From Vulcanimicrobiota bacterium (GTDB lineage Bacteria > Vulcanimicrobiota > Vulcanimicrobiia > Vulcanimicrobiales > Vulcanimicrobiaceae): a stretch of DNA of 64,000 bases. The DNA lies in assembly GCA_027459645.1 (NCBI GenBank), contig DAIDHQ010000040.1, positions 1 to 64,000 on the forward strand, in the 5' to 3' direction. This document shows positions 1 through 64,000 of this stretch, in pieces. Position numbers and translations under genes: made by a program. The notes under the pieces were generated by a model. That model was not told the DNA's origin. It did no database searches and saw nothing but the letters and a program-made list of their open reading frames with translations. Within the stretch, counting starts at the first letter, position 1. The number at the start of each line of letters is the position of its first letter.

Positions 1-1
1 C

Positions 2-124
2 GGCGCCGGCGCATGGCTCATCGACTACAACGAGGTTCGCCCGCACTCGTCGCTAAACTACCTCACACCGAAAGAGTTCGCCGAAACGCAAAAACAACTC
101 ACCCCACAATTGCTGATGGATTAG
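2..124 (+). CDS. IS3-family transposase OrfB, C-terminal fragment (cut by window edge)
   Basis: The open frame from the left edge encodes 40 residues ending with a YNEVRPHSSLNYLTP-type motif. This is the hallmark of the C-terminus of the DDE integrase domain in IS3-family OrfB transposases. Only the tail is visible, so catalytic residues and group cannot be assessed. It stops at the TAG at 122-124. A plausible right-end terminal repeat follows within 30 bp, so the element probably ends at about 153. The body of the insertion sequence lies to the left of the window. Confidence 0.85.
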   Translation, partial: GAGAWLIDYNEVRPHSSLNYLTPKEFAETQKQLTPQLLMD

Positions 125-128
125 GAAA

Positions 129-153
129 TGGGCTCAAACCCTCACCATTTCCA
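129..153 (+). repeat. Probable right terminal inverted repeat of the IS3-type element
   Basis: Read on the minus strand this stretch begins TGGAAATGGTGAGG. IS3-family ends start with TG and finish with CA, and here the plus strand ends in CA at 152-153, 29 bp past the transposase stop. The matching left end lies outside the window, so the call rests on position and the terminal dinucleotide alone. An open frame runs across this point into the next short ORF, so the exact boundary is uncertain. Confidence 0.35.
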
Positions 154-158
154 TTGAA

Positions 159-341
159 TTGACCAATGGTCCCAGCGCCTACGACGACAAGGGGAACGCA
201 ACGTACGGGCTTCCCGCGGGCAACGTGCTCAAAGCGCTCGCCGATGCGCTAGCGCCCAACCCTTTCCGATGGGACAGTAGACGAACGGCTCGATACAAAC
301 GCGCAGATGCCACAAAGGTCTTAGGTCGTAAGCAGGCGTAG
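159..341 (+). CDS. Short hypothetical ORF or gene remnant beside the IS end
   Basis: This 60-codon frame (TTG start) lies directly after the presumed IS end. I do not recognise the product. The middle part (YDDKGNATYGLPAGNVLKAL) looks protein-like, while the last 20 residues are Arg/Lys-rich and look like read-through. The frame is open upstream through the IS terminus to about 117, which fits the 3' remnant of a gene interrupted by the insertion. No ribosome binding site is evident. Confidence 0.25.
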   Translation: MTNGPSAYDDKGNATYGLPAGNVLKALADALAPNPFRWDSRRTARYKRADATKVLGRKQA

Positions 342-350
342 TTTCTTGAA

Positions 351-1460
351 GTGAGGATGCGCTTGCTGTGTACGCTCTCCCTGTTCGGGCTATCGGCATG
401 TGCTTCGGCGGCGCATCAGACCGCAACGCCGACGCCTCCACCGCCACCGCTTCAAGAGCACGTTCCGCCTACGGAAGCCGCCGACACCAGGGCGCTCATT
501 GCGCTATTCGGCTCGCTCATTCGACAGGAGTACGCGCACACCGGCACCGCCAAGCGCGACGCTCATCCCAAAGGACAAGGGTGCGTCAAAGCGCGCTTTA
601 CCGTGCGCACGGGGCTCGCATCACAGTTCCGGTACGGCGTCTTTGCGAAGCCGCAGAGCTATCGGGCGTGGATTCGGCTCTCGAACGGCTCGCCGATACC
701 GGGATCCGATGCCGTCGGCGACGCCCGCGGCATGGCGATCAAAGTCATCGGCGTCAAGGGGCGCAAGCTCGTCCCGGGTGAGAAGTCCGCGCAAGACTTC
801 GTGATGATCAATCACCCGGTCTTCTTTTCGGGCAACGCGCGCGACTATCTGGATCTCAACCGCGCCCTCGCGAGCGGCACCCAAGACGCGTTTTTCAAAA
901 CGCATCCGCGCGATGCAAAGATCGTGGCCGATATAACATCGCACGCTACGCAAGACCTCTTAGCCGAGACCTTTTACTCGATGTCGCCGTACACGCTCGG
1001 GCCGCGCTACATGAAGTTCCGCACGCTTCCGGTACGGTGCCCGCAAACTGCGGCTCTGCCAACCTATTCCGGGCCGATCCCAAACGATCCAAATTACCTC
1101 GGCGTGCGCATGTCGCGCGATCTCACAGAGACCGGCGCATGTTTCCAACTGCAAATTCAACTGCAGACCGATGCGGCAACGCAGCCCATCGAAGATTCCA
1201 GCGTCGAATGGAGCCCCGCGCAGGCGCCGTTCGTAAGCGTGGCCGACATCGTCATTCCCAAGCAGTCGTTCGATTCGGCGGCGCAGCAGACATTTTGCGA
1301 GAACCTCTCGTTTAGCCCGTGGAACGGTTCGATCGATCTACGTCCGGCCGGCGGAATCAATCGCATCCGTTTGGCGGTCTACGCCGCATCGTCGCAACTG
1401 CGTCATAAACTCAATCGCGCGCCTTCACAGGAACCAACTGGTACGGAAACCTTCAAATAA
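351..1460 (+). CDS. Catalase-like haem-binding lipoprotein
   Basis: The 369-residue protein starts with a lipoprotein signal (LSAC lipobox, Cys17) and a Thr/Pro linker, so it is probably anchored outside the inner membrane. The rest matches the short catalase-related family (SrpA type). A distal-site His lies in AHPKG (about residue 72), and RLSNGS and GDARGMAIKV match the catalase core. A C-terminal R-x3-Y (RLAVY, about 340-344) matches the proximal tyrosine haem ligand. The protein is much shorter than true catalases, so peroxidase-like activity is more likely than full catalase activity. ATG at 357 is an alternative start. A di-haem cytochrome c gene follows 21 bp downstream, suggesting a periplasmic redox pair. 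Confidence 0.8.
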   Translation: MRMRLLCTLSLFGLSACASAAHQTATPTPPPPPLQEHVPPTEAADTRALIALFGSLIRQEYAHTGTAKRDAHPKGQGCVKARFTVRTGLASQFRYGVFAKPQSYRAWIRLSNGSPIPGSDAVGDARGMAIKVIGVKGRKLVPGEKSAQDFVMINHPVFFSGNARDYLDLNRALASGTQDAFFKTHPRDAKIVADITSHATQDLLAETFYSMSPYTLGPRYMKFRTLPVRCPQTAALPTYSGPIPNDPNYLGVRMSRDLTETGACFQLQIQLQTDAATQPIEDSSVEWSPAQAPFVSVADIVIPKQSFDSAAQQTFCENLSFSPWNGSIDLRPAGGINRIRLAVYAASSQLRHKLNRAPSQEPTGTETFK

Positions 1461-1481
1461 CGTCGTTCGGGAGGACACAGG

Positions 1482-3239
1482 ATGAAACGCTCGTTGGCGG
1501 CCGCCGCCGTACTCGTGGTCGTGTTGTTCGCAGCCGCACGAATCCTTACGCAGGGTGCGCAGCCCGCACGTACGACCGTGACGCTCAACCAGGGATGGAC
1601 GCCCGCCGTCGCCACGCAATTCCATTACATGACCCAAGGCACGCGGCTCATGCCCGCGGCCTGGTTGCGCGCGCTGCGCCTTCCCGATGGAACGCCGATC
1701 ATGTCGCCGAGCAATTTGCACCGGCTGGGTTTCCAAGACGTCCACGCGCGGCCCACCTCGAACAACCCCTACGGCTGGCCGATCGGCGTGACGGTCGATA
1801 CGATCGGCGGCGTACAGGTGGCGGGGCTGACGTGCGCCGCATGCCACACGGGGCAGTTCACGTATAAGGGCACGACGTTCCGCGTGGAAGGCGGCTCGAC
1901 GAACGCGGACGTGGGCCGCTTCAACACGCAATTGCGCGACGCAATCCTCGCCGTCGAGAAGAACCGCACGTTGCGTGCGCGCTTCGATAAGGACGCGGTT
2001 GCGTACGGCTATCCGAAAGCGCGGCTGCAGCGCGATTTCAATCGCGAGGCCGCAAACGCCGACCTATGGCTGCTCTACACCGCCGGCGTCGGCGGAACGT
2101 CGACCGTCCCCGGACCGGGACGCATCGACGCGATCACGGGGATCATGAACCGCGTATTCGCCTACGACCTGCACGATGCGCACAATGCCATTCGCGGCAT
2201 CGCGCCGACGAGCTTTCCGCCGCTGTGGGACATCTGGCGCTTGGATTGGGTGCAGTACAACGCGTCGGCTCGCGTTCCGATGGCGCGCAACGTCGGTGAA
2301 TCGCTCGGCGTGGGCGTCGTGACGAATGTCGTCAACGACAAAGGCAAGCTGAATCCCGAACCGCTGCGCTGGGAGTCCTCTGAACGCGTATACAACCTGT
2401 ATTGGATGGAAGAGGCGCTCTCGCATCTGAAACCACCGGTTTGGCCCGCGAGCCTCATGGGACGCGTCGATCCGGTTCAGGCCGCACGCGGCCGGAAACT
2501 CTTCGCGCAAAATTGTGCGCGCTGTCACGGGGTTGCGAAAATCCAGGGGACGACTCCGACCGAATGGGCCGTGCGTGCAATTCCCTATCAGAAGATCGGC
2601 ACCGATCCGGGCGAAGCGCTGGTGTTTGCCGGTTCGCGTTTTGACGCATCCGTTCTGGGATGGGGCAAGAGCGTGTCGGGCGGATACGGGGCCTCCAAGT
2701 TCACGGGCGAGATTTTAGCCGAGGCCTATAAAAAGGCGGGAATCACGACGCCCGCTCAAGTCGCCAAGTATAACGGCTGGGGCCGAACGAGCACCGCCAC
2801 TTCACCGTGTGCGTACAAAGCGCGCCCGCTCGTGGGCATCTGGGCGACGCCGCCGTTCCTGCACAACGGCTCCGTACCCTCCATCTTCGATCTGCTGAGC
2901 GACACGCGTCCTTCGCACCCGATTCTCGGAAACCCGGAATACGATCCGGTCAAACTGGGGACCGTGCAAAAAAACACGCCTGACACGATGACACTGGACA
3001 CCACGAAGCTCGGTAACAGCAACGCTGGACATTGGTTCACCAACGACAAGACGCGCCCCGGGCGCATCGGCCCGGCGTTGACCAACGCGCAGAAGTACGA
3101 CATCATCGCCTATCTCAAGGTCGCGACGTACGCCGACTATCCGACCACGACGGTGAAGCAAGGGTATCCGCTACCTTGCGATCGGAACTTCGACTGGGCA
3201 AACGGCAAGATGCCCGACCTACGGCTCAACGCGAAATAA
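1482..3239 (+). CDS. Di-haem c-type cytochrome, RoxA-like / cytochrome c peroxidase-like
   Basis: The 585-residue protein has an N-terminal membrane or signal segment (residues 5-20) and two covalent haem c motifs, CAACH at 118-122 and CARCH at 345-349. Length, spacing and the PPFLHNGSVPS segment fit the RoxA-like/di-haem cytochrome c peroxidase group. RoxA itself is a secreted di-haem rubber dioxygenase, but most homologues have unknown substrates, so I do not assign rubber cleavage. A clear GGGAGGA ribosome binding site precedes the ATG. The gene follows the catalase-like lipoprotein and is probably co-transcribed with it. Confidence 0.85.
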   Translation: MKRSLAAAAVLVVVLFAAARILTQGAQPARTTVTLNQGWTPAVATQFHYMTQGTRLMPAAWLRALRLPDGTPIMSPSNLHRLGFQDVHARPTSNNPYGWPIGVTVDTIGGVQVAGLTCAACHTGQFTYKGTTFRVEGGSTNADVGRFNTQLRDAILAVEKNRTLRARFDKDAVAYGYPKARLQRDFNREAANADLWLLYTAGVGGTSTVPGPGRIDAITGIMNRVFAYDLHDAHNAIRGIAPTSFPPLWDIWRLDWVQYNASARVPMARNVGESLGVGVVTNVVNDKGKLNPEPLRWESSERVYNLYWMEEALSHLKPPVWPASLMGRVDPVQAARGRKLFAQNCARCHGVAKIQGTTPTEWAVRAIPYQKIGTDPGEALVFAGSRFDASVLGWGKSVSGGYGASKFTGEILAEAYKKAGITTPAQVAKYNGWGRTSTATSPCAYKARPLVGIWATPPFLHNGSVPSIFDLLSDTRPSHPILGNPEYDPVKLGTVQKNTPDTMTLDTTKLGNSNAGHWFTNDKTRPGRIGPALTNAQKYDIIAYLKVATYADYPTTTVKQGYPLPCDRNFDWANGKMPDLRLNAK

Positions 3240-3241
3240 AA

Positions 3242-4786
3242 CTAGGGGCGCGTAAAGACCCCGAGCTTGTTCTCGTTCAGCGATTCGACGGTCATGGTCA
3301 TGCCATGGCCGTCTTTCGTTTTGGCGAACGTCACGGCGCTGCGCGCTCCCGAAGACGCCTCACCGACTGGAAGAAATGCAAAGGTGTTGCCGTTCCAATG
3401 CTCGAGCGCGTAGCGTTCGGGCTTCGGTCCCAGCGCAAGCGTCAGCACCCCTTGCCGCAACGTCACGCTCGCCGGTCCGAAGTACCGGTTCGCATAGGTT
3501 CCGGTGTACGAAGACAACGGCAGCGACGGCGCGGGCTTGGCGGGCGGGTTCTTGCCGACGAGTTCGCCCGTGGGCGCGAGCATTTGCGCGAAAGCTTTCG
3601 AAAACTCGCCGTACCAATCGCGTTCGATTTTTCCGAACTCGACCTTGTCGTAGAACATTTTTACGATCGCTTCGGGAACGCCCGAAGGTTCACCGTTCGT
3701 GAGCACGACGATCCCTAGTTTGGCGGCCGGAAGCATTTCGAACTGCGTCGCAGCTCCCAAGGCAAACGCGCCTGAATGGCTGAGGTGCAGCATGCCCGCG
3801 GCATCGTACCCGACGTTCATCCCGAGCCCGTAAAAGCCGTAACGTCCAACCGGATCTTGCGGGGAATTGCTGACCATCTGCGGACGCCACGTTTCGAGCA
3901 ATGCGTCGCGCCCGACGATCCGACGGCCGCCGTACGTCCCCAGATTCATCTCCATGATCATCCACTTCGAAAGGTCGAGCACCGACGAACTCAAGCCCCC
4001 TGCCGGCGCTTGCATGTCGGGTTCACGGCTGCTGGTCTTCCAGGTCGATCCGGAACGAACGTGCAGCGTTGCGTGATCGCGATCGCGCACAAAGCTGCTA
4101 TGGCGATAGCTGGAACGCGTCATCCCGAGCGGCGTGAAAATCTTCGCCTTCGCAAGGCCCTCCCACGTCGTTCCTTCGGCCACGGCGGCGGCCTCGCCGC
4201 CCGCGGTGAGCCCGAAATTCGTGTAGTGGTACGTCACGCGAAACGGATCGAGCGGTAGGAAGGCAAGCCGGTGCAGAATCTGCGTGCGCGAATACCCGAG
4301 GTCTTCCAGATCATCGCCCGCGTGACCGGGCAGCCCGCTTCGGTGCGAGAACATGTCCGCGATCGTTACGTGCGAACCCACCCACGGATCGGAGAGTCGA
4401 AACCATGGAAGCGCGTCGACGATCGGTTCGTTCCATTTGACTTTGCCGTCCGTGACGGCTGCAGCGACGACCGACGAGGCAATCGACTTGGAGACAGATG
4501 CGACCTGAAAGACCGTGTTCGGATCGACCCGCTCCTGCGTCCCGATCTTTCGCACGCCGTATCCCTTAGCGAAAATCACTTTCCCGTCGTAGACGACCGC
4601 CACGGAGATTCCCGGAACCCCCGAGCGCTTTTTAATCCCACGCACGATACCGTCGAGCGCGGCGATACCCGCGTGGACGCGAGCGGGCGTAACGGTGATG
4701 TCGGATTGCGTGTTAGGCCCAGCACCGACAGTAAAATTGAAGACGAGCCCGAGCGTAACGAGCGCGCCGATACGACGATACAGCAT
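3242..4786 (-). CDS. Exported class C beta-lactamase-family serine hydrolase
   Basis: The 514-residue protein has a hydrophobic N-terminal signal (residues 6-22) and the penicillin-recognising fold signatures: SVSK at 97-100 (nucleophile Ser97), YTN at 188-190 and HSG at 337-339. About 100 residues after the catalytic domain look like the beta-barrel domain (DUF3471 type) often attached to such esterases and peptidases. The family includes D-aminopeptidases, esterases and PBP-like proteins; substrate cannot be told from sequence. It is convergent with the cytochrome gene, with two bases between the stops. Confidence 0.85.
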   Translation of the reverse strand: MLYRRIGALVTLGLVFNFTVGAGPNTQSDITVTPARVHAGIAALDGIVRGIKKRSGVPGISVAVVYDGKVIFAKGYGVRKIGTQERVDPNTVFQVASVSKSIASSVVAAAVTDGKVKWNEPIVDALPWFRLSDPWVGSHVTIADMFSHRSGLPGHAGDDLEDLGYSRTQILHRLAFLPLDPFRVTYHYTNFGLTAGGEAAAVAEGTTWEGLAKAKIFTPLGMTRSSYRHSSFVRDRDHATLHVRSGSTWKTSSREPDMQAPAGGLSSSVLDLSKWMIMEMNLGTYGGRRIVGRDALLETWRPQMVSNSPQDPVGRYGFYGLGMNVGYDAAGMLHLSHSGAFALGAATQFEMLPAAKLGIVVLTNGEPSGVPEAIVKMFYDKVEFGKIERDWYGEFSKAFAQMLAPTGELVGKNPPAKPAPSLPLSSYTGTYANRYFGPASVTLRQGVLTLALGPKPERYALEHWNGNTFAFLPVGEASSGARSAVTFAKTKDGHGMTMTVESLNENKLGVFTRP

Positions 4787-4835
4787 GTCTTTGCTTTCCC
4801 CATCGGCTAGGGAATCCCGGCCTGCCGGCGCGCCT

Positions 4836-6950
4836 CTACTCCTTGTCGAGGCGCGCGTAACCCAGCGCGGGGCTCTTCGCGAAAAAGCCGCGGGGTTTGA
4901 AGTTCACGCCGACGTGCTCGCTCGGCATGATGGGAAAGTCCTCGGGACGCGTCACGTGCGTGAAGCCCAGGCTATACCACACCACGACGTCACGATCGTA
5001 GATGCTGCGATCGTCGGCGTAGTGGAAGAGGTCGTCGTCGTACTTCTCCGGATATTGATTGGGATACCATCCGGCCGCATAGAGTTGGGTTGGATCGTAG
5101 GGCGTGACCCAAAAATGGCGCTGCACGAACGACGTAGCATCGCCGTAGCGGTACGAGGGGATCGACGAGAACGTGTTGCCGATGCCTTGAACTTCGTAAC
5201 CGGCAAACTGGCCGATCTCCGAACGTTTGGAGGGATTATAGATCACCCACGAACGGTTGGTCGACTCGTCCAGATCGCGACACGCCTCCTTCGCTTTGCC
5301 GAAGACGGTGCGGGTGACCGTCAACGCGCGCCCGGCTGCATTTTTTTGCGGGTCGGGCGGTAGCCGTTTGACGTTGTATTCCTCGACGGCGTTGGCCGTG
5401 CCGTCGATGTCAAAGTCCATGCGCAAGTTGATCCAATGCTGGTGCGTGACGCCCAGCATCTGCGGCGAAACGAGCGTCCCGAATTTCTCTTCGCCGCCCA
5501 TCTCGTACACGCCGGGCCCGCCCTGCGCTTCGCGTTCGCAGACGTCGCACTTGGTCTCCCACACCGTTTTGTTGAGGATCATGCCTTGCAGCTCGCCCTC
5601 AAAACCGAACGAACCGTCCAAACGGAAAACCCATTGGAAGATGTAGTCGTAGTTGCCGACGTTGGTGATATAGCCGACGACCAATTCTTTTGCGCGCGCA
5701 TAAATGTGATGCTTGTCGGAGGCTTGCACGTGCGCGAACAGCGCGCCGTTTTCCCGTTCGTAGAAAAATACGCGGCTGGGATCGACCTGCGCTTGCAGCG
5801 ACGTTCCGGGCAATACCGCATCGAGCACGAGCGCGTTGTTGGGTAATTCCTTGCCGGCGCGCAGGCTTACCGCCACCGCGCCCAACCCGTATTCGCCGGC
5901 ATCGAAGAACTCGCGCCACACCCACTCCGGCGCCGGATCCGAATAGGGCACCAGCATCTCGGAGACGGCCGCGCGATAACAGATCGAGCGCACGCGCCCT
6001 TCGTCTTCGAAGCCGATCTGATGCATCACCAAGCCTTCGCGCTGGTTGAAGCTGTAGCGAAAATCCCAGCCGTGCCACCGGACGTGATTACCATCGAAGG
6101 TCAGACGGCTGCTCGTAGGAGGCCCGATCACGAGATCGTCGACCGGCTTTTCCGGCCCTAGCACCGCGCGACTGAAAATATCCTCGGGCACCGGCACTTT
6201 GGCAATTGCGCCGGGGTAATCGCGAATCGCGAGAATGGATGGGCCGTACGTATCGACGAGCACCATCAAACCCTCGACGTAGGGTCCGTAGTCGTTGATT
6301 CCGCCTTGCTTGTCGGCCAGCAGTACGCGCGCGGCGCGAATCGTCTTTCCGCCGCTGACCGTCGCGGGATCCTTCCCCGGAGCGTACGCATCGATGAAGA
6401 AGCGATCGGAAATCTTCCCGCCGATCGCGAAACCACGTTTTTCGAGCGCCGCTTTGACGGCCGGCGAAGCGTCCACGACCGCGGCGGCCTTTTCGAGTTC
6501 GTCGCCGGTCAGGAAGGGCTGTAGATTTTGAAGATTGCGCGTCGAGAGCACCTTGTGCGCGCGAATGTCGACGATCATTTCGTACGCCGTGCGATTCTCG
6601 GGAGAGAGCGCGACGACGAGCGCTTCGCGCCGGAACGGTTCGCCCGGCTTCCACGCCAGCACTTCGTCCTTGTGCGGCTCGCTCAACTGCACCCAACTGT
6701 ACATCGTACGCGGCCCGAGCATCGTCTGGCTCGCCATCGCCGCCTTGATCTGCGCGATCTCCGGAGCGGTTAACGGATCGAGAGGGTGTGTGACCCGCTC
6801 CGGCACCGTGGTGTGCGCCGGAAGAACGGGAGCGGTCGCCGTCTGCGCGATGGCGCGCCCCCCGAGGCTCCCGGCCGCGGTAACCGCCGCACCGATGGCG
6901 ACGAAATTACGCCGCGAGATTCCCTTATCGCCTTGCTCTTGCTTGCTCAT
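4836..6950 (-). CDS. Copper-containing primary-amine oxidase, Tat-exported
   Basis: The enzyme oxidatively deaminates primary amines to aldehyde, ammonia and hydrogen peroxide using Cu(II) and topaquinone. I place the start at 6950 because the product then begins with a twin-arginine signal (SRRNFVAIGAA); the longer frame upstream is not protein-like. In this 704-residue form, NYDY near residue 433 holds the Tyr (434) that becomes topaquinone. The catalytic Asp base lies in the FFDAGEYG block (about 350), and HQHW supplies two copper ligands. Length fits the family. It is divergent from an ABC permease 40 bp away. Periplasmic use of amines as carbon or nitrogen source is an inference. Confidence 0.9.
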   Translation of the reverse strand: MSKQEQGDKGISRRNFVAIGAAVTAAGSLGGRAIAQTATAPVLPAHTTVPERVTHPLDPLTAPEIAQIKAAMASQTMLGPRTMYSWVQLSEPHKDEVLAWKPGEPFRREALVVALSPENRTAYEMIVDIRAHKVLSTRNLQNLQPFLTGDELEKAAAVVDASPAVKAALEKRGFAIGGKISDRFFIDAYAPGKDPATVSGGKTIRAARVLLADKQGGINDYGPYVEGLMVLVDTYGPSILAIRDYPGAIAKVPVPEDIFSRAVLGPEKPVDDLVIGPPTSSRLTFDGNHVRWHGWDFRYSFNQREGLVMHQIGFEDEGRVRSICYRAAVSEMLVPYSDPAPEWVWREFFDAGEYGLGAVAVSLRAGKELPNNALVLDAVLPGTSLQAQVDPSRVFFYERENGALFAHVQASDKHHIYARAKELVVGYITNVGNYDYIFQWVFRLDGSFGFEGELQGMILNKTVWETKCDVCEREAQGGPGVYEMGGEEKFGTLVSPQMLGVTHQHWINLRMDFDIDGTANAVEEYNVKRLPPDPQKNAAGRALTVTRTVFGKAKEACRDLDESTNRSWVIYNPSKRSEIGQFAGYEVQGIGNTFSSIPSYRYGDATSFVQRHFWVTPYDPTQLYAAGWYPNQYPEKYDDDLFHYADDRSIYDRDVVVWYSLGFTHVTRPEDFPIMPSEHVGVNFKPRGFFAKSPALGYARLDKE

Positions 6951-6990
6951 CTTCGCGGGATTCGATACCGCCGCTGCAAACACTACGGCC

Positions 6991-7590
6991 ATGACCTGGG
7001 AGGACGTGCTCGCACGCGCTGGGCAACAGGCGGAACTTGCCGCTGCAGCTTTTCTTTTGGCGCTGGTCGTTGGAGGCGCGGCCGGCATGCTTGCGGCAAC
7101 AACACCGATGCGCGGACCGATCATGGCCGTCGCCGGGGCGCTGCGCGCCGTGCCCCCAATCGCGCTGCTCATGCTGGCGCTGCCCTATATCGGGTTGGGG
7201 TTCGTGCCGGCGCTGACCGCCTTAACCGTCCTGGCCGTACCGCCTATCGCGGTGAACGTCGACGTGGGCATTCGGGGCGTACCGGCGGCAACGCTCGACG
7301 CCGCGCGGGGCCTCGGCATGAGCGGGCTGCAAGTAATGGGCTATGTGCGTTTGCCTCTGGCGTGGCCAGTCATTGTCACGGGTATGCGCACCGCCGCAAC
7401 CGAGACCACCGCAAACGCGACGCTCGCGACGTTCGTTGGTGCCGGCGGCTTGGGTGACGTCATTACCGCGGGGCTGCAGTACGAGCAGCAGGCGCTGGTA
7501 CTGGCGGGGGGCATTGCCGCCGCCGCGCTGACGATTCTTACCGACGCTCTTTTAGCCAATCTTTCACGCGCGGCACGAGCACAAAACTGA
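6991..7590 (+). CDS. Osmoprotectant (Opu-type) ABC transporter permease, first copy
   Basis: The 199-residue membrane protein (ATG at 6991) has five or six hydrophobic segments and the binding-protein-dependent permease loop around GVPAATLDAARGLGMSGLQV, which contacts the ATPase. It resembles the OpuCB/OpuCD and YehW/YehY families for glycine betaine, choline and related quaternary amines. A second permease, an ATPase and a binding protein of the same type lie at 10369-12820 on the same strand. This copy is separated from them by two opposite-strand genes. Together they would make a complete four-subunit importer with two permeases. Confidence 0.85.
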   Translation: MTWEDVLARAGQQAELAAAAFLLALVVGGAAGMLAATTPMRGPIMAVAGALRAVPPIALLMLALPYIGLGFVPALTALTVLAVPPIAVNVDVGIRGVPAATLDAARGLGMSGLQVMGYVRLPLAWPVIVTGMRTAATETTANATLATFVGAGGLGDVITAGLQYEQQALVLAGGIAAAALTILTDALLANLSRAARAQN

Positions 7591-8881
7591 CGCCCGCGAT
7601 CACCATCAGCGCAATCGCCGCCGCACCCGCCAAAATCTTCGACTTCACGTCCGGCGGAACGGGCGCCAAGAAGCTCGTCACCGTCGCGATCGTTCCGAAC
7701 GAGCTCAGCACCGTTAACACGAGCACCATGAGGTTCAGGCGGCGCTGCTCTTCACCGCTACGGCTGCGCGCCTCCGTATCGTACATATCGCGCACGTCGC
7801 GCAACTTATTCCGAAGCACGTCCCGATTTTCATCGAGCTGCCATGCTTGGCTCAACGCATGCCAGTGACGGCGTTCGTACGGCGCGAAGCGCGCGATGTG
7901 ATGATCGAAAATGCTCAGAAACGTGGAGACCTGTCCGTAGAGATTGAAGAGGTCTTCCGCGCAATCGGTAAGCTTTTCCGCGCGGACGTTACTCATCTGC
8001 AGCGCTCGCAGGCGCACCATCTGATCGAACAGATATTCATCGAACGTCCATATTGCCGCGTTATACGCCGTCGCGAGGTTCATCAGTTCGTAGGCCGACT
8101 CTAGCGCCGGCTCTACGCTCTCGCGCAGGGCTACGCGGGCGCCGCTTCCCAGGACCGTATCGAGCGAGCGACGCACGATGACCGAGTTCCCGAAGTCGAA
8201 TTCGACGCGCGACTCTTCCAACGGCTCTTCGGCGGGAACGTGAAAAATGCGATGAAGCCACTCGGGCGGATAGTGCGCTGCCGCCGGCATTTCGCGCCAG
8301 CCGTAGTCTTTTTTATGCAGCCGAACCGCTTCCGTAAAAGCGCCGATTGCAGGCTTCGCCGTTTCGGAAACGGCCGCTTCGAGCGAGTCGTTCAACGCTT
8401 CCGCCAGGGATCTCAGCTTTTCGAGCGTCATTTCCCGGGTTGCATCGATGCGCATCGTAGCTTCGAATACGGCGACGCCGAAATCGTAAAACGTGATGCT
8501 GCAGTCTTTGAACGATAGATTCAGCCCGTGCTCGACCGCGCCCGCTTCGACGGCCTGCGCGATCGCCGGCGCCGCGTGCGTTTGAAAAACGAACGACGAG
8601 AGCAGAACCTTGCAGACGTTACGATCGAAAACGCCGCCGCCGCCTCCTCGCGAGACGCGCCACTCCATGCCGCGTGGCTTTTCACCGCCGCCGCACATCG
8701 CGAGTCCCCCTTGCGAAAATGCCTCTCGAATGGAGCGGCACATCTGCGCGTAGCGCCGTTCTCCACGGGCGTCCGGATTGCGGCCGCTCGCGCTAAAGAG
8801 ATCGCGTGCGTCGAGCGTAAACCCGAGCGCGATCGGACCGCACAACCGAATGTCGTAGTGGCGACGATCTTCGTAAAGCAC
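7538..8881 (-). CDS. Unknown protein with two C-terminal transmembrane helices (CorA/RMD1-like layout)
   Basis: I do not recognise a characterised family. The 447-residue product has a soluble N-terminal region with a YDFGVAVFEA stretch reminiscent of the RMD1/DUF155 family, then a long helical region (about 270-380). It ends in two hydrophobic helices (about 386-405 and 417-436) and a basic tail. That order resembles CorA channels, but the GMN signature is absent. The start at 8881 lies 89 bp inside the end of the upstream MurL-like gene, and the two are probably co-transcribed. The 3' end overlaps the permease gene on the other strand by about 50 bp. Confidence 0.6.
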   Translation of the reverse strand: MLYEDRRHYDIRLCGPIALGFTLDARDLFSASGRNPDARGERRYAQMCRSIREAFSQGGLAMCGGGEKPRGMEWRVSRGGGGGVFDRNVCKVLLSSFVFQTHAAPAIAQAVEAGAVEHGLNLSFKDCSITFYDFGVAVFEATMRIDATREMTLEKLRSLAEALNDSLEAAVSETAKPAIGAFTEAVRLHKKDYGWREMPAAAHYPPEWLHRIFHVPAEEPLEESRVEFDFGNSVIVRRSLDTVLGSGARVALRESVEPALESAYELMNLATAYNAAIWTFDEYLFDQMVRLRALQMSNVRAEKLTDCAEDLFNLYGQVSTFLSIFDHHIARFAPYERRHWHALSQAWQLDENRDVLRNKLRDVRDMYDTEARSRSGEEQRRLNLMVLVLTVLSSFGTIATVTSFLAPVPPDVKSKILAGAAAIALMVIAGVSFVLVPRVKDWLKERR

Positions 8882-10310
8882 GGTCAGGCTTCTTGAAGTA
8901 CGTGCTGCTCGAGCATCGTCGCCTCTCGGCCAACCGGTCGTCGATCCACGGCTTGATCGCCTCGAACACGGGTCGCGGTATATTTTGCGCCGCGGAAGAA
9001 TCCCGCTGCAGATACGCGCTCAAAAGTTGCGCGTAGTCATGCTTGAATTGCGCGGCCTCGAATTCGCGCATCGCTAGGCCGGTAAGGCCGGTGCGGCGGC
9101 AGATTTCGAAGGCCAGTCGCGCCTCTTCCGGTTGGCCGACGCACTCGAACGGGGTATGCGCTTCTCTACCGATCAACTGCCGAAACCAAATAAGGTTTTC
9201 CGGAACGTCCGCGAGATTCTCGCCGAACACGCGATCCGCAAAACCGGGCGGCATGTACGCGCGATAGTTCAGCCAAACGTAAGCGCACTTCGGACAGCGC
9301 TTGCACCAGGGTTTGCGAACGTTGCACGAATGCGCGTGCAACAGCGCCTCTTCTTCAAACGAGGCCAGATTGAAAATTGCGACGTCCGAAAGCGGCTTGA
9401 GCACGCTGTAGATATTGAAGCCCGACAACAAATGTGACGAAATGTAGTTGTCGAGCAGAGCTTCGGCTTCGTACGATTTGCCCCACTGGTGATTGACGTC
9501 TTCACCGGTAACGTCCCATCGAAGATTGCCGTAATCGGCGCTGCGTTCGTGACCGACCACCGCGGCATCGTACCCTTCGCCGAGCACGAGCGGCAGCGTC
9601 ATGAAGTAAGAAGCCGGCGTTTCGGCGGCGCAAAGCGTGCGAATACCGTATTTCTTGCGCAGCTTCAAGACCGGCGAGTCCAGAAAATCATCGAACACGC
9701 TGATGCGGTGGCGGCGTTCCTGCGAACCGTAATCGAGAACGCGGTCGATCAATTCGTGCTGATAGGCCGCCGCGCCGTAGATCGAATGCGAATACGAAAT
9801 GCTGTCGTAACGCTGCCCGGCTCCCGAAAGCAACCGCTGCGCCACGACGCTGTCCTTGCCGCCGCCGCTGAAGAGCAGCGAGTGTCCCTGGGGCTCGTAG
9901 CGAATCGGCGTGAAGCAATCGGGGGCGACCGTAATTTCCGGACCGTGGTAAAACGGCAGGTCGTTCTCGTACCGCCACTGCGCCCACACGTTGACGAATA
10001 TCGTGCGCCAGAGGCGCGCAAATTCGGTGTCGGCGAAATGAGCGAACGGTCCGAAATCTATGCGGCGAGGCGCGAGGCTAGCGTACTGGTTGGCGTTGAA
10101 CGCACCGATGTGAAAGTAGAGACGCTGCAGCGCCTGCTCGCCGTGCTTCTCCTCGAGCGCGAAGAAGTCCAGCCCTTCGTACCACAGGCTGATCGTGAAC
10201 GGCGAGCCCCCGATCGTGTAGCGGAACCACAGCCGATCGCGCTCCCGAACGAACGCATCCAGCGAAAGGGTTTCCGTCCGTGCATCCGTGTCCGCAAGCG
10301 CATGGTCCAT
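8793..10310 (-). CDS. PP-loop ATPase, MurL-like (UDP-MurNAc-L-Ala-L-Glu epimerase candidate)
   Basis: Start chosen at ATG 10310 because residues upstream are low in protein character. The 505-residue product has a PP-loop SGGGKDS at about 148-154, which binds and adenylates with ATP. It also has a Cys cluster (Cys329, 336, 339, 342; CKRCPKC) and a downstream FECVGQPEEA motif. This arrangement resembles MurL, which with MurD2 epimerises the glutamate of the peptidoglycan precursor in Xanthomonas. No murD2 is visible here, so the assignment is tentative and another ATP-dependent amide or thio chemistry is possible. The last 29 codons overlap the next gene. Confidence 0.6.
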   Translation of the reverse strand: MDHALADTDARTETLSLDAFVRERDRLWFRYTIGGSPFTISLWYEGLDFFALEEKHGEQALQRLYFHIGAFNANQYASLAPRRIDFGPFAHFADTEFARLWRTIFVNVWAQWRYENDLPFYHGPEITVAPDCFTPIRYEPQGHSLLFSGGGKDSVVAQRLLSGAGQRYDSISYSHSIYGAAAYQHELIDRVLDYGSQERRHRISVFDDFLDSPVLKLRKKYGIRTLCAAETPASYFMTLPLVLGEGYDAAVVGHERSADYGNLRWDVTGEDVNHQWGKSYEAEALLDNYISSHLLSGFNIYSVLKPLSDVAIFNLASFEEEALLHAHSCNVRKPWCKRCPKCAYVWLNYRAYMPPGFADRVFGENLADVPENLIWFRQLIGREAHTPFECVGQPEEARLAFEICRRTGLTGLAMREFEAAQFKHDYAQLLSAYLQRDSSAAQNIPRPVFEAIKPWIDDRLAERRRCSSSTYFKKPDRALRRSSPLRHSVVRSDRARVYARRTRSL

Positions 10311-10368
10311 GGCGGGCGGATTCGCGCGACGCCCGGGATTTCCGCTACTCGGCAAGTAACGTTCGCGT

Positions 10369-11253
10369 ATGCGGATTTCTCGCGGACATGCGTTAGCGCT
10401 TATCGGCGCCGGACTTACCCTGAGCGCCTGCGGCGGCAACGCCGGCAACGCGGTCGTCGTCGGCTCGAAGAATTTCACGGAAGACATTCTGCTCGCCGAG
10501 ATTTTCTCGCAGGCGTTGGAGCGGGCCGGAATACGAGTCGGCCGCAAATTCAACCTCGGCGGCACGGCGATTGCCATGGGAGCAATGCAGCGCGGCGAAA
10601 TCGATCTTTATCCCGAATACACGGGAACGGGGCTCGTCGACGTGCTGAAGGCACCTCCGATGCGCGATCCGGCCGCCGCATTTGCATTTCTCGCTCGCGA
10701 GTTCAAGAGCCGCTACGATCTCGTGTGGCTGCAGCCGGCTCCGCTCGACAACTCGGAAACGCTCTGCGTTACGCAGGCCACGTCCCGGCGCTACGGTCTT
10801 TACACCATGTCGCAGTGCAGCAAGCTCGCGCCGCAACTTCGGCTCGGCACGATCGCGGAATTTCTGGTACGCCCGGACGGCCTTAAAGGCATCCAGAAAT
10901 TCTACGGCGGATTTCGCTTCAAACAAGTCAAGGTTTTCGACATTTCGCTGCGTTACGACGCGCTGATGCGCGGCGACGCCGACGTCACGCTCGCCTTCAC
11001 CACCGACCCCGAAATATTGTCCGATCATCTCGTGCTGTTGGCCGACGACCGCCATTTCTGGCCGGTGTATAACGCGGCGCCGCTGGTACGCGCGCAGACG
11101 CTGCAAGCCCATCCGCAAATCAAAGACATTTTGTCGCGCATCATGCCGCGACTGACCACGAAACAGGCGCAGCGCATGAACTACGCGGCGGAGATCACGC
11201 ACACGTCCATTCCCGCGATCGCCGCCGCCTTTTTGAAAGACGCCGGCGCTTGA
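10369..11253 (+). CDS. Osmoprotectant ABC transporter substrate-binding lipoprotein (OpuAC/YehZ type)
   Basis: The 294-residue protein has a lipoprotein signal with LSAC lipobox (Cys about 21). It continues with VVVGSKNFTEDILLAEI and later DLYPEYTGTGLVDVL, both diagnostic of the OpuAC/ProX/YehZ family that captures glycine betaine, choline or related compounds for an ABC importer. It is the first gene of an overlapping three-gene run: its TGA stop overlaps the TTG start of the ATPase. It is divergent from the MurL-like gene, 58 bp away. The ligand cannot be read without the aromatic-cage residues in a structural alignment. Confidence 0.9.
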   Translation: MRISRGHALALIGAGLTLSACGGNAGNAVVVGSKNFTEDILLAEIFSQALERAGIRVGRKFNLGGTAIAMGAMQRGEIDLYPEYTGTGLVDVLKAPPMRDPAAAFAFLAREFKSRYDLVWLQPAPLDNSETLCVTQATSRRYGLYTMSQCSKLAPQLRLGTIAEFLVRPDGLKGIQKFYGGFRFKQVKVFDISLRYDALMRGDADVTLAFTTDPEILSDHLVLLADDRHFWPVYNAAPLVRAQTLQAHPQIKDILSRIMPRLTTKQAQRMNYAAEITHTSIPAIAAAFLKDAGA

Positions 11254-12206
11254 CGCTCACCTCCGGCGGCGCAGAGATCCGTTTCGAATCGGTCGGCGTG
11301 CGCTACGCCGCTACCGAGCGCCCTGCGCTCGACGACGTGACGTTCGCCGTACCCTCCGGCGCGCTGACCGTGCTGGTCGGTCCCTCCGGGGGCGGCAAAA
11401 CCACGTTACTGCGCACCGTCAACCGTTTGGTCGCGCCAACCGCGGGTCGCGTGCTGGTAGATGGAACCGACGTCGCCTCGGTGCCGCTCGAAGAACTGCG
11501 CCGCGGCATCGGCTACGCCATTCAAGCCGTGGGGCTTTTTCCGCATTACACGGTGGCGCAAAACGTTGCAGTCGTACCATCGCTGTTGCATTGGCCGCCG
11601 GACGAAATTACGCGCCGCGTCGACGAGCTGCTCCGATTGGTGCACTTGGATCCGGCCCGCTATCGCAATCGCTATCCGCGCGAACTCTCCGGCGGCGAGG
11701 CGCAGCGCGCGGGCGTCGCGCGCGCGATCGCATCTAAGCCGCGCATTCTCCTAATGGACGAACCTTTCGGAGCGGTGGATGCGATCGTACGCCGTTCGCT
11801 TCAGCAAGAGCTGCTCGCGATCTGCAAGAGCCTGGGTTCGACGATCCTCTTCGTCACGCACGACGTGGACGAGGCGCTGCAACTGGCGGATCGCGTGGTC
11901 GTACTCAAAGACGGGCGCGTCGAGCAGCACGGGAGCGTGCTCGACGTGATGCTCCGGCCGGCCACCGGTTACGTACGCGATCTTTTTCGCGCCGACGACG
12001 TGCTCCGGCGCCTGCGCATACTTCGCGTTGGCGACGCGATGCGCGCAGGCGAAGCCGGCGGCGCGCCGCAGATCGACGCGGACGAGCCGTTGCTGCACGC
12101 ACTCGAGCGGTTCTTGCAAGGAGAACGCCGGCTCTCGGTCTGCACCCAAGGCGTGGCCGCAGGCGTACTCGATCTCGATCTCCTCCGGGCGGCGGTACTG
12201 CCGTGA
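11250..12206 (+). CDS. Osmoprotectant ABC transporter ATP-binding protein
   Basis: The 318-residue ATPase (TTG start overlapping the upstream stop) carries Walker A GPSGGGKTT, ABC signature LSGGEAQR and Walker B ILLMDEP followed by FGAVD. It closely resembles OpuCA/ProV-type subunits. The C-terminal 80 residues hold what looks like a single, degenerate CBS-like segment, whereas OpuA/OpuCA usually carries a CBS pair that senses ionic strength. Osmotic gating may therefore differ. It drives uptake together with the two permeases and the binding lipoprotein. Confidence 0.9.
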   Translation: MTLTSGGAEIRFESVGVRYAATERPALDDVTFAVPSGALTVLVGPSGGGKTTLLRTVNRLVAPTAGRVLVDGTDVASVPLEELRRGIGYAIQAVGLFPHYTVAQNVAVVPSLLHWPPDEITRRVDELLRLVHLDPARYRNRYPRELSGGEAQRAGVARAIASKPRILLMDEPFGAVDAIVRRSLQQELLAICKSLGSTILFVTHDVDEALQLADRVVVLKDGRVEQHGSVLDVMLRPATGYVRDLFRADDVLRRLRILRVGDAMRAGEAGGAPQIDADEPLLHALERFLQGERRLSVCTQGVAAGVLDLDLLRAAVLP

Positions 12207-12820
12207 GCTACATCGTGCAAAACGGCGCAGAAGTCGGCGCGCTCGCCTTCGATCACATCCTGCTGGTGCTCACGGCGCTCGCCGCGGCGCTGCTGGTTGC
12301 CGCACCGATCGGCGTTGCGGCCGCGCGTAAACGCTACGCGGCTCCGCTCATCACGCTGCTCGGCGCCTTATACACGATCCCGAGTCTCGCGCTGCTCGCC
12401 TTTCTCGTGCCCTATACGGGCTTGGGGTTTTGGACCGCCGTCATCGTCCTGGCGGCATACGCGCAGTTCATTCTCGTGCGCAATATCGCCGCCGGCTTTG
12501 CCGGCGTCCCAACGGCACAAATAGAGACGGCGCGCGCGCTCGGGATGAACGCGCGTCAGTGTTTTTTGCAGATCGAGTTACCGTTCGCATTGCCGGTCGC
12601 GATCGGCGGCATTCGCATCGCAACCGTATCCATGATTGCTATTGCTACGGTCGCCGCGTACATCGGCGCGCAAGATCTGGGAACGCTGATCTTCAATGGG
12701 CTAAACGAACACTATACTCAGGAAATTCTTGCCGGCAGCATTCCCGCAGCGCTGCTCGCGATTCTTGCCGACGGGCTGCTGCGAACGGTGGAACGGCGCG
12801 CGCAACGACGCATCGCGTAG
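12203..12820 (+). CDS. Osmoprotectant ABC transporter permease, second copy
   Basis: The 205-residue integral membrane protein starts at a GTG overlapping the ATPase stop by 4 bp. The permease-ATPase coupling loop is seen around IETARALGMNARQCF, and TIPSLALLAFLVPYTGLGF is typical of OpuCB-type permeases. It is a paralogue of the permease at 6991-7590. It is the last gene of the transporter run, convergent with a small hypothetical gene 9 bp beyond. A near-palindrome CCGAACGCTAGCGTTTCGG at 12823-12841 lies between the stops and may end transcription. Confidence 0.9.
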   Translation: MSYIVQNGAEVGALAFDHILLVLTALAAALLVAAPIGVAAARKRYAAPLITLLGALYTIPSLALLAFLVPYTGLGFWTAVIVLAAYAQFILVRNIAAGFAGVPTAQIETARALGMNARQCFLQIELPFALPVAIGGIRIATVSMIAIATVAAYIGAQDLGTLIFNGLNEHYTQEILAGSIPAALLAILADGLLRTVERRAQRRIA

Positions 12821-12829
12821 TACCGAACG

Positions 12830-13072
12830 CTAGCGTTTCGGCTGCGCCGCGTATTTAAATTGTCCCGGCATCCACGCGCAGATGCTGCCGTCCGCCATCG
12901 CGAACGATTCGAAGCCGTCGACTTCGGGATTAAAGTCCGCGTTGAGAGCCTTGGTCGCCGGCCAATTCACCGCCGGTTCCTGGCGCGCGCTGGCGCGCGC
13001 TTTACTATTGGAGAATTGCGGCGCCTTCACGAGCGCGTTGAGAACCGCCGCCAAGCGCCTCGCATCATCCAT
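12830..13072 (-). CDS. Small hypothetical protein
   Basis: The 80-residue product is not recognised. The C-terminal half (about 48-75, with DGFESFAMADGSICAWMPG) has balanced, globular-looking composition, unlike shadow frames nearby. It has no signal or membrane segment. Codons 26-30 sit in a short direct repeat of TGGCGCGCGC at about 12979-12999. It would otherwise leave a 290-bp gap between a convergent transporter gene and a divergent GGDEF/EAL gene. No strong ribosome binding site is seen. Confidence 0.45.
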   Translation of the reverse strand: MDDARRLAAVLNALVKAPQFSNSKARASARQEPAVNWPATKALNADFNPEVDGFESFAMADGSICAWMPGQFKYAAQPKR

Positions 13073-13110
13073 AACGCAGATATTCCACCGCAGGAGGGGG
13101 ACTCATTTAC

Positions 13111-15615
13111 GTGCGCGATCCATCGCCCCACGAACGCCAACGAGGCGGACCGTCGAGGCCGCCGAAGCGTAGCGGGGTGTCCGCCGATGGGTACCGTGCG
13201 CTCTTCGAGCAGAATCCACAACCACTATTCGTCTGGGAGAACCCCAGCGGACGAATATTGGCGGTTAATCGCGCCGCGTGCAACGCCTACGGCTTTACCG
13301 AACGAGAACTGCTCTCGATGACGGTCTTTCAACTGCGGCCTAGCGATTCAGCAGAGCAGCACTTGCCGCTGCCGCTACCCGGCAGCGTGGTCGAGCGGAC
13401 GCACCGCCGGCGCGACGGAAGCTTGCGCGAAAGTGAAATCCACACGAACTCCGTCATGTGGGAAGGCCGCCCCGCGATGATGTCGGTGCTGATCGACGTA
13501 ACGCAGCGAAACGCGCAGCACCGCCAGGTCCGGCGGATCAGCCGTCTGTATGCAACGAGCAGCCGAATCAACCACGTGATCTTCGGGCTCCCGGACCGCG
13601 CGAGCATCCTGCAAGCAGCCTGCGATATCGCCGTCGACGCGGGCGATTTCCGTCTGGCGTGGATCGGACTGCTCCATCCGGAGACGGGGTATCTCGAGGT
13701 CGTCGCGCACGCCGGTTCGGCGGTCGACTACGTTCGCGGCATTCGCGTCACGATTCGAGATGAACCCGAAGGCCGCGGTCCCATGGGTACGGCCATGCGA
13801 GAATGCCGCGTCGTCGTCGATAACGATTTTCTGCATAGCGCTACCGGAAAGCCATGGCGCGACGACGCCGCACGCCACGAGTTGCGCGCGATCGTTTGCG
13901 CGCCGATTCTCGAAAACGGCGCGCTGATCGGCGCCCTTGCGTTATACGGCTCCGAAATCGGAATGTTCGAGGAACAAGAACAACGTTTGGTAACCGAGCT
14001 GACGGCAGACATCGGCATCGCCCTTCACGATTTGGAACGTCAAACGCGTCTTGCGACCGAAGAGCGCGTGCGCGCCATGACGACGGAGATCTACGAACTC
14101 ATCGCCACCGACGCTCCTCTCGAACGCATCGGAGAGCGTCTGCTAACGATGCTCGTGGTGTACGAAACGGCCGCCGAAGGGCAGCCTCATTGCGTCACGC
14201 TGCCGCTTTTAGGCGAGGTTCGGATCGGCGAAAGCCAACTACCGCTGATTCGACCGATCGAACAGCTCGCGCGGATCGCGCTCGAACGGACCGCAACGCG
14301 CGCTCGGCTGGAGCACCAAGCCCTTCACGATTCGCTTACCGGCCTACCGAACCGGCTAGTATTTGCAGATCGGCTCACGCAGGCGCTGGCAGCCGCAAAG
14401 CGCTTCGAGCGTTTGGTGGCCGTGGGTCTGCTCGACCTCGATCGTTTCAAGCTCGTGAACGACACGCTCGGCCATGCCGAAGGCGACGCACTGCTGCACG
14501 CGGTTGCGCTTCGCTTGCGATCCGGCTTACGCGCCGACGAAACGATCGCGCGGATGGGAGGCGATGAATTTCTCCTCATCTTCAACGATTTGCGCCATCC
14601 GTCCGAAGCGGGGAACGCGGCACGCCGCCTCATCGCCCGGTTGAACGCGCCGTTCACCGTGAACGGCCGAGAATTGTACGTGAGCGGAAGCCTCGGCCTC
14701 GTCGTGAGCAATCCCGAGGATGAGATGGACGCCGGGCTGCTCTTGCAACGAGCCGACCAGGCGATGTATCAGGCGAAGCGAACCGGCTCCGGATACGCGC
14801 TCTACCGGGATCCGTCCGTCGACGGTGCGGAAGCGAGCGATCTGGACGTCGAAAACGACCTGCACCGCGCGCTGCAGCGCAACGAGTTCGTCTTGCACTA
14901 TCAACCGTTCGTGGACGGGGAAACGAACGCCGTGCTCGCCGTCGAAGCGCTGATTCGATGGCAACATCCGACGTACGGAATGCTCTTTCCGGAACGCTTT
15001 ATTCCGCTTGCAGAAGCAAACGGCTTGATCTTACCGATCGGCGATTGGGTGCTCGGAGCCGCGTGTAACCAGGCAGCGCAGTGGGCCCGAAATGGGCGCG
15101 CGATTGCCGTGACCGTCAACGTGTCTGCACGCCAATTCTCTCAACCGGGCTTTCAAGCCACGGTCGTGCAAGCGCTCGCCGTCAGCGGCCTCACGGCCGA
15201 CCGCCTATGGATCGAAGTGACGGAGACGTCGATGATGCAATCGGTCTCGGCAACCGCACAGGTGATGGCGGATTTGAAAAGCGTCGGCGTGCGAATATTG
15301 ATCGACGATTTCGGAACCGGGTACTCGAGCCTTTCGTACCTGCACCGGCTTCCGATCGACATGCTTAAAATCGATCGCTGCTTCGTCAGTGAAACTGGGC
15401 CGGAGTCGACCAGCAGTGGTATGGAAATCGCGCGCGCGATCGTCGGTTTGGCTCACGGTCTCGGCGTCGAGGTTCTCGCCGAAGGCGTAGAGACGGAGTC
15501 GCAACGCAGGCTTCTCCAAAACTTCGGATGTCGCCTCATGCAAGGCTTTCTCTTCTACCATCCGGCGCCCGCGGAAGATATCGCCGGAATCTTGGACTCG
15601 GCTACGCACCCCTGA
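13111..15615 (+). CDS. PAS-GAF-GGDEF-EAL cyclic-di-GMP signalling protein
   Basis: The 834-residue cytoplasmic protein starts at GTG behind a GGAGGGGG site. Domain order is PAS (about 25-125), GAF (about 145-310), GGDEF (about 405-565) and EAL (about 580-830). The GGDEF motif is intact at 483-487, but the inhibitory-site RxxD five residues upstream reads RADE and is degenerate. EALIRW at 612-617, DDFGTGYSS near 732 and the EGVET loop indicate a competent phosphodiesterase site. It probably degrades c-di-GMP, with the cyclase domain active or regulatory, in response to a ligand or redox cue. No membrane segment is present. Confidence 0.92.
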   Translation: MRDPSPHERQRGGPSRPPKRSGVSADGYRALFEQNPQPLFVWENPSGRILAVNRAACNAYGFTERELLSMTVFQLRPSDSAEQHLPLPLPGSVVERTHRRRDGSLRESEIHTNSVMWEGRPAMMSVLIDVTQRNAQHRQVRRISRLYATSSRINHVIFGLPDRASILQAACDIAVDAGDFRLAWIGLLHPETGYLEVVAHAGSAVDYVRGIRVTIRDEPEGRGPMGTAMRECRVVVDNDFLHSATGKPWRDDAARHELRAIVCAPILENGALIGALALYGSEIGMFEEQEQRLVTELTADIGIALHDLERQTRLATEERVRAMTTEIYELIATDAPLERIGERLLTMLVVYETAAEGQPHCVTLPLLGEVRIGESQLPLIRPIEQLARIALERTATRARLEHQALHDSLTGLPNRLVFADRLTQALAAAKRFERLVAVGLLDLDRFKLVNDTLGHAEGDALLHAVALRLRSGLRADETIARMGGDEFLLIFNDLRHPSEAGNAARRLIARLNAPFTVNGRELYVSGSLGLVVSNPEDEMDAGLLLQRADQAMYQAKRTGSGYALYRDPSVDGAEASDLDVENDLHRALQRNEFVLHYQPFVDGETNAVLAVEALIRWQHPTYGMLFPERFIPLAEANGLILPIGDWVLGAACNQAAQWARNGRAIAVTVNVSARQFSQPGFQATVVQALAVSGLTADRLWIEVTETSMMQSVSATAQVMADLKSVGVRILIDDFGTGYSSLSYLHRLPIDMLKIDRCFVSETGPESTSSGMEIARAIVGLAHGLGVEVLAEGVETESQRRLLQNFGCRLMQGFLFYHPAPAEDIAGILDSATHP

Positions 15616-15781
15616 AGGCGGCCCTTTCGGCTGGAGCGAACAGGCGGAACGCGCCCGAACCTCACTCCATAGAAACGCTCTCTCGTGATTGCATGCCTGA
15701 CGGCGCGCACGGCGAGCTAAAACCGGACGCGGCGATACCTTACGGCGCCTTTTGACGCCATTTATAAAGAAACGTAGGCCC

Positions 15782-17416
15782 GTGGAAGCTACACAAAACG
15801 ACGGATTCGCCTCGCTCGGGCTCGATAACGCGCTCGTCGGCGCGCTCAACACCTTGGGCTACGAAGAGCCGACCGGGATCCAGCGGGAGGCGATTCCAGC
15901 GCTGCTTTCGGGACGCGACGTCTTAGGGCAGGCCGCCACCGGCACCGGAAAGACCGCTGCTTTCGCGCTTCCGTTGCTACAGCGGATCGGCCGCCACGAA
16001 GGCGATCGTCCCATCCGCGGTTTGATTTTGGTGCCCACGCGCGAACTGGCCATGCAGGTCGCCGAAGCGGTACACCGTTACGGCAAACCCTTCGAAACGC
16101 GCGTGCTTCCCATCTTCGGCGGCCAATCGATCGGGTTGCAGCTTCGCAGCCTTCGCCGCGGCGCAGACGTCGTCGTGGCGACGCCGGGACGCGCGCTCGA
16201 CTTCATCAATCGCGGCGCGCTCGATCTCTCCGGCGTGGAGTTTCTCGTGCTCGATGAAGCGGACGAGATGCTCGACATGGGATTCGCCGACGAACTCGAT
16301 GCGATTCTGGCAGCGCTACCCGAGCATCGCCAAACGGCGCTCTTTTCGGCGACGATGGCTCCGCGCATTCGCGCTCTCACGAAAAAGCATCTGCACGATC
16401 CGGTCCAAGTCACCATTCCGACCGAACGTACGAAGCCGGGGACCGCACCGCGCATCCGCGAGGTTTCGTATATCGTTGCCCGGCCGCAAAAGATCGCCGC
16501 GCTCGCACGCGTGCTCGATATCGAGGATCCCGCATCGGCCATCGTCTTCTGCCGTACGCGCACCGAAGTCGACGAGCTCGCCGACATGCTCGTCGCACGC
16601 GGGTACGAAGCCGAACCGCTTCACGGCGGCCTTTCGCAAGAACAACGCGATCGCGTGCTGCGTCGCTTTCGCGAAAGCAAGGTGACGATTCTCGTCGCGA
16701 CCGACGTTGCCGCGCGCGGACTCGACATCGAACATGTTTCGCACGTCGTCAATTACGACGTGCCCTCGTCGCCCGACGTCTACGTGCACCGCATCGGGCG
16801 CACGGGACGCGCGGGCCGCGAAGGCGTTGCCGTGACCTTTGCCGAGGCGCGCGAGCAGCGGCTGTTGCGCAATATCGAACACCACACGAAGCGCAAGATT
16901 CCAGTCGAATCGGTTCCGACCGTGCACGACCTGCGCGCGAAGCGGCTCGAAGCCGTGCGCTCGTCGATCGAAGCGGCGCTCGCCGACGGAGGGCTCGAGC
17001 GCTATCGCGCCATCGTCGATTCGCTCGCGACCGAATACGACGTTTACGATCTTGCCGCCGCCGCCGCAAAGCTGGCGGATCAAACGCGGGACGGCGCGCC
17101 CGAAGACGAGGTCGATATCCCGGCGGTCGCGCAGCCGCGCGAGAGTCGCGCTCCGAAACGCGAACGGACGATCGGCGGGGACGTCTCTCGTATCTACGTC
17201 GGCTTAGGGCGGCGCGATAATCTTCGTCCGGCCGATCTCGTCGGTGCGATTGCCAACGAAGCATCGCTCAATTCCCGCGATATCGGCGCGATCGATATCG
17301 CCGACCGATTTTCGCTCATCGAAGTCCCAAGCGCCCAAGTCGAGCGCATCGTCAAAGCCTTGCGTCACACGGAGATTCGCGGAAAGAAACTCGGCGCGCG
17401 CCGCGACCGCAAGTAA
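15782..17416 (+). CDS. deaD: DEAD-box ATP-dependent RNA helicase with DbpA-type RNA-binding domain
   Basis: The protein unwinds RNA in ribosome assembly, decay or cold adaptation. The frame is open from a TTG at 15752, but the GTG at 15782 gives a conventional N-terminus (about 544 residues). From that start, ATGTGKT is at 52-58 and DEAD at 158-161; SAT and HRIGRTGRAGR motifs follow. The C-terminus (about 460-530) carries a DbpA/CsdA-like RNA-binding fold beginning at RIYVGLGRRDNL. The gene ends 52 bp inside the 3' end of the convergent sortilin-type gene. Confidence 0.92.
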   Translation: MEATQNDGFASLGLDNALVGALNTLGYEEPTGIQREAIPALLSGRDVLGQAATGTGKTAAFALPLLQRIGRHEGDRPIRGLILVPTRELAMQVAEAVHRYGKPFETRVLPIFGGQSIGLQLRSLRRGADVVVATPGRALDFINRGALDLSGVEFLVLDEADEMLDMGFADELDAILAALPEHRQTALFSATMAPRIRALTKKHLHDPVQVTIPTERTKPGTAPRIREVSYIVARPQKIAALARVLDIEDPASAIVFCRTRTEVDELADMLVARGYEAEPLHGGLSQEQRDRVLRRFRESKVTILVATDVAARGLDIEHVSHVVNYDVPSSPDVYVHRIGRTGRAGREGVAVTFAEAREQRLLRNIEHHTKRKIPVESVPTVHDLRAKRLEAVRSSIEAALADGGLERYRAIVDSLATEYDVYDLAAAAAKLADQTRDGAPEDEVDIPAVAQPRESRAPKRERTIGGDVSRIYVGLGRRDNLRPADLVGAIANEASLNSRDIGAIDIADRFSLIEVPSAQVERIVKALRHTEIRGKKLGARRDRK

Positions 17417-20400
17417 CCGGCGCTTGCGTTGCGCGTGACCGCGTGATGCCGTTGCCTCGGACTCGCACTCCGCCCAGGGGTCGTGCTAGGTACGGGCGCA
17501 AGACGGTCGCGGCGCAGCAGCACGTTGAGCGCGTGCAACCGCGTCGTGAAGAGGGGTTCGTCCGCGGCAACCGCCTTTTGCAGCTCGGCATGCAACTCGT
17601 CCGCGAGAGCGGTTTGGGCCGCCGTCGGTGCGTAGTCGCTTCCGCCGATACCGCCGGCGTCACCGGCAATGCGCTCGTAAAGCCGGCTCGGCAGGCGCAG
17701 CGTGTCTTCCCACGTCTGGGCGCTCGGAATATAGAGCGCGTCGAGCGCCTTCCCGACCGAACGCTGCATCGCCGCAATCGCGTGCCGCGTATCGACGGAC
17801 CGCGCGAGCTTGGCTTTAGCGACAAGCGCGCGATCGAGCGTGCGAAGCGAATCGATCTGCTTTCCCGTTTTGGTGAAGTCCGCCCGAAGCTGCATCATGA
17901 GTGCGAACGCTTGGCGCATCTGCGCGAGCGTCGCAGGCGATCGCGGATCGGCGAGCACGTGCAACGTTGCGTCCTGCTGCGTGCCACTCGCGATCAGACG
18001 AACGGTGTAGGTTCCGGGCAGCGCTTGCGGGCCTATGAAGCCGCCCTGCTGCGCGTGATAGTTCGAAACCAGCGGGACCGTTTGATACATCAGGTCCCAC
18101 CACACGCGATTAACGCCGATCAGCGGATGCTTCACGGTAATCGTTCGGATCACCGTGGGGCCATCGAGAATCTGCACCTTTGCGGGGTGTTTCTTCGACG
18201 GGAGCGTACCGAGATAAAACGTGATATCGGCGTCGCCCGGCGGGTTCTCGCCGGCCCCGTCTCCCGTCGCCCACGTTCCCCGGCTGGAATTCCATCGGTA
18301 CGCATCGCGGGGCGTAAAGAGATGGGCGCGCTCCGACGCCGTCTGCGCGGTCCACTGCTGCAACGCGCTGATATCGTCGAGAATCCATACGCCTCGGCCA
18401 TGCGTCGCGACGACCAAATCGTCGAAGCGCGGTTGGACCACGAAATCATAGATGGGCACGTGTGCAAGGTTGTTGCGCAGCGAACCCCAATGCGCGCCGT
18501 CGTCGAGCGAATACCACAACCCGGTCTCAGTGCCGGCGTACAATAAGCCTTGGCGTTTCGGATCTTCGCGCAGCATCCGCGCGTAGCTATTTTTCGGAAG
18601 ATTCGATGTAATCGACGTCCAATGCGCGCCGAAGTCGCGCGTCACGTAGAGATAAGGACGCCGGTCGCCGAGCTTGTGGTTTTCGGCAACGAGATACGCG
18701 GTACCGTCGCTAAAGCGCGAGGGATCGATGTTCTCGATGCGCGCCCAATGCGGCAAACCGGGGACTGCCGCCGTCAGGTTCGTCCAATGGGCCCCCTCAT
18801 CGCGCGTGAGCCACACCAGACCGTCGTCCGTGCCGACCCAAATCTCGCCTTTGGCGGACGGCGATTCCGCTATGCATGCAATCGTGTCATAGACTTCCGT
18901 GCCGGCGTTGTCGACGGTGATGGGACGCCCCGACGCAATCTGTTTGCTCTTATCGTTGCGCGTGAGGTCCGGACTCACCGCGCGCCACGTGCTTCCACCG
19001 TCGTCCGTGCGCAGAAGCTCTTGGGAGCCGAAATACAGCGAGTCGGGTTCCAGTGGTGAAACGGCGACGGGTGAAACCCAATTCGCACGATATTTGTACG
19101 CATCCGCGCCCGTGCCGGAGTACGTGTCGGGCCACGGGCTGATCAAACGCGTCTGCATCGACGTGCGGTCGTAACGTATCACCGCTTCCTGATAGCCGGT
19201 GCCGTAGATTATATTCTGGTTCGCCGGTGAAAAGACGATCCAGCCGCTCTCGCCCGCATTCGGCGAAAACCACTGGTCGGGCGTAATCGCCCCGCTGAAG
19301 CTCATGCTCGGGCCGCACGCCGCGCCGGGATCCTGAAACTCGCCGCAAATCGTGTACGGAATTTTGTCGTCCACCGAAATATGGTACGGCTGCGACACGA
19401 TCAACTGCGGGTCGCGCCACGTCTTGCCTCCGTCGAGGGAGAGCCGTACGCCCGCATCGGCGCCGATGATCGCGCGCTTGCCGCCGACGGGATCGATCCA
19501 CATCTGATGGTGATCGTAGCCGTTCGTATGCATCGGTTTAATCGTCTTGCCGCCGTTATACGATTCGGACGGAAAGATCGACATGAAGTAGACGTGCTGC
19601 GGATTCTTCGGATCCACGGTGAATTGCGAGAAATAGTAGGGGCGCTGATCGAGTATGTGCTTGTCGCTCATCAGGCGCCAGTGCACGCCGCCGTCGCTAC
19701 TGCTCCAAAATACGCCATGCTTCGATTCGATTACGGCATAGACGCGACGCGCGTCGCTCGGCGCAAATCGCACGCCGATGCGCCCCATGAGTCCGCGAGG
19801 AAGACCGTTGCCGCGTAACCGGGTCCAGTGCGCGCCCGAATCGCGCGACACGAAGATGCCGTCGGCCGGACCGCCGCTCGTGAGCATCCACGGGCGTCGC
19901 TGCACGGTCCACGTCCCCGCGATGAGATACGACGGATTTGCCGGCGAGATCGCGATCGTCGATGCGCCGGTCTGCGGTCCCGTATAGAGCGAGCGCTCCC
20001 AGTGCTTACCGCCATCGCGCGTAACGTAGACGCCGCGATGCGGTCCCGGCGCGAACGGATCGCCGACGGCGGCCACGTAAACGACGTTGGGATCGCGCGG
20101 ATCGATCGCGATTTGCGCGATCTGTGCCGTATCGTCCAGCCCGACGTGCTTCCACGTCGTGCCGCCGTCGTCCGAGCGCCAGATACCGTCGCCGAAAGCA
20201 ATATCGTTGCGAATATTCGGCTCGCCGGTGCCTACGTACACGATCTTCGGATTCGACGGAGCCACGGCGATTGCGCCGATTGAGGTCACCGGCTCGCGGT
20301 CGAACACCGGCTGCCAGTTCACGCCTCCGTCGGTCGTACGCCACAATCCGCCGAGACCGCCGGCAAAGTACGTCTCGGAGTTTCCGGGAACGCCCGCCAC

Positions 20401-20532
20401 CGCATCGATCCGCCCGGTCGTCGGCCCCACATTGCGAAAATCCAGGTGAGCGAACGGCGACGGCACGGCCGGCAATGCGGCCGCCGTCCCGGCTATTAAA
20501 AAGGCGATACTCAGGGCGACAGATCGAAGCAC
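17365..20532 (-). CDS. Secreted sortilin/VPS10-type BNR-repeat beta-propeller protein, copy 1
   Basis: The 1055-residue protein (GTG start) has a signal peptide (about 1-22). A large beta-propeller region follows with roughly ten Asp-box/BNR motifs of the form S-x-D-x-G-x-x-W (for example TTDGGVNW, SDDGGTTW, TRDGGKHW). The C-terminal 250 residues are alpha/beta with a helical end. Such proteins are often auto-annotated as glycosyl hydrolases, but the sialidase catalytic residues are not evident; secreted binding or peptidase-associated roles are equally possible. Two paralogues lie at 34333-40677. This copy is the most diverged and ends in a basic tail overlapping the helicase gene. Confidence 0.85.
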   Translation of the reverse strand: MLRSVALSIAFLIAGTAAALPAVPSPFAHLDFRNVGPTTGRIDAVAGVPGNSETYFAGGLGGLWRTTDGGVNWQPVFDREPVTSIGAIAVAPSNPKIVYVGTGEPNIRNDIAFGDGIWRSDDGGTTWKHVGLDDTAQIAQIAIDPRDPNVVYVAAVGDPFAPGPHRGVYVTRDGGKHWERSLYTGPQTGASTIAISPANPSYLIAGTWTVQRRPWMLTSGGPADGIFVSRDSGAHWTRLRGNGLPRGLMGRIGVRFAPSDARRVYAVIESKHGVFWSSSDGGVHWRLMSDKHILDQRPYYFSQFTVDPKNPQHVYFMSIFPSESYNGGKTIKPMHTNGYDHHQMWIDPVGGKRAIIGADAGVRLSLDGGKTWRDPQLIVSQPYHISVDDKIPYTICGEFQDPGAACGPSMSFSGAITPDQWFSPNAGESGWIVFSPANQNIIYGTGYQEAVIRYDRTSMQTRLISPWPDTYSGTGADAYKYRANWVSPVAVSPLEPDSLYFGSQELLRTDDGGSTWRAVSPDLTRNDKSKQIASGRPITVDNAGTEVYDTIACIAESPSAKGEIWVGTDDGLVWLTRDEGAHWTNLTAAVPGLPHWARIENIDPSRFSDGTAYLVAENHKLGDRRPYLYVTRDFGAHWTSITSNLPKNSYARMLREDPKRQGLLYAGTETGLWYSLDDGAHWGSLRNNLAHVPIYDFVVQPRFDDLVVATHGRGVWILDDISALQQWTAQTASERAHLFTPRDAYRWNSSRGTWATGDGAGENPPGDADITFYLGTLPSKKHPAKVQILDGPTVIRTITVKHPLIGVNRVWWDLMYQTVPLVSNYHAQQGGFIGPQALPGTYTVRLIASGTQQDATLHVLADPRSPATLAQMRQAFALMMQLRADFTKTGKQIDSLRTLDRALVAKAKLARSVDTRHAIAAMQRSVGKALDALYIPSAQTWEDTLRLPSRLYERIAGDAGGIGGSDYAPTAAQTALADELHAELQKAVAADEPLFTTRLHALNVLLRRDRLAPVPSTTPGRSASPRQRHHAVTRNASAGYLRSRRAPSFFPRISV

Positions 20533-20658
20533 GTTATCCCTCTCACCGGCGACGGTTGGCTACCGTTCTGTACGAGCACTATATCGATTCTCCCGTGATG
20601 CCGCCCCTAATGTGCGGAGGATGGCCAGACGAGGAACGAGAGTTCTCGCTATAATCCC

Positions 20659-21201
20659 GTGGTGGTTCGTAATACCAGATACGCCTGGCTCGCGCTAGCG
20701 TACGGCTGGCTGCTGGCGCTCGCGATTGCCACGTACTTCGTTGGCAACCTGCGTATCGGCGTGCTCTCGGTTACGGCACTTGCAATTGTGGCGTACTATT
20801 GGCGTTTGTCCGCGGCAATAGCGACTGCCGTCGTCGTCGGCCTTTTGCTTCCGTACCTCGATCACATCGTCGCGCCACGCATCTATCTCGACGACCGATG
20901 GGATGCGGCGAGTGCGTGCTTTTCGCCGATCTCGATGGGTTCAAAACGATCAACGACGAGCACGGCCATTTGGTCGGCGACCAAGTTTTGGCCCTTGCCG
21001 CGAAGCGCATCGCGCGCAACCTCCGAGGTGGCGCCGAACTGATGCGACCTCGATTTACAACTGGGCATCACCGTCGGTGCGAGCGTCTATCCCGTCGACG
21101 GCAGCAACGCCGACGCACTGCTGCGCAAAGCCGACGCGAATATGTACGACCGCAAGCGCGCCAAGCGCTTCGATAGCGCCGAAGCGGAAGTGCCGAACTA
21201 A
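20659..21201 (+). pseudogene. Decayed membrane-anchored diguanylate cyclase (GGDEF) remnant
   Basis: Three pieces in shifting frames together look like one gene. Codons from 20659 encode about three transmembrane helices. At about 20910-20925 the frame moves to ECVLFADLDGFKTINDEHGH and AKRIARNL, the first half of a GGDEF domain. At about 21045-21050 the original frame resumes with LGITVGASVYPVDG and LLRKADANMYDRKR, the end of a GGDEF domain. The DPLTGLxNR segment and the GGDEF motif are missing, so internal deletions removed the active site. A TATAAT at 20650-20655 lies just before the apparent start. I read it as a pseudogene, not a sequencing error, because whole segments are absent. Confidence 0.8.
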
Positions 21202-21206
21202 AAGGA

Positions 21207-21237
21207 TTGACCCTCACGTAGCGTCATAGTTTAGCGT
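21207..21237 (+). promoter_or_regulatory. Candidate MerR-type promoter with 19-bp spacer
   Basis: TTGACC (21207-21212) and TAGCGT (21232-21237) are 19 bp apart. The spacer holds an imperfect dyad starting CCTCACGTAGCGT. MerR-family activators act on promoters with 19-20 bp spacers bearing an operator dyad, and this lies 15 bp before the ATG of a MerR-family gene. The -10 match is weak. Autoregulation is an inference. Confidence 0.4.
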
Positions 21238-21252
21238 ACTGGGGTGAGAGTC

Positions 21253-22008
21253 ATGAAGAACCCGGAACTATTACACGCAAAGCAATTCGCAAAGCGCGCC
21301 GGCGTCACGGTACGCACCTTACACGTGTACGACGAGGCCGGCTTGCTGTCGCCAAAAACGCGCTCCGATGCCGGCTATCGTCTCTACGGCGAAGAGGAAC
21401 TCGTACGTTTGGAGCAGATCCTCGCGCTGCGGTTTCTGGGGCTCGGACTCGATCGGATCAAATCACTTCTTGATGGCCCCCCGCAAACGCTCGTTCAAGC
21501 CCTTTCCGTTCAACGCGCGGTCATCGTCGAAGAGCAGCGCCGGCTCAACCTGGTTCTGCAAGCGATCGACGAGGCGCGCACCGTGCTCGAGGAAGGCGAG
21601 CCGAGCGAGCGATGGCGCGCGGTCCAACACGTTATCGAGGCGTTCAAAATGAAAAATGACTTTAGCTGGACCGAAAATTACTACTCCGGAGAAGGGCTGC
21701 AAAAACTCGCGAAGATGCGAGCCGAGACGCCCCCCGAAGTGATCGAAAAAGGCGAGCGCGATTGGGCCGAACTGATTGCCGAGGTCGAAGCGGCGTGCAA
21801 GACGGTCGATCCTTCGAGCGATGCTGCGAAGGCGCTCGCGCGCCGTTGGCGCAATCTCATCCACCAGTTCACCAAAGGCGATCCGGATATATCGCAAGGT
21901 CTCAACAACCTGTGGACCGACCGGTCCCACTGGCCGAGCGATTTCAAAAAGCCCTACAGCGACGAGGCCGAAGCGTTTATTCGCAAAGCACAAAGCCATC
22001 TGGACTAA
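21253..22008 (+). CDS. MerR-family regulator with TipAS-type effector domain
   Basis: The 251-residue regulator has an N-terminal MerR winged helix (about 6-75: AKRAGVTVRTLHVYDEAGLL, then GYRLYGEEEL), a coiled-coil (about 80-120) and a C-terminal helical domain. The C-terminal domain matches TipAS, the multidrug/thiostrepton-binding module. In TipAL-type proteins, ligand binding switches on promoters with long spacers. I chose the ATG at 21253 because GGGGTGAG sits just upstream; the GTG at 21244 is an alternative. Its targets are not obvious, but the next operon begins 90 bp downstream. Confidence 0.88.
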   Translation: MKNPELLHAKQFAKRAGVTVRTLHVYDEAGLLSPKTRSDAGYRLYGEEELVRLEQILALRFLGLGLDRIKSLLDGPPQTLVQALSVQRAVIVEEQRRLNLVLQAIDEARTVLEEGEPSERWRAVQHVIEAFKMKNDFSWTENYYSGEGLQKLAKMRAETPPEVIEKGERDWAELIAEVEAACKTVDPSSDAAKALARRWRNLIHQFTKGDPDISQGLNNLWTDRSHWPSDFKKPYSDEAEAFIRKAQSHLD

Positions 22009-22018
22009 ACGGCGCGCT

Positions 22019-22034
22019 TGTGAGGTGGCTCACA
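22019..22034. promoter_or_regulatory. Perfect CRP/FNR-type palindrome TGTGA-N6-TCACA
   Basis: The 16-bp sequence TGTGAGGTGGCTCACA is an exact match to the CRP half-sites of E. coli with the canonical 6-bp spacer. It lies 11 bp after the MerR stop and 63 bp before the start of the gene at 22098, which is followed by a Crp-superfamily regulator gene. Position fits an activator or autoregulatory site for that two-gene unit. Whether the local Crp-like protein uses this consensus is unknown. Confidence 0.6.
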
Positions 22035-22059
22035 GACGCCTCGGCGGTCGAAGGCTACC

Positions 22060-22081
22060 ATAGCGTGCATCACTACGCTAT
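22060..22081. repeat. Inverted repeat ATAGCGT-N8-ACGCTAT in a promoter region
   Basis: Two perfect 7-bp arms flank an 8-bp centre, 16 bp before the ATG at 22098. It may be an operator or a hairpin in the leader. The half-site resembles the TAGCGT seen in the MerR-type promoter at 21232, so the upstream MerR regulator is one candidate binder. Too short for firm assignment. Confidence 0.35.
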
Positions 22082-22097
22082 TGGAGTACCCTCATAG

Positions 22098-22976
22098 ATG
22101 AACCACCTTCACAAGCGCCCGCAACTGCGCGGCCCGATAGCTGCAGCCGCTGCAGCCGCGTTGACGGCATTAGCCGCGCCAGCATTTGCCGCAATGATGG
22201 CGCCGCCGTCGATCTCCATCGTTTCGCCGTCGATGGGGAACACCATCACCGGCGACACCATCCCGGTAAACGTTGCGATCAAGAATTTCAAGCTCGAGTG
22301 TGCCAACGCCGGAAAAACGAACGTGCCGATGGGCGAAGGGCACATCCACGCGATGGTCGACGGAATGAACATGGCGCACCTGACGACCGTCGCATGTTCG
22401 GACCGCTTTAGCATCTCCGGACAAGGACTCAAACCCGGAAAGCATATGCTCGCCGTCGTTCTAGCAACCGATGCGCATGCAATCAGCAGTCTTCCCGCGA
22501 TGACGTCGTTTACGTATGAACCTCGGCGCGCACGGCCGCTGCCGCGCCCGATATCGGGTACGCCGGCGCTCGCCATTCTGTCGCCGAAGAATGGGGCGAC
22601 CGTCGGCAAGAAGTTCGACTTGGTGTTGAGCGTTCGCAATTTCGGGCTTTCGTGCGATCTCGAAGGCAAGCCCGACGTCCGCGGGTGGGGACACCTCCAC
22701 GTCATGGTGCGACAAGCGGGCGAGACGAGCGCCGCGCCGTCGACGCCTGCGGCAGCGATGATGAAAAACGCCCATGGAATGTCTATGGCTCAGTTGCAGC
22801 CGATGCTCACCATGGCGATGCCGGGTATGATCGGCATGCCGTGCACGAAGACGGTCCCGGTCGACCTTTCGACCTGGCACGGCGGAAAAGCGAACATCGT
22901 CGTTCAGCTCGCAAACAACGATCACATGCCGACGATGGGCGTTTCGCCGGCGACGCTCTCCGTACGTCTCCGCTAG
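22098..22976 (+). CDS. Secreted two-domain Met/His-rich protein
   Basis: The 292-residue protein has a signal peptide (cleavage near AFAAM, about 31) and two repeats of about 105 and 140 residues. Each starts with an I-x-SP-x-G-x-T/A strand motif, includes a Cys, then GHIH or GHLH plus a second Cys (about 69/100 and 194/255). The GH-x-H motif recalls DUF4399-like domains. Repeat 2 carries a Met/His-rich insertion (MMKNAHGMSM, MAMPGMIGM). Metal binding, perhaps copper, with an intrarepeat disulfide is plausible but unproven. The Crp-fusion gene follows 9 bp downstream, and a CRP-type site lies upstream. Confidence 0.7.
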   Translation: MNHLHKRPQLRGPIAAAAAAALTALAAPAFAAMMAPPSISIVSPSMGNTITGDTIPVNVAIKNFKLECANAGKTNVPMGEGHIHAMVDGMNMAHLTTVACSDRFSISGQGLKPGKHMLAVVLATDAHAISSLPAMTSFTYEPRRARPLPRPISGTPALAILSPKNGATVGKKFDLVLSVRNFGLSCDLEGKPDVRGWGHLHVMVRQAGETSAAPSTPAAAMMKNAHGMSMAQLQPMLTMAMPGMIGMPCTKTVPVDLSTWHGGKANIVVQLANNDHMPTMGVSPATLSVRLR

Positions 22977-22985
22977 CGGCCGCGC

Positions 22986-23960
22986 GTGACGAAGGCTCGC
23001 GTAACGCTCTACGGACGCGCCGACTGCCGCTTCACCGAACTCGCGCGACGCCGAATCGCCGGCGTCGCGCGAGAATTCCACGATGTCGAGGTACGCATTT
23101 GCGATCGGTCCGAAGCTGCATCCGACGGCGTTCACGTGCTGGCAACACCGACGCTCGTCTTGCCCGACGGCCGCAGGCTGACCGGCACGCCGAGCGCCGA
23201 CCGTTTGCGAGGGGTGTTCTCGGAACTGCTCGGGAAAGTCGCTCCCGTGCCAAACAAGGTGTGGTACCTGCAACACAGCCGTGTTTTTCACGGGGTACCT
23301 CTCGACGAAATCGAACGGTACGCTCATCTCTTTCACGAATACGACGTCGCTCCGAATGAAATCGTTTTCTCGGAAGGCGACCTTGGCGACGCGATCTATC
23401 TGTTAAAGACGGGACACGTGCGCATCTACCGGCTCACCGACGACGGCAAGCAACTGACCCTTGCGATACTCGGCCCCGGCGCCGTCTTCGGCGAGCTCGC
23501 GCTCTTCCAAGAGACGCGCCGGCAAACGTTCGCCGAAGCATTGGACGCCTCACACATTTGCGCGGCGTCGGTAGACGACTTCACGCGGCTGATGGGGCAC
23601 AAGCCGCAGCTAACGATGATGGTAGCCGGTGAAATCGCGCGGCGACGCAGCGAAATGGAGACGCGCATCGCGGGACTGGCCTACGGATCGGTACGAGCGA
23701 AGCTCGTTCACATGCTGCGACACCTCGCGCGCGAGCACGGCGAAACGCTTCACGACGGACGGATTCGGATTGCGATCCGTCTTTCGCATCAAGAACTCGC
23801 GCAACTCGTCGGCATCTCACGCGAAAGCTGCACGATCGAACTCGGCAGACTTCAGAAAGCGGGCGTCGTTACGTTCGACAATGACCGGTTCATCGTCGTA
23901 GAAGCGGCGCGCCTGGAACCCGGGATCCTCGATCGCGTTTTCGGACGCATCCTCGGCTAG
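22986..23960 (+). CDS. Thioredoxin-fold / Crp-Fnr fusion transcription regulator
   Basis: This 324-residue protein (GTG start) begins with an 80-residue thioredoxin/glutaredoxin-like fold: VTLYGRADC with a lone Cys14 (C-R-F-T in place of CxxC) and a cis-Pro segment ATPTLVL at 53-59. A cyclic-nucleotide-binding beta-roll follows (about 95-205; FGELALF) and then a Crp winged helix (about 225-310; LSHQELAQLVGISRESCTIELGRL). The usual family length is about 220-240 residues, so the first domain is an addition. It could let a thiol state tune DNA binding. It is convergent with the CDF exporter gene, two bases apart. Confidence 0.85.
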   Translation: MTKARVTLYGRADCRFTELARRRIAGVAREFHDVEVRICDRSEAASDGVHVLATPTLVLPDGRRLTGTPSADRLRGVFSELLGKVAPVPNKVWYLQHSRVFHGVPLDEIERYAHLFHEYDVAPNEIVFSEGDLGDAIYLLKTGHVRIYRLTDDGKQLTLAILGPGAVFGELALFQETRRQTFAEALDASHICAASVDDFTRLMGHKPQLTMMVAGEIARRRSEMETRIAGLAYGSVRAKLVHMLRHLAREHGETLHDGRIRIAIRLSHQELAQLVGISRESCTIELGRLQKAGVVTFDNDRFIVVEAARLEPGILDRVFGRILG

Positions 23961-23962
23961 GC

Positions 23963-24847
23963 TCAACAGGCCTCGCCGCAGTCCTCGCATTCGACCTCTA
24001 CGGTCGCGTGGGTGATGTGAAAGCGGTCGTGCAAGAGTTTTTTTACGTCGGAAACGATGCGTTGCGATTCCACCAGCGCCGTGCTCGGCACGCGAACGTG
24101 CAGGCTTGCGGCGATGGTCCGGTCTCCCACCGACCACACGTGAACGTCGTGAACGGCGTCGACCGACGGTACCGACAGCAGCGCCTGGTTGACCGAACCC
24201 ATGCTGATGCCTTCGGGAACGCCTTCCATCAAAACGTGCAGCGAACGACGAATGAGATTCCATGCCGAATAGGAGACCGCGATCGCCGCCAGCATCGACG
24301 CGATCGGGTCGGCCTGCACGAAACCCGTGAACCGAACGACGAGTGCTGCGACGATAACGGCCACGGAGATGGCCGCGTCTCCCATAACGTGAAGCAGCAC
24401 GGCGCGGAGGTTGAGCGAGGCCGATGCCGAGCGCGCCAGCACGAACGCAAGCGAACCGTTCGCGACGATTGCTATTAACGCAATGCCGATCATCAACATC
24501 GTGTTCGGCGTAGCCGGCGAACGAAGGCGTTGGACGGCTTCGAAGATCAAGAACAACACGATCGCAAAGAGTACGGCCGCATTCGTGAGCGCCGCGAGCA
24601 CCGTCGCACGTCCGTAACCGAAGGTGCGGCGCTCGTCCGCCTGCCACATCGCGATTTGCGCGGCCCATAGTCCGAGGGCGGCCGCAGCGACGTCGGTCAG
24701 CATGTGCGCCGCATCGGCAAGCAAGGCCAAACTGCCCGAAAGCATTCCGCCGATCGCTTCCAACGCGAAGAGCGCAATCGTCGTTGCGACCGCGATCCGC
24801 AGCTTTCCGAGATCGTCACCGTGCTCGTGCGTGTGTGCACTGGCCAT
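23963..24847 (-). CDS. Cation diffusion facilitator (Co/Ni/Zn exporter, DmeF/CzcD-like)
   Basis: The 294-residue antiporter has six hydrophobic helices and a C-terminal cytoplasmic domain. Metal-site pairs are visible as H48-x3-D52 in TM2 and H153-x3-D157 in TM5. The N-terminus has a short His cluster (HTHEH, 5-9) and the C-terminus a Cys pair (CEDC). It is the last gene of an operon headed by an RcnR-type repressor and including an HX4DH-type exporter, so cobalt or nickel is the likely substrate. Its start abuts the stop of the small membrane protein gene. Confidence 0.9.
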   Translation of the reverse strand: MASAHTHEHGDDLGKLRIAVATTIALFALEAIGGMLSGSLALLADAAHMLTDVAAAALGLWAAQIAMWQADERRTFGYGRATVLAALTNAAVLFAIVLFLIFEAVQRLRSPATPNTMLMIGIALIAIVANGSLAFVLARSASASLNLRAVLLHVMGDAAISVAVIVAALVVRFTGFVQADPIASMLAAIAVSYSAWNLIRRSLHVLMEGVPEGISMGSVNQALLSVPSVDAVHDVHVWSVGDRTIAASLHVRVPSTALVESQRIVSDVKKLLHDRFHITHATVEVECEDCGEAC

Positions 24848-25069
24848 TTACGTCTCCCCGAAGCGGCCGCGCCACTTCCACAACGCGACGACGCCCCATA
24901 CCGCCTCGACGATCCCGAACGGCCACGTTCCCGCGAGCCAGCCATATGCGGAACTCGCAAAACACGCGAGTGCGAAGAGCAGCGTAAATACGGAACGCCG
25001 CGTTTCGAGTGCGTAGAAGAGCATCATCAGCGTCACCGAGGCGGCGCCGAAGAGCGTGAGCACGTTCAT
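24848..25069 (-). CDS. Small membrane protein in the Co/Ni operon
   Basis: The 73-residue product (ATG at 25069, overlapping the upstream TGA as ATGA) has two or three hydrophobic helices, with YGWLAGTWPFGIVEAVWGVV near the C-terminus. Frames extending further upstream run through the neighbouring gene and are discarded. Similar 70-80-residue proteins occur beside metal exporters, but I cannot name the family. Translational coupling on both sides suggests a role with the exporters, perhaps as an accessory subunit. Confidence 0.7.
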   Translation of the reverse strand: MNVLTLFGAASVTLMMLFYALETRRSVFTLLFALACFASSAYGWLAGTWPFGIVEAVWGVVALWKWRGRFGET

Positions 25070-25737
25070 GCGATGGGCCAAATCATAAACACGACGCCGA
25101 TCAGCGCGATGACGGCGCCGCTCAAGACCTCGCCGTATCTCTCGAGAGGGCCAAGCGACAGGCGGCGCAACGCGCGGTCGGACGACACGCAGAGCACGAC
25201 GTACGTCGCGATCGTGCTGAGCGCGAAGAAGACCGACATCACGACGAGCAGCGCGAAGCCAAATTTCGCGGCGGCAAAAAACGCCGGAATTCCTTCGATC
25301 ATCGGCGACGAGCCGAGGATGAGCAAGAGCGCCATGCGCGAGTTCGGCCGGTCGTTGTCGTGATCGTAGGCGTGCTCGTGGTCGTGGTCGTAGTCGTGGT
25401 CGTGATGATGGTGATGGCCGCCGCTCGAAATCTCGCGGTACGACGAGATCGCAATCCATGCGCCGAAGCCCACGAGTGCAAGGCTCGAAAGCGTCGACAC
25501 CAGGTGGCCGAAGCGAACGGCGACCGCGAGGCCGGCGACCCAGACGATCGCGCCGATAGCAAGCGTCGATATCGTGTGACCGAGACCCGCGCCGAACGCC
25601 GCGCGGGCGGTCTGCCGTCGCGACCAGTTTTTCTGGCGCGCCATCAACGCGATCGGCGCCCAGTGATCGGGCACGAGCGTGTGTAAAATGCCGACGGCGA
25701 TAACCGCTCCGATGAGCAGCAGAGCTTGTTGCGTCAT
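25066..25737 (-). CDS. Ni/Co exporter of the NicO/RcnA type with His-rich loop
   Basis: The 223-residue membrane protein starts at ATG 25737. HTLVPDH at residues 19-25 is the HX4DH signature of nickel/cobalt transporters. A His/Asp-rich loop follows (HHHHHDHDYDHDHEH and more, about 108-130), as in RcnA, where such a loop supports efflux. Six helices are predicted. It lies 11 bp downstream of an RcnR-type repressor gene with a full Ni/Co ligand set, which favours efflux over uptake. Distant similarity to UreH/NreB-type proteins does not change that reading. Confidence 0.85.
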   Translation of the reverse strand: MTQQALLLIGAVIAVGILHTLVPDHWAPIALMARQKNWSRRQTARAAFGAGLGHTISTLAIGAIVWVAGLAVAVRFGHLVSTLSSLALVGFGAWIAISSYREISSGGHHHHHDHDYDHDHEHAYDHDNDRPNSRMALLLILGSSPMIEGIPAFFAAAKFGFALLVVMSVFFALSTIATYVVLCVSSDRALRRLSLGPLERYGEVLSGAVIALIGVVFMIWPIA

Positions 25738-25748
25738 AGCTCGGAATA

Positions 25749-26024
25749 CTACTTCAGGTACGCGCGAACGATATCGATGAGATCGCCGGCAAACGCCGTG
25801 CCGTCCTTCGAGAAGCCCGAGGGCGCAAGAAGATGCTCGTGGATGTGGCCTTCGAGAACTTCCGACATCAGGCCGTTCATCGCGCCGCGCGCCGCCGCGA
25901 TGCGCTGTAACACTTCGCCGCACTCAGCGCCCGCTTCCAATGCGCGTTCGATCGCTTCCACCTGTCCTTGAATACGGCGAACGCGGTTCACCAGCTTCGT
26001 CTTATTTCGCATCGTGTGACTCAC
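25749..26024 (-). CDS. rcnR: RcnR-type Ni/Co-responsive repressor (DUF156/CsoR family)
   Basis: The 91-residue all-helical repressor has the RcnR ligand set at the same positions as E. coli RcnR: His3, Cys35, His60 and His64. CsoR copper sensors and FrmR formaldehyde sensors differ at these places, so nickel or cobalt sensing is well supported. It heads a minus-strand operon with an HX4DH exporter, a small membrane protein and a CDF exporter. Metal binding should release DNA and open the operon. A 6-7-6 palindrome 27 bp upstream of its start is the likely operator. Confidence 0.9.
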   Translation of the reverse strand: MSHTMRNKTKLVNRVRRIQGQVEAIERALEAGAECGEVLQRIAAARGAMNGLMSEVLEGHIHEHLLAPSGFSKDGTAFAGDLIDIVRAYLK

Positions 26025-26050
26025 CGTGGTGCCCTTCCTTACGCGACGCT

Positions 26051-26069
26051 TATACCCTACCCAGGTATA
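26051..26069. promoter_or_regulatory. Candidate RcnR operator
   Basis: TATACC-CTACCCA-GGTATA is a perfect 6-bp inverted repeat around a C-rich centre, a form typical of DUF156-family operators. It lies 27 bp upstream of the repressor start in the intergenic region shared with the divergent OsmC gene. TATA-rich arms would overlap the -10 region on the minus strand, so binding would block polymerase. Confidence 0.65.
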
Positions 26070-26160
26070 GTGTTCGCGTCACCGGCATCGGCACGCAAAG
26101 ATTGCCGCTTCCCCTCGTCGCATCCTTAACGGGCTGCTTCTCGCTCTTAAGGATCGAAAC

Positions 26161-26595
26161 ATGACGTCCCTAACCCTCGAATCCACCGGCGATTACCGAT
26201 TCCACGTTCGCGTCGAAGGCGATGCGCCGCATGAGTTTGTTACCGGCGAAGGACCACCGCTCGGCCTTCCCGGGGCGCTCGAGCCGCAAGAGCTGCTCGG
26301 TGCGGCGATCGGCACGTGCTTGGCGTCGAGTCTGCTCTTTTGCGCGCAGAAAGCACACGTCACGATCCAATCGCTCTCCGCTCGCATAGACGTCGAAACG
26401 GTCCGTAACGCCAAAGGGCGTCTGAGGATCGGCTCGATCGACGTCGCCTTAGATGCCGGCGTACCCGAGGAGCAGGGCGAGCGGTTCGCCCGCTGTCGGG
26501 AAATTTTTGAAGACTACTGCACCGTCACGGAGAGCATCCGGGCGGGTATTCCCGTCAAAGTCGAGTTCGCATCGCGGCCAACGGAGGTCCGCTAG
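26161..26595 (+). CDS. OsmC-family peroxide-detoxifying protein
   Basis: The 144-residue protein has the OsmC/Ohr fold. The two redox cysteines are Cys53 (GTCLASS, start of the long helix) and Cys120 (DYCTVTESI). Cys61 and Cys112 are additional. Family members reduce organic hydroperoxides with lipoyl or dithiol donors. The Ohr/OsmC subgroup cannot be settled. It is divergent from the RcnR-type operon and shares its intergenic region, so metal stress might affect it, though this is conjecture. Confidence 0.85.
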   Translation: MTSLTLESTGDYRFHVRVEGDAPHEFVTGEGPPLGLPGALEPQELLGAAIGTCLASSLLFCAQKAHVTIQSLSARIDVETVRNAKGRLRIGSIDVALDAGVPEEQGERFARCREIFEDYCTVTESIRAGIPVKVEFASRPTEVR

Positions 26596-26657
26596 GCGGA
26601 ACCCTCAAACATTCAAGCAAGCAGCGCTTCTTCAGCGGCTGCAGCGGGAGGTTCCAG

Positions 26658-28121
26658 ATGCGTACTCTCCACGGCTTCCTCGCCCTTGCGTGTTCCGTTG
26701 CGTTGGCCTCTTGCGGAGGCGGCGGCGGCTCGGCAACGACCCCCACGACGCCGTCGCTGCCCCAATCCGTGCACGCAAGCCTCTCGTTCATCGTTCCAGT
26801 AAGCGGCCAGCCTGCCGCACGTCACGGCAATACCATCCCGTCGAACACCCAGTCCGTCGTCGTGAACGTCGATCAAGGCAGCGGACAGCCGTTCAGCCCA
26901 TTGATATCGCAAGTAGTGAACGTCAGCGCAAGCTCGTGTCCTCCCGTCTCCGGAGGCTTGCAATGCACCGTCACGATGTCGGTACCGGTTGGTTCGGTGA
27001 TTTTCTCGGTGGGCGCGTTCTCCGGAACCAACGGCGGCGGAATGCTTTTGGCGAGCGCCTTGACGCCTACCACGATCACGCCGACGACGACGAGCGTCAG
27101 CGTACCGCTGCAAACGCAGGTATCGTACCTCCTGGGCGACACCGGCGGCGGCGGTAGCCCGTTCACGCTCGATTTCGGAACGTCGTCGTTTACCCTCACG
27201 GACTCGACGGGTTCCGCAACGGGATCGTTCACCGCATTGCCCGACGGCGATTTGAAATTCACGATCACGTCGACGACGGATCCGACAATTACGTCCGGAC
27301 AAGTCGGCTATCTGCGTATGATTCCCAATGCGGGATTCGCGATAATCGTCGGACAGACCGCACCCGATCCTACCGGCCTCTTTACATCCGGCGGGATCGG
27401 TCTAGCAACCATTCCTGCGCCTTGCCCGAGCGGTTCCGAGACACTCCAGGCGGATGGTATCGCGCTGGCGTCGCCGTCGTATGTCTACTCCGGGCCCCTG
27501 ACTCAAACCGCCTATGCGACGGCTTCGCTCGCGCTTACGCCGACCTCGTTCGCACCGGCGAGCGGAACGCAGTACACCATCGGCGGAACCGGCACGGCCC
27601 TATCCGGAACACCACTTAGCGGATGCACGAACGGCATCTTCGGTTCGACAAGCACCGCTTATGCGGCCGTTGGCCTTCTGGGGCTTGGAGCGGCACCCGG
27701 CAGTAATTCCAGCTCGAGTTCCGGCTCGAACTCCAATGGAGTCGCGTTCGTTGTAGCGCCGCCGGCCAATCTCGTGCAGACCGATGTCCTCTCGCGCACC
27801 TACCACGGATTCATGTCGAACGCCACCCCCGCCGGACAGAGCGCCGCGCCTGTTTTGGTCACGCCGGCGAGCGGCGGCCTTCAACTCTGTACCTACACGA
27901 CGTACGAATCGAATCAAGTCAATACGTCGGGCTGTACGGTCCTTAGCGGATTCTCGCAGTTTGCGCCCGGACTCTTTACCGCAACGGGCAGCGCGCCGGG
28001 CGGCGCTTCGAGCCCATGGGCGTTCGCGGTCGACGACGTCGACGGCAACTACGTCATGATCGGCGTTGGAATTCCGTCGTCGGGCACCGCGGCTACGAAT
28101 CTCGTGCTGTCGTCCATTTAG
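26658..28121 (+). CDS. Hypothetical secreted lipoprotein, Ser/Thr/Gly-rich
   Basis: The 487-residue protein has a lipoprotein signal with LASC lipobox (Cys about 19) followed by a Gly5/Ser/Thr linker. The body is rich in short beta-type segments and Gly/Ser/Thr, with an NSSSSSGSNSNG low-complexity stretch at about 350-362. No catalytic motif is recognised. Composition suggests a beta-sandwich surface or periplasmic protein. A clear GGGAGG ribosome binding site precedes the ATG. It is followed at 28239 by a separate regulator-like gene. Confidence 0.65.
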   Translation: MRTLHGFLALACSVALASCGGGGGSATTPTTPSLPQSVHASLSFIVPVSGQPAARHGNTIPSNTQSVVVNVDQGSGQPFSPLISQVVNVSASSCPPVSGGLQCTVTMSVPVGSVIFSVGAFSGTNGGGMLLASALTPTTITPTTTSVSVPLQTQVSYLLGDTGGGGSPFTLDFGTSSFTLTDSTGSATGSFTALPDGDLKFTITSTTDPTITSGQVGYLRMIPNAGFAIIVGQTAPDPTGLFTSGGIGLATIPAPCPSGSETLQADGIALASPSYVYSGPLTQTAYATASLALTPTSFAPASGTQYTIGGTGTALSGTPLSGCTNGIFGSTSTAYAAVGLLGLGAAPGSNSSSSSGSNSNGVAFVVAPPANLVQTDVLSRTYHGFMSNATPAGQSAAPVLVTPASGGLQLCTYTTYESNQVNTSGCTVLSGFSQFAPGLFTATGSAPGGASSPWAFAVDDVDGNYVMIGVGIPSSGTAATNLVLSSI

Positions 28122-28238
28122 GGTTGCGTATCGGCGCTGCACGGACGACGTGCGCGCCGCGATGGCGAACGTTATTCGGCCCGAGCACGTTGTAAGCATC
28201 GTCGAGGGTCCGGCCCCGCGCTGACGAATCGAACGCGC

Positions 28239-28602
28239 ATGCCGGATCTCTCCATGTTCGCCAACACCGAAGACACCCGCGATTATCCCGCAGGCCACGT
28301 CTTTTTCTCGGCCGGGGATCGCGGCGACGCCATGTACGTCGTACTGATCGGCGAGGTCGAGATTCTCGTGCACGATCGTGCGGTCGAAACGGTCAAGGCG
28401 GGAAGCATTTTCGGCGAGATGGCGTTGATCGATAACCGCGAACGCAGCGCGACGGCACGCGCAAAAACCGCCGTTAAAGCAGCGACGATCGATCAAGGCC
28501 AGTTTCTCTATCTGCTACGGACGCATCCCTCGTTTTCGATCGAGGTCATGAACGTCATGGCCGACCGCCGTGCGTCTGCTCAACCAGGCGTTGCTGCGCT
28601 AA
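28239..28602 (+). pseudogene. Small cyclic-nucleotide-binding-domain protein with a 1-base frameshift near its end
   Basis: Residues 1-110 form a cNMP-binding beta-roll: YPAGHVFFSAGDRGDAMYVV, then GSIFGEMALIDNRERSATA, with no DNA-binding domain. Stand-alone proteins of this type usually end in ADRLRxxN plus a few residues. Here, after MADR at about 28568, the current frame runs on antisense through the flagellin gene to 28886. Removing one base (G at about 28570) gives ADRLRLLNQALLR and a TAA at 28600-28602. The restored stop falls just before the convergent flagellin stop. Either a real 1-bp insertion or an assembly error is possible; the domain itself is intact. Confidence 0.75.
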
Positions 28603-28604
28603 AG

Positions 28605-29801
28605 CTACGCGAAAAGCCCCAAGACCGATTGCGCGAGCGTGTTGTTGTGCGCGATAACGGCAGTGTTGAGCTGCGAGCGGAGCAGATCGAGCGTCGAAGT
28701 CGTCGTCGCCTGACCGTAGTTGAGATCGGCCAGATTGGATTGCGCCGCGGTGACGTTAAGCTGGTTGACGTCGTTGGATGCAACCTGGTTTTGCAGCGCG
28801 GCTTGCTGCGCGCCGAGCGTCGCCTGGCTCGAGTTCAACGTTACGATCGCGTTGTCGAGCTGACCGATGGCGTTGGTCGACGTTAAACTCGATGATAGGT
28901 TGACGTTCGAAATCGCCAGCTGCGAGCTGCTCACGCCCGGAAGCACCAGGTTCGTCGTATTGCCTTCGGCCGCGCCGCTCTGCACGGTAAGTGCATTGTT
29001 CTGCGTATTTGCCGGGACGTTTTGCGCGATTTGGATCCTCGCGGTCTTACCCACGTCGCTCAGATTGAAGTTTCCGAGCGCGATATTGACGTTTTCGAAT
29101 CCGCCGATCGTGCCGCCAGAAGCGACGAGCCCCGATTGCACTTGCCCGCCGGTGGCACTGTCGACGACCGTCGCTTGCGCCGCGGCGACGCCATTGTTGT
29201 TGACGATCGAGATCGCGATCGTGGAGTTCGTCGTCCCCGAGCCTCCGAAACCTTGCGCGGGTCCGGTCGCGTTTTGAAAGCTTGGCCCCGACGCGGCGAC
29301 CTGTGCGACCACGTTGCCGCTTCCAGTCAAGAGATCGTTATTCGTCACCGTCGCGGCCGCCGGCGTTCCCGCTTGCGCGCCCGCGAAAGAACCGTTGAGT
29401 AATTGAACGCCGTTGAAGTTCACGCTCTGCGCCGTCGTGTTAAATTGCTGCACGAGCGCGTTTGCTTGCGCTTGCAGCGCGGCACGGTCGGTTGGGCTCA
29501 GAAAATCGTTGACGCCCGTAACGGCTAAGTTACGCAACTGCGAAGCGATGCCGGAGAGTTGCTGCAACGCGCCCGAAGCAACGTTCGTCGCGTTAAACGC
29601 GTTCTGCACGTTCTGCGTCGCAGCATTGAGCGCGCTCGCCGCAACGGCAAGGGACGTTGCAATCGCATATGCCGACGGGTCGACCGACGGACTCGTCAGC
29701 CGCTTCCCCGACGCTTCCTGCGCGACGAGCGTCGATAGGGTGTTCTGAAGGCTATAGAGCTGGTCGAGCGGCTGCGCGTTCGAAGGGGTAATCGAGGCCA
29801 T
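28605..29801 (-). CDS. Flagellin (orphan)
   Basis: The 398-residue protein (ATG at 29801; AGGGGA just upstream) has flagellin N-terminal D0/D1 helices, with LSTLVAQEASGKRLTSPSVD, NAFNATNVASGALQQLSG and FNGVQLLNG. A variable Gly/Ala/Asn/Thr-rich middle (about 130-310) follows, then a C-terminal D1/D0 helix region ending QSVLGLFA. A TATAAT lies only 9 bp before the start codon. No other flagellar gene is present in the window. It may encode a filament subunit or a flagellin-like surface protein. Confidence 0.85.
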   Translation of the reverse strand: MASITPSNAQPLDQLYSLQNTLSTLVAQEASGKRLTSPSVDPSAYAIATSLAVAASALNAATQNVQNAFNATNVASGALQQLSGIASQLRNLAVTGVNDFLSPTDRAALQAQANALVQQFNTTAQSVNFNGVQLLNGSFAGAQAGTPAAATVTNNDLLTGSGNVVAQVAASGPSFQNATGPAQGFGGSGTTNSTIAISIVNNNGVAAAQATVVDSATGGQVQSGLVASGGTIGGFENVNIALGNFNLSDVGKTARIQIAQNVPANTQNNALTVQSGAAEGNTTNLVLPGVSSSQLAISNVNLSSSLTSTNAIGQLDNAIVTLNSSQATLGAQQAALQNQVASNDVNQLNVTAAQSNLADLNYGQATTTSTLDLLRSQLNTAVIAHNNTLAQSVLGLFA

Positions 29802-29963
29802 GGTCCCCTGATTATAGCAAAAGCCTGCTTGTCTACCGTTAGGGCGGCACACCGAAATGCAGCGGTCGCTTGCCTTGCTCGAATATTCGCGTTTCGCGTG
29901 GCCGCCCCGGAAGCTGCTGAGTCTTCCGGGGCGGCGGCGGGCACCAGCGAATCGCTCGAATCG

Positions 29964-30392
29964 CTATCCGCCCGTGACCTTGACCTTCGTATTCGGCGCC
30001 GCTTTTAGCGGTCTGGCGGTGATGTGCAGGATTCCACGTTCCGTCTTTGCCTGAACGGAACCGGGCTCCATTTCCTGCGGTAACGCGATCGTGCGTTCGA
30101 ACGAACCGCGCCGGATTTCGCGCCGGTGATACTTCACGTCGTCGGCCTTGGTGTCGTAATCGTACTTGCCGGTGATGGTAAGTACGTTGCCGCTGACTTC
30201 CACGTCGATGTTTTCCGGTTTATATCCGGGGACGGCCATATCTGCTACGTATGTGCCGTCTTTCTCGTACACGTCGAGCGACGGAGACGAGCTCTGCTCG
30301 AGGGGGGTCGGCAGATTCCAGTCACTCCAGAAGCGATCGAAGATGGTGTCAATGTCTGCGGCGAGCGGTGTCCGCTGCAGAGGCAAGGTCAT
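29964..30392 (-). CDS. Hsp20/alpha-crystallin small heat-shock protein
   Basis: The 142-residue chaperone has an alpha-crystallin domain from about 40 to 130. Features include VPGYKPENIDVEVSGNVLTI, the RRGSFERTIALP strand and a GILHITA motif close to the I-x-I C-terminal anchor. The start at 30392 follows an AAAGGAGAAA ribosome binding site; longer upstream frames are Arg-rich shadows. Small heat-shock proteins hold unfolding proteins in an ATP-independent way. It lies 77 bp downstream of the Gre-factor gene on the same strand. Confidence 0.92.
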   Translation of the reverse strand: MTLPLQRTPLAADIDTIFDRFWSDWNLPTPLEQSSSPSLDVYEKDGTYVADMAVPGYKPENIDVEVSGNVLTITGKYDYDTKADDVKYHRREIRRGSFERTIALPQEMEPGSVQAKTERGILHITARPLKAAPNTKVKVTGG

Positions 30393-30469
30393 GATATTTC
30401 TCCTTTTTGACATGCCCATGGTATAGCGGCCGCATGCAGATCGAAGGAACCTTCCGTGAATTCTTTTCG

Positions 30470-30913
30470 CTATCCGTCGGTGTATTCGACGGAATCGATC
30501 GTGTAGTCGATAGGGCCTGCCGGGCGGTCGAACGCGACGCGATCGCCGGCGGCGTGGCCTTCGAACGCTTGCGCGATCGGCGATTGCCAACTCACGCTTC
30601 CGCGCGCCGGTTCGGCTTCGTCCTCACCGACGATGCGCAGCGTTAGCATCTGGCCTTTGGCATCGCGCGCTCGCACGGTCGCGCCGAACGTCACGCGCGT
30701 CCGGTCCTTCGGCGGTTCCGCAAACATCGCCGATGCGATGCGTTCTTCGAAATAGCGCACGTTGCGGTCGTCGCCGCTCGCACGCGCGCGTTCGAGCGCT
30801 TCGTGCAAGAGCTTCAACCCTCTACGCGTCACATAGTTCGGCGCATCGGTGCGCGGCCGCTGGAATTCCGGTTCCGGACGATCGTCGTCGTCTTTGACGA
30901 ACGCACGGCTCAT
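30470..30913 (-). CDS. GreA/GreB-family transcription elongation factor
   Basis: The 147-residue protein resembles GreB. It has an N-terminal coiled-coil (about 28-70, with YVTRRGLKLLHEALERAR) that enters the RNA polymerase secondary channel, and a C-terminal FKBP-like domain with VTFGATVRARD, RIVGEDEAEPARGSVSWQSPIAQAF and GDRVAFD. Such factors rescue backtracked polymerase by stimulating transcript cleavage. The acidic tip residues expected in the coiled-coil are not obvious, so it may be a variant (Rnk- or Gfh-like). Its ATG overlaps the sugar porter stop by 4 bp. Confidence 0.85.
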   Translation of the reverse strand: MSRAFVKDDDDRPEPEFQRPRTDAPNYVTRRGLKLLHEALERARASGDDRNVRYFEERIASAMFAEPPKDRTRVTFGATVRARDAKGQMLTLRIVGEDEAEPARGSVSWQSPIAQAFEGHAAGDRVAFDRPAGPIDYTIDSVEYTDG

Positions 30914-32229
30914 ACGGCTGCGCTGATCCGCTCGAGGAGCTGGCGTTTGGTTTCGGGGACGACGCGCGCCACGAACGCAATCGTAACCACGCACAGAAAC
31001 GCGTAGACCGCAAACGTTGCCGGGCCTCCGAGTTTTTCGATCATCGTCAGGAAAAACTCCGAAACGACGAAGTTTGCGGCCCAATTCGCGAGCGTGCAAA
31101 TACTCATGCCCAAACCGCGCGCTTGCAGCGGAAAGATTTCGGAGATCAACAACCACACGATCGGACCCAAGCTATAGGCGAAGGATCCGACGTAGACGAC
31201 CAGGCTCAACAGCGCGATCCACGTCAGCGCGCCGCCCAGTTGCGGTTGCGCGAAGGCGATCGCAAGTGCAAGAAGCGCCGCACACATGCCGCCGCAGCCG
31301 GCGTAGAGCAACGGCTTTCGCCCCACGCCGTCGACGAAGAGAATGGCCACGAGCGTCAATACCACGTTCACGACGCCGACGACGGCCGTCGCCAAGATCG
31401 ATGCCTGATTCGACCCCACGCCCGCCATATGAAAGATCTGCGGTCCATAGTAGATGACCGTGTTGATACCCGTCACTTGCTGCAGAATCGCAAGACCGAC
31501 CCCGACGAGCAACGCTCGGCGAAAGGGCACGTCGGCGAAGATCTCCATCCCCGCTTGCTTCACGCGCAGCCCCTCGCGAATCGCGGCTTCCTCTTCGGCA
31601 GTTTCATCGCTGCCGGCAATCCGGGCCAGTACGCGGCGGGCATGGTCTACTCGACCGATTTTGAAGAGAAAGCGAGGGCTTTGCGGCAGCGGAATCATAC
31701 CGCCGACCAGCACGAGCGATGGAATCACCGCAAGGCCCAGCATCCAGCGCCATGCGCCGCTCGGCGCGAATGCGTAGTCTACGATGAACGCGCCCAAGAT
31801 CCCGACGGTGATCGCAAATTGATAGAGCGATACCAGGGCGCCGCGAAAGCGTGCCGGCGACACCTCGGAGATATAGAGCGGCGCAACGACCGAACTCAAA
31901 CCGATGGCGAGCCCCACGACGAAGCGCGAAACCAGCAGCACGCCGATTCCCGCCGCAAGCGCCGATCCGATCGCACCTAGGCCGAAGACGCCGCCGGCTA
32001 AAAAGAGCGCCTGGCGACGGCCTATGCGATCCGCCAGCACACCGGCACACGCGGAACCCGTCATCGCGCCGATCAACACGATGCTGACCGTAAACTCTTG
32101 CAGGTGCGTCGGCAGCGCAAAGGCCTTCGCGATAAAGAGAATCGCGCCGGAGATGACGCCGGTATCGTAGCCGAAGAGCAGACCGCCGAGTGCAGCGATC
32201 GAGGCGATCAGAACGACGAACGGCCGCAT
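30910..32229 (-). CDS. MFS sugar porter
   Basis: The 439-residue transporter has twelve hydrophobic helices and sugar-porter signatures: GYDTGVISGA in TM1, DRIGRRQ after TM2, SPRFL before the central loop, QQVTGINTVIYYGP in TM7 and PETKR at the C-terminus. It probably imports a hexose or pentose by proton symport. Start chosen at ATG 32229 because the upstream extension lies across the divergent neighbour. The porter and the Gre-factor gene are translationally coupled. Confidence 0.9.
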   Translation of the reverse strand: MRPFVVLIASIAALGGLLFGYDTGVISGAILFIAKAFALPTHLQEFTVSIVLIGAMTGSACAGVLADRIGRRQALFLAGGVFGLGAIGSALAAGIGVLLVSRFVVGLAIGLSSVVAPLYISEVSPARFRGALVSLYQFAITVGILGAFIVDYAFAPSGAWRWMLGLAVIPSLVLVGGMIPLPQSPRFLFKIGRVDHARRVLARIAGSDETAEEEAAIREGLRVKQAGMEIFADVPFRRALLVGVGLAILQQVTGINTVIYYGPQIFHMAGVGSNQASILATAVVGVVNVVLTLVAILFVDGVGRKPLLYAGCGGMCAALLALAIAFAQPQLGGALTWIALLSLVVYVGSFAYSLGPIVWLLISEIFPLQARGLGMSICTLANWAANFVVSEFFLTMIEKLGGPATFAVYAFLCVVTIAFVARVVPETKRQLLERISAAV

Positions 32230-32265
32230 AAAGCGCAATTGACAGCCTTGCGCGAAGCCTCCTTC

Positions 32266-33069
32266 ATGCTCGAGTACGCGAAGAAGCACGACCTCCACGC
32301 GCTGTTGGTACTGCACGGGGAGAGCGTCGAAATCGAGATCTACGGCGAAGGGTACGGGCCGCAGAAGCCGCACCCGCTCTACAGCGGCGCCAAGAGCTTT
32401 TGGGGCACGGCGGCGCTGCACGCGCAGCATGACGGGCTGCTCTCGCTCGACGAGCCCATCGGTACGACGCTGCCCGAGTTACACGACGCGCGTGCGACAA
32501 TCACGCCGCGCCTGCTTCTTACCATGACGGCAGGCTACGGCTTCGGCGGTCTCGGCAACGCCGCGCCCACGTACGCGCGCACGCTCGAGATCCCGCTGAA
32601 ATCGACGCCGGGAACGGTCTTTACCTACGGCGGCATCCCGCTGCAACTGTTCGGTGCATTTTTCGCGCGCAAACTCGAATCCATTGGTTCGAGCCCGCAT
32701 CGATACCTAATCGAACGCATTCTCGATCCCGCGGGCGTTGCGATCGGCTCGTGGCGCACGCTTGCGGACGGACACCGCCCGCTCCCGACGGGCGCGCAAC
32801 TCACCGCACGCGCGTGGGCCGCATACGGGCGATGGATGCTCGCGCATCGGGATGCCTACCGCGATGCGTTTAATGGCAGCGCGCTCAACCCGCGCTACGG
32901 CTTGGGATGGTGGCTCGCGGCGCCCGGGATTCCCGGCAATACCTTCTATGCGAGCGGCTCGGGCGGTCAGGCGCTCTACGTCGTTCCCTCACGCGATCTC
33001 GTCGTGGTCCATTTCGGCAAGAGCGCATCGTACAAGCACGAGGCAATGCTCAAGCGAGTGCTTTTTTGA
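32266..33069 (+). CDS. Beta-lactamase-family serine hydrolase, short cytoplasmic variant
   Basis: The protein has about 267 residues from ATG 32266; a TTG at 32239 would add nine. The penicillin-binding-like fold is suggested by SGAK (nucleophile Ser-x-x-Lys, about 38-41) and TMTAGYGF. FTYGGIPLQ replaces the usual YxN with Y-G-G, and SGSGGQ stands in for the KTG-like strand. No signal peptide is seen, unlike the paralogue at 3242-4786. The altered second motif makes the reaction uncertain, with an esterase as one option. It is divergent from the sugar porter and overlaps the HD gene at the 3' end. Confidence 0.75.
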   Translation: MLEYAKKHDLHALLVLHGESVEIEIYGEGYGPQKPHPLYSGAKSFWGTAALHAQHDGLLSLDEPIGTTLPELHDARATITPRLLLTMTAGYGFGGLGNAAPTYARTLEIPLKSTPGTVFTYGGIPLQLFGAFFARKLESIGSSPHRYLIERILDPAGVAIGSWRTLADGHRPLPTGAQLTARAWAAYGRWMLAHRDAYRDAFNGSALNPRYGLGWWLAAPGIPGNTFYASGSGGQALYVVPSRDLVVVHFGKSASYKHEAMLKRVLF

Positions 33070-34222
33070 TACGCGCGACGAACGCGTCTTCGCCTTTGGT
33101 CAGCGCGTAATAGAGCCCGACGTTCGAGGCCAAACTCGAAACGGTGAGGCGCCACCAATTGAGCGCGCTCCCGTCGCCCGGCTTTATGCCGAAGCGATCG
33201 GCCACCGTTGCGAGCATCGGACGCACCGCGTGCGTCGCGTGAATGGTCAGCACGTAATCGTGGTCGCTCAGGTGGCTGACGAAGGTTTCGATCGGCGCCG
33301 GATGCGCGAGCGCAAACCCGTCGGCGGTCTTGCGCACTAAGCCGAATTCGATCGGATCGACGCCGGCGATCATCGCCGCGGCGCGGCACCACGTCACCAC
33401 TTTTGCTTCGTCGCCGAGCGACGGCGCGGCGTGCGCGGAAAGGAGAATCGTGACGAAATTCGGCGTGTGACCGCGCACGATCGCTTCGGCGCCCGAGAGA
33501 CAGTGATGGCCGCCGGTTGCGCCGATCGGCAACTCTTCAAAGAACGTGCCGTCGTCGTTGTACTGAAAGACTACGCTCTTCATGATGTCGTGATAGAAGG
33601 CGGCCGCGATCACCCAATCGGGATTGACCGCTTTTGAACCGTCGAAGTACTGATCGTCGTACGTGTGGGCGAACTCTCTGGCCATGCGTGCGTTAAAGAG
33701 CTCGTGCACGCAAAGGCCGCCCGGATAGGCGTGATGGCCGTTGGTATCCGACCCGGGGGCGCTCCAAAACGGCTGCGCGATTCCAATATCCGAAACCGGC
33801 GGGAAGAGCCCTTCGACCGGCGCATCGGCGGCGACGAAGCCTTCCTTGGCCATCGCGTCGCGCAGGGCGATACGCGAGGCCATCGTCGGATACTTGCGCA
33901 TATAGAACGGCGCCGGATTGAGCAATAATCCCAAAACCTCGGCGCGCAAGCGCAGGTCGCTGATGCTTCCGGCGAGCGCGTAGGCTTGCGCGATCAGCGT
34001 GGTGACGAACGGGGAGCGGCTCGCGATATCGGCCGCCCGTTTGTTGGCGTTCGAAAGACCGACGGGCGCGACGAGTGCCGGCGCCGGCGTGGCGGGTGCT
34101 TCCGTAGCGAGCGCGTCCATCGCGCGGGCGGGTTCGGTGAAGAGCGGCAGCGCCGCCGCACCCGCCGCGCCGAGAAAGCTCGCACGGGATAGCAGCGACG
34201 AACGAAGGCCGTTGACGCACAT
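33050..34222 (-). CDS. Exported HD-domain metal-dependent phosphohydrolase-like protein
   Basis: The 390-residue product has an N-terminal signal-like segment (LLSRASFLGAAGAAALPLF, about 10-28) and an Ala/Pro linker. The central region has an HD-type arrangement: HHAYPGGLCVHE (163-174), FYHDIMK with His211-Asp212, and HH at 239-240. These fit the order of metal ligands in HD hydrolases. Being exported is unusual for this fold, which normally acts on nucleotides in the cytoplasm. I cannot name the substrate. The last 20 bp overlap the convergent serine hydrolase gene. Confidence 0.65.
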   Translation of the reverse strand: MCVNGLRSSLLSRASFLGAAGAAALPLFTEPARAMDALATEAPATPAPALVAPVGLSNANKRAADIASRSPFVTTLIAQAYALAGSISDLRLRAEVLGLLLNPAPFYMRKYPTMASRIALRDAMAKEGFVAADAPVEGLFPPVSDIGIAQPFWSAPGSDTNGHHAYPGGLCVHELFNARMAREFAHTYDDQYFDGSKAVNPDWVIAAAFYHDIMKSVVFQYNDDGTFFEELPIGATGGHHCLSGAEAIVRGHTPNFVTILLSAHAAPSLGDEAKVVTWCRAAAMIAGVDPIEFGLVRKTADGFALAHPAPIETFVSHLSDHDYVLTIHATHAVRPMLATVADRFGIKPGDGSALNWWRLTVSSLASNVGLYYALTKGEDAFVARIKKALA

Positions 34223-34284
34223 GGAGCGGTTCTTCCGCGTCTGCCGTGCGATATGCTGCTGAAGGGTGCCGGAATCTACAAGGT

Positions 34285-34317
34285 GCTGCCCGGTTCGCGG
34301 TGCGCGAACCGGGCAGC
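34285..34317 (-). terminator. Strong hairpin after the sortilin-type operon
   Basis: A perfect 15-bp stem (GCTGCCCGGTTCGCG and its complement) with a 3-base loop lies 16 bp past the stop of the gene ending at 34333. On the minus strand the stem is not followed by a strong T run, so it may be a processing or rho-linked end. Confidence 0.6.
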
Positions 34318-34332
34318 GTTTCGTCGACGCCG

Positions 34333-37300
34333 TTACGGCGTCATGGTGTTAGCGCCAGCAATCGGTTTCTTTCCGGCCGCCTGCAACTGCTTCGAGAGCG
34401 GTTGCAGCGACGCGACGTACGCGTTGTATTTCACGAACGCGGCGGCGTAGGCTGCGTCGAACCGTTGCGCCAGGTTCTGGATCGCCGCGGTCGGCGGCAG
34501 AGCAACGCCGAAACCCGTTCGCGGCACGGACTCGCGTAGCGAACCCGGACGTTGGATCGAGTCTTCGTCGTTCTGGTAGTTCGCGGTGAACGTCGAGAAC
34601 ACGTTTTGCCACTGCGTCTTTGCCTTAGCAACGCTTGCAGCTAGCGAACCGGATGCCTTCACGCTATCGAGCGACTTCTTGATCGCATCGAGGTTGTTGA
34701 GCGCCACGTCGATCTTCCCGTAACGTTCGTCGTATTTCTTCGCGAACGCGTAGCCGGCTTCGTACTGCGCTTGCGTGTACGAATCGCGCGGATCGGGTTT
34801 GACGTCGACGTTTTGCGAGAAGGTTTTCCCGCCGATCTTCATGCGAATCGTGTACGTCCCCGGAACGACCATCGGTCCTTCCTTTGGGCCGCGGTATTGC
34901 GGACGGGCCGCGCCCATCCATTGCGGCGGTCCGTCGGTATGAAAATCCCAAACGAAGCGGTTGATGCCGGTTTTATTCGGGACGTTGGGAACGCTCTTGC
35001 CTTTGATCTTGTGCGTGCCCTTGATGGTGCGGATCACCTTTCCGCTCGCATCGAGGATTTGCACCTGCGGTGCGCCCTTCTGCGGCGCCCGCTGATAGTA
35101 ATCGACGATCACGCCCTGCGGCGGATTCATCGCCGAGAAGTTCGTCAAGATACCCGAATCTTCATCACTATGATAGTGATATTCATACGACGTGCGCGGC
35201 TTGAAGAGCATCCCGCCCGCTTTTTGCGCGGCCGGAAGCTGCTGCAGCGACGTGACGTCGTCGAGAATCCACACGTCGCGACCGTGCGTCGCGATTGCGA
35301 TGTCGTTGAATTCCGGTTGGATGCGGATGTCGCGAACCGATACTTCAGGAAGATTGTTGCGGAAGTTCTGCCAGTGCGCGCCCTGATCGTAGGAAATCCA
35401 GAGCCCGTTCTCCGTTCCCGCATACACGAGATTGGGGTTATGGATGTCCGGACGAATCGTGCGCACGTACTGATCGCCGGGGAGGCCGTTGACGATCTTC
35501 GTCCACGTCTTTCCGTAGTCGTGCGTGACGAAGGCGTATGGCTTGTTGTCGCCCATCCGATGATTGTCGGCGGAGACGTAAGCCGTTCCGGCCGTAAGTG
35601 GCGACGGCGCGGTCGTCTCGACGCGCGCGAATTCCGGCGTTCCCGGTGGCGTGACGTTCTGCCAGTGTGCGCCGCCGTCGCGCGTCATCTGGACGAGCCC
35701 GTCGTCGGTGCCGACCCAAATCTCGCCCTTATCGATTTGCGAACCTTCGATGTAGAGCAGCGTGTCGGAGTATTCCGCCCCGGACACGTCCTTGGCGAGC
35801 GGACCGCCCGCGGGCTTTTGGTGCGCCTTGATATTGCGCGTGAGATCCGGGCTGATCACCTTCCAGTTCTGCCCGCGGTCCGTCGATTGGAACACGACGT
35901 TCCCGCCGAACCACGCCACGTGGCCGTCCCACGGAGCGAATGCGATCGGCGAGTCCCAATTGAAGCGATATTTCGCCGTGCTTAGATCGAACGGTCCGAG
36001 AAAGCTTCCGGGAAACGAGTCGTACGGACGCACGAGCGTCGACGATTGCGTGTGCCGGTTGTAGACGAGAACTAGTCCATCTTCGAGATCGGCCCAAATG
36101 TAGTTGGGATCGACGGGATCGGGTACGGCCCATTCGCCGTCGCCGCCGACGACGTTGATCCAATCGCGGTTCAAAATGCCGTCGCGCCGGAGCGAGTTCG
36201 ACGGCGCGCAGAAACCGTTGTTGTCTTGCAGCGGCGCACAAACCAGGTACGGATTACCGCTGGAGAGACCTACGTGATAGACCTCGCCGATGGTAAGGTT
36301 GGCGGCGAACGACCAGTGCTTGCCGCCGTCGAGCGTGAGCGCGTAGCCTCCGTCTTCGCCCACGATCATCCGTTTGGGATTATTCGGAGCGATCCACATC
36401 GCATGATAGTCGACGTGAACGCCGTGCGCGATGGCTTTGAATTTCGAACCGCCGTCTTTGCTTTCCGAGAGCATTTCGGAAACTGCATAGACGTGATTGG
36501 GATTTTTCGGATCCACGTTGATGTGCGAGAAATAGAACGGCCGTTGATCGACGAGCGTATCGTTGCTGACCATCTTCCAGTGCACGCCTGCGTCGTCGCT
36601 GCGCCAGAGGATGCCGCCCTTGGCCTCAACCAGTGCGTAGACGCGTTTGGGGTTGCTGGGCGCGACTGCCAAGCCGATGCGGCCCGTAAGACCGGCAGGG
36701 AAGCCGTTTCCGGTGATACGCTTCCACGCCTTTCCGCCGTCGGTCGATTTGTACAAACCATCTTGTGGGCCGCCGCTCGAGAACGTCCACGGCACGCGAC
36801 GGAATTCCCACATGCCGGCATAGACCACGTTCGGATTTTGCGGGTCCATCGCCAGATCGCTCGCGCCCGTCTTCGGTCCGAGATAGAGCGTCTTGCTGAA
36901 GGTCTTGCCGCCGTCGAACGTCACGTAGACGCCGCGATGAACCGAGTCCTTGTACGGATCGCCGAACGCGCCGACGACGACGTGATTCGGATTCTTCGGA
37001 TCGATCTTGATTCGCGAGATCGACCAGACGCCTTTGAGGCCGACGCGCTTCCACGTCTTGCCGCCGTTGGTCGTCTTGTAGAGACCGTTGCCGTAAGTAA
37101 CGTCGTTACGCGGATTGGCTTCACCCGTGCCGGCCCAAACGACGTTTTGATTCTTGGGATCGATCGCAACCGCGCCGGCCGCGTCGGTCCCGTGGTTCAC
37201 GAAGACGTCGGTCCACGTTGCGCCGCCGTTGTCGGATTTCCAGACGCCGCCGCCGGCCGTCGCGATATAGTAGAGCGCCGAATTTTGCGGCGTTCCCGCA

Positions 37301-37446
37301 ACGCCTGCGACGCGACCGCCGGCAACCGCCGGACCGATCGACCGCCATTTCAACGCTGCGAAGGGTGCTTGTGCTGCCGGCGCCGCCGCTGGCGCCAGAA
37401 GCGCGGCTGCTGTTAATGCAGCAACCGCGTACTTCAGGTTTTTCAC
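34333..37446 (-). CDS. Secreted sortilin/VPS10-type BNR-repeat protein, copy 2
   Basis: The 1037-residue protein (GTG start) has a signal peptide (about 1-26). It continues with a propeller region holding many Asp-box motifs (SDNGGATW, TTNGGKTW, TFDGGKTF, STDGGKAW, SDDAGVHW, TLDGGKHW, STDRGQNW, TRDGGAHW). A distinct C-terminal part (about 790-1037) has a beta domain and a helical bundle. It is 30 bp downstream of copy 3 and is the result of a tandem duplication. Auto-annotation as a glycosyl hydrolase is not supported by visible catalytic residues. Confidence 0.88.
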   Translation of the reverse strand: MKNLKYAVAALTAAALLAPAAAPAAQAPFAALKWRSIGPAVAGGRVAGVAGTPQNSALYYIATAGGGVWKSDNGGATWTDVFVNHGTDAAGAVAIDPKNQNVVWAGTGEANPRNDVTYGNGLYKTTNGGKTWKRVGLKGVWSISRIKIDPKNPNHVVVGAFGDPYKDSVHRGVYVTFDGGKTFSKTLYLGPKTGASDLAMDPQNPNVVYAGMWEFRRVPWTFSSGGPQDGLYKSTDGGKAWKRITGNGFPAGLTGRIGLAVAPSNPKRVYALVEAKGGILWRSDDAGVHWKMVSNDTLVDQRPFYFSHINVDPKNPNHVYAVSEMLSESKDGGSKFKAIAHGVHVDYHAMWIAPNNPKRMIVGEDGGYALTLDGGKHWSFAANLTIGEVYHVGLSSGNPYLVCAPLQDNNGFCAPSNSLRRDGILNRDWINVVGGDGEWAVPDPVDPNYIWADLEDGLVLVYNRHTQSSTLVRPYDSFPGSFLGPFDLSTAKYRFNWDSPIAFAPWDGHVAWFGGNVVFQSTDRGQNWKVISPDLTRNIKAHQKPAGGPLAKDVSGAEYSDTLLYIEGSQIDKGEIWVGTDDGLVQMTRDGGAHWQNVTPPGTPEFARVETTAPSPLTAGTAYVSADNHRMGDNKPYAFVTHDYGKTWTKIVNGLPGDQYVRTIRPDIHNPNLVYAGTENGLWISYDQGAHWQNFRNNLPEVSVRDIRIQPEFNDIAIATHGRDVWILDDVTSLQQLPAAQKAGGMLFKPRTSYEYHYHSDEDSGILTNFSAMNPPQGVIVDYYQRAPQKGAPQVQILDASGKVIRTIKGTHKIKGKSVPNVPNKTGINRFVWDFHTDGPPQWMGAARPQYRGPKEGPMVVPGTYTIRMKIGGKTFSQNVDVKPDPRDSYTQAQYEAGYAFAKKYDERYGKIDVALNNLDAIKKSLDSVKASGSLAASVAKAKTQWQNVFSTFTANYQNDEDSIQRPGSLRESVPRTGFGVALPPTAAIQNLAQRFDAAYAAAFVKYNAYVASLQPLSKQLQAAGKKPIAGANTMTP

Positions 37447-37476
37447 GTACCAGAGACCTCCACTTCCCCAGATCGA

Positions 37477-40677
<3,201 letters not shown>

Positions 40678-40709
40678 TCTGATCTTCGATCCTCCAACAT
40701 AAGAAGCAA

Positions 40710-40731
40710 AGGGCGTCCGTGCGGACGCCCT
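40710..40731 (-). terminator. Rho-independent terminator of the PYP-like gene
   Basis: AGGGCGTCC-GTGC-GGACGCCCT forms a perfect 9-bp stem with a 4-base loop. On the minus strand it is followed by TTGCTTCTTAT. It lies 44 bp past the stop of the PAS protein gene and before the sortilin-type genes, separating the two units. Confidence 0.75.
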
Positions 40732-40774
40732 CGTTCTCCTGCGCGCAGCTAATCAAAGATGCATCAGAACGCGC

Positions 40775-41149
40775 CTATGCGCCGACGCGAGTCACCAAAA
40801 CGTCGACGTCTTCACGGTTGGGCTTGCGGATGAAGGTGATGTGCACGCGCTGTGCGCCCCACGAAAAGCGGAAGGTGTAGTCGAAGTTCTCGACGCCCCC
40901 CTCGGGCTTGGCGGCCAATGCCAGGAACCGTCCCTGGAATTCAGGATTGGCCGTACATGGAGCGACGTCTTTAAAGAAGTCCTTACCGAGCTGCGAGCGC
41001 TGGTCGAGACGCGCAAGCTGCGCTTCCATCTTGTTGTACCTGAGAATTTTTGCGTCCAGGCCGAGCGTGATGACGCCTACAGGCAGTTCGTCCAGCTCCG
41101 ACTCGCCCATGGCCTCGATGTGGTCGAGAATTGCTTGGTTTTCCGTCAT
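40775..41149 (-). CDS. Stand-alone PAS protein resembling photoactive yellow protein (PYP)
   Basis: The 124-residue protein aligns along its length with PYP of Halorhodospira (125 residues). From ATG 41149, Tyr38, Glu42 and Cys65 correspond without gaps to PYP Tyr42, Glu46 and Cys69, which hydrogen-bond and covalently bind p-coumarate. The segment GKDFFKDVAPCTANPEF (55-71) is nearly identical in style to PYP. Thr50 and Arg52 equivalents are Ala and Leu, and Met100 is Trp. It therefore may be a photoreceptor, but many PYP-like PAS domains lack chromophore. No coumarate-forming tyrosine ammonia-lyase or ligase gene is in the window. An upstream GTG at 41173 is possible. Confidence 0.8.
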   Translation of the reverse strand: MTENQAILDHIEAMGESELDELPVGVITLGLDAKILRYNKMEAQLARLDQRSQLGKDFFKDVAPCTANPEFQGRFLALAAKPEGGVENFDYTFRFSWGAQRVHITFIRKPNREDVDVLVTRVGA

Positions 41150-41175
41150 GGTGGTGAGAACACCAGGCACCAAGC

Positions 41176-41571
41176 TTACGGTTGCAGGCTCCGGACGGCA
41201 ACGATGCCCCCGAAGGCGCCCAGGAACCCGAGCGCCACGCTCCCGCAGGCGTACCCAAGGGCGAGCAACGGCTGTTCCCGTGCCAGCAGGACGCTATCGA
41301 GTGAAAACGTCGAGAAGGTGGTGAAACCGCCGAGTACGCCCGTCATGAGAAAAATGCGGATCAAGGGACTCAAGCCGACCGCTCGCGTTTGGCTCAGTTC
41401 GAAGACCACGCCGATCAGAATGCTGCCAATCACGTTGATCGCGAGGGTCCCATAGGGAAAGCCGGGCCCCAAGCGCTGCGTCGTAAAGAAGTACGTCGCA
41501 TACCGCAGCACCGAGCCTAGGCCGCCCCCGAGCAGAACGGCGCCCAGAATGCGCCAGTCGAAGGGGTTCAC
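41176..41571 (-). CDS. crcB: Fluoride channel CrcB/FluC
   Basis: The 131-residue protein with four helices carries the Fluc signatures: GGGLGSVLRY in helix 1, AINVIGSILIG in helix 2 (pore Asn) and GVLGGFTTFSTFS in helix 3 (pore Phe and Ser/Thr). It exports fluoride as a dual-topology dimer. GTG start overlaps the DUF190 stop by 4 bp. The PYP-like gene follows after 26 bp, so read-through is possible. I see no convincing fluoride riboswitch upstream. Confidence 0.95.
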   Translation of the reverse strand: MNPFDWRILGAVLLGGGLGSVLRYATYFFTTQRLGPGFPYGTLAINVIGSILIGVVFELSQTRAVGLSPLIRIFLMTGVLGGFTTFSTFSLDSVLLAREQPLLALGYACGSVALGFLGAFGGIVAVRSLQP

Positions 41572-41909
41572 TTCGGCGATCCGGCCTTATAGCGGATGAC
41601 CTCGACCGTCTCGAGGGTGATCAACCCTTCTCCGACAAGCCGATCCAGCTCGGGAATGAACGCGCGAATCTTCTCCTCACTATCGACGATCTCGATGAGC
41701 ACGGGCAGATCGGTCGAGAGATCGAACACGCGCGCGGCGTGCACGACCGAGTGGCCGCCGAAGCCCTCGATGCCCTTGAAGACCGTCGCACCGCCAAGCC
41801 CCGCCTTGCGGGCGCGTTCGACGATCGCCGTGTAGAGCGGCTGATTCCCCAGGCGGTCGCTCTCGCCGATGAAGATCCGCAGCAGTTTTCCGGTAGTCTC
41901 CGACTTCAC
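41568..41909 (-). CDS. DUF190 (PII-like) protein
   Basis: The 113-residue cytoplasmic protein (GTG at 41909) matches DUF190: KLLRIFIGESDRLGNQPLY, GLGGATVFKGIEGFG and the LPVLIEIVD strand. The fold is PII-like, and the gene commonly neighbours crcB, here with 4-bp overlap. A role tied to fluoride export or its regulation is likely by association. It overlaps by 3 bases the stop of a small upstream gene. Confidence 0.9.
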   Translation of the reverse strand: MKSETTGKLLRIFIGESDRLGNQPLYTAIVERARKAGLGGATVFKGIEGFGGHSVVHAARVFDLSTDLPVLIEIVDSEEKIRAFIPELDRLVGEGLITLETVEVIRYKAGSPK

Positions 41910-42046
41910 GGTTGGTGGTGCTCCGCTTGGTAATGAGGGACGTTCACGTGGTACGCCCACCATTCGCTCAATCCGATCATCCCGCACATCACGACGAAAA
42001 AGACGACGATCCCGATGCCCCACGCGCGCCGCGCTTTCGGCGACAT
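41906..42046 (-). CDS. 46-residue single-helix membrane protein upstream of DUF190-crcB
   Basis: This short frame (ATG at 42046) encodes a basic N-terminus (MSPKARRAW), one hydrophobic helix (GIGIVVFFVVMCGMIGL) and a polar His-rich tail ending AEHHQP. Its TGA overlaps the GTG start of the DUF190 gene, the same coupling seen between DUF190 and crcB. Positive-inside charge and coupling support a genuine gene. Function is unknown; an accessory role in the fluoride unit is an inference. Confidence 0.65.
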   Translation of the reverse strand: MSPKARRAWGIGIVVFFVVMCGMIGLSEWWAYHVNVPHYQAEHHQP

Positions 42047-42139
42047 ATTTCTACCAGCCACGCCCTGAGGTTCTCGCCCCAACAGCGCAAGGACTGCCCT
42101 GCAAGGGATGCTCGACCGACACTTGAACTCGCCGACCCC

Positions 42140-42790
42140 ATGAGCCGACGCCGTGTCCCGCTTGTCGCGGGCCTAGTGTTCGTTCTTGGCTTGTGCGTGC
42201 TGCCGTTGACCGCGCGCGCCGAGACGACGCCGGTCCCGCCGAACGCAGCCACGATCGACGCCTATGCGACGGTCCTGCGGCAATACAATCCGCATCTTCC
42301 GAGCTGGCAGAGCAAAGAGCTCGCCCGGCATCTGCTGGTGAACGCGCAACGCTTTCGGCTGGATACGAACATGCTCGCCGCGATCGTCAGCGTGGAATCC
42401 AGTTGGAACACCGGCGCGGTTTCGTACGCCGGCGCGGTCGGCTTGGGACAGTTGATGCCCGGTACCGCTGCGAAATTGGGCGTCGACCCATACGACCCGG
42501 CGCAAAACCTCAAGGGCGCCGCCAAATATCTGCGCCGCTTGCTATCGTCGTTTGCTTCGAATCCGCACCGCTACGAACTCACTTTTGCGGCCTATAATGC
42601 CGGCCCGCAAGCCGTCAAAGAATTCGGCGGCATTCCGCCCTACGGACAAACGCAGCGCTACGTGCTGAAGGTGCTGCGCGCGTGGCACCACCTCCAGCAC
42701 ATCGTGCATCTGCCCGCAAACGCGTTTCTCGCCGCAAAACTCAAAACCGCCGACGAACGGTACTGGCTGGGCGATAGCTCCGCCCGCTGA
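42140..42790 (+). CDS. Lytic transglycosylase, SLT domain
   Basis: The 216-residue secreted enzyme has a signal peptide (about 1-27) and a goose-lysozyme-like SLT domain. The catalytic Glu86 lies in VSVESSWN; GAVGLGQLMPGTAAKLGV and AYNAGPQAVKEFGG follow. It cleaves peptidoglycan glycan strands with formation of 1,6-anhydro-MurNAc. ATG at 42140 is placed by the signal peptide; upstream sequence overlaps the divergent crcB unit. It is followed at 16 bp by a BON-domain lipoprotein gene, both acting in the envelope. Confidence 0.92.
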   Translation: MSRRRVPLVAGLVFVLGLCVLPLTARAETTPVPPNAATIDAYATVLRQYNPHLPSWQSKELARHLLVNAQRFRLDTNMLAAIVSVESSWNTGAVSYAGAVGLGQLMPGTAAKLGVDPYDPAQNLKGAAKYLRRLLSSFASNPHRYELTFAAYNAGPQAVKEFGGIPPYGQTQRYVLKVLRAWHHLQHIVHLPANAFLAAKLKTADERYWLGDSSAR

Positions 42791-42806
42791 CGGGTAAGCT
42801 CTTTTC

Positions 42807-43193
42807 ATGCGAAAGAGCGTCTCCACCATTGCCGTCGTCGTCGCCCTCGTTGCGTGTACCGCGCAGCAGCAACAGCAGACGCAGAGCCAGCTTCAGAACG
42901 CGGCGAGCGCCGCCCCTTCGGCGATTGCGAGCGCGGCCAACGCGGTGCGCACAAATCCGGAGGTCAAAAAGGCCGGCCGTAACCTTCGCGACGCGGCTTT
43001 ATCGGCAGCCGTGGAGGCTGCCATCGCCGGCCAGGCGGGTTTGAACGTGTTTCATATCGGCGCAACCGCTCACAACGGCGTCGTAACGCTCACCGGAACG
43101 GTGTCGAGCGCTGCAATTGCATCGACGGCGGTGAGAACCGCGCGCCACGTGCGAGGCGTTACGCGCGTCGTGAACCGGTTGAACGTGCGCTAA
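42807..43193 (+). CDS. BON-domain lipoprotein
   Basis: The 128-residue protein has a lipobox (LVAC, Cys17), a Gln-rich stretch (QQQQQTQSQ) and an Ala-rich helix. One BON domain occupies about 62-128 (AAVEAAIAGQAGLNVFHIGATAHNG, VTLTGTV, VRGVTRVVNRL). BON domains bind membranes or peptidoglycan and occur in OsmY-like and secretin-associated proteins. It follows the transglycosylase and is probably in the same transcript. The stop overlaps the convergent gmhB stop by 4 bases. Confidence 0.88.
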   Translation: MRKSVSTIAVVVALVACTAQQQQQTQSQLQNAASAAPSAIASAANAVRTNPEVKKAGRNLRDAALSAAVEAAIAGQAGLNVFHIGATAHNGVVTLTGTVSSAAIASTAVRTARHVRGVTRVVNRLNVR

Positions 43194-43669
43194 ATCACCA
43201 TTTGAAGAATCGCGGAAACCGCGTTCTGCAGCGTCCTCTCTTCGTCCAGCAACATCCCTATCGCGTGCGCGTTACGTGCGGCCTCAACGTCGCTATGTTT
43301 ATCGCCGACGACGACGATCTGCGACGAGGCGATCCCCCACTCGCGCGCCGCATCCAGAATCAGTTTCGGCTTCGGCTTGCGGCACTCGCAATCGTCGCCC
43401 GGCGCATGCGGGCATACGTACCATCCGTCGAACGGACCGAGCAATTCTTCCACACGCGCGTTGACCGCATGCATCTGCGCTTCCGTAATCATGCCGCGCC
43501 CGACGCCGCTCTGATTGGTGAGCACGCCGACCTTTAGACCTGCGCGGCGTAACCTATCCAATGCTTCCTTTGCATTCGAAAAAGGTTCGACGAGCGCAGG
43601 ATCGCCGTTGTACGGCACGTCGACGACGATCGTGCCGTCGCGGTCGAAGAGGACGCCTTTGACGCTCAC
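43190..43669 (-). CDS. gmhB: D-glycero-D-manno-heptose 1,7-bisphosphate 7-phosphatase-type HAD enzyme
   Basis: The 159-residue HAD-IIIA phosphatase has DRDGT (nucleophile Asp9, acid Asp11), LTNQSGVGRG and a zinc loop CPHAPGDDCECRKPKP (about 86-101), diagnostic of GmhB and the related HisB N-domain. VVVGDKHSDVEAA supplies the last motif. GmhB works in ADP-heptose synthesis for lipopolysaccharide. The other heptose genes are not here, so a histidinol-phosphate phosphatase role cannot be excluded. Confidence 0.88.
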   Translation of the reverse strand: MSVKGVLFDRDGTIVVDVPYNGDPALVEPFSNAKEALDRLRRAGLKVGVLTNQSGVGRGMITEAQMHAVNARVEELLGPFDGWYVCPHAPGDDCECRKPKPKLILDAAREWGIASSQIVVVGDKHSDVEAARNAHAIGMLLDEERTLQNAVSAILQMVI

Positions 43670-43734
43670 CGATTACGGCGGCTCCGAACGAGCGCCGGAG
43701 CCAGGATGGCGAGAGACGCGAGGAGGTGCAGCAG

Positions 43735-43759
43735 CGATTTTCGCAGAATGCGGAAATCG
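43735..43759. terminator. Imperfect hairpin between thiC and gmhB
   Basis: CGATTTTCGCA-GAA-TGCGGAAATCG can form an 11-bp stem with one G-T type mismatch. It lies downstream of thiC (minus strand) and 66 bp upstream of gmhB. No T tract follows on either side, so termination is uncertain. Confidence 0.35.
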
Positions 43760-43794
43760 CGAGCGGCGACGGAACCGGTGAGCGTCAAGGGCGT

Positions 43795-46728
<2,934 letters not shown>

Positions 46729-47663
46729 GGGTCCTCCGATTCCCTACCTGATCCTCGGCGGCGCCCAACTCGCTGTGGGCGCCGCCGCCATTTTTGCCCG
46801 CTATGCGCTCGGGGGTGCCGGGCCGCTCGCCGTGGCCGCAAGCCGGCTCGCAATCGCCACGCTCGCGCTCGTTGCGATCGCGAGCTTTCGCCGAGGCCCC
46901 TCTACGGCGCCGTCCCCGCGCGCACGCCGCCTATTGCTCATGGCCGGCCTTGCGCTGGCAACGCATTTCGCCACTTGGATCGGCTCGCTCGACTACACGT
47001 CGGTCGCGGTTTCCACGCTCTTGGTGGCGACGACGCCGCTATGGACCGCAGCCTATGATGCGCTCGCGCACCGGCGATCGCTCAAGCCGGCGGCTCTGGC
47101 GGCATACGCCGGCGGCGCGCTCGGACTGTATTTGGTAGCCGGCCTCGACCGAACGCCCGCCCCGTACGCGGGTCACGAATGGCTGGGCGCACTGCTCGCA
47201 CTCGTCGGCGCCTTCGCCTTTGCGGTCTATCTCGTACTGGTTCGTGAAGCCCGTCCGGGGCTTGGCACGCGCACGATCGTAACGCACACCTATGGGTGGG
47301 CAACCGTCGCGCTGGTCATAGCCGCCGGGGTCGCGCGGCAGGCACCTCCGGCGCCTTCAGACGCCGTCGCATGGGGCGGCATCCTGGCTATGGCGGTCGT
47401 CTCACAGCTGATCGGACACACAGCCATTAATGCCTCGCTACGCTGGTTCTCTCCGAGCGTCATATCGTTTGCGAACCTCTTAGAGCCGGTTTTTGCCGCG
47501 GTGCTGGCGCTGGCGCTCTTCCATGAGGCGATTCCGCTCGTGGCGGTGGCCGGCGGCGCCGTTATTCTAGGCAGCGTCTTGCTCGTTCTTCGGACCGAGC
47601 CAATTCTCGAATCGGACTAGTCCATCGGCAAGGGAAACGCGCCGCATGCGGAATGAGGCCCGC

Positions 47664-50333
47664 ATGAGCACGTTGACGCTAGCCCCCGCCGATCCCGATC
47701 CGCAAGAGCGCATCGAGTGGATCGAAGCAATGCGCGCCGTTATTGCGGTCGAAGGACCCGAGCGCGCGCGGCAGTTGTTGGAAGATCTGGTTTCCGAGGC
47801 GCAGCGCGGCGGCGCTCACATCTCCCTCGGATTGGAAACGCCGTACGTAAACACGATCGCGCCCGAAGCGGAACCCATTATGCCGGGCGACTTGGAGATC
47901 GAAGCGCGCTTGCGTCACTTCGTGCGTTGGAACGCTGTTGCGATGGTCGTTCGCGCAAACAAACTCTCATCCGAACTCGGCGGACACGTCGCGACGTTCG
48001 CTTCCGCGGCGACGCTGTACGACGTCGGCTTCAATCACTTCTTTCGTGCGCCGTCCGAAACGTTCGGCGGCGATCTCGTCTATTTCCAGGGACACAGTTC
48101 GCCGGGCATTTACGCACGTGCGTTTCTGGAAGGTCGCCTGACGGAAGATCAACTTAAAAACTTCCGCCAAGAGGTCGAACGTCACGGAATCCCATCGTAT
48201 CCCCATCCGTGGCTGATGCCGTCGTTCTGGCAATATCCGACGGTCTCGATGGGCCTGGGGCCGATCATGTCGATCTATCAAGCGCACTTCATGCGCTACG
48301 TCCACGACCGCGGACTGAAGGATACGACCGGACGAAAAGTGTGGGCGTTCATCGGCGACGGTGAAACCGACGAACCGGAAACGCTCGGCGCGATTTCGCT
48401 TGCGGGCCGCGAGAAGCTCGACAACCTCATCTGGGTGATCAACTGCAACTTGCAGCGGCTCGACGGGCCCGTGCGCGGCAACGGCAAGATCATTCAAGAA
48501 TTGGAACGCGTGTTCAAGGGCGCCGGCTGGAACGTCATAAAAGTCATCTGGGGCAGCAAGTGGGATACGCTGCTGGAAAACGAACGAAGCGGCCGTCTCG
48601 TGCAGCTCATGAACGAAACGGTCGACGGCGATTATCAGACGTATAAATCGCGCAACGGCAAATACGTTCGCGACGAGTTTTTCGGCCGCTATCCCGAGAC
48701 AGCCAAACTCGTCGAACATTGGACCGACGACGAAATCTGGGCTCTCCAGCGCGGCGGGCACGATCCCGTCAAAGTCTACGCCGCCTATAAAGCAGCCATG
48801 GAAACGAAGGGGCAACCCACCGTCATTCTTGCGAAGACGATCAAGGGCTACGGCATGGGCGAGGCGGGTGAGGCGCTCAACATCGCGCATCAAGCCAAAA
48901 AGATGGACGTCGAAGAGATGCGCGCGTTTGCCAAGCGCTTCTCGATCCCCGTGACCGACGAACAGATCGAAAAGATCGAATTCTTCAAGCCGCCGGAAGA
49001 CAGCCCGGAGATGAAGTACCTTCGCGAACGCGTGAACGTGCAGGGCTCCTTGCCGCAGCGACGGCAGAAATCAGAGTCCCTCGCGGTTCCACCCCTCTCC
49101 GCATTCGATGCGCAACTGAAGGGGACGGGCGACCGCGAAATATCCACCACGATGGCCTTCGTGCGCATTTTAAATACCATCGCACGCGATCCGGTCGTCG
49201 GTCCGCGCATCGTGCCGATCGTTGCCGACGAATCGCGCACCTTCGGCATGGAAGGCATGTTCCGGCAACTCGGTATCTACTCGTCGGTGGGGCAACTCTA
49301 CCACCCGCAAGACGCCGAGCAATTGATGTGGTACCGCGAAGACCAGCACGGTCAGATTCTGCAAGAAGGCATCAATGAAGCGGGCGCACTGTCGTCCTTT
49401 ATCGCCGCGGGGACGTCGTATTCGAACCACGACCTGCCAATGGTGCCGTTCTATATTTTCTATTCGATGTTCGGCTTCCAGCGCGTCGGCGATCTTGCGT
49501 GGGCCGCGGGCGATTCGCGTACGCGAGGGTTCCTCCTCGGCGGAACGTCCGGACGCACCACCCTCAACGGCGAAGGTTTGCAGCACGAAGACGGCCACAG
49601 CCAAGTCATCGCGGGATTCATTCCGAACTGCCGCAGTTACGATCCGACGTTCTCCTACGAAGTCGCGGTCATTATCCAAGACGGCCTGCGGCGCATGCTG
49701 ACCGAGCAAGAGGATGCGTACTACTACATCACGCTCTTAAACGAAAACTACACGCATCCGGATATGCCCGATGGCGCGGCCGAGGGCATCTTGCGCGGCA
49801 TGTATCTGCTGCGCGAAGGCGAGAAATCGAAGGGACCGCGCGTGCAGCTGTTCGGCTCCGGCGCGATCTTGCGCGAAGTGCTCGCTGCCGCCGACCTGCT
49901 TGCCGCCGATTGGGGCGTGCAGAGCGATGTGTGGAGCGTCACCAGTTTCAACGAGATCGCGCGCGACGGCATGAAAACCCATCGCGAGAACATGCTGCAT
50001 CCAACGCGCGAGCCGCAACCGTCTTTCGCGGAATCGCTGATGAAGGGACGCAAGGGGCCCGCCATCGCCTCGACCGACTACATCCGCGCGTACGCCGAGT
50101 CGATTCGACCGTATCTCGGCGACCGCACCTACGTAACGCTCGGAACCGACGGCTACGGACGCAGCGATTTCAGAAAACGGCTGCGCGACTTCTTTGAAGT
50201 CAATCGCTATTTCGTCGCCGTCGCCGCGCTCCACGCGCTCGCCGAAGGCGGGGAGATCGATCGAAAACGCGTCGAGGAAGCGATCGCGAAGTATGGTATC
50301 GATCCGGCGAAGCCTCACCCGGTGGTGCTGTAA
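47664..50333 (+). CDS. aceE: Pyruvate dehydrogenase E1, homodimeric type
   Basis: The 889-residue enzyme decarboxylates pyruvate with thiamine diphosphate and acetylates the E2 lipoyl domains. Family landmarks are GHVATFASAATLYDVGFNHFF, FIGDGETDEPETLGAISLA with the ThDP/Mg GDG motif, and NCNLQRLDGPVRGNGK. Length matches E. coli AceE. ATG at 47664 follows AATGAGG; an ATG at 47646 is possible. It overlaps aceF by one base (TAATG). E3 is not adjacent and must be encoded elsewhere. Confidence 0.96.
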   Translation: MSTLTLAPADPDPQERIEWIEAMRAVIAVEGPERARQLLEDLVSEAQRGGAHISLGLETPYVNTIAPEAEPIMPGDLEIEARLRHFVRWNAVAMVVRANKLSSELGGHVATFASAATLYDVGFNHFFRAPSETFGGDLVYFQGHSSPGIYARAFLEGRLTEDQLKNFRQEVERHGIPSYPHPWLMPSFWQYPTVSMGLGPIMSIYQAHFMRYVHDRGLKDTTGRKVWAFIGDGETDEPETLGAISLAGREKLDNLIWVINCNLQRLDGPVRGNGKIIQELERVFKGAGWNVIKVIWGSKWDTLLENERSGRLVQLMNETVDGDYQTYKSRNGKYVRDEFFGRYPETAKLVEHWTDDEIWALQRGGHDPVKVYAAYKAAMETKGQPTVILAKTIKGYGMGEAGEALNIAHQAKKMDVEEMRAFAKRFSIPVTDEQIEKIEFFKPPEDSPEMKYLRERVNVQGSLPQRRQKSESLAVPPLSAFDAQLKGTGDREISTTMAFVRILNTIARDPVVGPRIVPIVADESRTFGMEGMFRQLGIYSSVGQLYHPQDAEQLMWYREDQHGQILQEGINEAGALSSFIAAGTSYSNHDLPMVPFYIFYSMFGFQRVGDLAWAAGDSRTRGFLLGGTSGRTTLNGEGLQHEDGHSQVIAGFIPNCRSYDPTFSYEVAVIIQDGLRRMLTEQEDAYYYITLLNENYTHPDMPDGAAEGILRGMYLLREGEKSKGPRVQLFGSGAILREVLAAADLLAADWGVQSDVWSVTSFNEIARDGMKTHRENMLHPTREPQPSFAESLMKGRKGPAIASTDYIRAYAESIRPYLGDRTYVTLGTDGYGRSDFRKRLRDFFEVNRYFVAVAALHALAEGGEIDRKRVEEAIAKYGIDPAKPHPVVL

Positions 50334-51877
50334 TGGACGTACTCGTTCCCGACATCGGCGGCTTCCAAGACGTTCCCGTCATCGAAGTGCTCGTCAAGCC
50401 CGGCGACCGGGTGAAGAAAAACGATTCACTCGTTACGCTCGAAAGCGAAAAGGCTTCGATGGAAGTTCCCTCGAGCGCCGACGGCGTCGTGCAGGACGTG
50501 CGGGTGAAGGTTGGCGACAAAGTTTCACAAGGCACGGTCATCGTCAGCGTAGCGACGGACGGTGCGACGGAAGCGTCCTCACGCCCCGCTCCCGCCGATA
50601 CGTCGTCGCTCGTGGAGCTCAAAGTTCCCGACATCGGCGACTTCAAAGACGTGCCCGTCATCGACGTTCTCGTCAAACCGGGCGACGTCGTCAAGAAAGA
50701 AGCGTCGCTCGTCACGCTCGAGAGCGAAAAAGCGTCGATGGACGTCCCTTCGATTGCCGACGGCACGATCGAAGACGTACGCGTGAAGGTCGGCGACAAG
50801 GTCGCGCAAGGCACGGTCATCGCCACGCTGCGATCCGCAAACGCCGTTGCGAGTCCTGCGGTTTCAAAGAACGACAGCCCGGCGCCGCAGAAACCCGCCG
50901 TTCAAAGCGAACCGGTTGCGCGGACGGAAACGGTTTCGCAAAGTAATGCAGCACAACCCCGAGATCGAGCGCTGATTCACGCAAGTCCGGCGATTCGAAA
51001 GTTCGCACGCGAACTCGGCGTCGATCTGCACGGTGTAAGCGGCAGCGGCCCCCACGGACGCGTCACCCGTGAAGACGTGCAAGGCTTCGTCAAGCGGGCG
51101 CTAACGTCGGGCGCGAGCGGTGCCGGCGGCGGCACAACCTTCGCGGGCTTGCCACCGTGGCCGAAACTCGATTTCGCCCAATTCGGTGAGACGGAACGCC
51201 GGCCGCTCCCGCGCATCAAGAAATTCTCCGGGCCGAACCTGCATCGAAATTGGCTGCAGATTCCGCACATCACGAACTATGACGAAGCGGACGTCACCGA
51301 GCTCGAGGAATTCCGCAACGAGATCAATGCCGAGAACGCCAAAGCGGGCACGCCGAAGCTCACCATGCTTGCGTTTCTCGTGAAGGCGTCGGTTGCAGCG
51401 CTCCAGCGCTTTCCCGAATTCAACAGCTCCCTGGACGGCGACGAACTGATCCTCAAGCGCTATTACAACATCGGCTTCGCTGCCGACACGCCGAACGGTT
51501 TGGTGGTTCCGGTACTCAAGGGTGCCGATGCGAAGGGGTTGCTCGAAATCGCTAGAGAGTCGGCCGACCTTGCCGCGAAGGCCCGCGAAGGAAAGCTTGG
51601 CATCGCGGAGATGCAAGGCAGCACGTTTACGATCTCGTCGATCGGCGGCATCGGGGGGACGCAGTTCACGCAGATCGTCAACGCGCCGGAGGTTGCGATT
51701 TTAGGCGCGACGCGTGCGGCGACGAAGCCGGTATGGAACGGAAGCGCGTTCGTTCCGCGATTGATGCTGCCGATCAGCGTCAGCTACGATCACCGCGTCA
51801 TCGACGGAGCGGGGGCCGCGCGTTTCCTCGTCTATCTCGGATCGTTGCTGCGCGATTTCAAACGCGTGTTATTGTAG
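50333..51877 (+). CDS. aceF: Dihydrolipoamide acetyltransferase E2 with two lipoyl domains
   Basis: The 514-residue protein has two lipoyl domains (lipoyl Lys40 and Lys133 in SEKASM motifs) and flexible Ala/Pro/Ser linkers. A peripheral subunit-binding domain lies at about 217-255 (ASPAIRKFARELGVDL, GSGPHGRVTREDV), followed by a C-terminal acetyltransferase domain with the SYDHRVIDG active-site motif near 485. It transfers acetyl groups to CoA and binds E1 and E3. It is immediately downstream of and translationally coupled with aceE, and followed by a diguanylate cyclase 5 bp later. Confidence 0.96.
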   Translation: MDVLVPDIGGFQDVPVIEVLVKPGDRVKKNDSLVTLESEKASMEVPSSADGVVQDVRVKVGDKVSQGTVIVSVATDGATEASSRPAPADTSSLVELKVPDIGDFKDVPVIDVLVKPGDVVKKEASLVTLESEKASMDVPSIADGTIEDVRVKVGDKVAQGTVIATLRSANAVASPAVSKNDSPAPQKPAVQSEPVARTETVSQSNAAQPRDRALIHASPAIRKFARELGVDLHGVSGSGPHGRVTREDVQGFVKRALTSGASGAGGGTTFAGLPPWPKLDFAQFGETERRPLPRIKKFSGPNLHRNWLQIPHITNYDEADVTELEEFRNEINAENAKAGTPKLTMLAFLVKASVAALQRFPEFNSSLDGDELILKRYYNIGFAADTPNGLVVPVLKGADAKGLLEIARESADLAAKAREGKLGIAEMQGSTFTISSIGGIGGTQFTQIVNAPEVAILGATRAATKPVWNGSAFVPRLMLPISVSYDHRVIDGAGAARFLVYLGSLLRDFKRVLL

Positions 51878-51882
51878 AGGGC

Positions 51883-52917
51883 GTGGCCGAAGAGGGGATC
51901 GCGTTCCTTACCGAACGCATCGACGCGATCGAGCGCGAGCGCGACGAACTGCTCGTCAAATCGCAGCGACTCGAGATGCTGCAGCGGTCGTTCGTGGATA
52001 TCATCGCCGCTCCCGATGAGCGCCGCTTGGCGGCTGCGGCGATGCGCGGCGCCTGGTTGGGCCTGGGATTTTCGCGCGCGCTCTGGTTCGCGATCGAGCC
52101 TGCCAACGGCTTGAGCGCCGTCTACGAATTCGACGGCGACGCGGTCATCGATTCGGAGTACGGCGGCACCCTCCCGGAAGCGAGTTCGCTCGTGCGCGTG
52201 CTGGCGAATGACTCCGACGTCGTCACCGGCTGGGCCGGCGACTTCGACGCACCGCTTTTCGATACGCGCCGCCGCTACGCTGCATCCGCCGTGCGCCCGA
52301 ATGCCGGCGAGTCGTACGTCTTGTACGTCGACGGTTCGAACGAACGGACGGCATCGGCGTGGACGGTCGCGTCGCTGCGCGAGCTCGCAACCCATGCGGC
52401 GTTTGCCCTCGAACGGCTGCGCATGGCGGCCGAACTCGAACGCCTGGCGATGCACGATCCGCTGACGGGCCTCATGAACCGCCGGGCGCTTGCCGAACGG
52501 TTGGAGCTCGAACTCGCTACGATGCGTCGCGCGAACACGCGCCTCGCCTTTGCGATGATCGACGTCGACGACTTCAAACGGATCAATGACACGCGCGGGC
52601 ACGCGGCCGGCGACGACGCGCTGCGGGATTTCGCGCGCGTTCTATGCGAGCGTACGCGCGAGACCGACGTTCCCGCACGCTACGCAGGAGACGAGTTTTC
52701 GCTCATCATGCCGCGCATCGACGAAGCCGGCATTCGCGCGATCATGCAGCGTATCTACGAAGGGCTGGCGAGCGCCGGTCTGCGCGCGTCGATCGGCATC
52801 GCGTTCGCGGAAGCTCAGGACACGACGGAGACGCTCGTGCCGCGAGCCGACGAAGCGGTCTATATAGCTAAATCGGCCGGCAAAAACACGTACCGGCTCG
52901 CCTCTCACGCAGAATGA
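51883..52917 (+). CDS. GAF-GGDEF diguanylate cyclase
   Basis: The 344-residue cytoplasmic protein starts at GTG 51883, 5 bp after aceF. A coiled-coil (about 5-40) leads to a GAF-like sensor region (about 45-180) and a GGDEF domain. The domain has DPLTGLMNR, MIDVDDFKRINDTRGHAAGD and an active-site AGDEF (268-272). The inhibitory RxxD is intact (RETD, 259-262). It should synthesise c-di-GMP with product inhibition. Linkage to the pyruvate dehydrogenase genes suggests co-expression only. Confidence 0.88.
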   Translation: MAEEGIAFLTERIDAIERERDELLVKSQRLEMLQRSFVDIIAAPDERRLAAAAMRGAWLGLGFSRALWFAIEPANGLSAVYEFDGDAVIDSEYGGTLPEASSLVRVLANDSDVVTGWAGDFDAPLFDTRRRYAASAVRPNAGESYVLYVDGSNERTASAWTVASLRELATHAAFALERLRMAAELERLAMHDPLTGLMNRRALAERLELELATMRRANTRLAFAMIDVDDFKRINDTRGHAAGDDALRDFARVLCERTRETDVPARYAGDEFSLIMPRIDEAGIRAIMQRIYEGLASAGLRASIGIAFAEAQDTTETLVPRADEAVYIAKSAGKNTYRLASHAE

Positions 52918-53046
52918 CGCGATGCCCGGCGGAAGCGCTTGATGAATCGGCCTGCCAAAGCGCGTGCATCGATATCTCCGGATGATGATGCTCGCCGAAC
53001 AACTCGGCGTCTTCCGTGCACGACTCCCGGTGCCTGGGGTCCGTTC

Positions 53047-53436
53047 TCATACCGCGTTATCGCCGAGCAGCTGACGCGCGCGCACGTTGTCGTCGGTGCT
53101 CACGGCGACGAGCGCGAACGTTCCGTCCCGCTGCACGTGGTGCAGCGCCCGAATGTTGAGATTCGCATCGGCAAACCGGCGCGAGAGCTGCGCGAGCGAG
53201 CCGGGCCGGTCTTCGATGCGCGCGAGTAACACGTCGTCCGAAACGGCGTGGTAGCCGGCACTCGTCAATACGCCGAGCGCGGCGTGATCGTCTTGGACTT
53301 CCATGCGCACGACCGCACCGGCGTCGTGCGTTTCGACGACGATCGTTTCGATGTCGACGTTCCGCGCGGCGAGCACTTCCGTGACTTCCGCCAGCAAGCC
53401 GGGGCGATTTGGAACGACCACCCTAATGCTGCGCAA
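53047..53436 (-). CDS. Double ACT-domain protein coupled to histidine decarboxylase
   Basis: The protein has about 129 residues from TTG 53436, which has AAAGGAA six bases upstream; a start at 53463 lies well inside the previous gene. ACT domains occupy about 2-65 (VVVPNRPGLLAEVTEVLAARNVDIETI) and 70-125 (ARIEDRPGSLAQLSRRFADANLNIRAL). Such proteins sense amino acids. The start overlaps the stop of the histidine decarboxylase by 14 bases, so the pair is probably coupled. Confidence 0.8.
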   Translation of the reverse strand: MRSIRVVVPNRPGLLAEVTEVLAARNVDIETIVVETHDAGAVVRMEVQDDHAALGVLTSAGYHAVSDDVLLARIEDRPGSLAQLSRRFADANLNIRALHHVQRDGTFALVAVSTDDNVRARQLLGDNAV

Positions 53437-54559
53437 GCTGTTTCCTTTCTTGGACCTCGGCAATCATATCGTCGGCGAAGGCATCGATTTGCTCGCGCGT
53501 CACGTTTGGCAGCACGATGACGTGCGAGATCGGCCCCGCCGTCGCAAGCTGCCACTTCGCGCGCAGTGCCTCGCTCGCCCTCGGAAAGACGACGGTGATC
53601 GCGTTCGGATTTCGCCACGCATCGATGCTGGCCGATTGAAGCCGCGCGACCAGATATTCGGCGAGTTCGAGCGAGTGCGCGAGACGCGCACGGATGCCTT
53701 CGATGCCCAATTCCTCGAGGCGATACCACAGCATCAACGGCGTGATGCCGTTGCGCGAACCGCTGATGGTCGTGTCGAGATTGCCGATATAGTCGATGGC
53801 GCGCGCGATGCGTGCGACGTTTTGCTTGCGCGCGACGACGACGCCGCAGGGAACCGGCGCCCCGAGGAACTTGTGACCGCTGACCGCGACCGAATCCGCG
53901 CCGTCCTCGAAGTCGTAGGAAGGACGCGGATGAAGAAAGCCGGCGTAGCCGCCCGAGAGCGCTGCGTCGGAATGGACGTACCGCTGCCGGATCGCCAGAT
54001 CGTCCATCATCGCCACGATGCGCCGGACGTCGTCGCGAGCTTCGGTCATGGTCGTCCCAACGTTGGCAAAAATGATGGGAGGCACGTCGCGATGGATCTT
54101 TAGCGTCTCGCGGAGATCTTCATAATCGATCTCGCCGCTGGGCAGCGACCGGATCGTGATGTGCCGCATGCCGAGAAAATGCAAGTTCTTCGCAACGCTG
54201 TAATGGGTCTGCTCCGAATAATAGACCATGCCGTTGGGCAGCAGTTCGCGCGCGAGATAGAGTCCGTAGAGATTGCCTTCCGTGCCGCCGTTGGTGACGT
54301 ATCCCCACCAATCGTCTCGCGGTGCGCGAAAGAGATCGGCGAAGAACTGCACGACTTCCCGTTCGAACTCGCGCGTTTCGACGCGATACGTTCCGTCGGC
54401 GAAGGGATCGCCGATATTGTTCACAGGAAAGCGAAAAAAGCGGTCAAGATCGGCGTAATCGAAATCTTTCGCCGCGGGATACCCGAGCGAAACTTCGTTT
54501 GCCGCACGCATGCGGTCGTAGAGTGCGTCGAGCCGTTCGCGGTCGTTGGAATCAAGCAT
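53423..54559 (-). CDS. hdc: PLP-dependent histidine decarboxylase
   Basis: The 378-residue enzyme (usual length about 378) matches Gram-negative histidine decarboxylases along its length. Matching blocks are WGYVTNGGTEGNLYGLYLAR, YYSEQTHYSVAKN, HSDAALSGG and SGHKFLGAPVPCGVVVA with the PLP Lys230. GSRNGITPLMLW and AWRNPNAITVVFP follow. It converts histidine to histamine and CO2. It lies 34 bp downstream of acnA on the same strand. Other group II decarboxylase substrates are less likely given the extent of the match. Confidence 0.88.
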   Translation of the reverse strand: MLDSNDRERLDALYDRMRAANEVSLGYPAAKDFDYADLDRFFRFPVNNIGDPFADGTYRVETREFEREVVQFFADLFRAPRDDWWGYVTNGGTEGNLYGLYLARELLPNGMVYYSEQTHYSVAKNLHFLGMRHITIRSLPSGEIDYEDLRETLKIHRDVPPIIFANVGTTMTEARDDVRRIVAMMDDLAIRQRYVHSDAALSGGYAGFLHPRPSYDFEDGADSVAVSGHKFLGAPVPCGVVVARKQNVARIARAIDYIGNLDTTISGSRNGITPLMLWYRLEELGIEGIRARLAHSLELAEYLVARLQSASIDAWRNPNAITVVFPRASEALRAKWQLATAGPISHVIVLPNVTREQIDAFADDMIAEVQERKQLAQH

Positions 54560-54593
54560 GCGCGCCGCTACCGTCGACGGCGAGGGTGCGCCG

Positions 54594-57350
54594 TCATTGG
54601 TGCGAGGGCTTTGCTCGCAACTGCCGCAGGACGTATTGCAAGATGCCGCCGTGCCGGTAGTATTCCGCTTCGTCGGGCGTATCGATGCGCACCAAGACCT
54701 TGAAGTCGATCGACTTGCCGCTCTTCGGATCGGTTGCCTTCACGTTCGCGTGCATGCGCGGCGTAATACCGCCTTCGATGCCCGTGATCTCGTAGACTTC
54801 CTCGCCGGTCAACGCGTAGGTCGAACGATCGGCACCGTTCATGAACTGCAGCGGCAGAATGCCCATGCCGATCAGGTTGCTGCGGTGAATGCGCTCGAAC
54901 GATTCCGCGATTACGGCCTTGATCCCGAGCAGATACGGGCCCTTTGCCGCCCAATCGCGCGACGAGCCCGACCCGTACTCCTTGCCGGCAAGCACGATCA
55001 GCGGCGTGCCCGCGGCCTTATACTTCATTGCGGCGTCGAAGATCGACATCTGCTCGTTGGAGGGCAGAAAGCGCGTGACGCCGCCTTCGACGCCCGGAAC
55101 CAGCTGGTTACGCAAGCGTACGTTGGCGAAGGTTCCGCGCATCATCACTTCGTGATTGCCGCGGCGCGCGCCGTACGAATTGAAGTCTTTGGGCTCGATG
55201 CCTTTTTCCATCAGGTATTTCGCGGCGGGCGAACTCTTCGCGATGTTACCGGCCGGCGAAATGTGATCGGTCGTGATCGAATCGCCGAAGACGGCGAGCG
55301 CGCGCGCATTCTTGATATCCGAAAGTGCCGCCGGCGCGTCGGGCATGTCGACGAAATACGGCGGGTGTTTGACGTACTCCGATTTCGGATCCCACGCATA
55401 GCGCTCGCTCGGAGCGACCTCGAGTTTCGCCCAGTTCTCGTCGCCTTTAAAGACGTCGGAGTAGCGGCTCTTGAACATGTCGTCGGTCACGCACGCGGTG
55501 ACGGTCTTGGCAATCTCGTCGTTGCTCGGCCAGATATCTTTCAAATATACCGGCTTGCCGTCGCGATCGTTGCCGATCGGTTCGCTCGTGAGATCGATGT
55601 CCATGCGGCCCGCGAGCGCGTACGCGACGACCAGCGGCGGAGAGGCCAGATAATTCGCGCGAACCTGCGGATGGATGCGTCCTTCGAAGTTGCGATTGCC
55701 CGAGAGCACCGCGGCAACGATCAGATCTTGCTCCGCGACCGTTTCCGAAACGTCGGTTGGGAGCGGCCCGGAATTTCCGATGCACGTCGTGCACCCGTAG
55801 CCGACGAGATTGAATCCGAGCGCATCGAGATCGCCTTGCAGACCCGCCTTCGCAAGATAATCCGTAACGACTTTGGAGCCGGGGGCGAGCGAGGTTTTCA
55901 CCCACGGCTTGCTCTTGAGACCGCGTGCAACGGCGTTACGCGCCAGCAGGCCTGCGCCGATTAGCACCGAGGGGTTCGAGGTGTTCGTGCAACTCGTGAT
56001 CGACGCGATCACCACGGAACCGTCGCTGACGTCCTTTTCCGTAAGCGCGATCGTCGCCGTGCCGCCGCCGCCTTCGCTCTCGTAGCGCGCGACCGCGCCG
56101 TTGCTGCCTTCGCGGGCGGCCATCCACTCTTGCATAGCGGCGTTGAACGACGCCTTCACATCGCCCAGGCTCACGCGATCTTGCGGACGCCGGGGACCCG
56201 CGACGTTGGGCTCAACGTCGCCAAGATTCAGGTGCAGCACGTCGGTATATTCCGCGTCGGGCATATCGTCCGTTCGGAACATGCCTTGCGAGCGCGCATA
56301 TGCTTCGACCAGCGCGACGTGTTCGTCGCCGCGACCCGTCAAACGCAGATACTCGAGCGTGCGATCGTCGATCGGGAAGATCGCGCAGGTCGATCCGAAT
56401 TCCGGCGACATGTTGCCGATCGTCGTGCGGTCTGCAACGGGTAATGCGCTCAGGCCCTTGCCGAAGAACTCGATGAATTTTCCGACGACGCCCTTCTTGC
56501 GCAGCATCTCGGTGATCTTGAGGACCAGATCGGTCGCCGTAACGCCTTCGCGCAACGCGCCTTCCAAACGAACGCCGATCACTTCCGGAATTAGCATCGT
56601 GACGGGTTGACCGAGCATCGCCGCTTCAGCTTCTATGCCGCCGACGCCCCACGCCAGCACGCCCAGGCCGTTGACCATCGTGGTGTGCGAATCGGTACCG
56701 ACCGCAGTGTCGGGATACGCCGTCGCATTCTTCGCATCGAAGCCGACGCCCGCACCGCCCGCGCCAAAGACGACGCGCGCGAGATATTCGATGTTTACTT
56801 GATGCACGATGCCGGTGTCCGGCGGAACCGCGCGGAAACCGTCGAGCGCCGATTGGCCCCACTTCAAGAACGCGTAGCGTTCGCGATTTCGTTCAAATTC
56901 GAGCGCGGCGTTCTTTTCCGGCGCGTCCTTGCTTCCGAAGAAGTCGATCTGCACGGAATGGTCGATGACCAGTTCCACCGGTTGGAGCGGATTGATCGCC
57001 TTCGGATCGCCGCCCATCTTCGCCATCGCGTCGCGCATCGCGGCGAGATCGACGACGCAAGGAACGCCGGTGAAATCTTGCAGCAACACGCGCGCTGGGC
57101 GGAACGCGATCTCTTTTTCGCTCGTGCCCTTGGCGTTCCACGTCGCGAGCGCTTCGATGTCCGTTTTGGTCACCGAACGTCCGTCTTCGAAACGCAAAAG
57201 ATTCTCGAGTAAAATCTTCAGACTGTATGGAAGGCGCGAGAGCTTCGTAAGCCCCGCCTCCTCGAGCGCCGCTAGGCGGAAATAACGATAGGAGCGGTCC
57301 CCGACGTTCAGCGTGCCGGCCGCATTAAAACTGTTTGCGTGAGCGTTCAT
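54594..57350 (-). CDS. acnA: Aconitate hydratase A
   Basis: The 918-residue enzyme interconverts citrate and isocitrate with a [4Fe-4S] cluster. Cluster cysteines are seen at Cys454 (SCTNTSNPS) and Cys520/Cys523 (GYGCTTC). AcnA/IRP-type order is confirmed by [29 protein letters not shown] and the C-terminal swivel domain with [32 protein letters not shown]. Length fits the family. Its ATG overlaps the rnd stop by 4 bp. It is part of the five-gene run from 59187 to 53047. Confidence 0.97.
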
Positions 57351-58531
57351 GGCGTTAAGCGTATTTTTGGGTCGCCGTCCGCGTAGCCTTCGATAGCGAG
57401 ATGCAACTCGCCAGACAAAAGTCGCCAGAGCGGGTCGGCCACGAGCTGCATGCGCCAGTGCGTCAGTTCCAGGGAGGCGTCGAACGCCTCGCGGCCGCCC
57501 GGGATCTCGCGGGCGATGCGTTCCAGGGCCGTCCTCGGCACGAGCAGGCTGGGCGGAAGCTCGTTGAGGCGGGCGATCTCACCCACGACGACGCCCATCA
57601 TTGCGGCCACCGTGTCGCGATTCTGCCCGAGCGGCCGCTCCGGACGCCGGGGGAGATCGGCTTCGGGGATCGCTTCGCCGCGAGCCACCGCCTCGACGAT
57701 GGCTTTCCCGAGCTGACGGCGGGTGCCGGCATCGAGCCGGCGCAACTGGTCGAGGTCCTCGATCTGTTTGGGACGCAAGGTGGCGAGGCTGCCGACGACG
57801 TCGTCGGCGATGATGTACTTCAAGGGAAGGTCGCGCTCGCGAGCGACGCGATCCCGCAATTTCACGAGTTCGCTCAACACGCCGAGCTCTCGCCGGTTCA
57901 TGCGCATCGCGCCAGGAATGCGCAAATACGCGCGCCGCTCGTCGAGACGATAACGGTCGATATCGCCCAGCGCCGCGCATTCTTCCAACGCCCAGGACAA
58001 ACGCCCGGCTTCTTCGAGCCGCACGACGAGTTTGTCGTACATCGGCAGCAAATGCGCGACGTCGTCGACCAGATATTCCACCTGCCTCGCGCTAAAGGGA
58101 CGCGCGGACCAATCGCTCACCGTCTGCGATTTTGCAAGGCGTACCCCTTCGAGATCGCGCACCAAGTCGGCGAGCGAAACTTGCATGCCGTACCCGAGAA
58201 ACGCCGCTCCGACCTGGCAATCGAACACCGTCGGCGGTACCGCGTCAAAGCGCTCGGCGAAGATCTTCAAGTCCGACGATAATGCGTGACCCACGACGAT
58301 GCTATCGCCCAACGCGTCGATCAGCGTGCGCAGATCGGGAACGGCAAGCGGATCGACGATGACGGCGCCGTCGTCGAACGCGAGCTGTACGACCATCAGC
58401 CGCGGCGAGTAGGTACGTTCCGTGTGAAATTCGGTATCCAGCGCCACGCGCGGCGCCTGGCGAATTCTCGCGCACAACCGCGCGAGGGTATCGTTCGTTT
58501 CGACGGTCTCGACGTTCGTGCGATCGATCAT
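57347..58531 (-). CDS. rnd: Ribonuclease D
   Basis: The 394-residue 3'-5' exoribonuclease has a DEDD exonuclease domain (about 10-185). DTE is at 32-34, [11 protein letters not shown] lies near 95, and [13 protein letters not shown] follows. One clear HRDC domain occupies about 225-300. It matures tRNA 3' ends. ATG at 58531 is preferred: the extension to 59068 is the shadow of the overlapping upstream gene. It overlaps both neighbours by 4 bp. Confidence 0.92.
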
Positions 58532-59187
58532 GGCGTCACCGTTACGGTCACTCTCGGAGTGGGGTGCGGCAATTTGCGATGGAACGGGAAATGCGGGCGA
58601 TGCTCTTCGTAGTACACGTGCGCGCGGTACTCCGCCTGATGCACGAAGACCGTCACACGGTCGCCGAAGATCGCGAGCAGGGTGCAGATAGGTACCGCGA
58701 TCGCGCACATCGTCCAGACGTGGACCCACACCGGAACGCGAAAGGCCGCGGCGGTGGCGGTCGCCATCGTGCCGCCGAAACCGGGGATGACGCGCACGGA
58801 GATCAGGAAGAGCGGCGATCCCACCGGAAACCGCTTGACCCACGCGGGCAGCTTTTTGAGATAGCTTTCGACGTCGAACATATGGGTCGCGTGACGGTGC
58901 ATGGCGTATCCGAGCAATGCGGCAAGCACCAGGCCGACGGCGTTGACGATCGATCCCTCGATCGGACCGAAGATCGCGCCGTTCATGATCGCAAGCGCAT
59001 CGGTCACGGAAAACGGCGCCGACGCGACGAGGGCGAAGACCAGAACCGCGAGCAGCACGGCGACCCATGGGCCGAGCGTGAGCAGCAAATGTTCGACCTG
59101 TGGTTGTTTGGCAATGACGAATCCGGCCAACGCAAAAGACGCGGCCAATAGGGCGATAGCCGAAAGGCGCTTGAGAAGACGGTTCAA
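58528..59187 (-). CDS. VTT-domain (TVP38/TMEM64, DedA-like) membrane protein
   Basis: The 219-residue protein has about five hydrophobic segments. The VTT/SNARE-associated core is visible as ASAPFSVTDALAIMNGAIFGPIEGSIVNAVG and the reentrant-loop motif VRVIPGFGG. DedA-family relatives move lipid carriers or maintain proton motive force; no substrate is evident. The C-terminus is His/Pro-rich (YYEEHRPHFPFHRKLPHPTP). It is the first gene of the minus-strand run and divergent from the VKOR-like gene 12 bp away. Confidence 0.85.
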   Translation of the reverse strand: MNRLLKRLSAIALLAASFALAGFVIAKQPQVEHLLLTLGPWVAVLLAVLVFALVASAPFSVTDALAIMNGAIFGPIEGSIVNAVGLVLAALLGYAMHRHATHMFDVESYLKKLPAWVKRFPVGSPLFLISVRVIPGFGGTMATATAAAFRVPVWVHVWTMCAIAVPICTLLAIFGDRVTVFVHQAEYRAHVYYEEHRPHFPFHRKLPHPTPRVTVTVTP

Positions 59188-59199
59188 GCGGGGTAGGGA

Positions 59200-59595
59200 A
59201 TGCGACTGGTCATCACGGTTCTGTGCGGAGTTGGTCTCTACGCGTCGCTTTTCATGCTACGCAGGGCCCGGCGCGCGCAACGGGGGCTCTTAGAGGAGCC
59301 GAGCGTCGTTCAAACGCCCCGCGCCAGCTTGATCGGCGGCGTTTCCAACGCCGCCTTCGGCACAGCCTACTATTTATTGCTTGGAATAGGGATCTGGTTC
59401 GCGCACGCTCCGTGGCAAGCCGGCATACTTTTGCTCGCGAGTCTCGCAGCTGCAATCATGTCCGCCGTGCTCGCGCATTCGTTGCTCTTCATCACAAAAA
59501 TGGCTTGCCCGCATTGCTGGACCTCGCATGCGACCAACGCGTTGTTATTGTTGTGTATGACTTTTGAACTACTCAAAATATCATATTGGCAGTAG
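59200..59595 (+). CDS. VKOR-like disulfide-forming membrane protein
   Basis: The 131-residue protein has four hydrophobic helices and the active CxxC (CPHC, 103-106) followed by WTSHATNALLLL, typical of vitamin K epoxide reductase homologues. SLIGGVSNAAFGTAYYLLL matches the conserved Ser/Gly region. The two loop cysteines that shuttle electrons in full VKORs are not seen: only Cys9, Cys119 and the CxxC are present. It may therefore accept reductant directly or through a separate thioredoxin-like partner. Confidence 0.75.
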   Translation: MRLVITVLCGVGLYASLFMLRRARRAQRGLLEEPSVVQTPRASLIGGVSNAAFGTAYYLLLGIGIWFAHAPWQAGILLLASLAAAIMSAVLAHSLLFITKMACPHCWTSHATNALLLLCMTFELLKISYWQ

Positions 59596-59674
59596 CGCTC
59601 ACCTTTGCTATTATTCCGTTCTGGGCCACGTGTACAGCAGCAGTTCTGTCCCGTGAAAACCCGGCAGTGAAAAA

Positions 59675-59700
59675 TAGGAGCCGTGCGATTGCACGGCTCC
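59675..59700 (-). terminator. Rho-independent terminator
   Basis: AGGAGCCGTGC-GATT-GCACGGCTCCT forms a perfect 11-bp stem with a 4-base loop. Read on the minus strand it is followed by ATTTTT. It lies 33 bp past the stop of the secreted protein gene at 59734, and it may also serve the convergent VKOR-like gene. Confidence 0.85.
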
Positions 59701-59733
59701 TTCTGATTTCGCGGTCGATCGCGCCGTCGGCGG

Positions 59734-60351
59734 TTACATCGAGTCGCTGGATTTGAACCCGTACACGGCAGCCAGATCGTGCATCGCTTGGTTGAGCACG
59801 GCGTGGTAATCCGCGTCCGCGGCAACACCGTACTTCTTGTCGATGTTGGTCATGACTTGATCGTGAATGCCGTGAGAGACGGCGCGATCGAGCATCACTT
59901 CGACGTTGAAACCGTTTCCGGTCTGGCCCGCGTCCCACAGCGCTTCGGCAAGCGCTTTGCCGTCTTTGGGATTCGGATTCGGCTTAGCCGGCAACGCGAT
60001 GTTTTTCGATTGAACGATGTAGAGCGAGTTGTTGACGACGTAATCGAAAACGGTAAGGAAATTCCCGACCTTTTTCTTCCCGAATTTCTTCGTCAACGAA
60101 GCAACTTCGGCGCTGGTCTTGTCGCCCGCAAGCGTTTTGACGAGCTTGAGCGCGCTAAAGTGCGAGGGACCGCCGCCGGCAATAACCATCGAAAGGGTCA
60201 CCGGAAGAGCCGGCGCACCGGTGTAGACGCAGCACGATCCGGAAAAGCGCGTGGGCTGATCCTTCACGTTGGGCATCAGCGCGGCGAGCGCCGATCCCGA
60301 TGCGGTAATAATGAGCGCGGCGCATGCGAGCGCCGGAAGAACACGTTTCAT
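59734..60351 (-). CDS. Hypothetical secreted protein with a Cys-Cys pair
   Basis: The 205-residue product has a signal peptide (about 1-23). Mature sequence begins with LMPNVKDQPTRFSGSCCVYTG, with a vicinal Cys pair at about 40-41. The rest is mixed alpha/beta with a Lys-rich helix (TKKFGKKKVGNFLTVFDYVVNN). I recognise no family. The ATG at 60351 lies 11 bases after an AAAGGAGG site. It is a single-gene unit ended by a strong terminator. Confidence 0.6.
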   Translation of the reverse strand: MKRVLPALACAALIITASGSALAALMPNVKDQPTRFSGSCCVYTGAPALPVTLSMVIAGGGPSHFSALKLVKTLAGDKTSAEVASLTKKFGKKKVGNFLTVFDYVVNNSLYIVQSKNIALPAKPNPNPKDGKALAEALWDAGQTGNGFNVEVMLDRAVSHGIHDQVMTNIDKKYGVAADADYHAVLNQAMHDLAAVYGFKSSDSM

Positions 60352-60398
60352 AGCGATGAAGACCTCCTTTGCCACCCGATAACGGGGGAAAGCGGAGG

Positions 60399-60833
60399 TC
60401 AGATGTATCGCAGGGATTCAATCATCGCGGCGTAGCGTTCGTCGGCGGTCGGCACCGCGGCAAACCATGCCTCCAGAATCTCTTCGGCGACCGCGGGCGT
60501 CGTCGCGCGCATGCTGAGTGCGAGGACGTTGGCGTCGTTCCAGGTGCGCGCGCCGGCCGCCGTCGCCGCGTCGCCGCACAGCGCGGCGCGAACGCCCGCT
60601 ACCTTGTTCGCCGCAATGCTCACGCCCGTTCCGGTCCAACAGCAGACGATGCCGAACGTGCACGATCCACGCGCAACCGCCTCGGCCACGGCGCGTCCGA
60701 CCGACGTCCACGCCTCGTCCTGGCCGTCGCGCAGCGCGCCGAAGCGTTCGACCTCGTGGCCCAATGCATGCAGAAACGCGTCGACCGCGTCCGGTAAGGG
60801 GCCGCGGTCGTCGGAGCCAAGTGCGATCCTCAC
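60399..60833 (-). CDS. RpiB/LacAB-type sugar-phosphate isomerase
   Basis: The 144-residue protein (GTG at 60833) resembles ribose-5-phosphate isomerase B: RIALGSDDRG at the start, CWTGTGVSIAANKVAGVRAALC (about 64-85) in place of the CGTGIGMSIAANK signature, and NDANVLALSMR. The active-site Cys is shifted by one relative to the motif, and the expected HxG of the N-terminus is DDRG. Substrate may differ from ribose 5-phosphate. It follows a secreted protein gene by 4 bp. Confidence 0.8.
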   Translation of the reverse strand: MRIALGSDDRGPLPDAVDAFLHALGHEVERFGALRDGQDEAWTSVGRAVAEAVARGSCTFGIVCCWTGTGVSIAANKVAGVRAALCGDAATAAGARTWNDANVLALSMRATTPAVAEEILEAWFAAVPTADERYAAMIESLRYI

Positions 60834-60837
60834 CCGC

Positions 60838-61218
60838 CTATAATATCGTGATTTCGTCCGCATTGAACGATCCGTCGGGATTCGTCGTGCCTCGAACGTC
60901 GACGGTCTGCCCCGGTGCGATCGTTGCGCCCCGCGGATTGATGATCGTGCCTTGATGCAGGCGGATCTGCTTGTAGGTTTGCAGCGGCATCGCGATCTGC
61001 AAGTCGAAGCGCCGGAAATACGTCACCGTGCCGCGCACGTGATTCGGATCGACGTTCAACGGCGCCGTGATGTCGCCGGTGACCTTCCGAATGATCGTGT
61101 TGACCAGCCCGCCGACGCCGGGCGGGATCGTAGGCGTGGGCGCCGGCGTCGCGCCAAGCAAGAGGACGGCCGCCGTCGCGGCAACAACTCGGGGGTTCAT
61201 ACCGGATGAACGGCTCAT
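60838..61218 (-). CDS. Small secreted OB-fold-like protein
   Basis: The 126-residue product has a signal peptide (about 8-24) and a compact beta-rich domain with HVRGTVTYFRRFDLQI, YKQIRLHQGTIINPRG and VDVRGTTNPDGSF. This pattern recalls DUF5666-like small OB-fold proteins. No catalytic residues are recognised. It is divergent from the NUDIX gene and probably co-transcribed with the RpiB-like gene. Confidence 0.6.
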   Translation of the reverse strand: MSRSSGMNPRVVAATAAVLLLGATPAPTPTIPPGVGGLVNTIIRKVTGDITAPLNVDPNHVRGTVTYFRRFDLQIAMPLQTYKQIRLHQGTIINPRGATIAPGQTVDVRGTTNPDGSFNADEITIL

Positions 61219-61239
61219 GATGTTCCTAGAGTTCCCCCG

Positions 61240-61896
61240 TTGCGCCTAGCCGCCACGGTTATGCTGGTCCGCGACGGCCCCGGCGGCGTGGAGGTTTTGC
61301 TGGTGCGCCGCAGCGGCCGCAGCGCCTTTGCGCCCGACGCCTTCGTCTTTCCCGGCGGCACGGTCGATCCGGCCGACTACCAGCCGCCGCTCGAGCGCTG
61401 GCAGACGCGCGTGGAAACCGAATTTCGCGGCACGGTTCCGACGCAGCTACCGACGAGCGAGCCGCCGCTAGACCGAGCCGACGCGCTCGCCGTCGTTGCC
61501 GCTGCCGTGCGCGAGCTGCAGGAAGAAGTCGCCGTCGCAATCGAGCCCGATGCACTCGTCTACTTTTCGCACTGGATCACGCCCCCGACCGAACCGCGCC
61601 GCTACAACACGCACTTTTTTATCGCCGCCGCATCGTCGGACGTGCACGGGATCGCCGACGCCGTCGAGACGCACGACGCGCAATGGATCGCCGCGAAGGA
61701 AGCGCTCGCGCGGCACGCGCGCGGTGCGATGCATCTGGTCTATCCGACGATCAAACATCTCGAACGTCTCGCAACGTTCTCCGACGTTGCGGCGTTGCTC
61801 GCATTTGCGCGTTCCAAACCCGTGCTGACGATCATGCCCGATCGCGCGCCCGGCGAAGGCTTCGTGATGCCGCCGGAATTGGAGAACGCATGGTGA
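61240..61896 (+). CDS. NUDIX hydrolase (NUDT19-like, split box)
   Basis: The 218-residue protein (TTG start) has a NUDIX fold. FVFPGGTVDPADYQ begins the box, and AAVRELQEEVAV supplies the RE-x2-EE metal site (about 90-101) after a 45-residue insertion. That insertion is typical of NUDT7/19-type CoA-diphosphatase relatives. It probably hydrolyses a nucleoside-diphosphate or CoA derivative. Its stop overlaps the metallo-beta-lactamase gene by 7 bases, suggesting coupled translation, as seen in LACTB2-NUDIX pairs elsewhere. Confidence 0.88.
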   Translation: MRLAATVMLVRDGPGGVEVLLVRRSGRSAFAPDAFVFPGGTVDPADYQPPLERWQTRVETEFRGTVPTQLPTSEPPLDRADALAVVAAAVRELQEEVAVAIEPDALVYFSHWITPPTEPRRYNTHFFIAAASSDVHGIADAVETHDAQWIAAKEALARHARGAMHLVYPTIKHLERLATFSDVAALLAFARSKPVLTIMPDRAPGEGFVMPPELENAW

Positions 61897-62828
61897 GCCG
61901 CATCGCCCGCGTACGCGCGCCGAATCCGTCGCCCATGACGCTCGACGGCACGAACGCCTACGTGATCGACGCGGGAGGGGGCGAAGCCCTCGTCATCGAT
62001 CCCGGACCGCCGGTCGCCGCGCACGTCGATGCGATCGTCGAAAACGCGCGCAGCCGCGGACTGCGCATCGCCGCCATCGCGTTGACGCACGGTCACCCCG
62101 ACCACGTTCCCGCCGCACCGCTGCTGGCTTCGCGTACCGGAGCGCCGGTCTACGCGCATCCGCATTCGGAGGCGCCGCACGACCGCGACCTTCCGTTGGA
62201 AGGCGAACTCGCCGTCGGCACTACGGCTTTTCGCGTGATCGACGCCCCCGGGCACACCTTCGAGCACGTCGTTCTCTACGATCCACGCGAAGCGGCGCTC
62301 TTCACGGGCGACGTGATCTTGGGCGAAGGCACGGTGGTGATCGCGCCTCCCGGCGGTGCGATGCGTCCGTACATGCAGACGCTGGCGCGATTGCGCGACG
62401 AATTTCCGCAGGCGCAAACGATCTACGGCGGACACGGGCCGCGCGTCGACGATGCGCAGGCGAAGATCGCCGAATACATTGCCCATCGGGAGATGCGCCA
62501 AAACGAGTTACTTGAAGCGCTGCGGGAAGGCCCGCAGACGATTCCGGAACTGGTCGCGCGCATCTACGGCGACACGCGGCGCGCGCTGTGGCCCGCGGCG
62601 GCGCGTCAGATGCTGGCGTACCTCGTTCCGCTCATCGAAGAAAACGTCGTGCACGCGCAATTGCTGGAGCGCCCGCTCACCCCCGAAGAAACAGCGATCT
62701 TGAATCCCTCGTGGGAATCGATCGTCGGCGCCGAACATGCGCCGCTCATCGAGGCGGAACTCGGATCGATGCTCAAGCTCGATCGCGTCTACCGCTATTC
62801 GATTCGCAGCACCACTTTACCGAACTGA
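61890..62828 (+). CDS. Metallo-beta-lactamase-fold hydrolase (LACTB2-like)
   Basis: The 312-residue protein has the zinc motif THGHPDH (His67, His69, Asp71, His72), then PGHTFEHVVLY, FTGDVILG and GGHGPR for the remaining ligands. The C-terminal 90 residues form a winged-helix-like domain (LLEALREGPQTIPELVARIYGD), as in LACTB2 and related hydrolases. It may act on thioesters or RNA. Coupled downstream of the NUDIX gene; its 3' end overlaps the convergent MDR gene. Confidence 0.9.
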   Translation: MVSRIARVRAPNPSPMTLDGTNAYVIDAGGGEALVIDPGPPVAAHVDAIVENARSRGLRIAAIALTHGHPDHVPAAPLLASRTGAPVYAHPHSEAPHDRDLPLEGELAVGTTAFRVIDAPGHTFEHVVLYDPREAALFTGDVILGEGTVVIAPPGGAMRPYMQTLARLRDEFPQAQTIYGGHGPRVDDAQAKIAEYIAHREMRQNELLEALREGPQTIPELVARIYGDTRRALWPAAARQMLAYLVPLIEENVVHAQLLERPLTPEETAILNPSWESIVGAEHAPLIEAELGSMLKLDRVYRYSIRSTTLPN

Positions 62829-63772
62829 TCGTTCTGGGCTAGGCGCTCGGCGGCGCTTGCAGCGTCGCTCATGTCGAATACGCGATCGACGACCGGATGC
62901 ACGCCATGCTCTGAAACGAAGTCGAGCATGGCGCGAAAATCTTGCGGACTGCCCATCGACGTGCCGCGAATATCGACGTGATTCCAAAAGAGCGGAAAGA
63001 GCGCGAAGGTCGCCTCGCGACGCGTTCCGCCGTAAATGACGATTCGGCCGCCGGGTCGCACGACGGAAAGGGATTTCGCAACCGTGTCGCCGCCCGAGGA
63101 ATCGATCACCAGATCGACTTCGCCGCGCCCAACTTTCTTGTGCCAATCCGGAAACTCGCGATAATTGATCGCGACGTCGGCTCCGAGGGACTTCGCGCGT
63201 TCGAGCTTTTCGTCGCTTCCCGACGTGACGATCGCCCGCGCGCCGGACGCCTTCGCAAAGAGCAGGGCGAAGCTCTGCACGCCGCCGCCCACCCCAGGGA
63301 TCAGCACCGTCTCGCCCGCTTTGAGCTCGCCGCGCGTAAACGTAGCGCGATACGCCGTCAAGCCGGCGAGCGGAAGCGCGGCGGCTTCTTCCCATGAAAG
63401 ATGCGACGGCTTCGCATGGATGTTCTCTCTGGGCACGGCGACGTATTGCGCGAAGGTTCCGTCACGCGGCATGCCGAGAATCGACGCGCCGGCGCCCCAG
63501 ACGTGCGGATCGTCGCCCCAGCCGAGCATCGGATCGATGACGACTTCGCCGTTGGTTCCGTCGACGACGCCCGCTCCGTCCGAGCCGATGATGCGCGGCA
63601 AATCGATGCCGGGATAGAGTCCTTGCGTGATAAAAACGTCGCGCCGGTTAAATGCGGCAAAGCGCAGGCGTACGAGGACTTCGCCGCTCTCCGCGCGAGG
63701 AACGGGTACTTCATCGAGCCGCAGATTCTGCGGACCGCCGATTTCGTGGAGGCGAACGGCTTGCATCATCAC
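62795..63772 (-). CDS. Medium-chain dehydrogenase/reductase (quinone oxidoreductase-like)
   Basis: The 325-residue protein has the MDR layout: a GroES-like catalytic domain (about 5-140) and a Rossmann nucleotide-binding domain with GVGGGVQSFALLFAKASGA (about 165-185) and VDLVIDSSGGDTVAKSL. The Cys/His zinc ligands of alcohol dehydrogenases are absent at the catalytic position, so it is closer to zinc-independent NADPH:quinone reductases. Starts at 63772, 63769 or 63766 are equivalent. Its 3' end overlaps the convergent hydrolase by 34 bp. Confidence 0.88.
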   Translation of the reverse strand: MMMQAVRLHEIGGPQNLRLDEVPVPRAESGEVLVRLRFAAFNRRDVFITQGLYPGIDLPRIIGSDGAGVVDGTNGEVVIDPMLGWGDDPHVWGAGASILGMPRDGTFAQYVAVPRENIHAKPSHLSWEEAAALPLAGLTAYRATFTRGELKAGETVLIPGVGGGVQSFALLFAKASGARAIVTSGSDEKLERAKSLGADVAINYREFPDWHKKVGRGEVDLVIDSSGGDTVAKSLSVVRPGGRIVIYGGTRREATFALFPLFWNHVDIRGTSMGSPQDFRAMLDFVSEHGVHPVVDRVFDMSDAASAAERLAQNDQFGKVVLRIE

Positions 63773-63806
63773 GCCGCGAGCCTACGATGGAAGGGAGGCG
63801 AAGTCC

Positions 63807-64000
63807 TTACTGCTGCACCGTGACTTGAAATTTGAACCCGAAGGGTTCGACGCCGAGCAGGTCGGTCGGAATCGGCCCGGTCAATCCCGGATAGGGAATC
63901 CCCCCTCCGAAGACCGTGTAGCGCGCGGCCGCATCGTTGCTGAGATTCGTTCCGATGAACGTGACGTCGGTCTGCTTGTTCAGGTGGAATCCGACCGCCG
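63807..64000 (-). CDS. C-terminal end of a probable TonB-dependent receptor (cut by window edge)
   Basis: The 63 visible residues end at TAA (63807-63809). The sequence has alternating polar/hydrophobic strands (GFHLNKQTDVTFIGTNLSND, then GFKFQVTVQQ) and a GGGIPYPGLTGPIP loop, as in the last strands of large outer-membrane receptors. It ends in QQ, not the classical aromatic residue, so assignment is provisional. The remainder lies beyond the window. The gene is 34 bp upstream of the MDR start, on the same strand. Confidence 0.5.
   Translation of the reverse strand, partial: AVGFHLNKQTDVTFIGTNLSNDAAARYTVFGGGIPYPGLTGPIPTDLLGVEPFGFKFQVTVQQ

Follow-up and report, generated by a model that had tools for sequence, protein, structure and literature searches.

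A thioredoxin-CRP fusion regulator in Candidatus Eremiobacterota that may switch on cell-envelope genes upon thiol chemistry

Crp-family proteins are textbook allosteric activators, and the variants known so far differ mostly in the ligand pocket. A 64,000-nucleotide stretch of bacterial DNA (the window) encodes a protein in which a Crp-type module is preceded by an additional N-terminal domain. The locus raises two questions: is this domain a thioredoxin fold that belongs to the regulator, and could it bring thiol chemistry to bear on transcription? The features of the gene are as follows.

22986..23960, + strand: thioredoxin-CRP fusion regulator, 324 aa, GTG start, single continuous open reading frame
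22986..23231, + strand: N-terminal thioredoxin-fold domain, residues 1-82 (AlphaFold2, Foldseek and profile matches)
23025..23027, + strand: codon of Cys14 at the start of helix 1, the active-site position, in a CxF[S/T] motif; invariant in 15/15
23148..23150, + strand: codon of Pro55, the cis-Pro position before strand 3, in 15/15; the position is assigned by sequence and fold
23346..23594, + strand: beta-roll of the cNMP-binding type, residues 121-203 (Pfam PF00027)
23700..23918, + strand: winged helix-turn-helix of the Crp type, residues 239-311 (Pfam PF13545)
23829..23831, + strand: Cys282 codon, within the recognition helix (Val183 in E. coli CRP); Cys in 15/15 fused and 0/21 unfused proteins

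An earlier note on this DNA had proposed a thioredoxin-type fold at residues 1-80 with a complete roll and winged helix behind it, and both parts were borne out. Pfam matched cNMP_binding at residues 121-203 (E = 1.9e-22) and HTH_Crp_2 at residues 239-311 (E = 6e-12), both above the cut-off, which is the Crp/Fnr order of a cNMP-binding-type roll followed by a Crp winged helix. Thioredoxin matches to residues 1-82 were sub-threshold in Pfam and NCBIfam. A profile of ten orthologues matched 2nbs, a designed thioredoxin-like protein, at E = 4e-5, and the archaeal mini-thioredoxins 1nho and 1fo5 at E ~1.5e-4. The structure prediction that the note had called for gave an ordered rather than a disordered N-terminus: with a ten-sequence alignment, AlphaFold2 folded residues 1-92 as b-a-b-(a)-b-b-a at a mean pLDDT of 88.5 (~93 in the core), with strand 4-10, helix 15-28, strand 34-40, strands 56-58 and 64-66, and helix 71-81. 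When this model was searched with Foldseek, the named PDB matches were nearly all thioredoxins, designed thioredoxin-like proteins and fold-switched KaiB (TM ~0.6-0.77). The predicted domain therefore has the thioredoxin fold itself, a cysteine at the start of helix 1 and a proline before strand 3. A full-length AlphaFold2 model was discarded (pLDDT 58.8), and because of its poor quality no model places Cys14 near Cys282.

Two genes misread as one can be ruled out, since the domain lies in frame with the CRP part in 15/15 genomes; orthologues do not start at about residue 90, and in 14 further species one reading frame includes the domain as well. The fusion was found in 15 of the 149 genomes of the phylum, Candidatus Eremiobacterota, each a separate species; 11 belong to the family of the window and four to a second family of the same order. 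A marginal sixteenth match (E = 5e-4), inside a 2617-aa frame in genome G145, is outside this count. Full-length relatives named in the databases came either from Candidatus Eremiobacterota or from an unclassified bacterial MAG, and all related genomes with named records are MAGs. The fused proteins form one clade (SH-aLRT 88). Of 11 pairs compared, several had a dS close to or over 1; dN/dS across the pairs was 0.12-0.39 for the N-terminal domain versus 0.02-0.13 for the rest of the protein, and this purifying selection on the N-terminal domain argues that the fusion is more than chance.

We did not observe the fusion elsewhere. When 84,980 species were scanned by pattern, no other fusion came up beyond the phylum, and none was found on plasmids, where matches were at the CRP level only (those listed 24-32% identical); distant fusions could have escaped both searches. 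In the viral library, the matches were ordinary thioredoxins and glutaredoxins. The open-licence papers searched, on the fusion, its families and CRP mechanism, held no description of a thioredoxin-CRP regulator. The earlier remark, that a named regulator of this domain order is not known, agrees with the libraries and papers searched.

We then compared the cysteines. The earlier note had seen a single Cys14 where CxxC is expected and had asked about its conservation; Cys14 and Pro55 are each present in 15/15 fused proteins. The single conserved cysteine stands, but the monothiol motif CxF[S/T] is shared by the whole family (as CRFT, CDFT, CAFS, CPFS or CRFS) and is not a degeneracy of one protein. 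Neither the CxxC of dithiol thioredoxins and glutaredoxins nor the CGFS of monothiol glutaredoxins occurs in any of the 15. Only three alignment columns are cysteine throughout, Cys14, Cys192 and Cys282, and the N-terminal cysteine cluster that holds the Fe-S centre of FNR is missing. Cys192, in the roll, was rejected as a fusion-specific cysteine, as it is also found in 21/21 unfused relatives. In contrast, the position of Cys282 is Val or Thr in all 21 of these relatives and Val183 in E. coli CRP, where it sits in the recognition helix between the DNA-reading residues Glu181 and Arg185. The thioredoxin domain and the recognition-helix cysteine therefore go together. Both cysteines arose on one branch and have been retained since, so that their association counts as one event and not as repeated co-evolution. 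Being specific to the fused proteins, Cys282 is what speaks most strongly for a thiol-based switch; it strengthens the earlier suggestion of thiol or redox sensing, which is still a reading of the sequence.

Upstream of the regulator lie a predicted promoter and a companion gene.

22019..22034 (core 22020-22033), no strand: predicted operator TGTGAGGTGGCTCACA, a CRP-type GTRA-N6-TYAC palindrome, with equivalent sites in 15/15
22056..22061, + strand: predicted -10 element TACCAT, a consensus match 22 nt past the palindrome
22098..22976, + strand: secreted two-repeat His/Met-rich protein with weak Big_7/DUF4399 similarity, first gene of the operon as predicted from sequence

A predicted palindromic site of the CRP type, as expected of a Crp/Fnr regulator, lies upstream of the fusion gene or its operon in 15/15 genomes. 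These palindromes scored 10-12 of 12 against GTRAGCNNGCTYAC, a score that on its own flatters the sites because the consensus was drawn from those same sites; in Markov-null or shuffled regions, a score of 11 was reached in 0.2% and a score of 12 never. Independent support for the operator is the fixed -10 spacing together with the sites at unlinked genes. A TANNNT follows the palindrome after 22 or 23 nt in 15/15 fusion genomes. With TANNNT taken as -12 to -7, the palindrome is centred at -41.5 for the 22-nt spacing and one base further for 23 nt; in the window, the start site read from the consensus is 22068 and the centre is at -41.5. Class II activator sites centre at -41.5 (PMC5957442) and overlap the -35 region, and the spacing in 15/15 is consistent with class II geometry, with start sites inferred from the consensus. 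In pattern-based regulon scans of the genomes, the combination of palindrome and -10 element seen in the window matched nowhere else in the 3.14-Mb genome. Operator sites without a clear gene behind them were also present; random sequence of like composition gives ~0.07 sites per Mb.

The recognition residues Arg180 and Glu181 are kept in the fused proteins, and Arg185 is lost. In E. coli CRP, Arg185 and Glu181 read half-site position 4 (PMC11253593), and the loss of Arg185 fits the relaxation of this position from a strict G to A or G. The operator pattern was found in 15/15 fusion genomes versus 1/15 control genomes picked without the fusion. Specificity of the operator for the fusion was nevertheless ruled out, as the pattern was found in 17/20 genomes with CRP relatives lacking the thioredoxin domain; about half of the NKVWYL-type relatives have a site of the same spacing before their own gene. 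Since genomes of unfused relatives share it, the operator is a property of the wider CRP subfamily and was not brought by the fusion. Fusion genomes had no close unfused copy among the matches listed, and the fused protein therefore seems to stand in for it.

Next, we examined what the operator might control. The His/Met-rich gene stops 9 nt before the regulator start and lies directly upstream of the regulator, in the same orientation, in 8/15 fusion genomes. Its product was found in 13/15 fusion genomes versus 1/134 others, where it is fragmented (Fisher p ~9e-16, with genomes treated regardless of relatedness), and the gene has an operator site of its own where it is unlinked (G062 and G063) or divergent (G061). 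G051 and G058 are without this protein; there, the site lies ahead of genes that encode a secreted Cys protein, SCO1/SenC and a TlpA-like protein, with the regulator gene following these. In G061 and G124, the gene for a small DUF1440/YqhR-like membrane protein has operator sites; in G051 and G058 the site is weaker and this gene comes second behind it. Sites near the regulator of G124 precede genes for a radical SAM protein, a STAS protein and a PagL-type lipid A deacylase, possibly a membrane-lipid regulon. The predicted targets vary by species and include no classical oxidative-stress genes; the theme common to these candidates is the cell envelope.

Several further observations concern these loci and the window. 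The G124 sites cluster beside the regulator (L061 9644-13000), and the radical SAM protein there has an HMPTM-type zinc ribbon. Two short fragments of the His/Met protein just after the regulator in G064 (L042 2707-2877) look like a decayed copy, and in G063 (L040 235-643) a divergent ArsR-family gene may also be controlled from the same palindrome. In the window, a MerR-family regulator with a TipAS antibiotic-recognition domain (21244-22008) ends just before the operator. The region 23963-26595 holds genes for a CDF cation efflux protein (- strand), a membrane ORF resembling HupE/nickel transporters (Pfam: no match), a CsoR/RcnR-type repressor (- strand) and an OsmC protein (+ strand). A second cNMP-binding protein of 215 aa, in which Pfam finds no HTH, is encoded at 28239-28886, and a 1055-aa ORF on the - strand (17365-20532) looks sortilin/BNR-repeat-like by eye.

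The reading that we favour, with about an even chance of being right, is that the protein is a class II self-activator of the Crp family whose built-in monothiol thioredoxin-fold domain gates DNA binding through the thiol state of Cys14. A regulator dimer would bind the palindrome and activate from -41.5. Cys14 would exist as a free thiol, as a mixed disulfide with a small thiol or a partner protein, or in a disulfide with Cys282, and its state would decide DNA binding by the recognition helix, with Cys282 as the lever. The output would be a small envelope regulon plus the regulator's own gene; in most species the regulon would contain the secreted His/Met protein, in two it would contain SCO1 and TlpA, and in others small membrane proteins. 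The operator would already have been in use by a thioredoxin-free CRP, which the fusion replaced in these species. In this most likely account, the putative activator role rests on promoter geometry and the putative thiol gate on two cysteines. Its most specific form, in which the monothiol domain forms or resolves a disulfide with the protein's own Cys282 so that thiol state directly sets promoter binding, is more doubtful and is offered only tentatively.

The N-terminal fold might instead be a docking or dimerisation module like KaiB, with Cys14 structural or in contact with a partner and no thiol switch. The best fold matches include KaiB structures, the second active-site cysteine is absent, and the rate of evolution in the N-terminal domain is several times that of the CRP part; however, Cys14 falls precisely where thioredoxins have their active site, neither it nor the Pro loop varies, and Cys282 occurs in fused proteins only. 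We consider such a module unlikely. A sensory role for a metal or cofactor, in which Cys14 binds Cu(I) or an Fe-S cluster shared by two monothiol domains, seems less probable again. Monothiol glutaredoxins bind shared [2Fe-2S] clusters (PMC5053157), but the CGFS motif is absent here. SCO1 and TlpA serve copper-site assembly in Bradyrhizobium (PMC6696091), and both are among the predicted targets, as is the secreted His/Met-rich protein. The CDF efflux and CsoR/RcnR genes adjoin the regulator in the window, yet these metal genes are not conserved neighbours and no operator precedes them within the window.

A plain CRP driven by a cyclic nucleotide, with the thioredoxin domain as an accessory, appears the least probable of all. 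The genome encodes four class III cyclase-type domains, and the equivalents of E. coli CRP Glu72, Arg82 and Arg123 are kept in 15/15 fused proteins. However, the Ser83 equivalent is Gln in 11/15 and Ser in 4/15, that of Thr127 is Met, Ile, Val or Ala, and that of Ser128 is Glu in 15/15, so that the cAMP pocket of these six residues is incomplete. The cAMP-independent DdrI has a similar pocket, with Glu and Arg kept and base contacts lost (PMC11253593). Loss of the purine contacts makes cyclic-nucleotide control, which the earlier note had envisaged, doubtful: the retained Glu72 and Arg82 speak for it, and the altered base contacts weaken it. Control by cAMP in the E. coli style is unlikely from these residues, and a nucleotide other than cAMP is possible.

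If the thiol-gated reading is true, a thioredoxin head with a matching recognition-helix cysteine would be a new route for thiol chemistry into the Crp machinery. The analysis also gives a CRP subfamily in a little-studied phylum its first candidate regulon. Because operator, promoter geometry and targets are predicted, the fusion is testable in a heterologous host even if the source bacteria are uncultured.

Lastly, we compared the fusion with known systems. E. coli CRP shares the roll and winged helix and, going by what is predicted for the fusion, a palindromic site of the GTGA-N6-TCAC type, the Arg180/Glu181 readout and the class II position, but it is without the N-terminal thioredoxin domain; the fusion, for its part, has lost the purine contacts and Arg185 and has Cys in place of Val183. 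Like the fusion, DdrI of Deinococcus radiodurans retains the Glu and Arg of the phosphate pocket without the adenine contacts, and keeps the R-E-T motif with the last recognition residues changed; the available part of the source (PMC11253593) mentions no thioredoxin-type N-terminal extension for DdrI. FNR is likewise a Crp/Fnr member and senses redox state, through an Fe-S cluster (PMC12531629), whereas the fusion lacks the N-terminal cysteine cluster and conserves only the three cysteines named above. The archaeal mini-thioredoxins (1nho and 1fo5; TIGR00411) have a small thioredoxin fold and are the best natural profile match (~28% identity over 75 columns), but 1fo5 carries the CxxC motif CPHC, unlike the CxF[S/T] that is here joined to a transcription factor. 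The unfused NKVWYL-type CRPs of Eremiobacterota have the same CRP core and linker (~33-40% identical) but no thioredoxin domain, and Val or Thr at the Cys282 position. Overall, the fusion fits the Crp/Fnr family, and a tested feature in each case sets it apart from cAMP-type CRP, FNR, dithiol thioredoxin and CGFS glutaredoxin.
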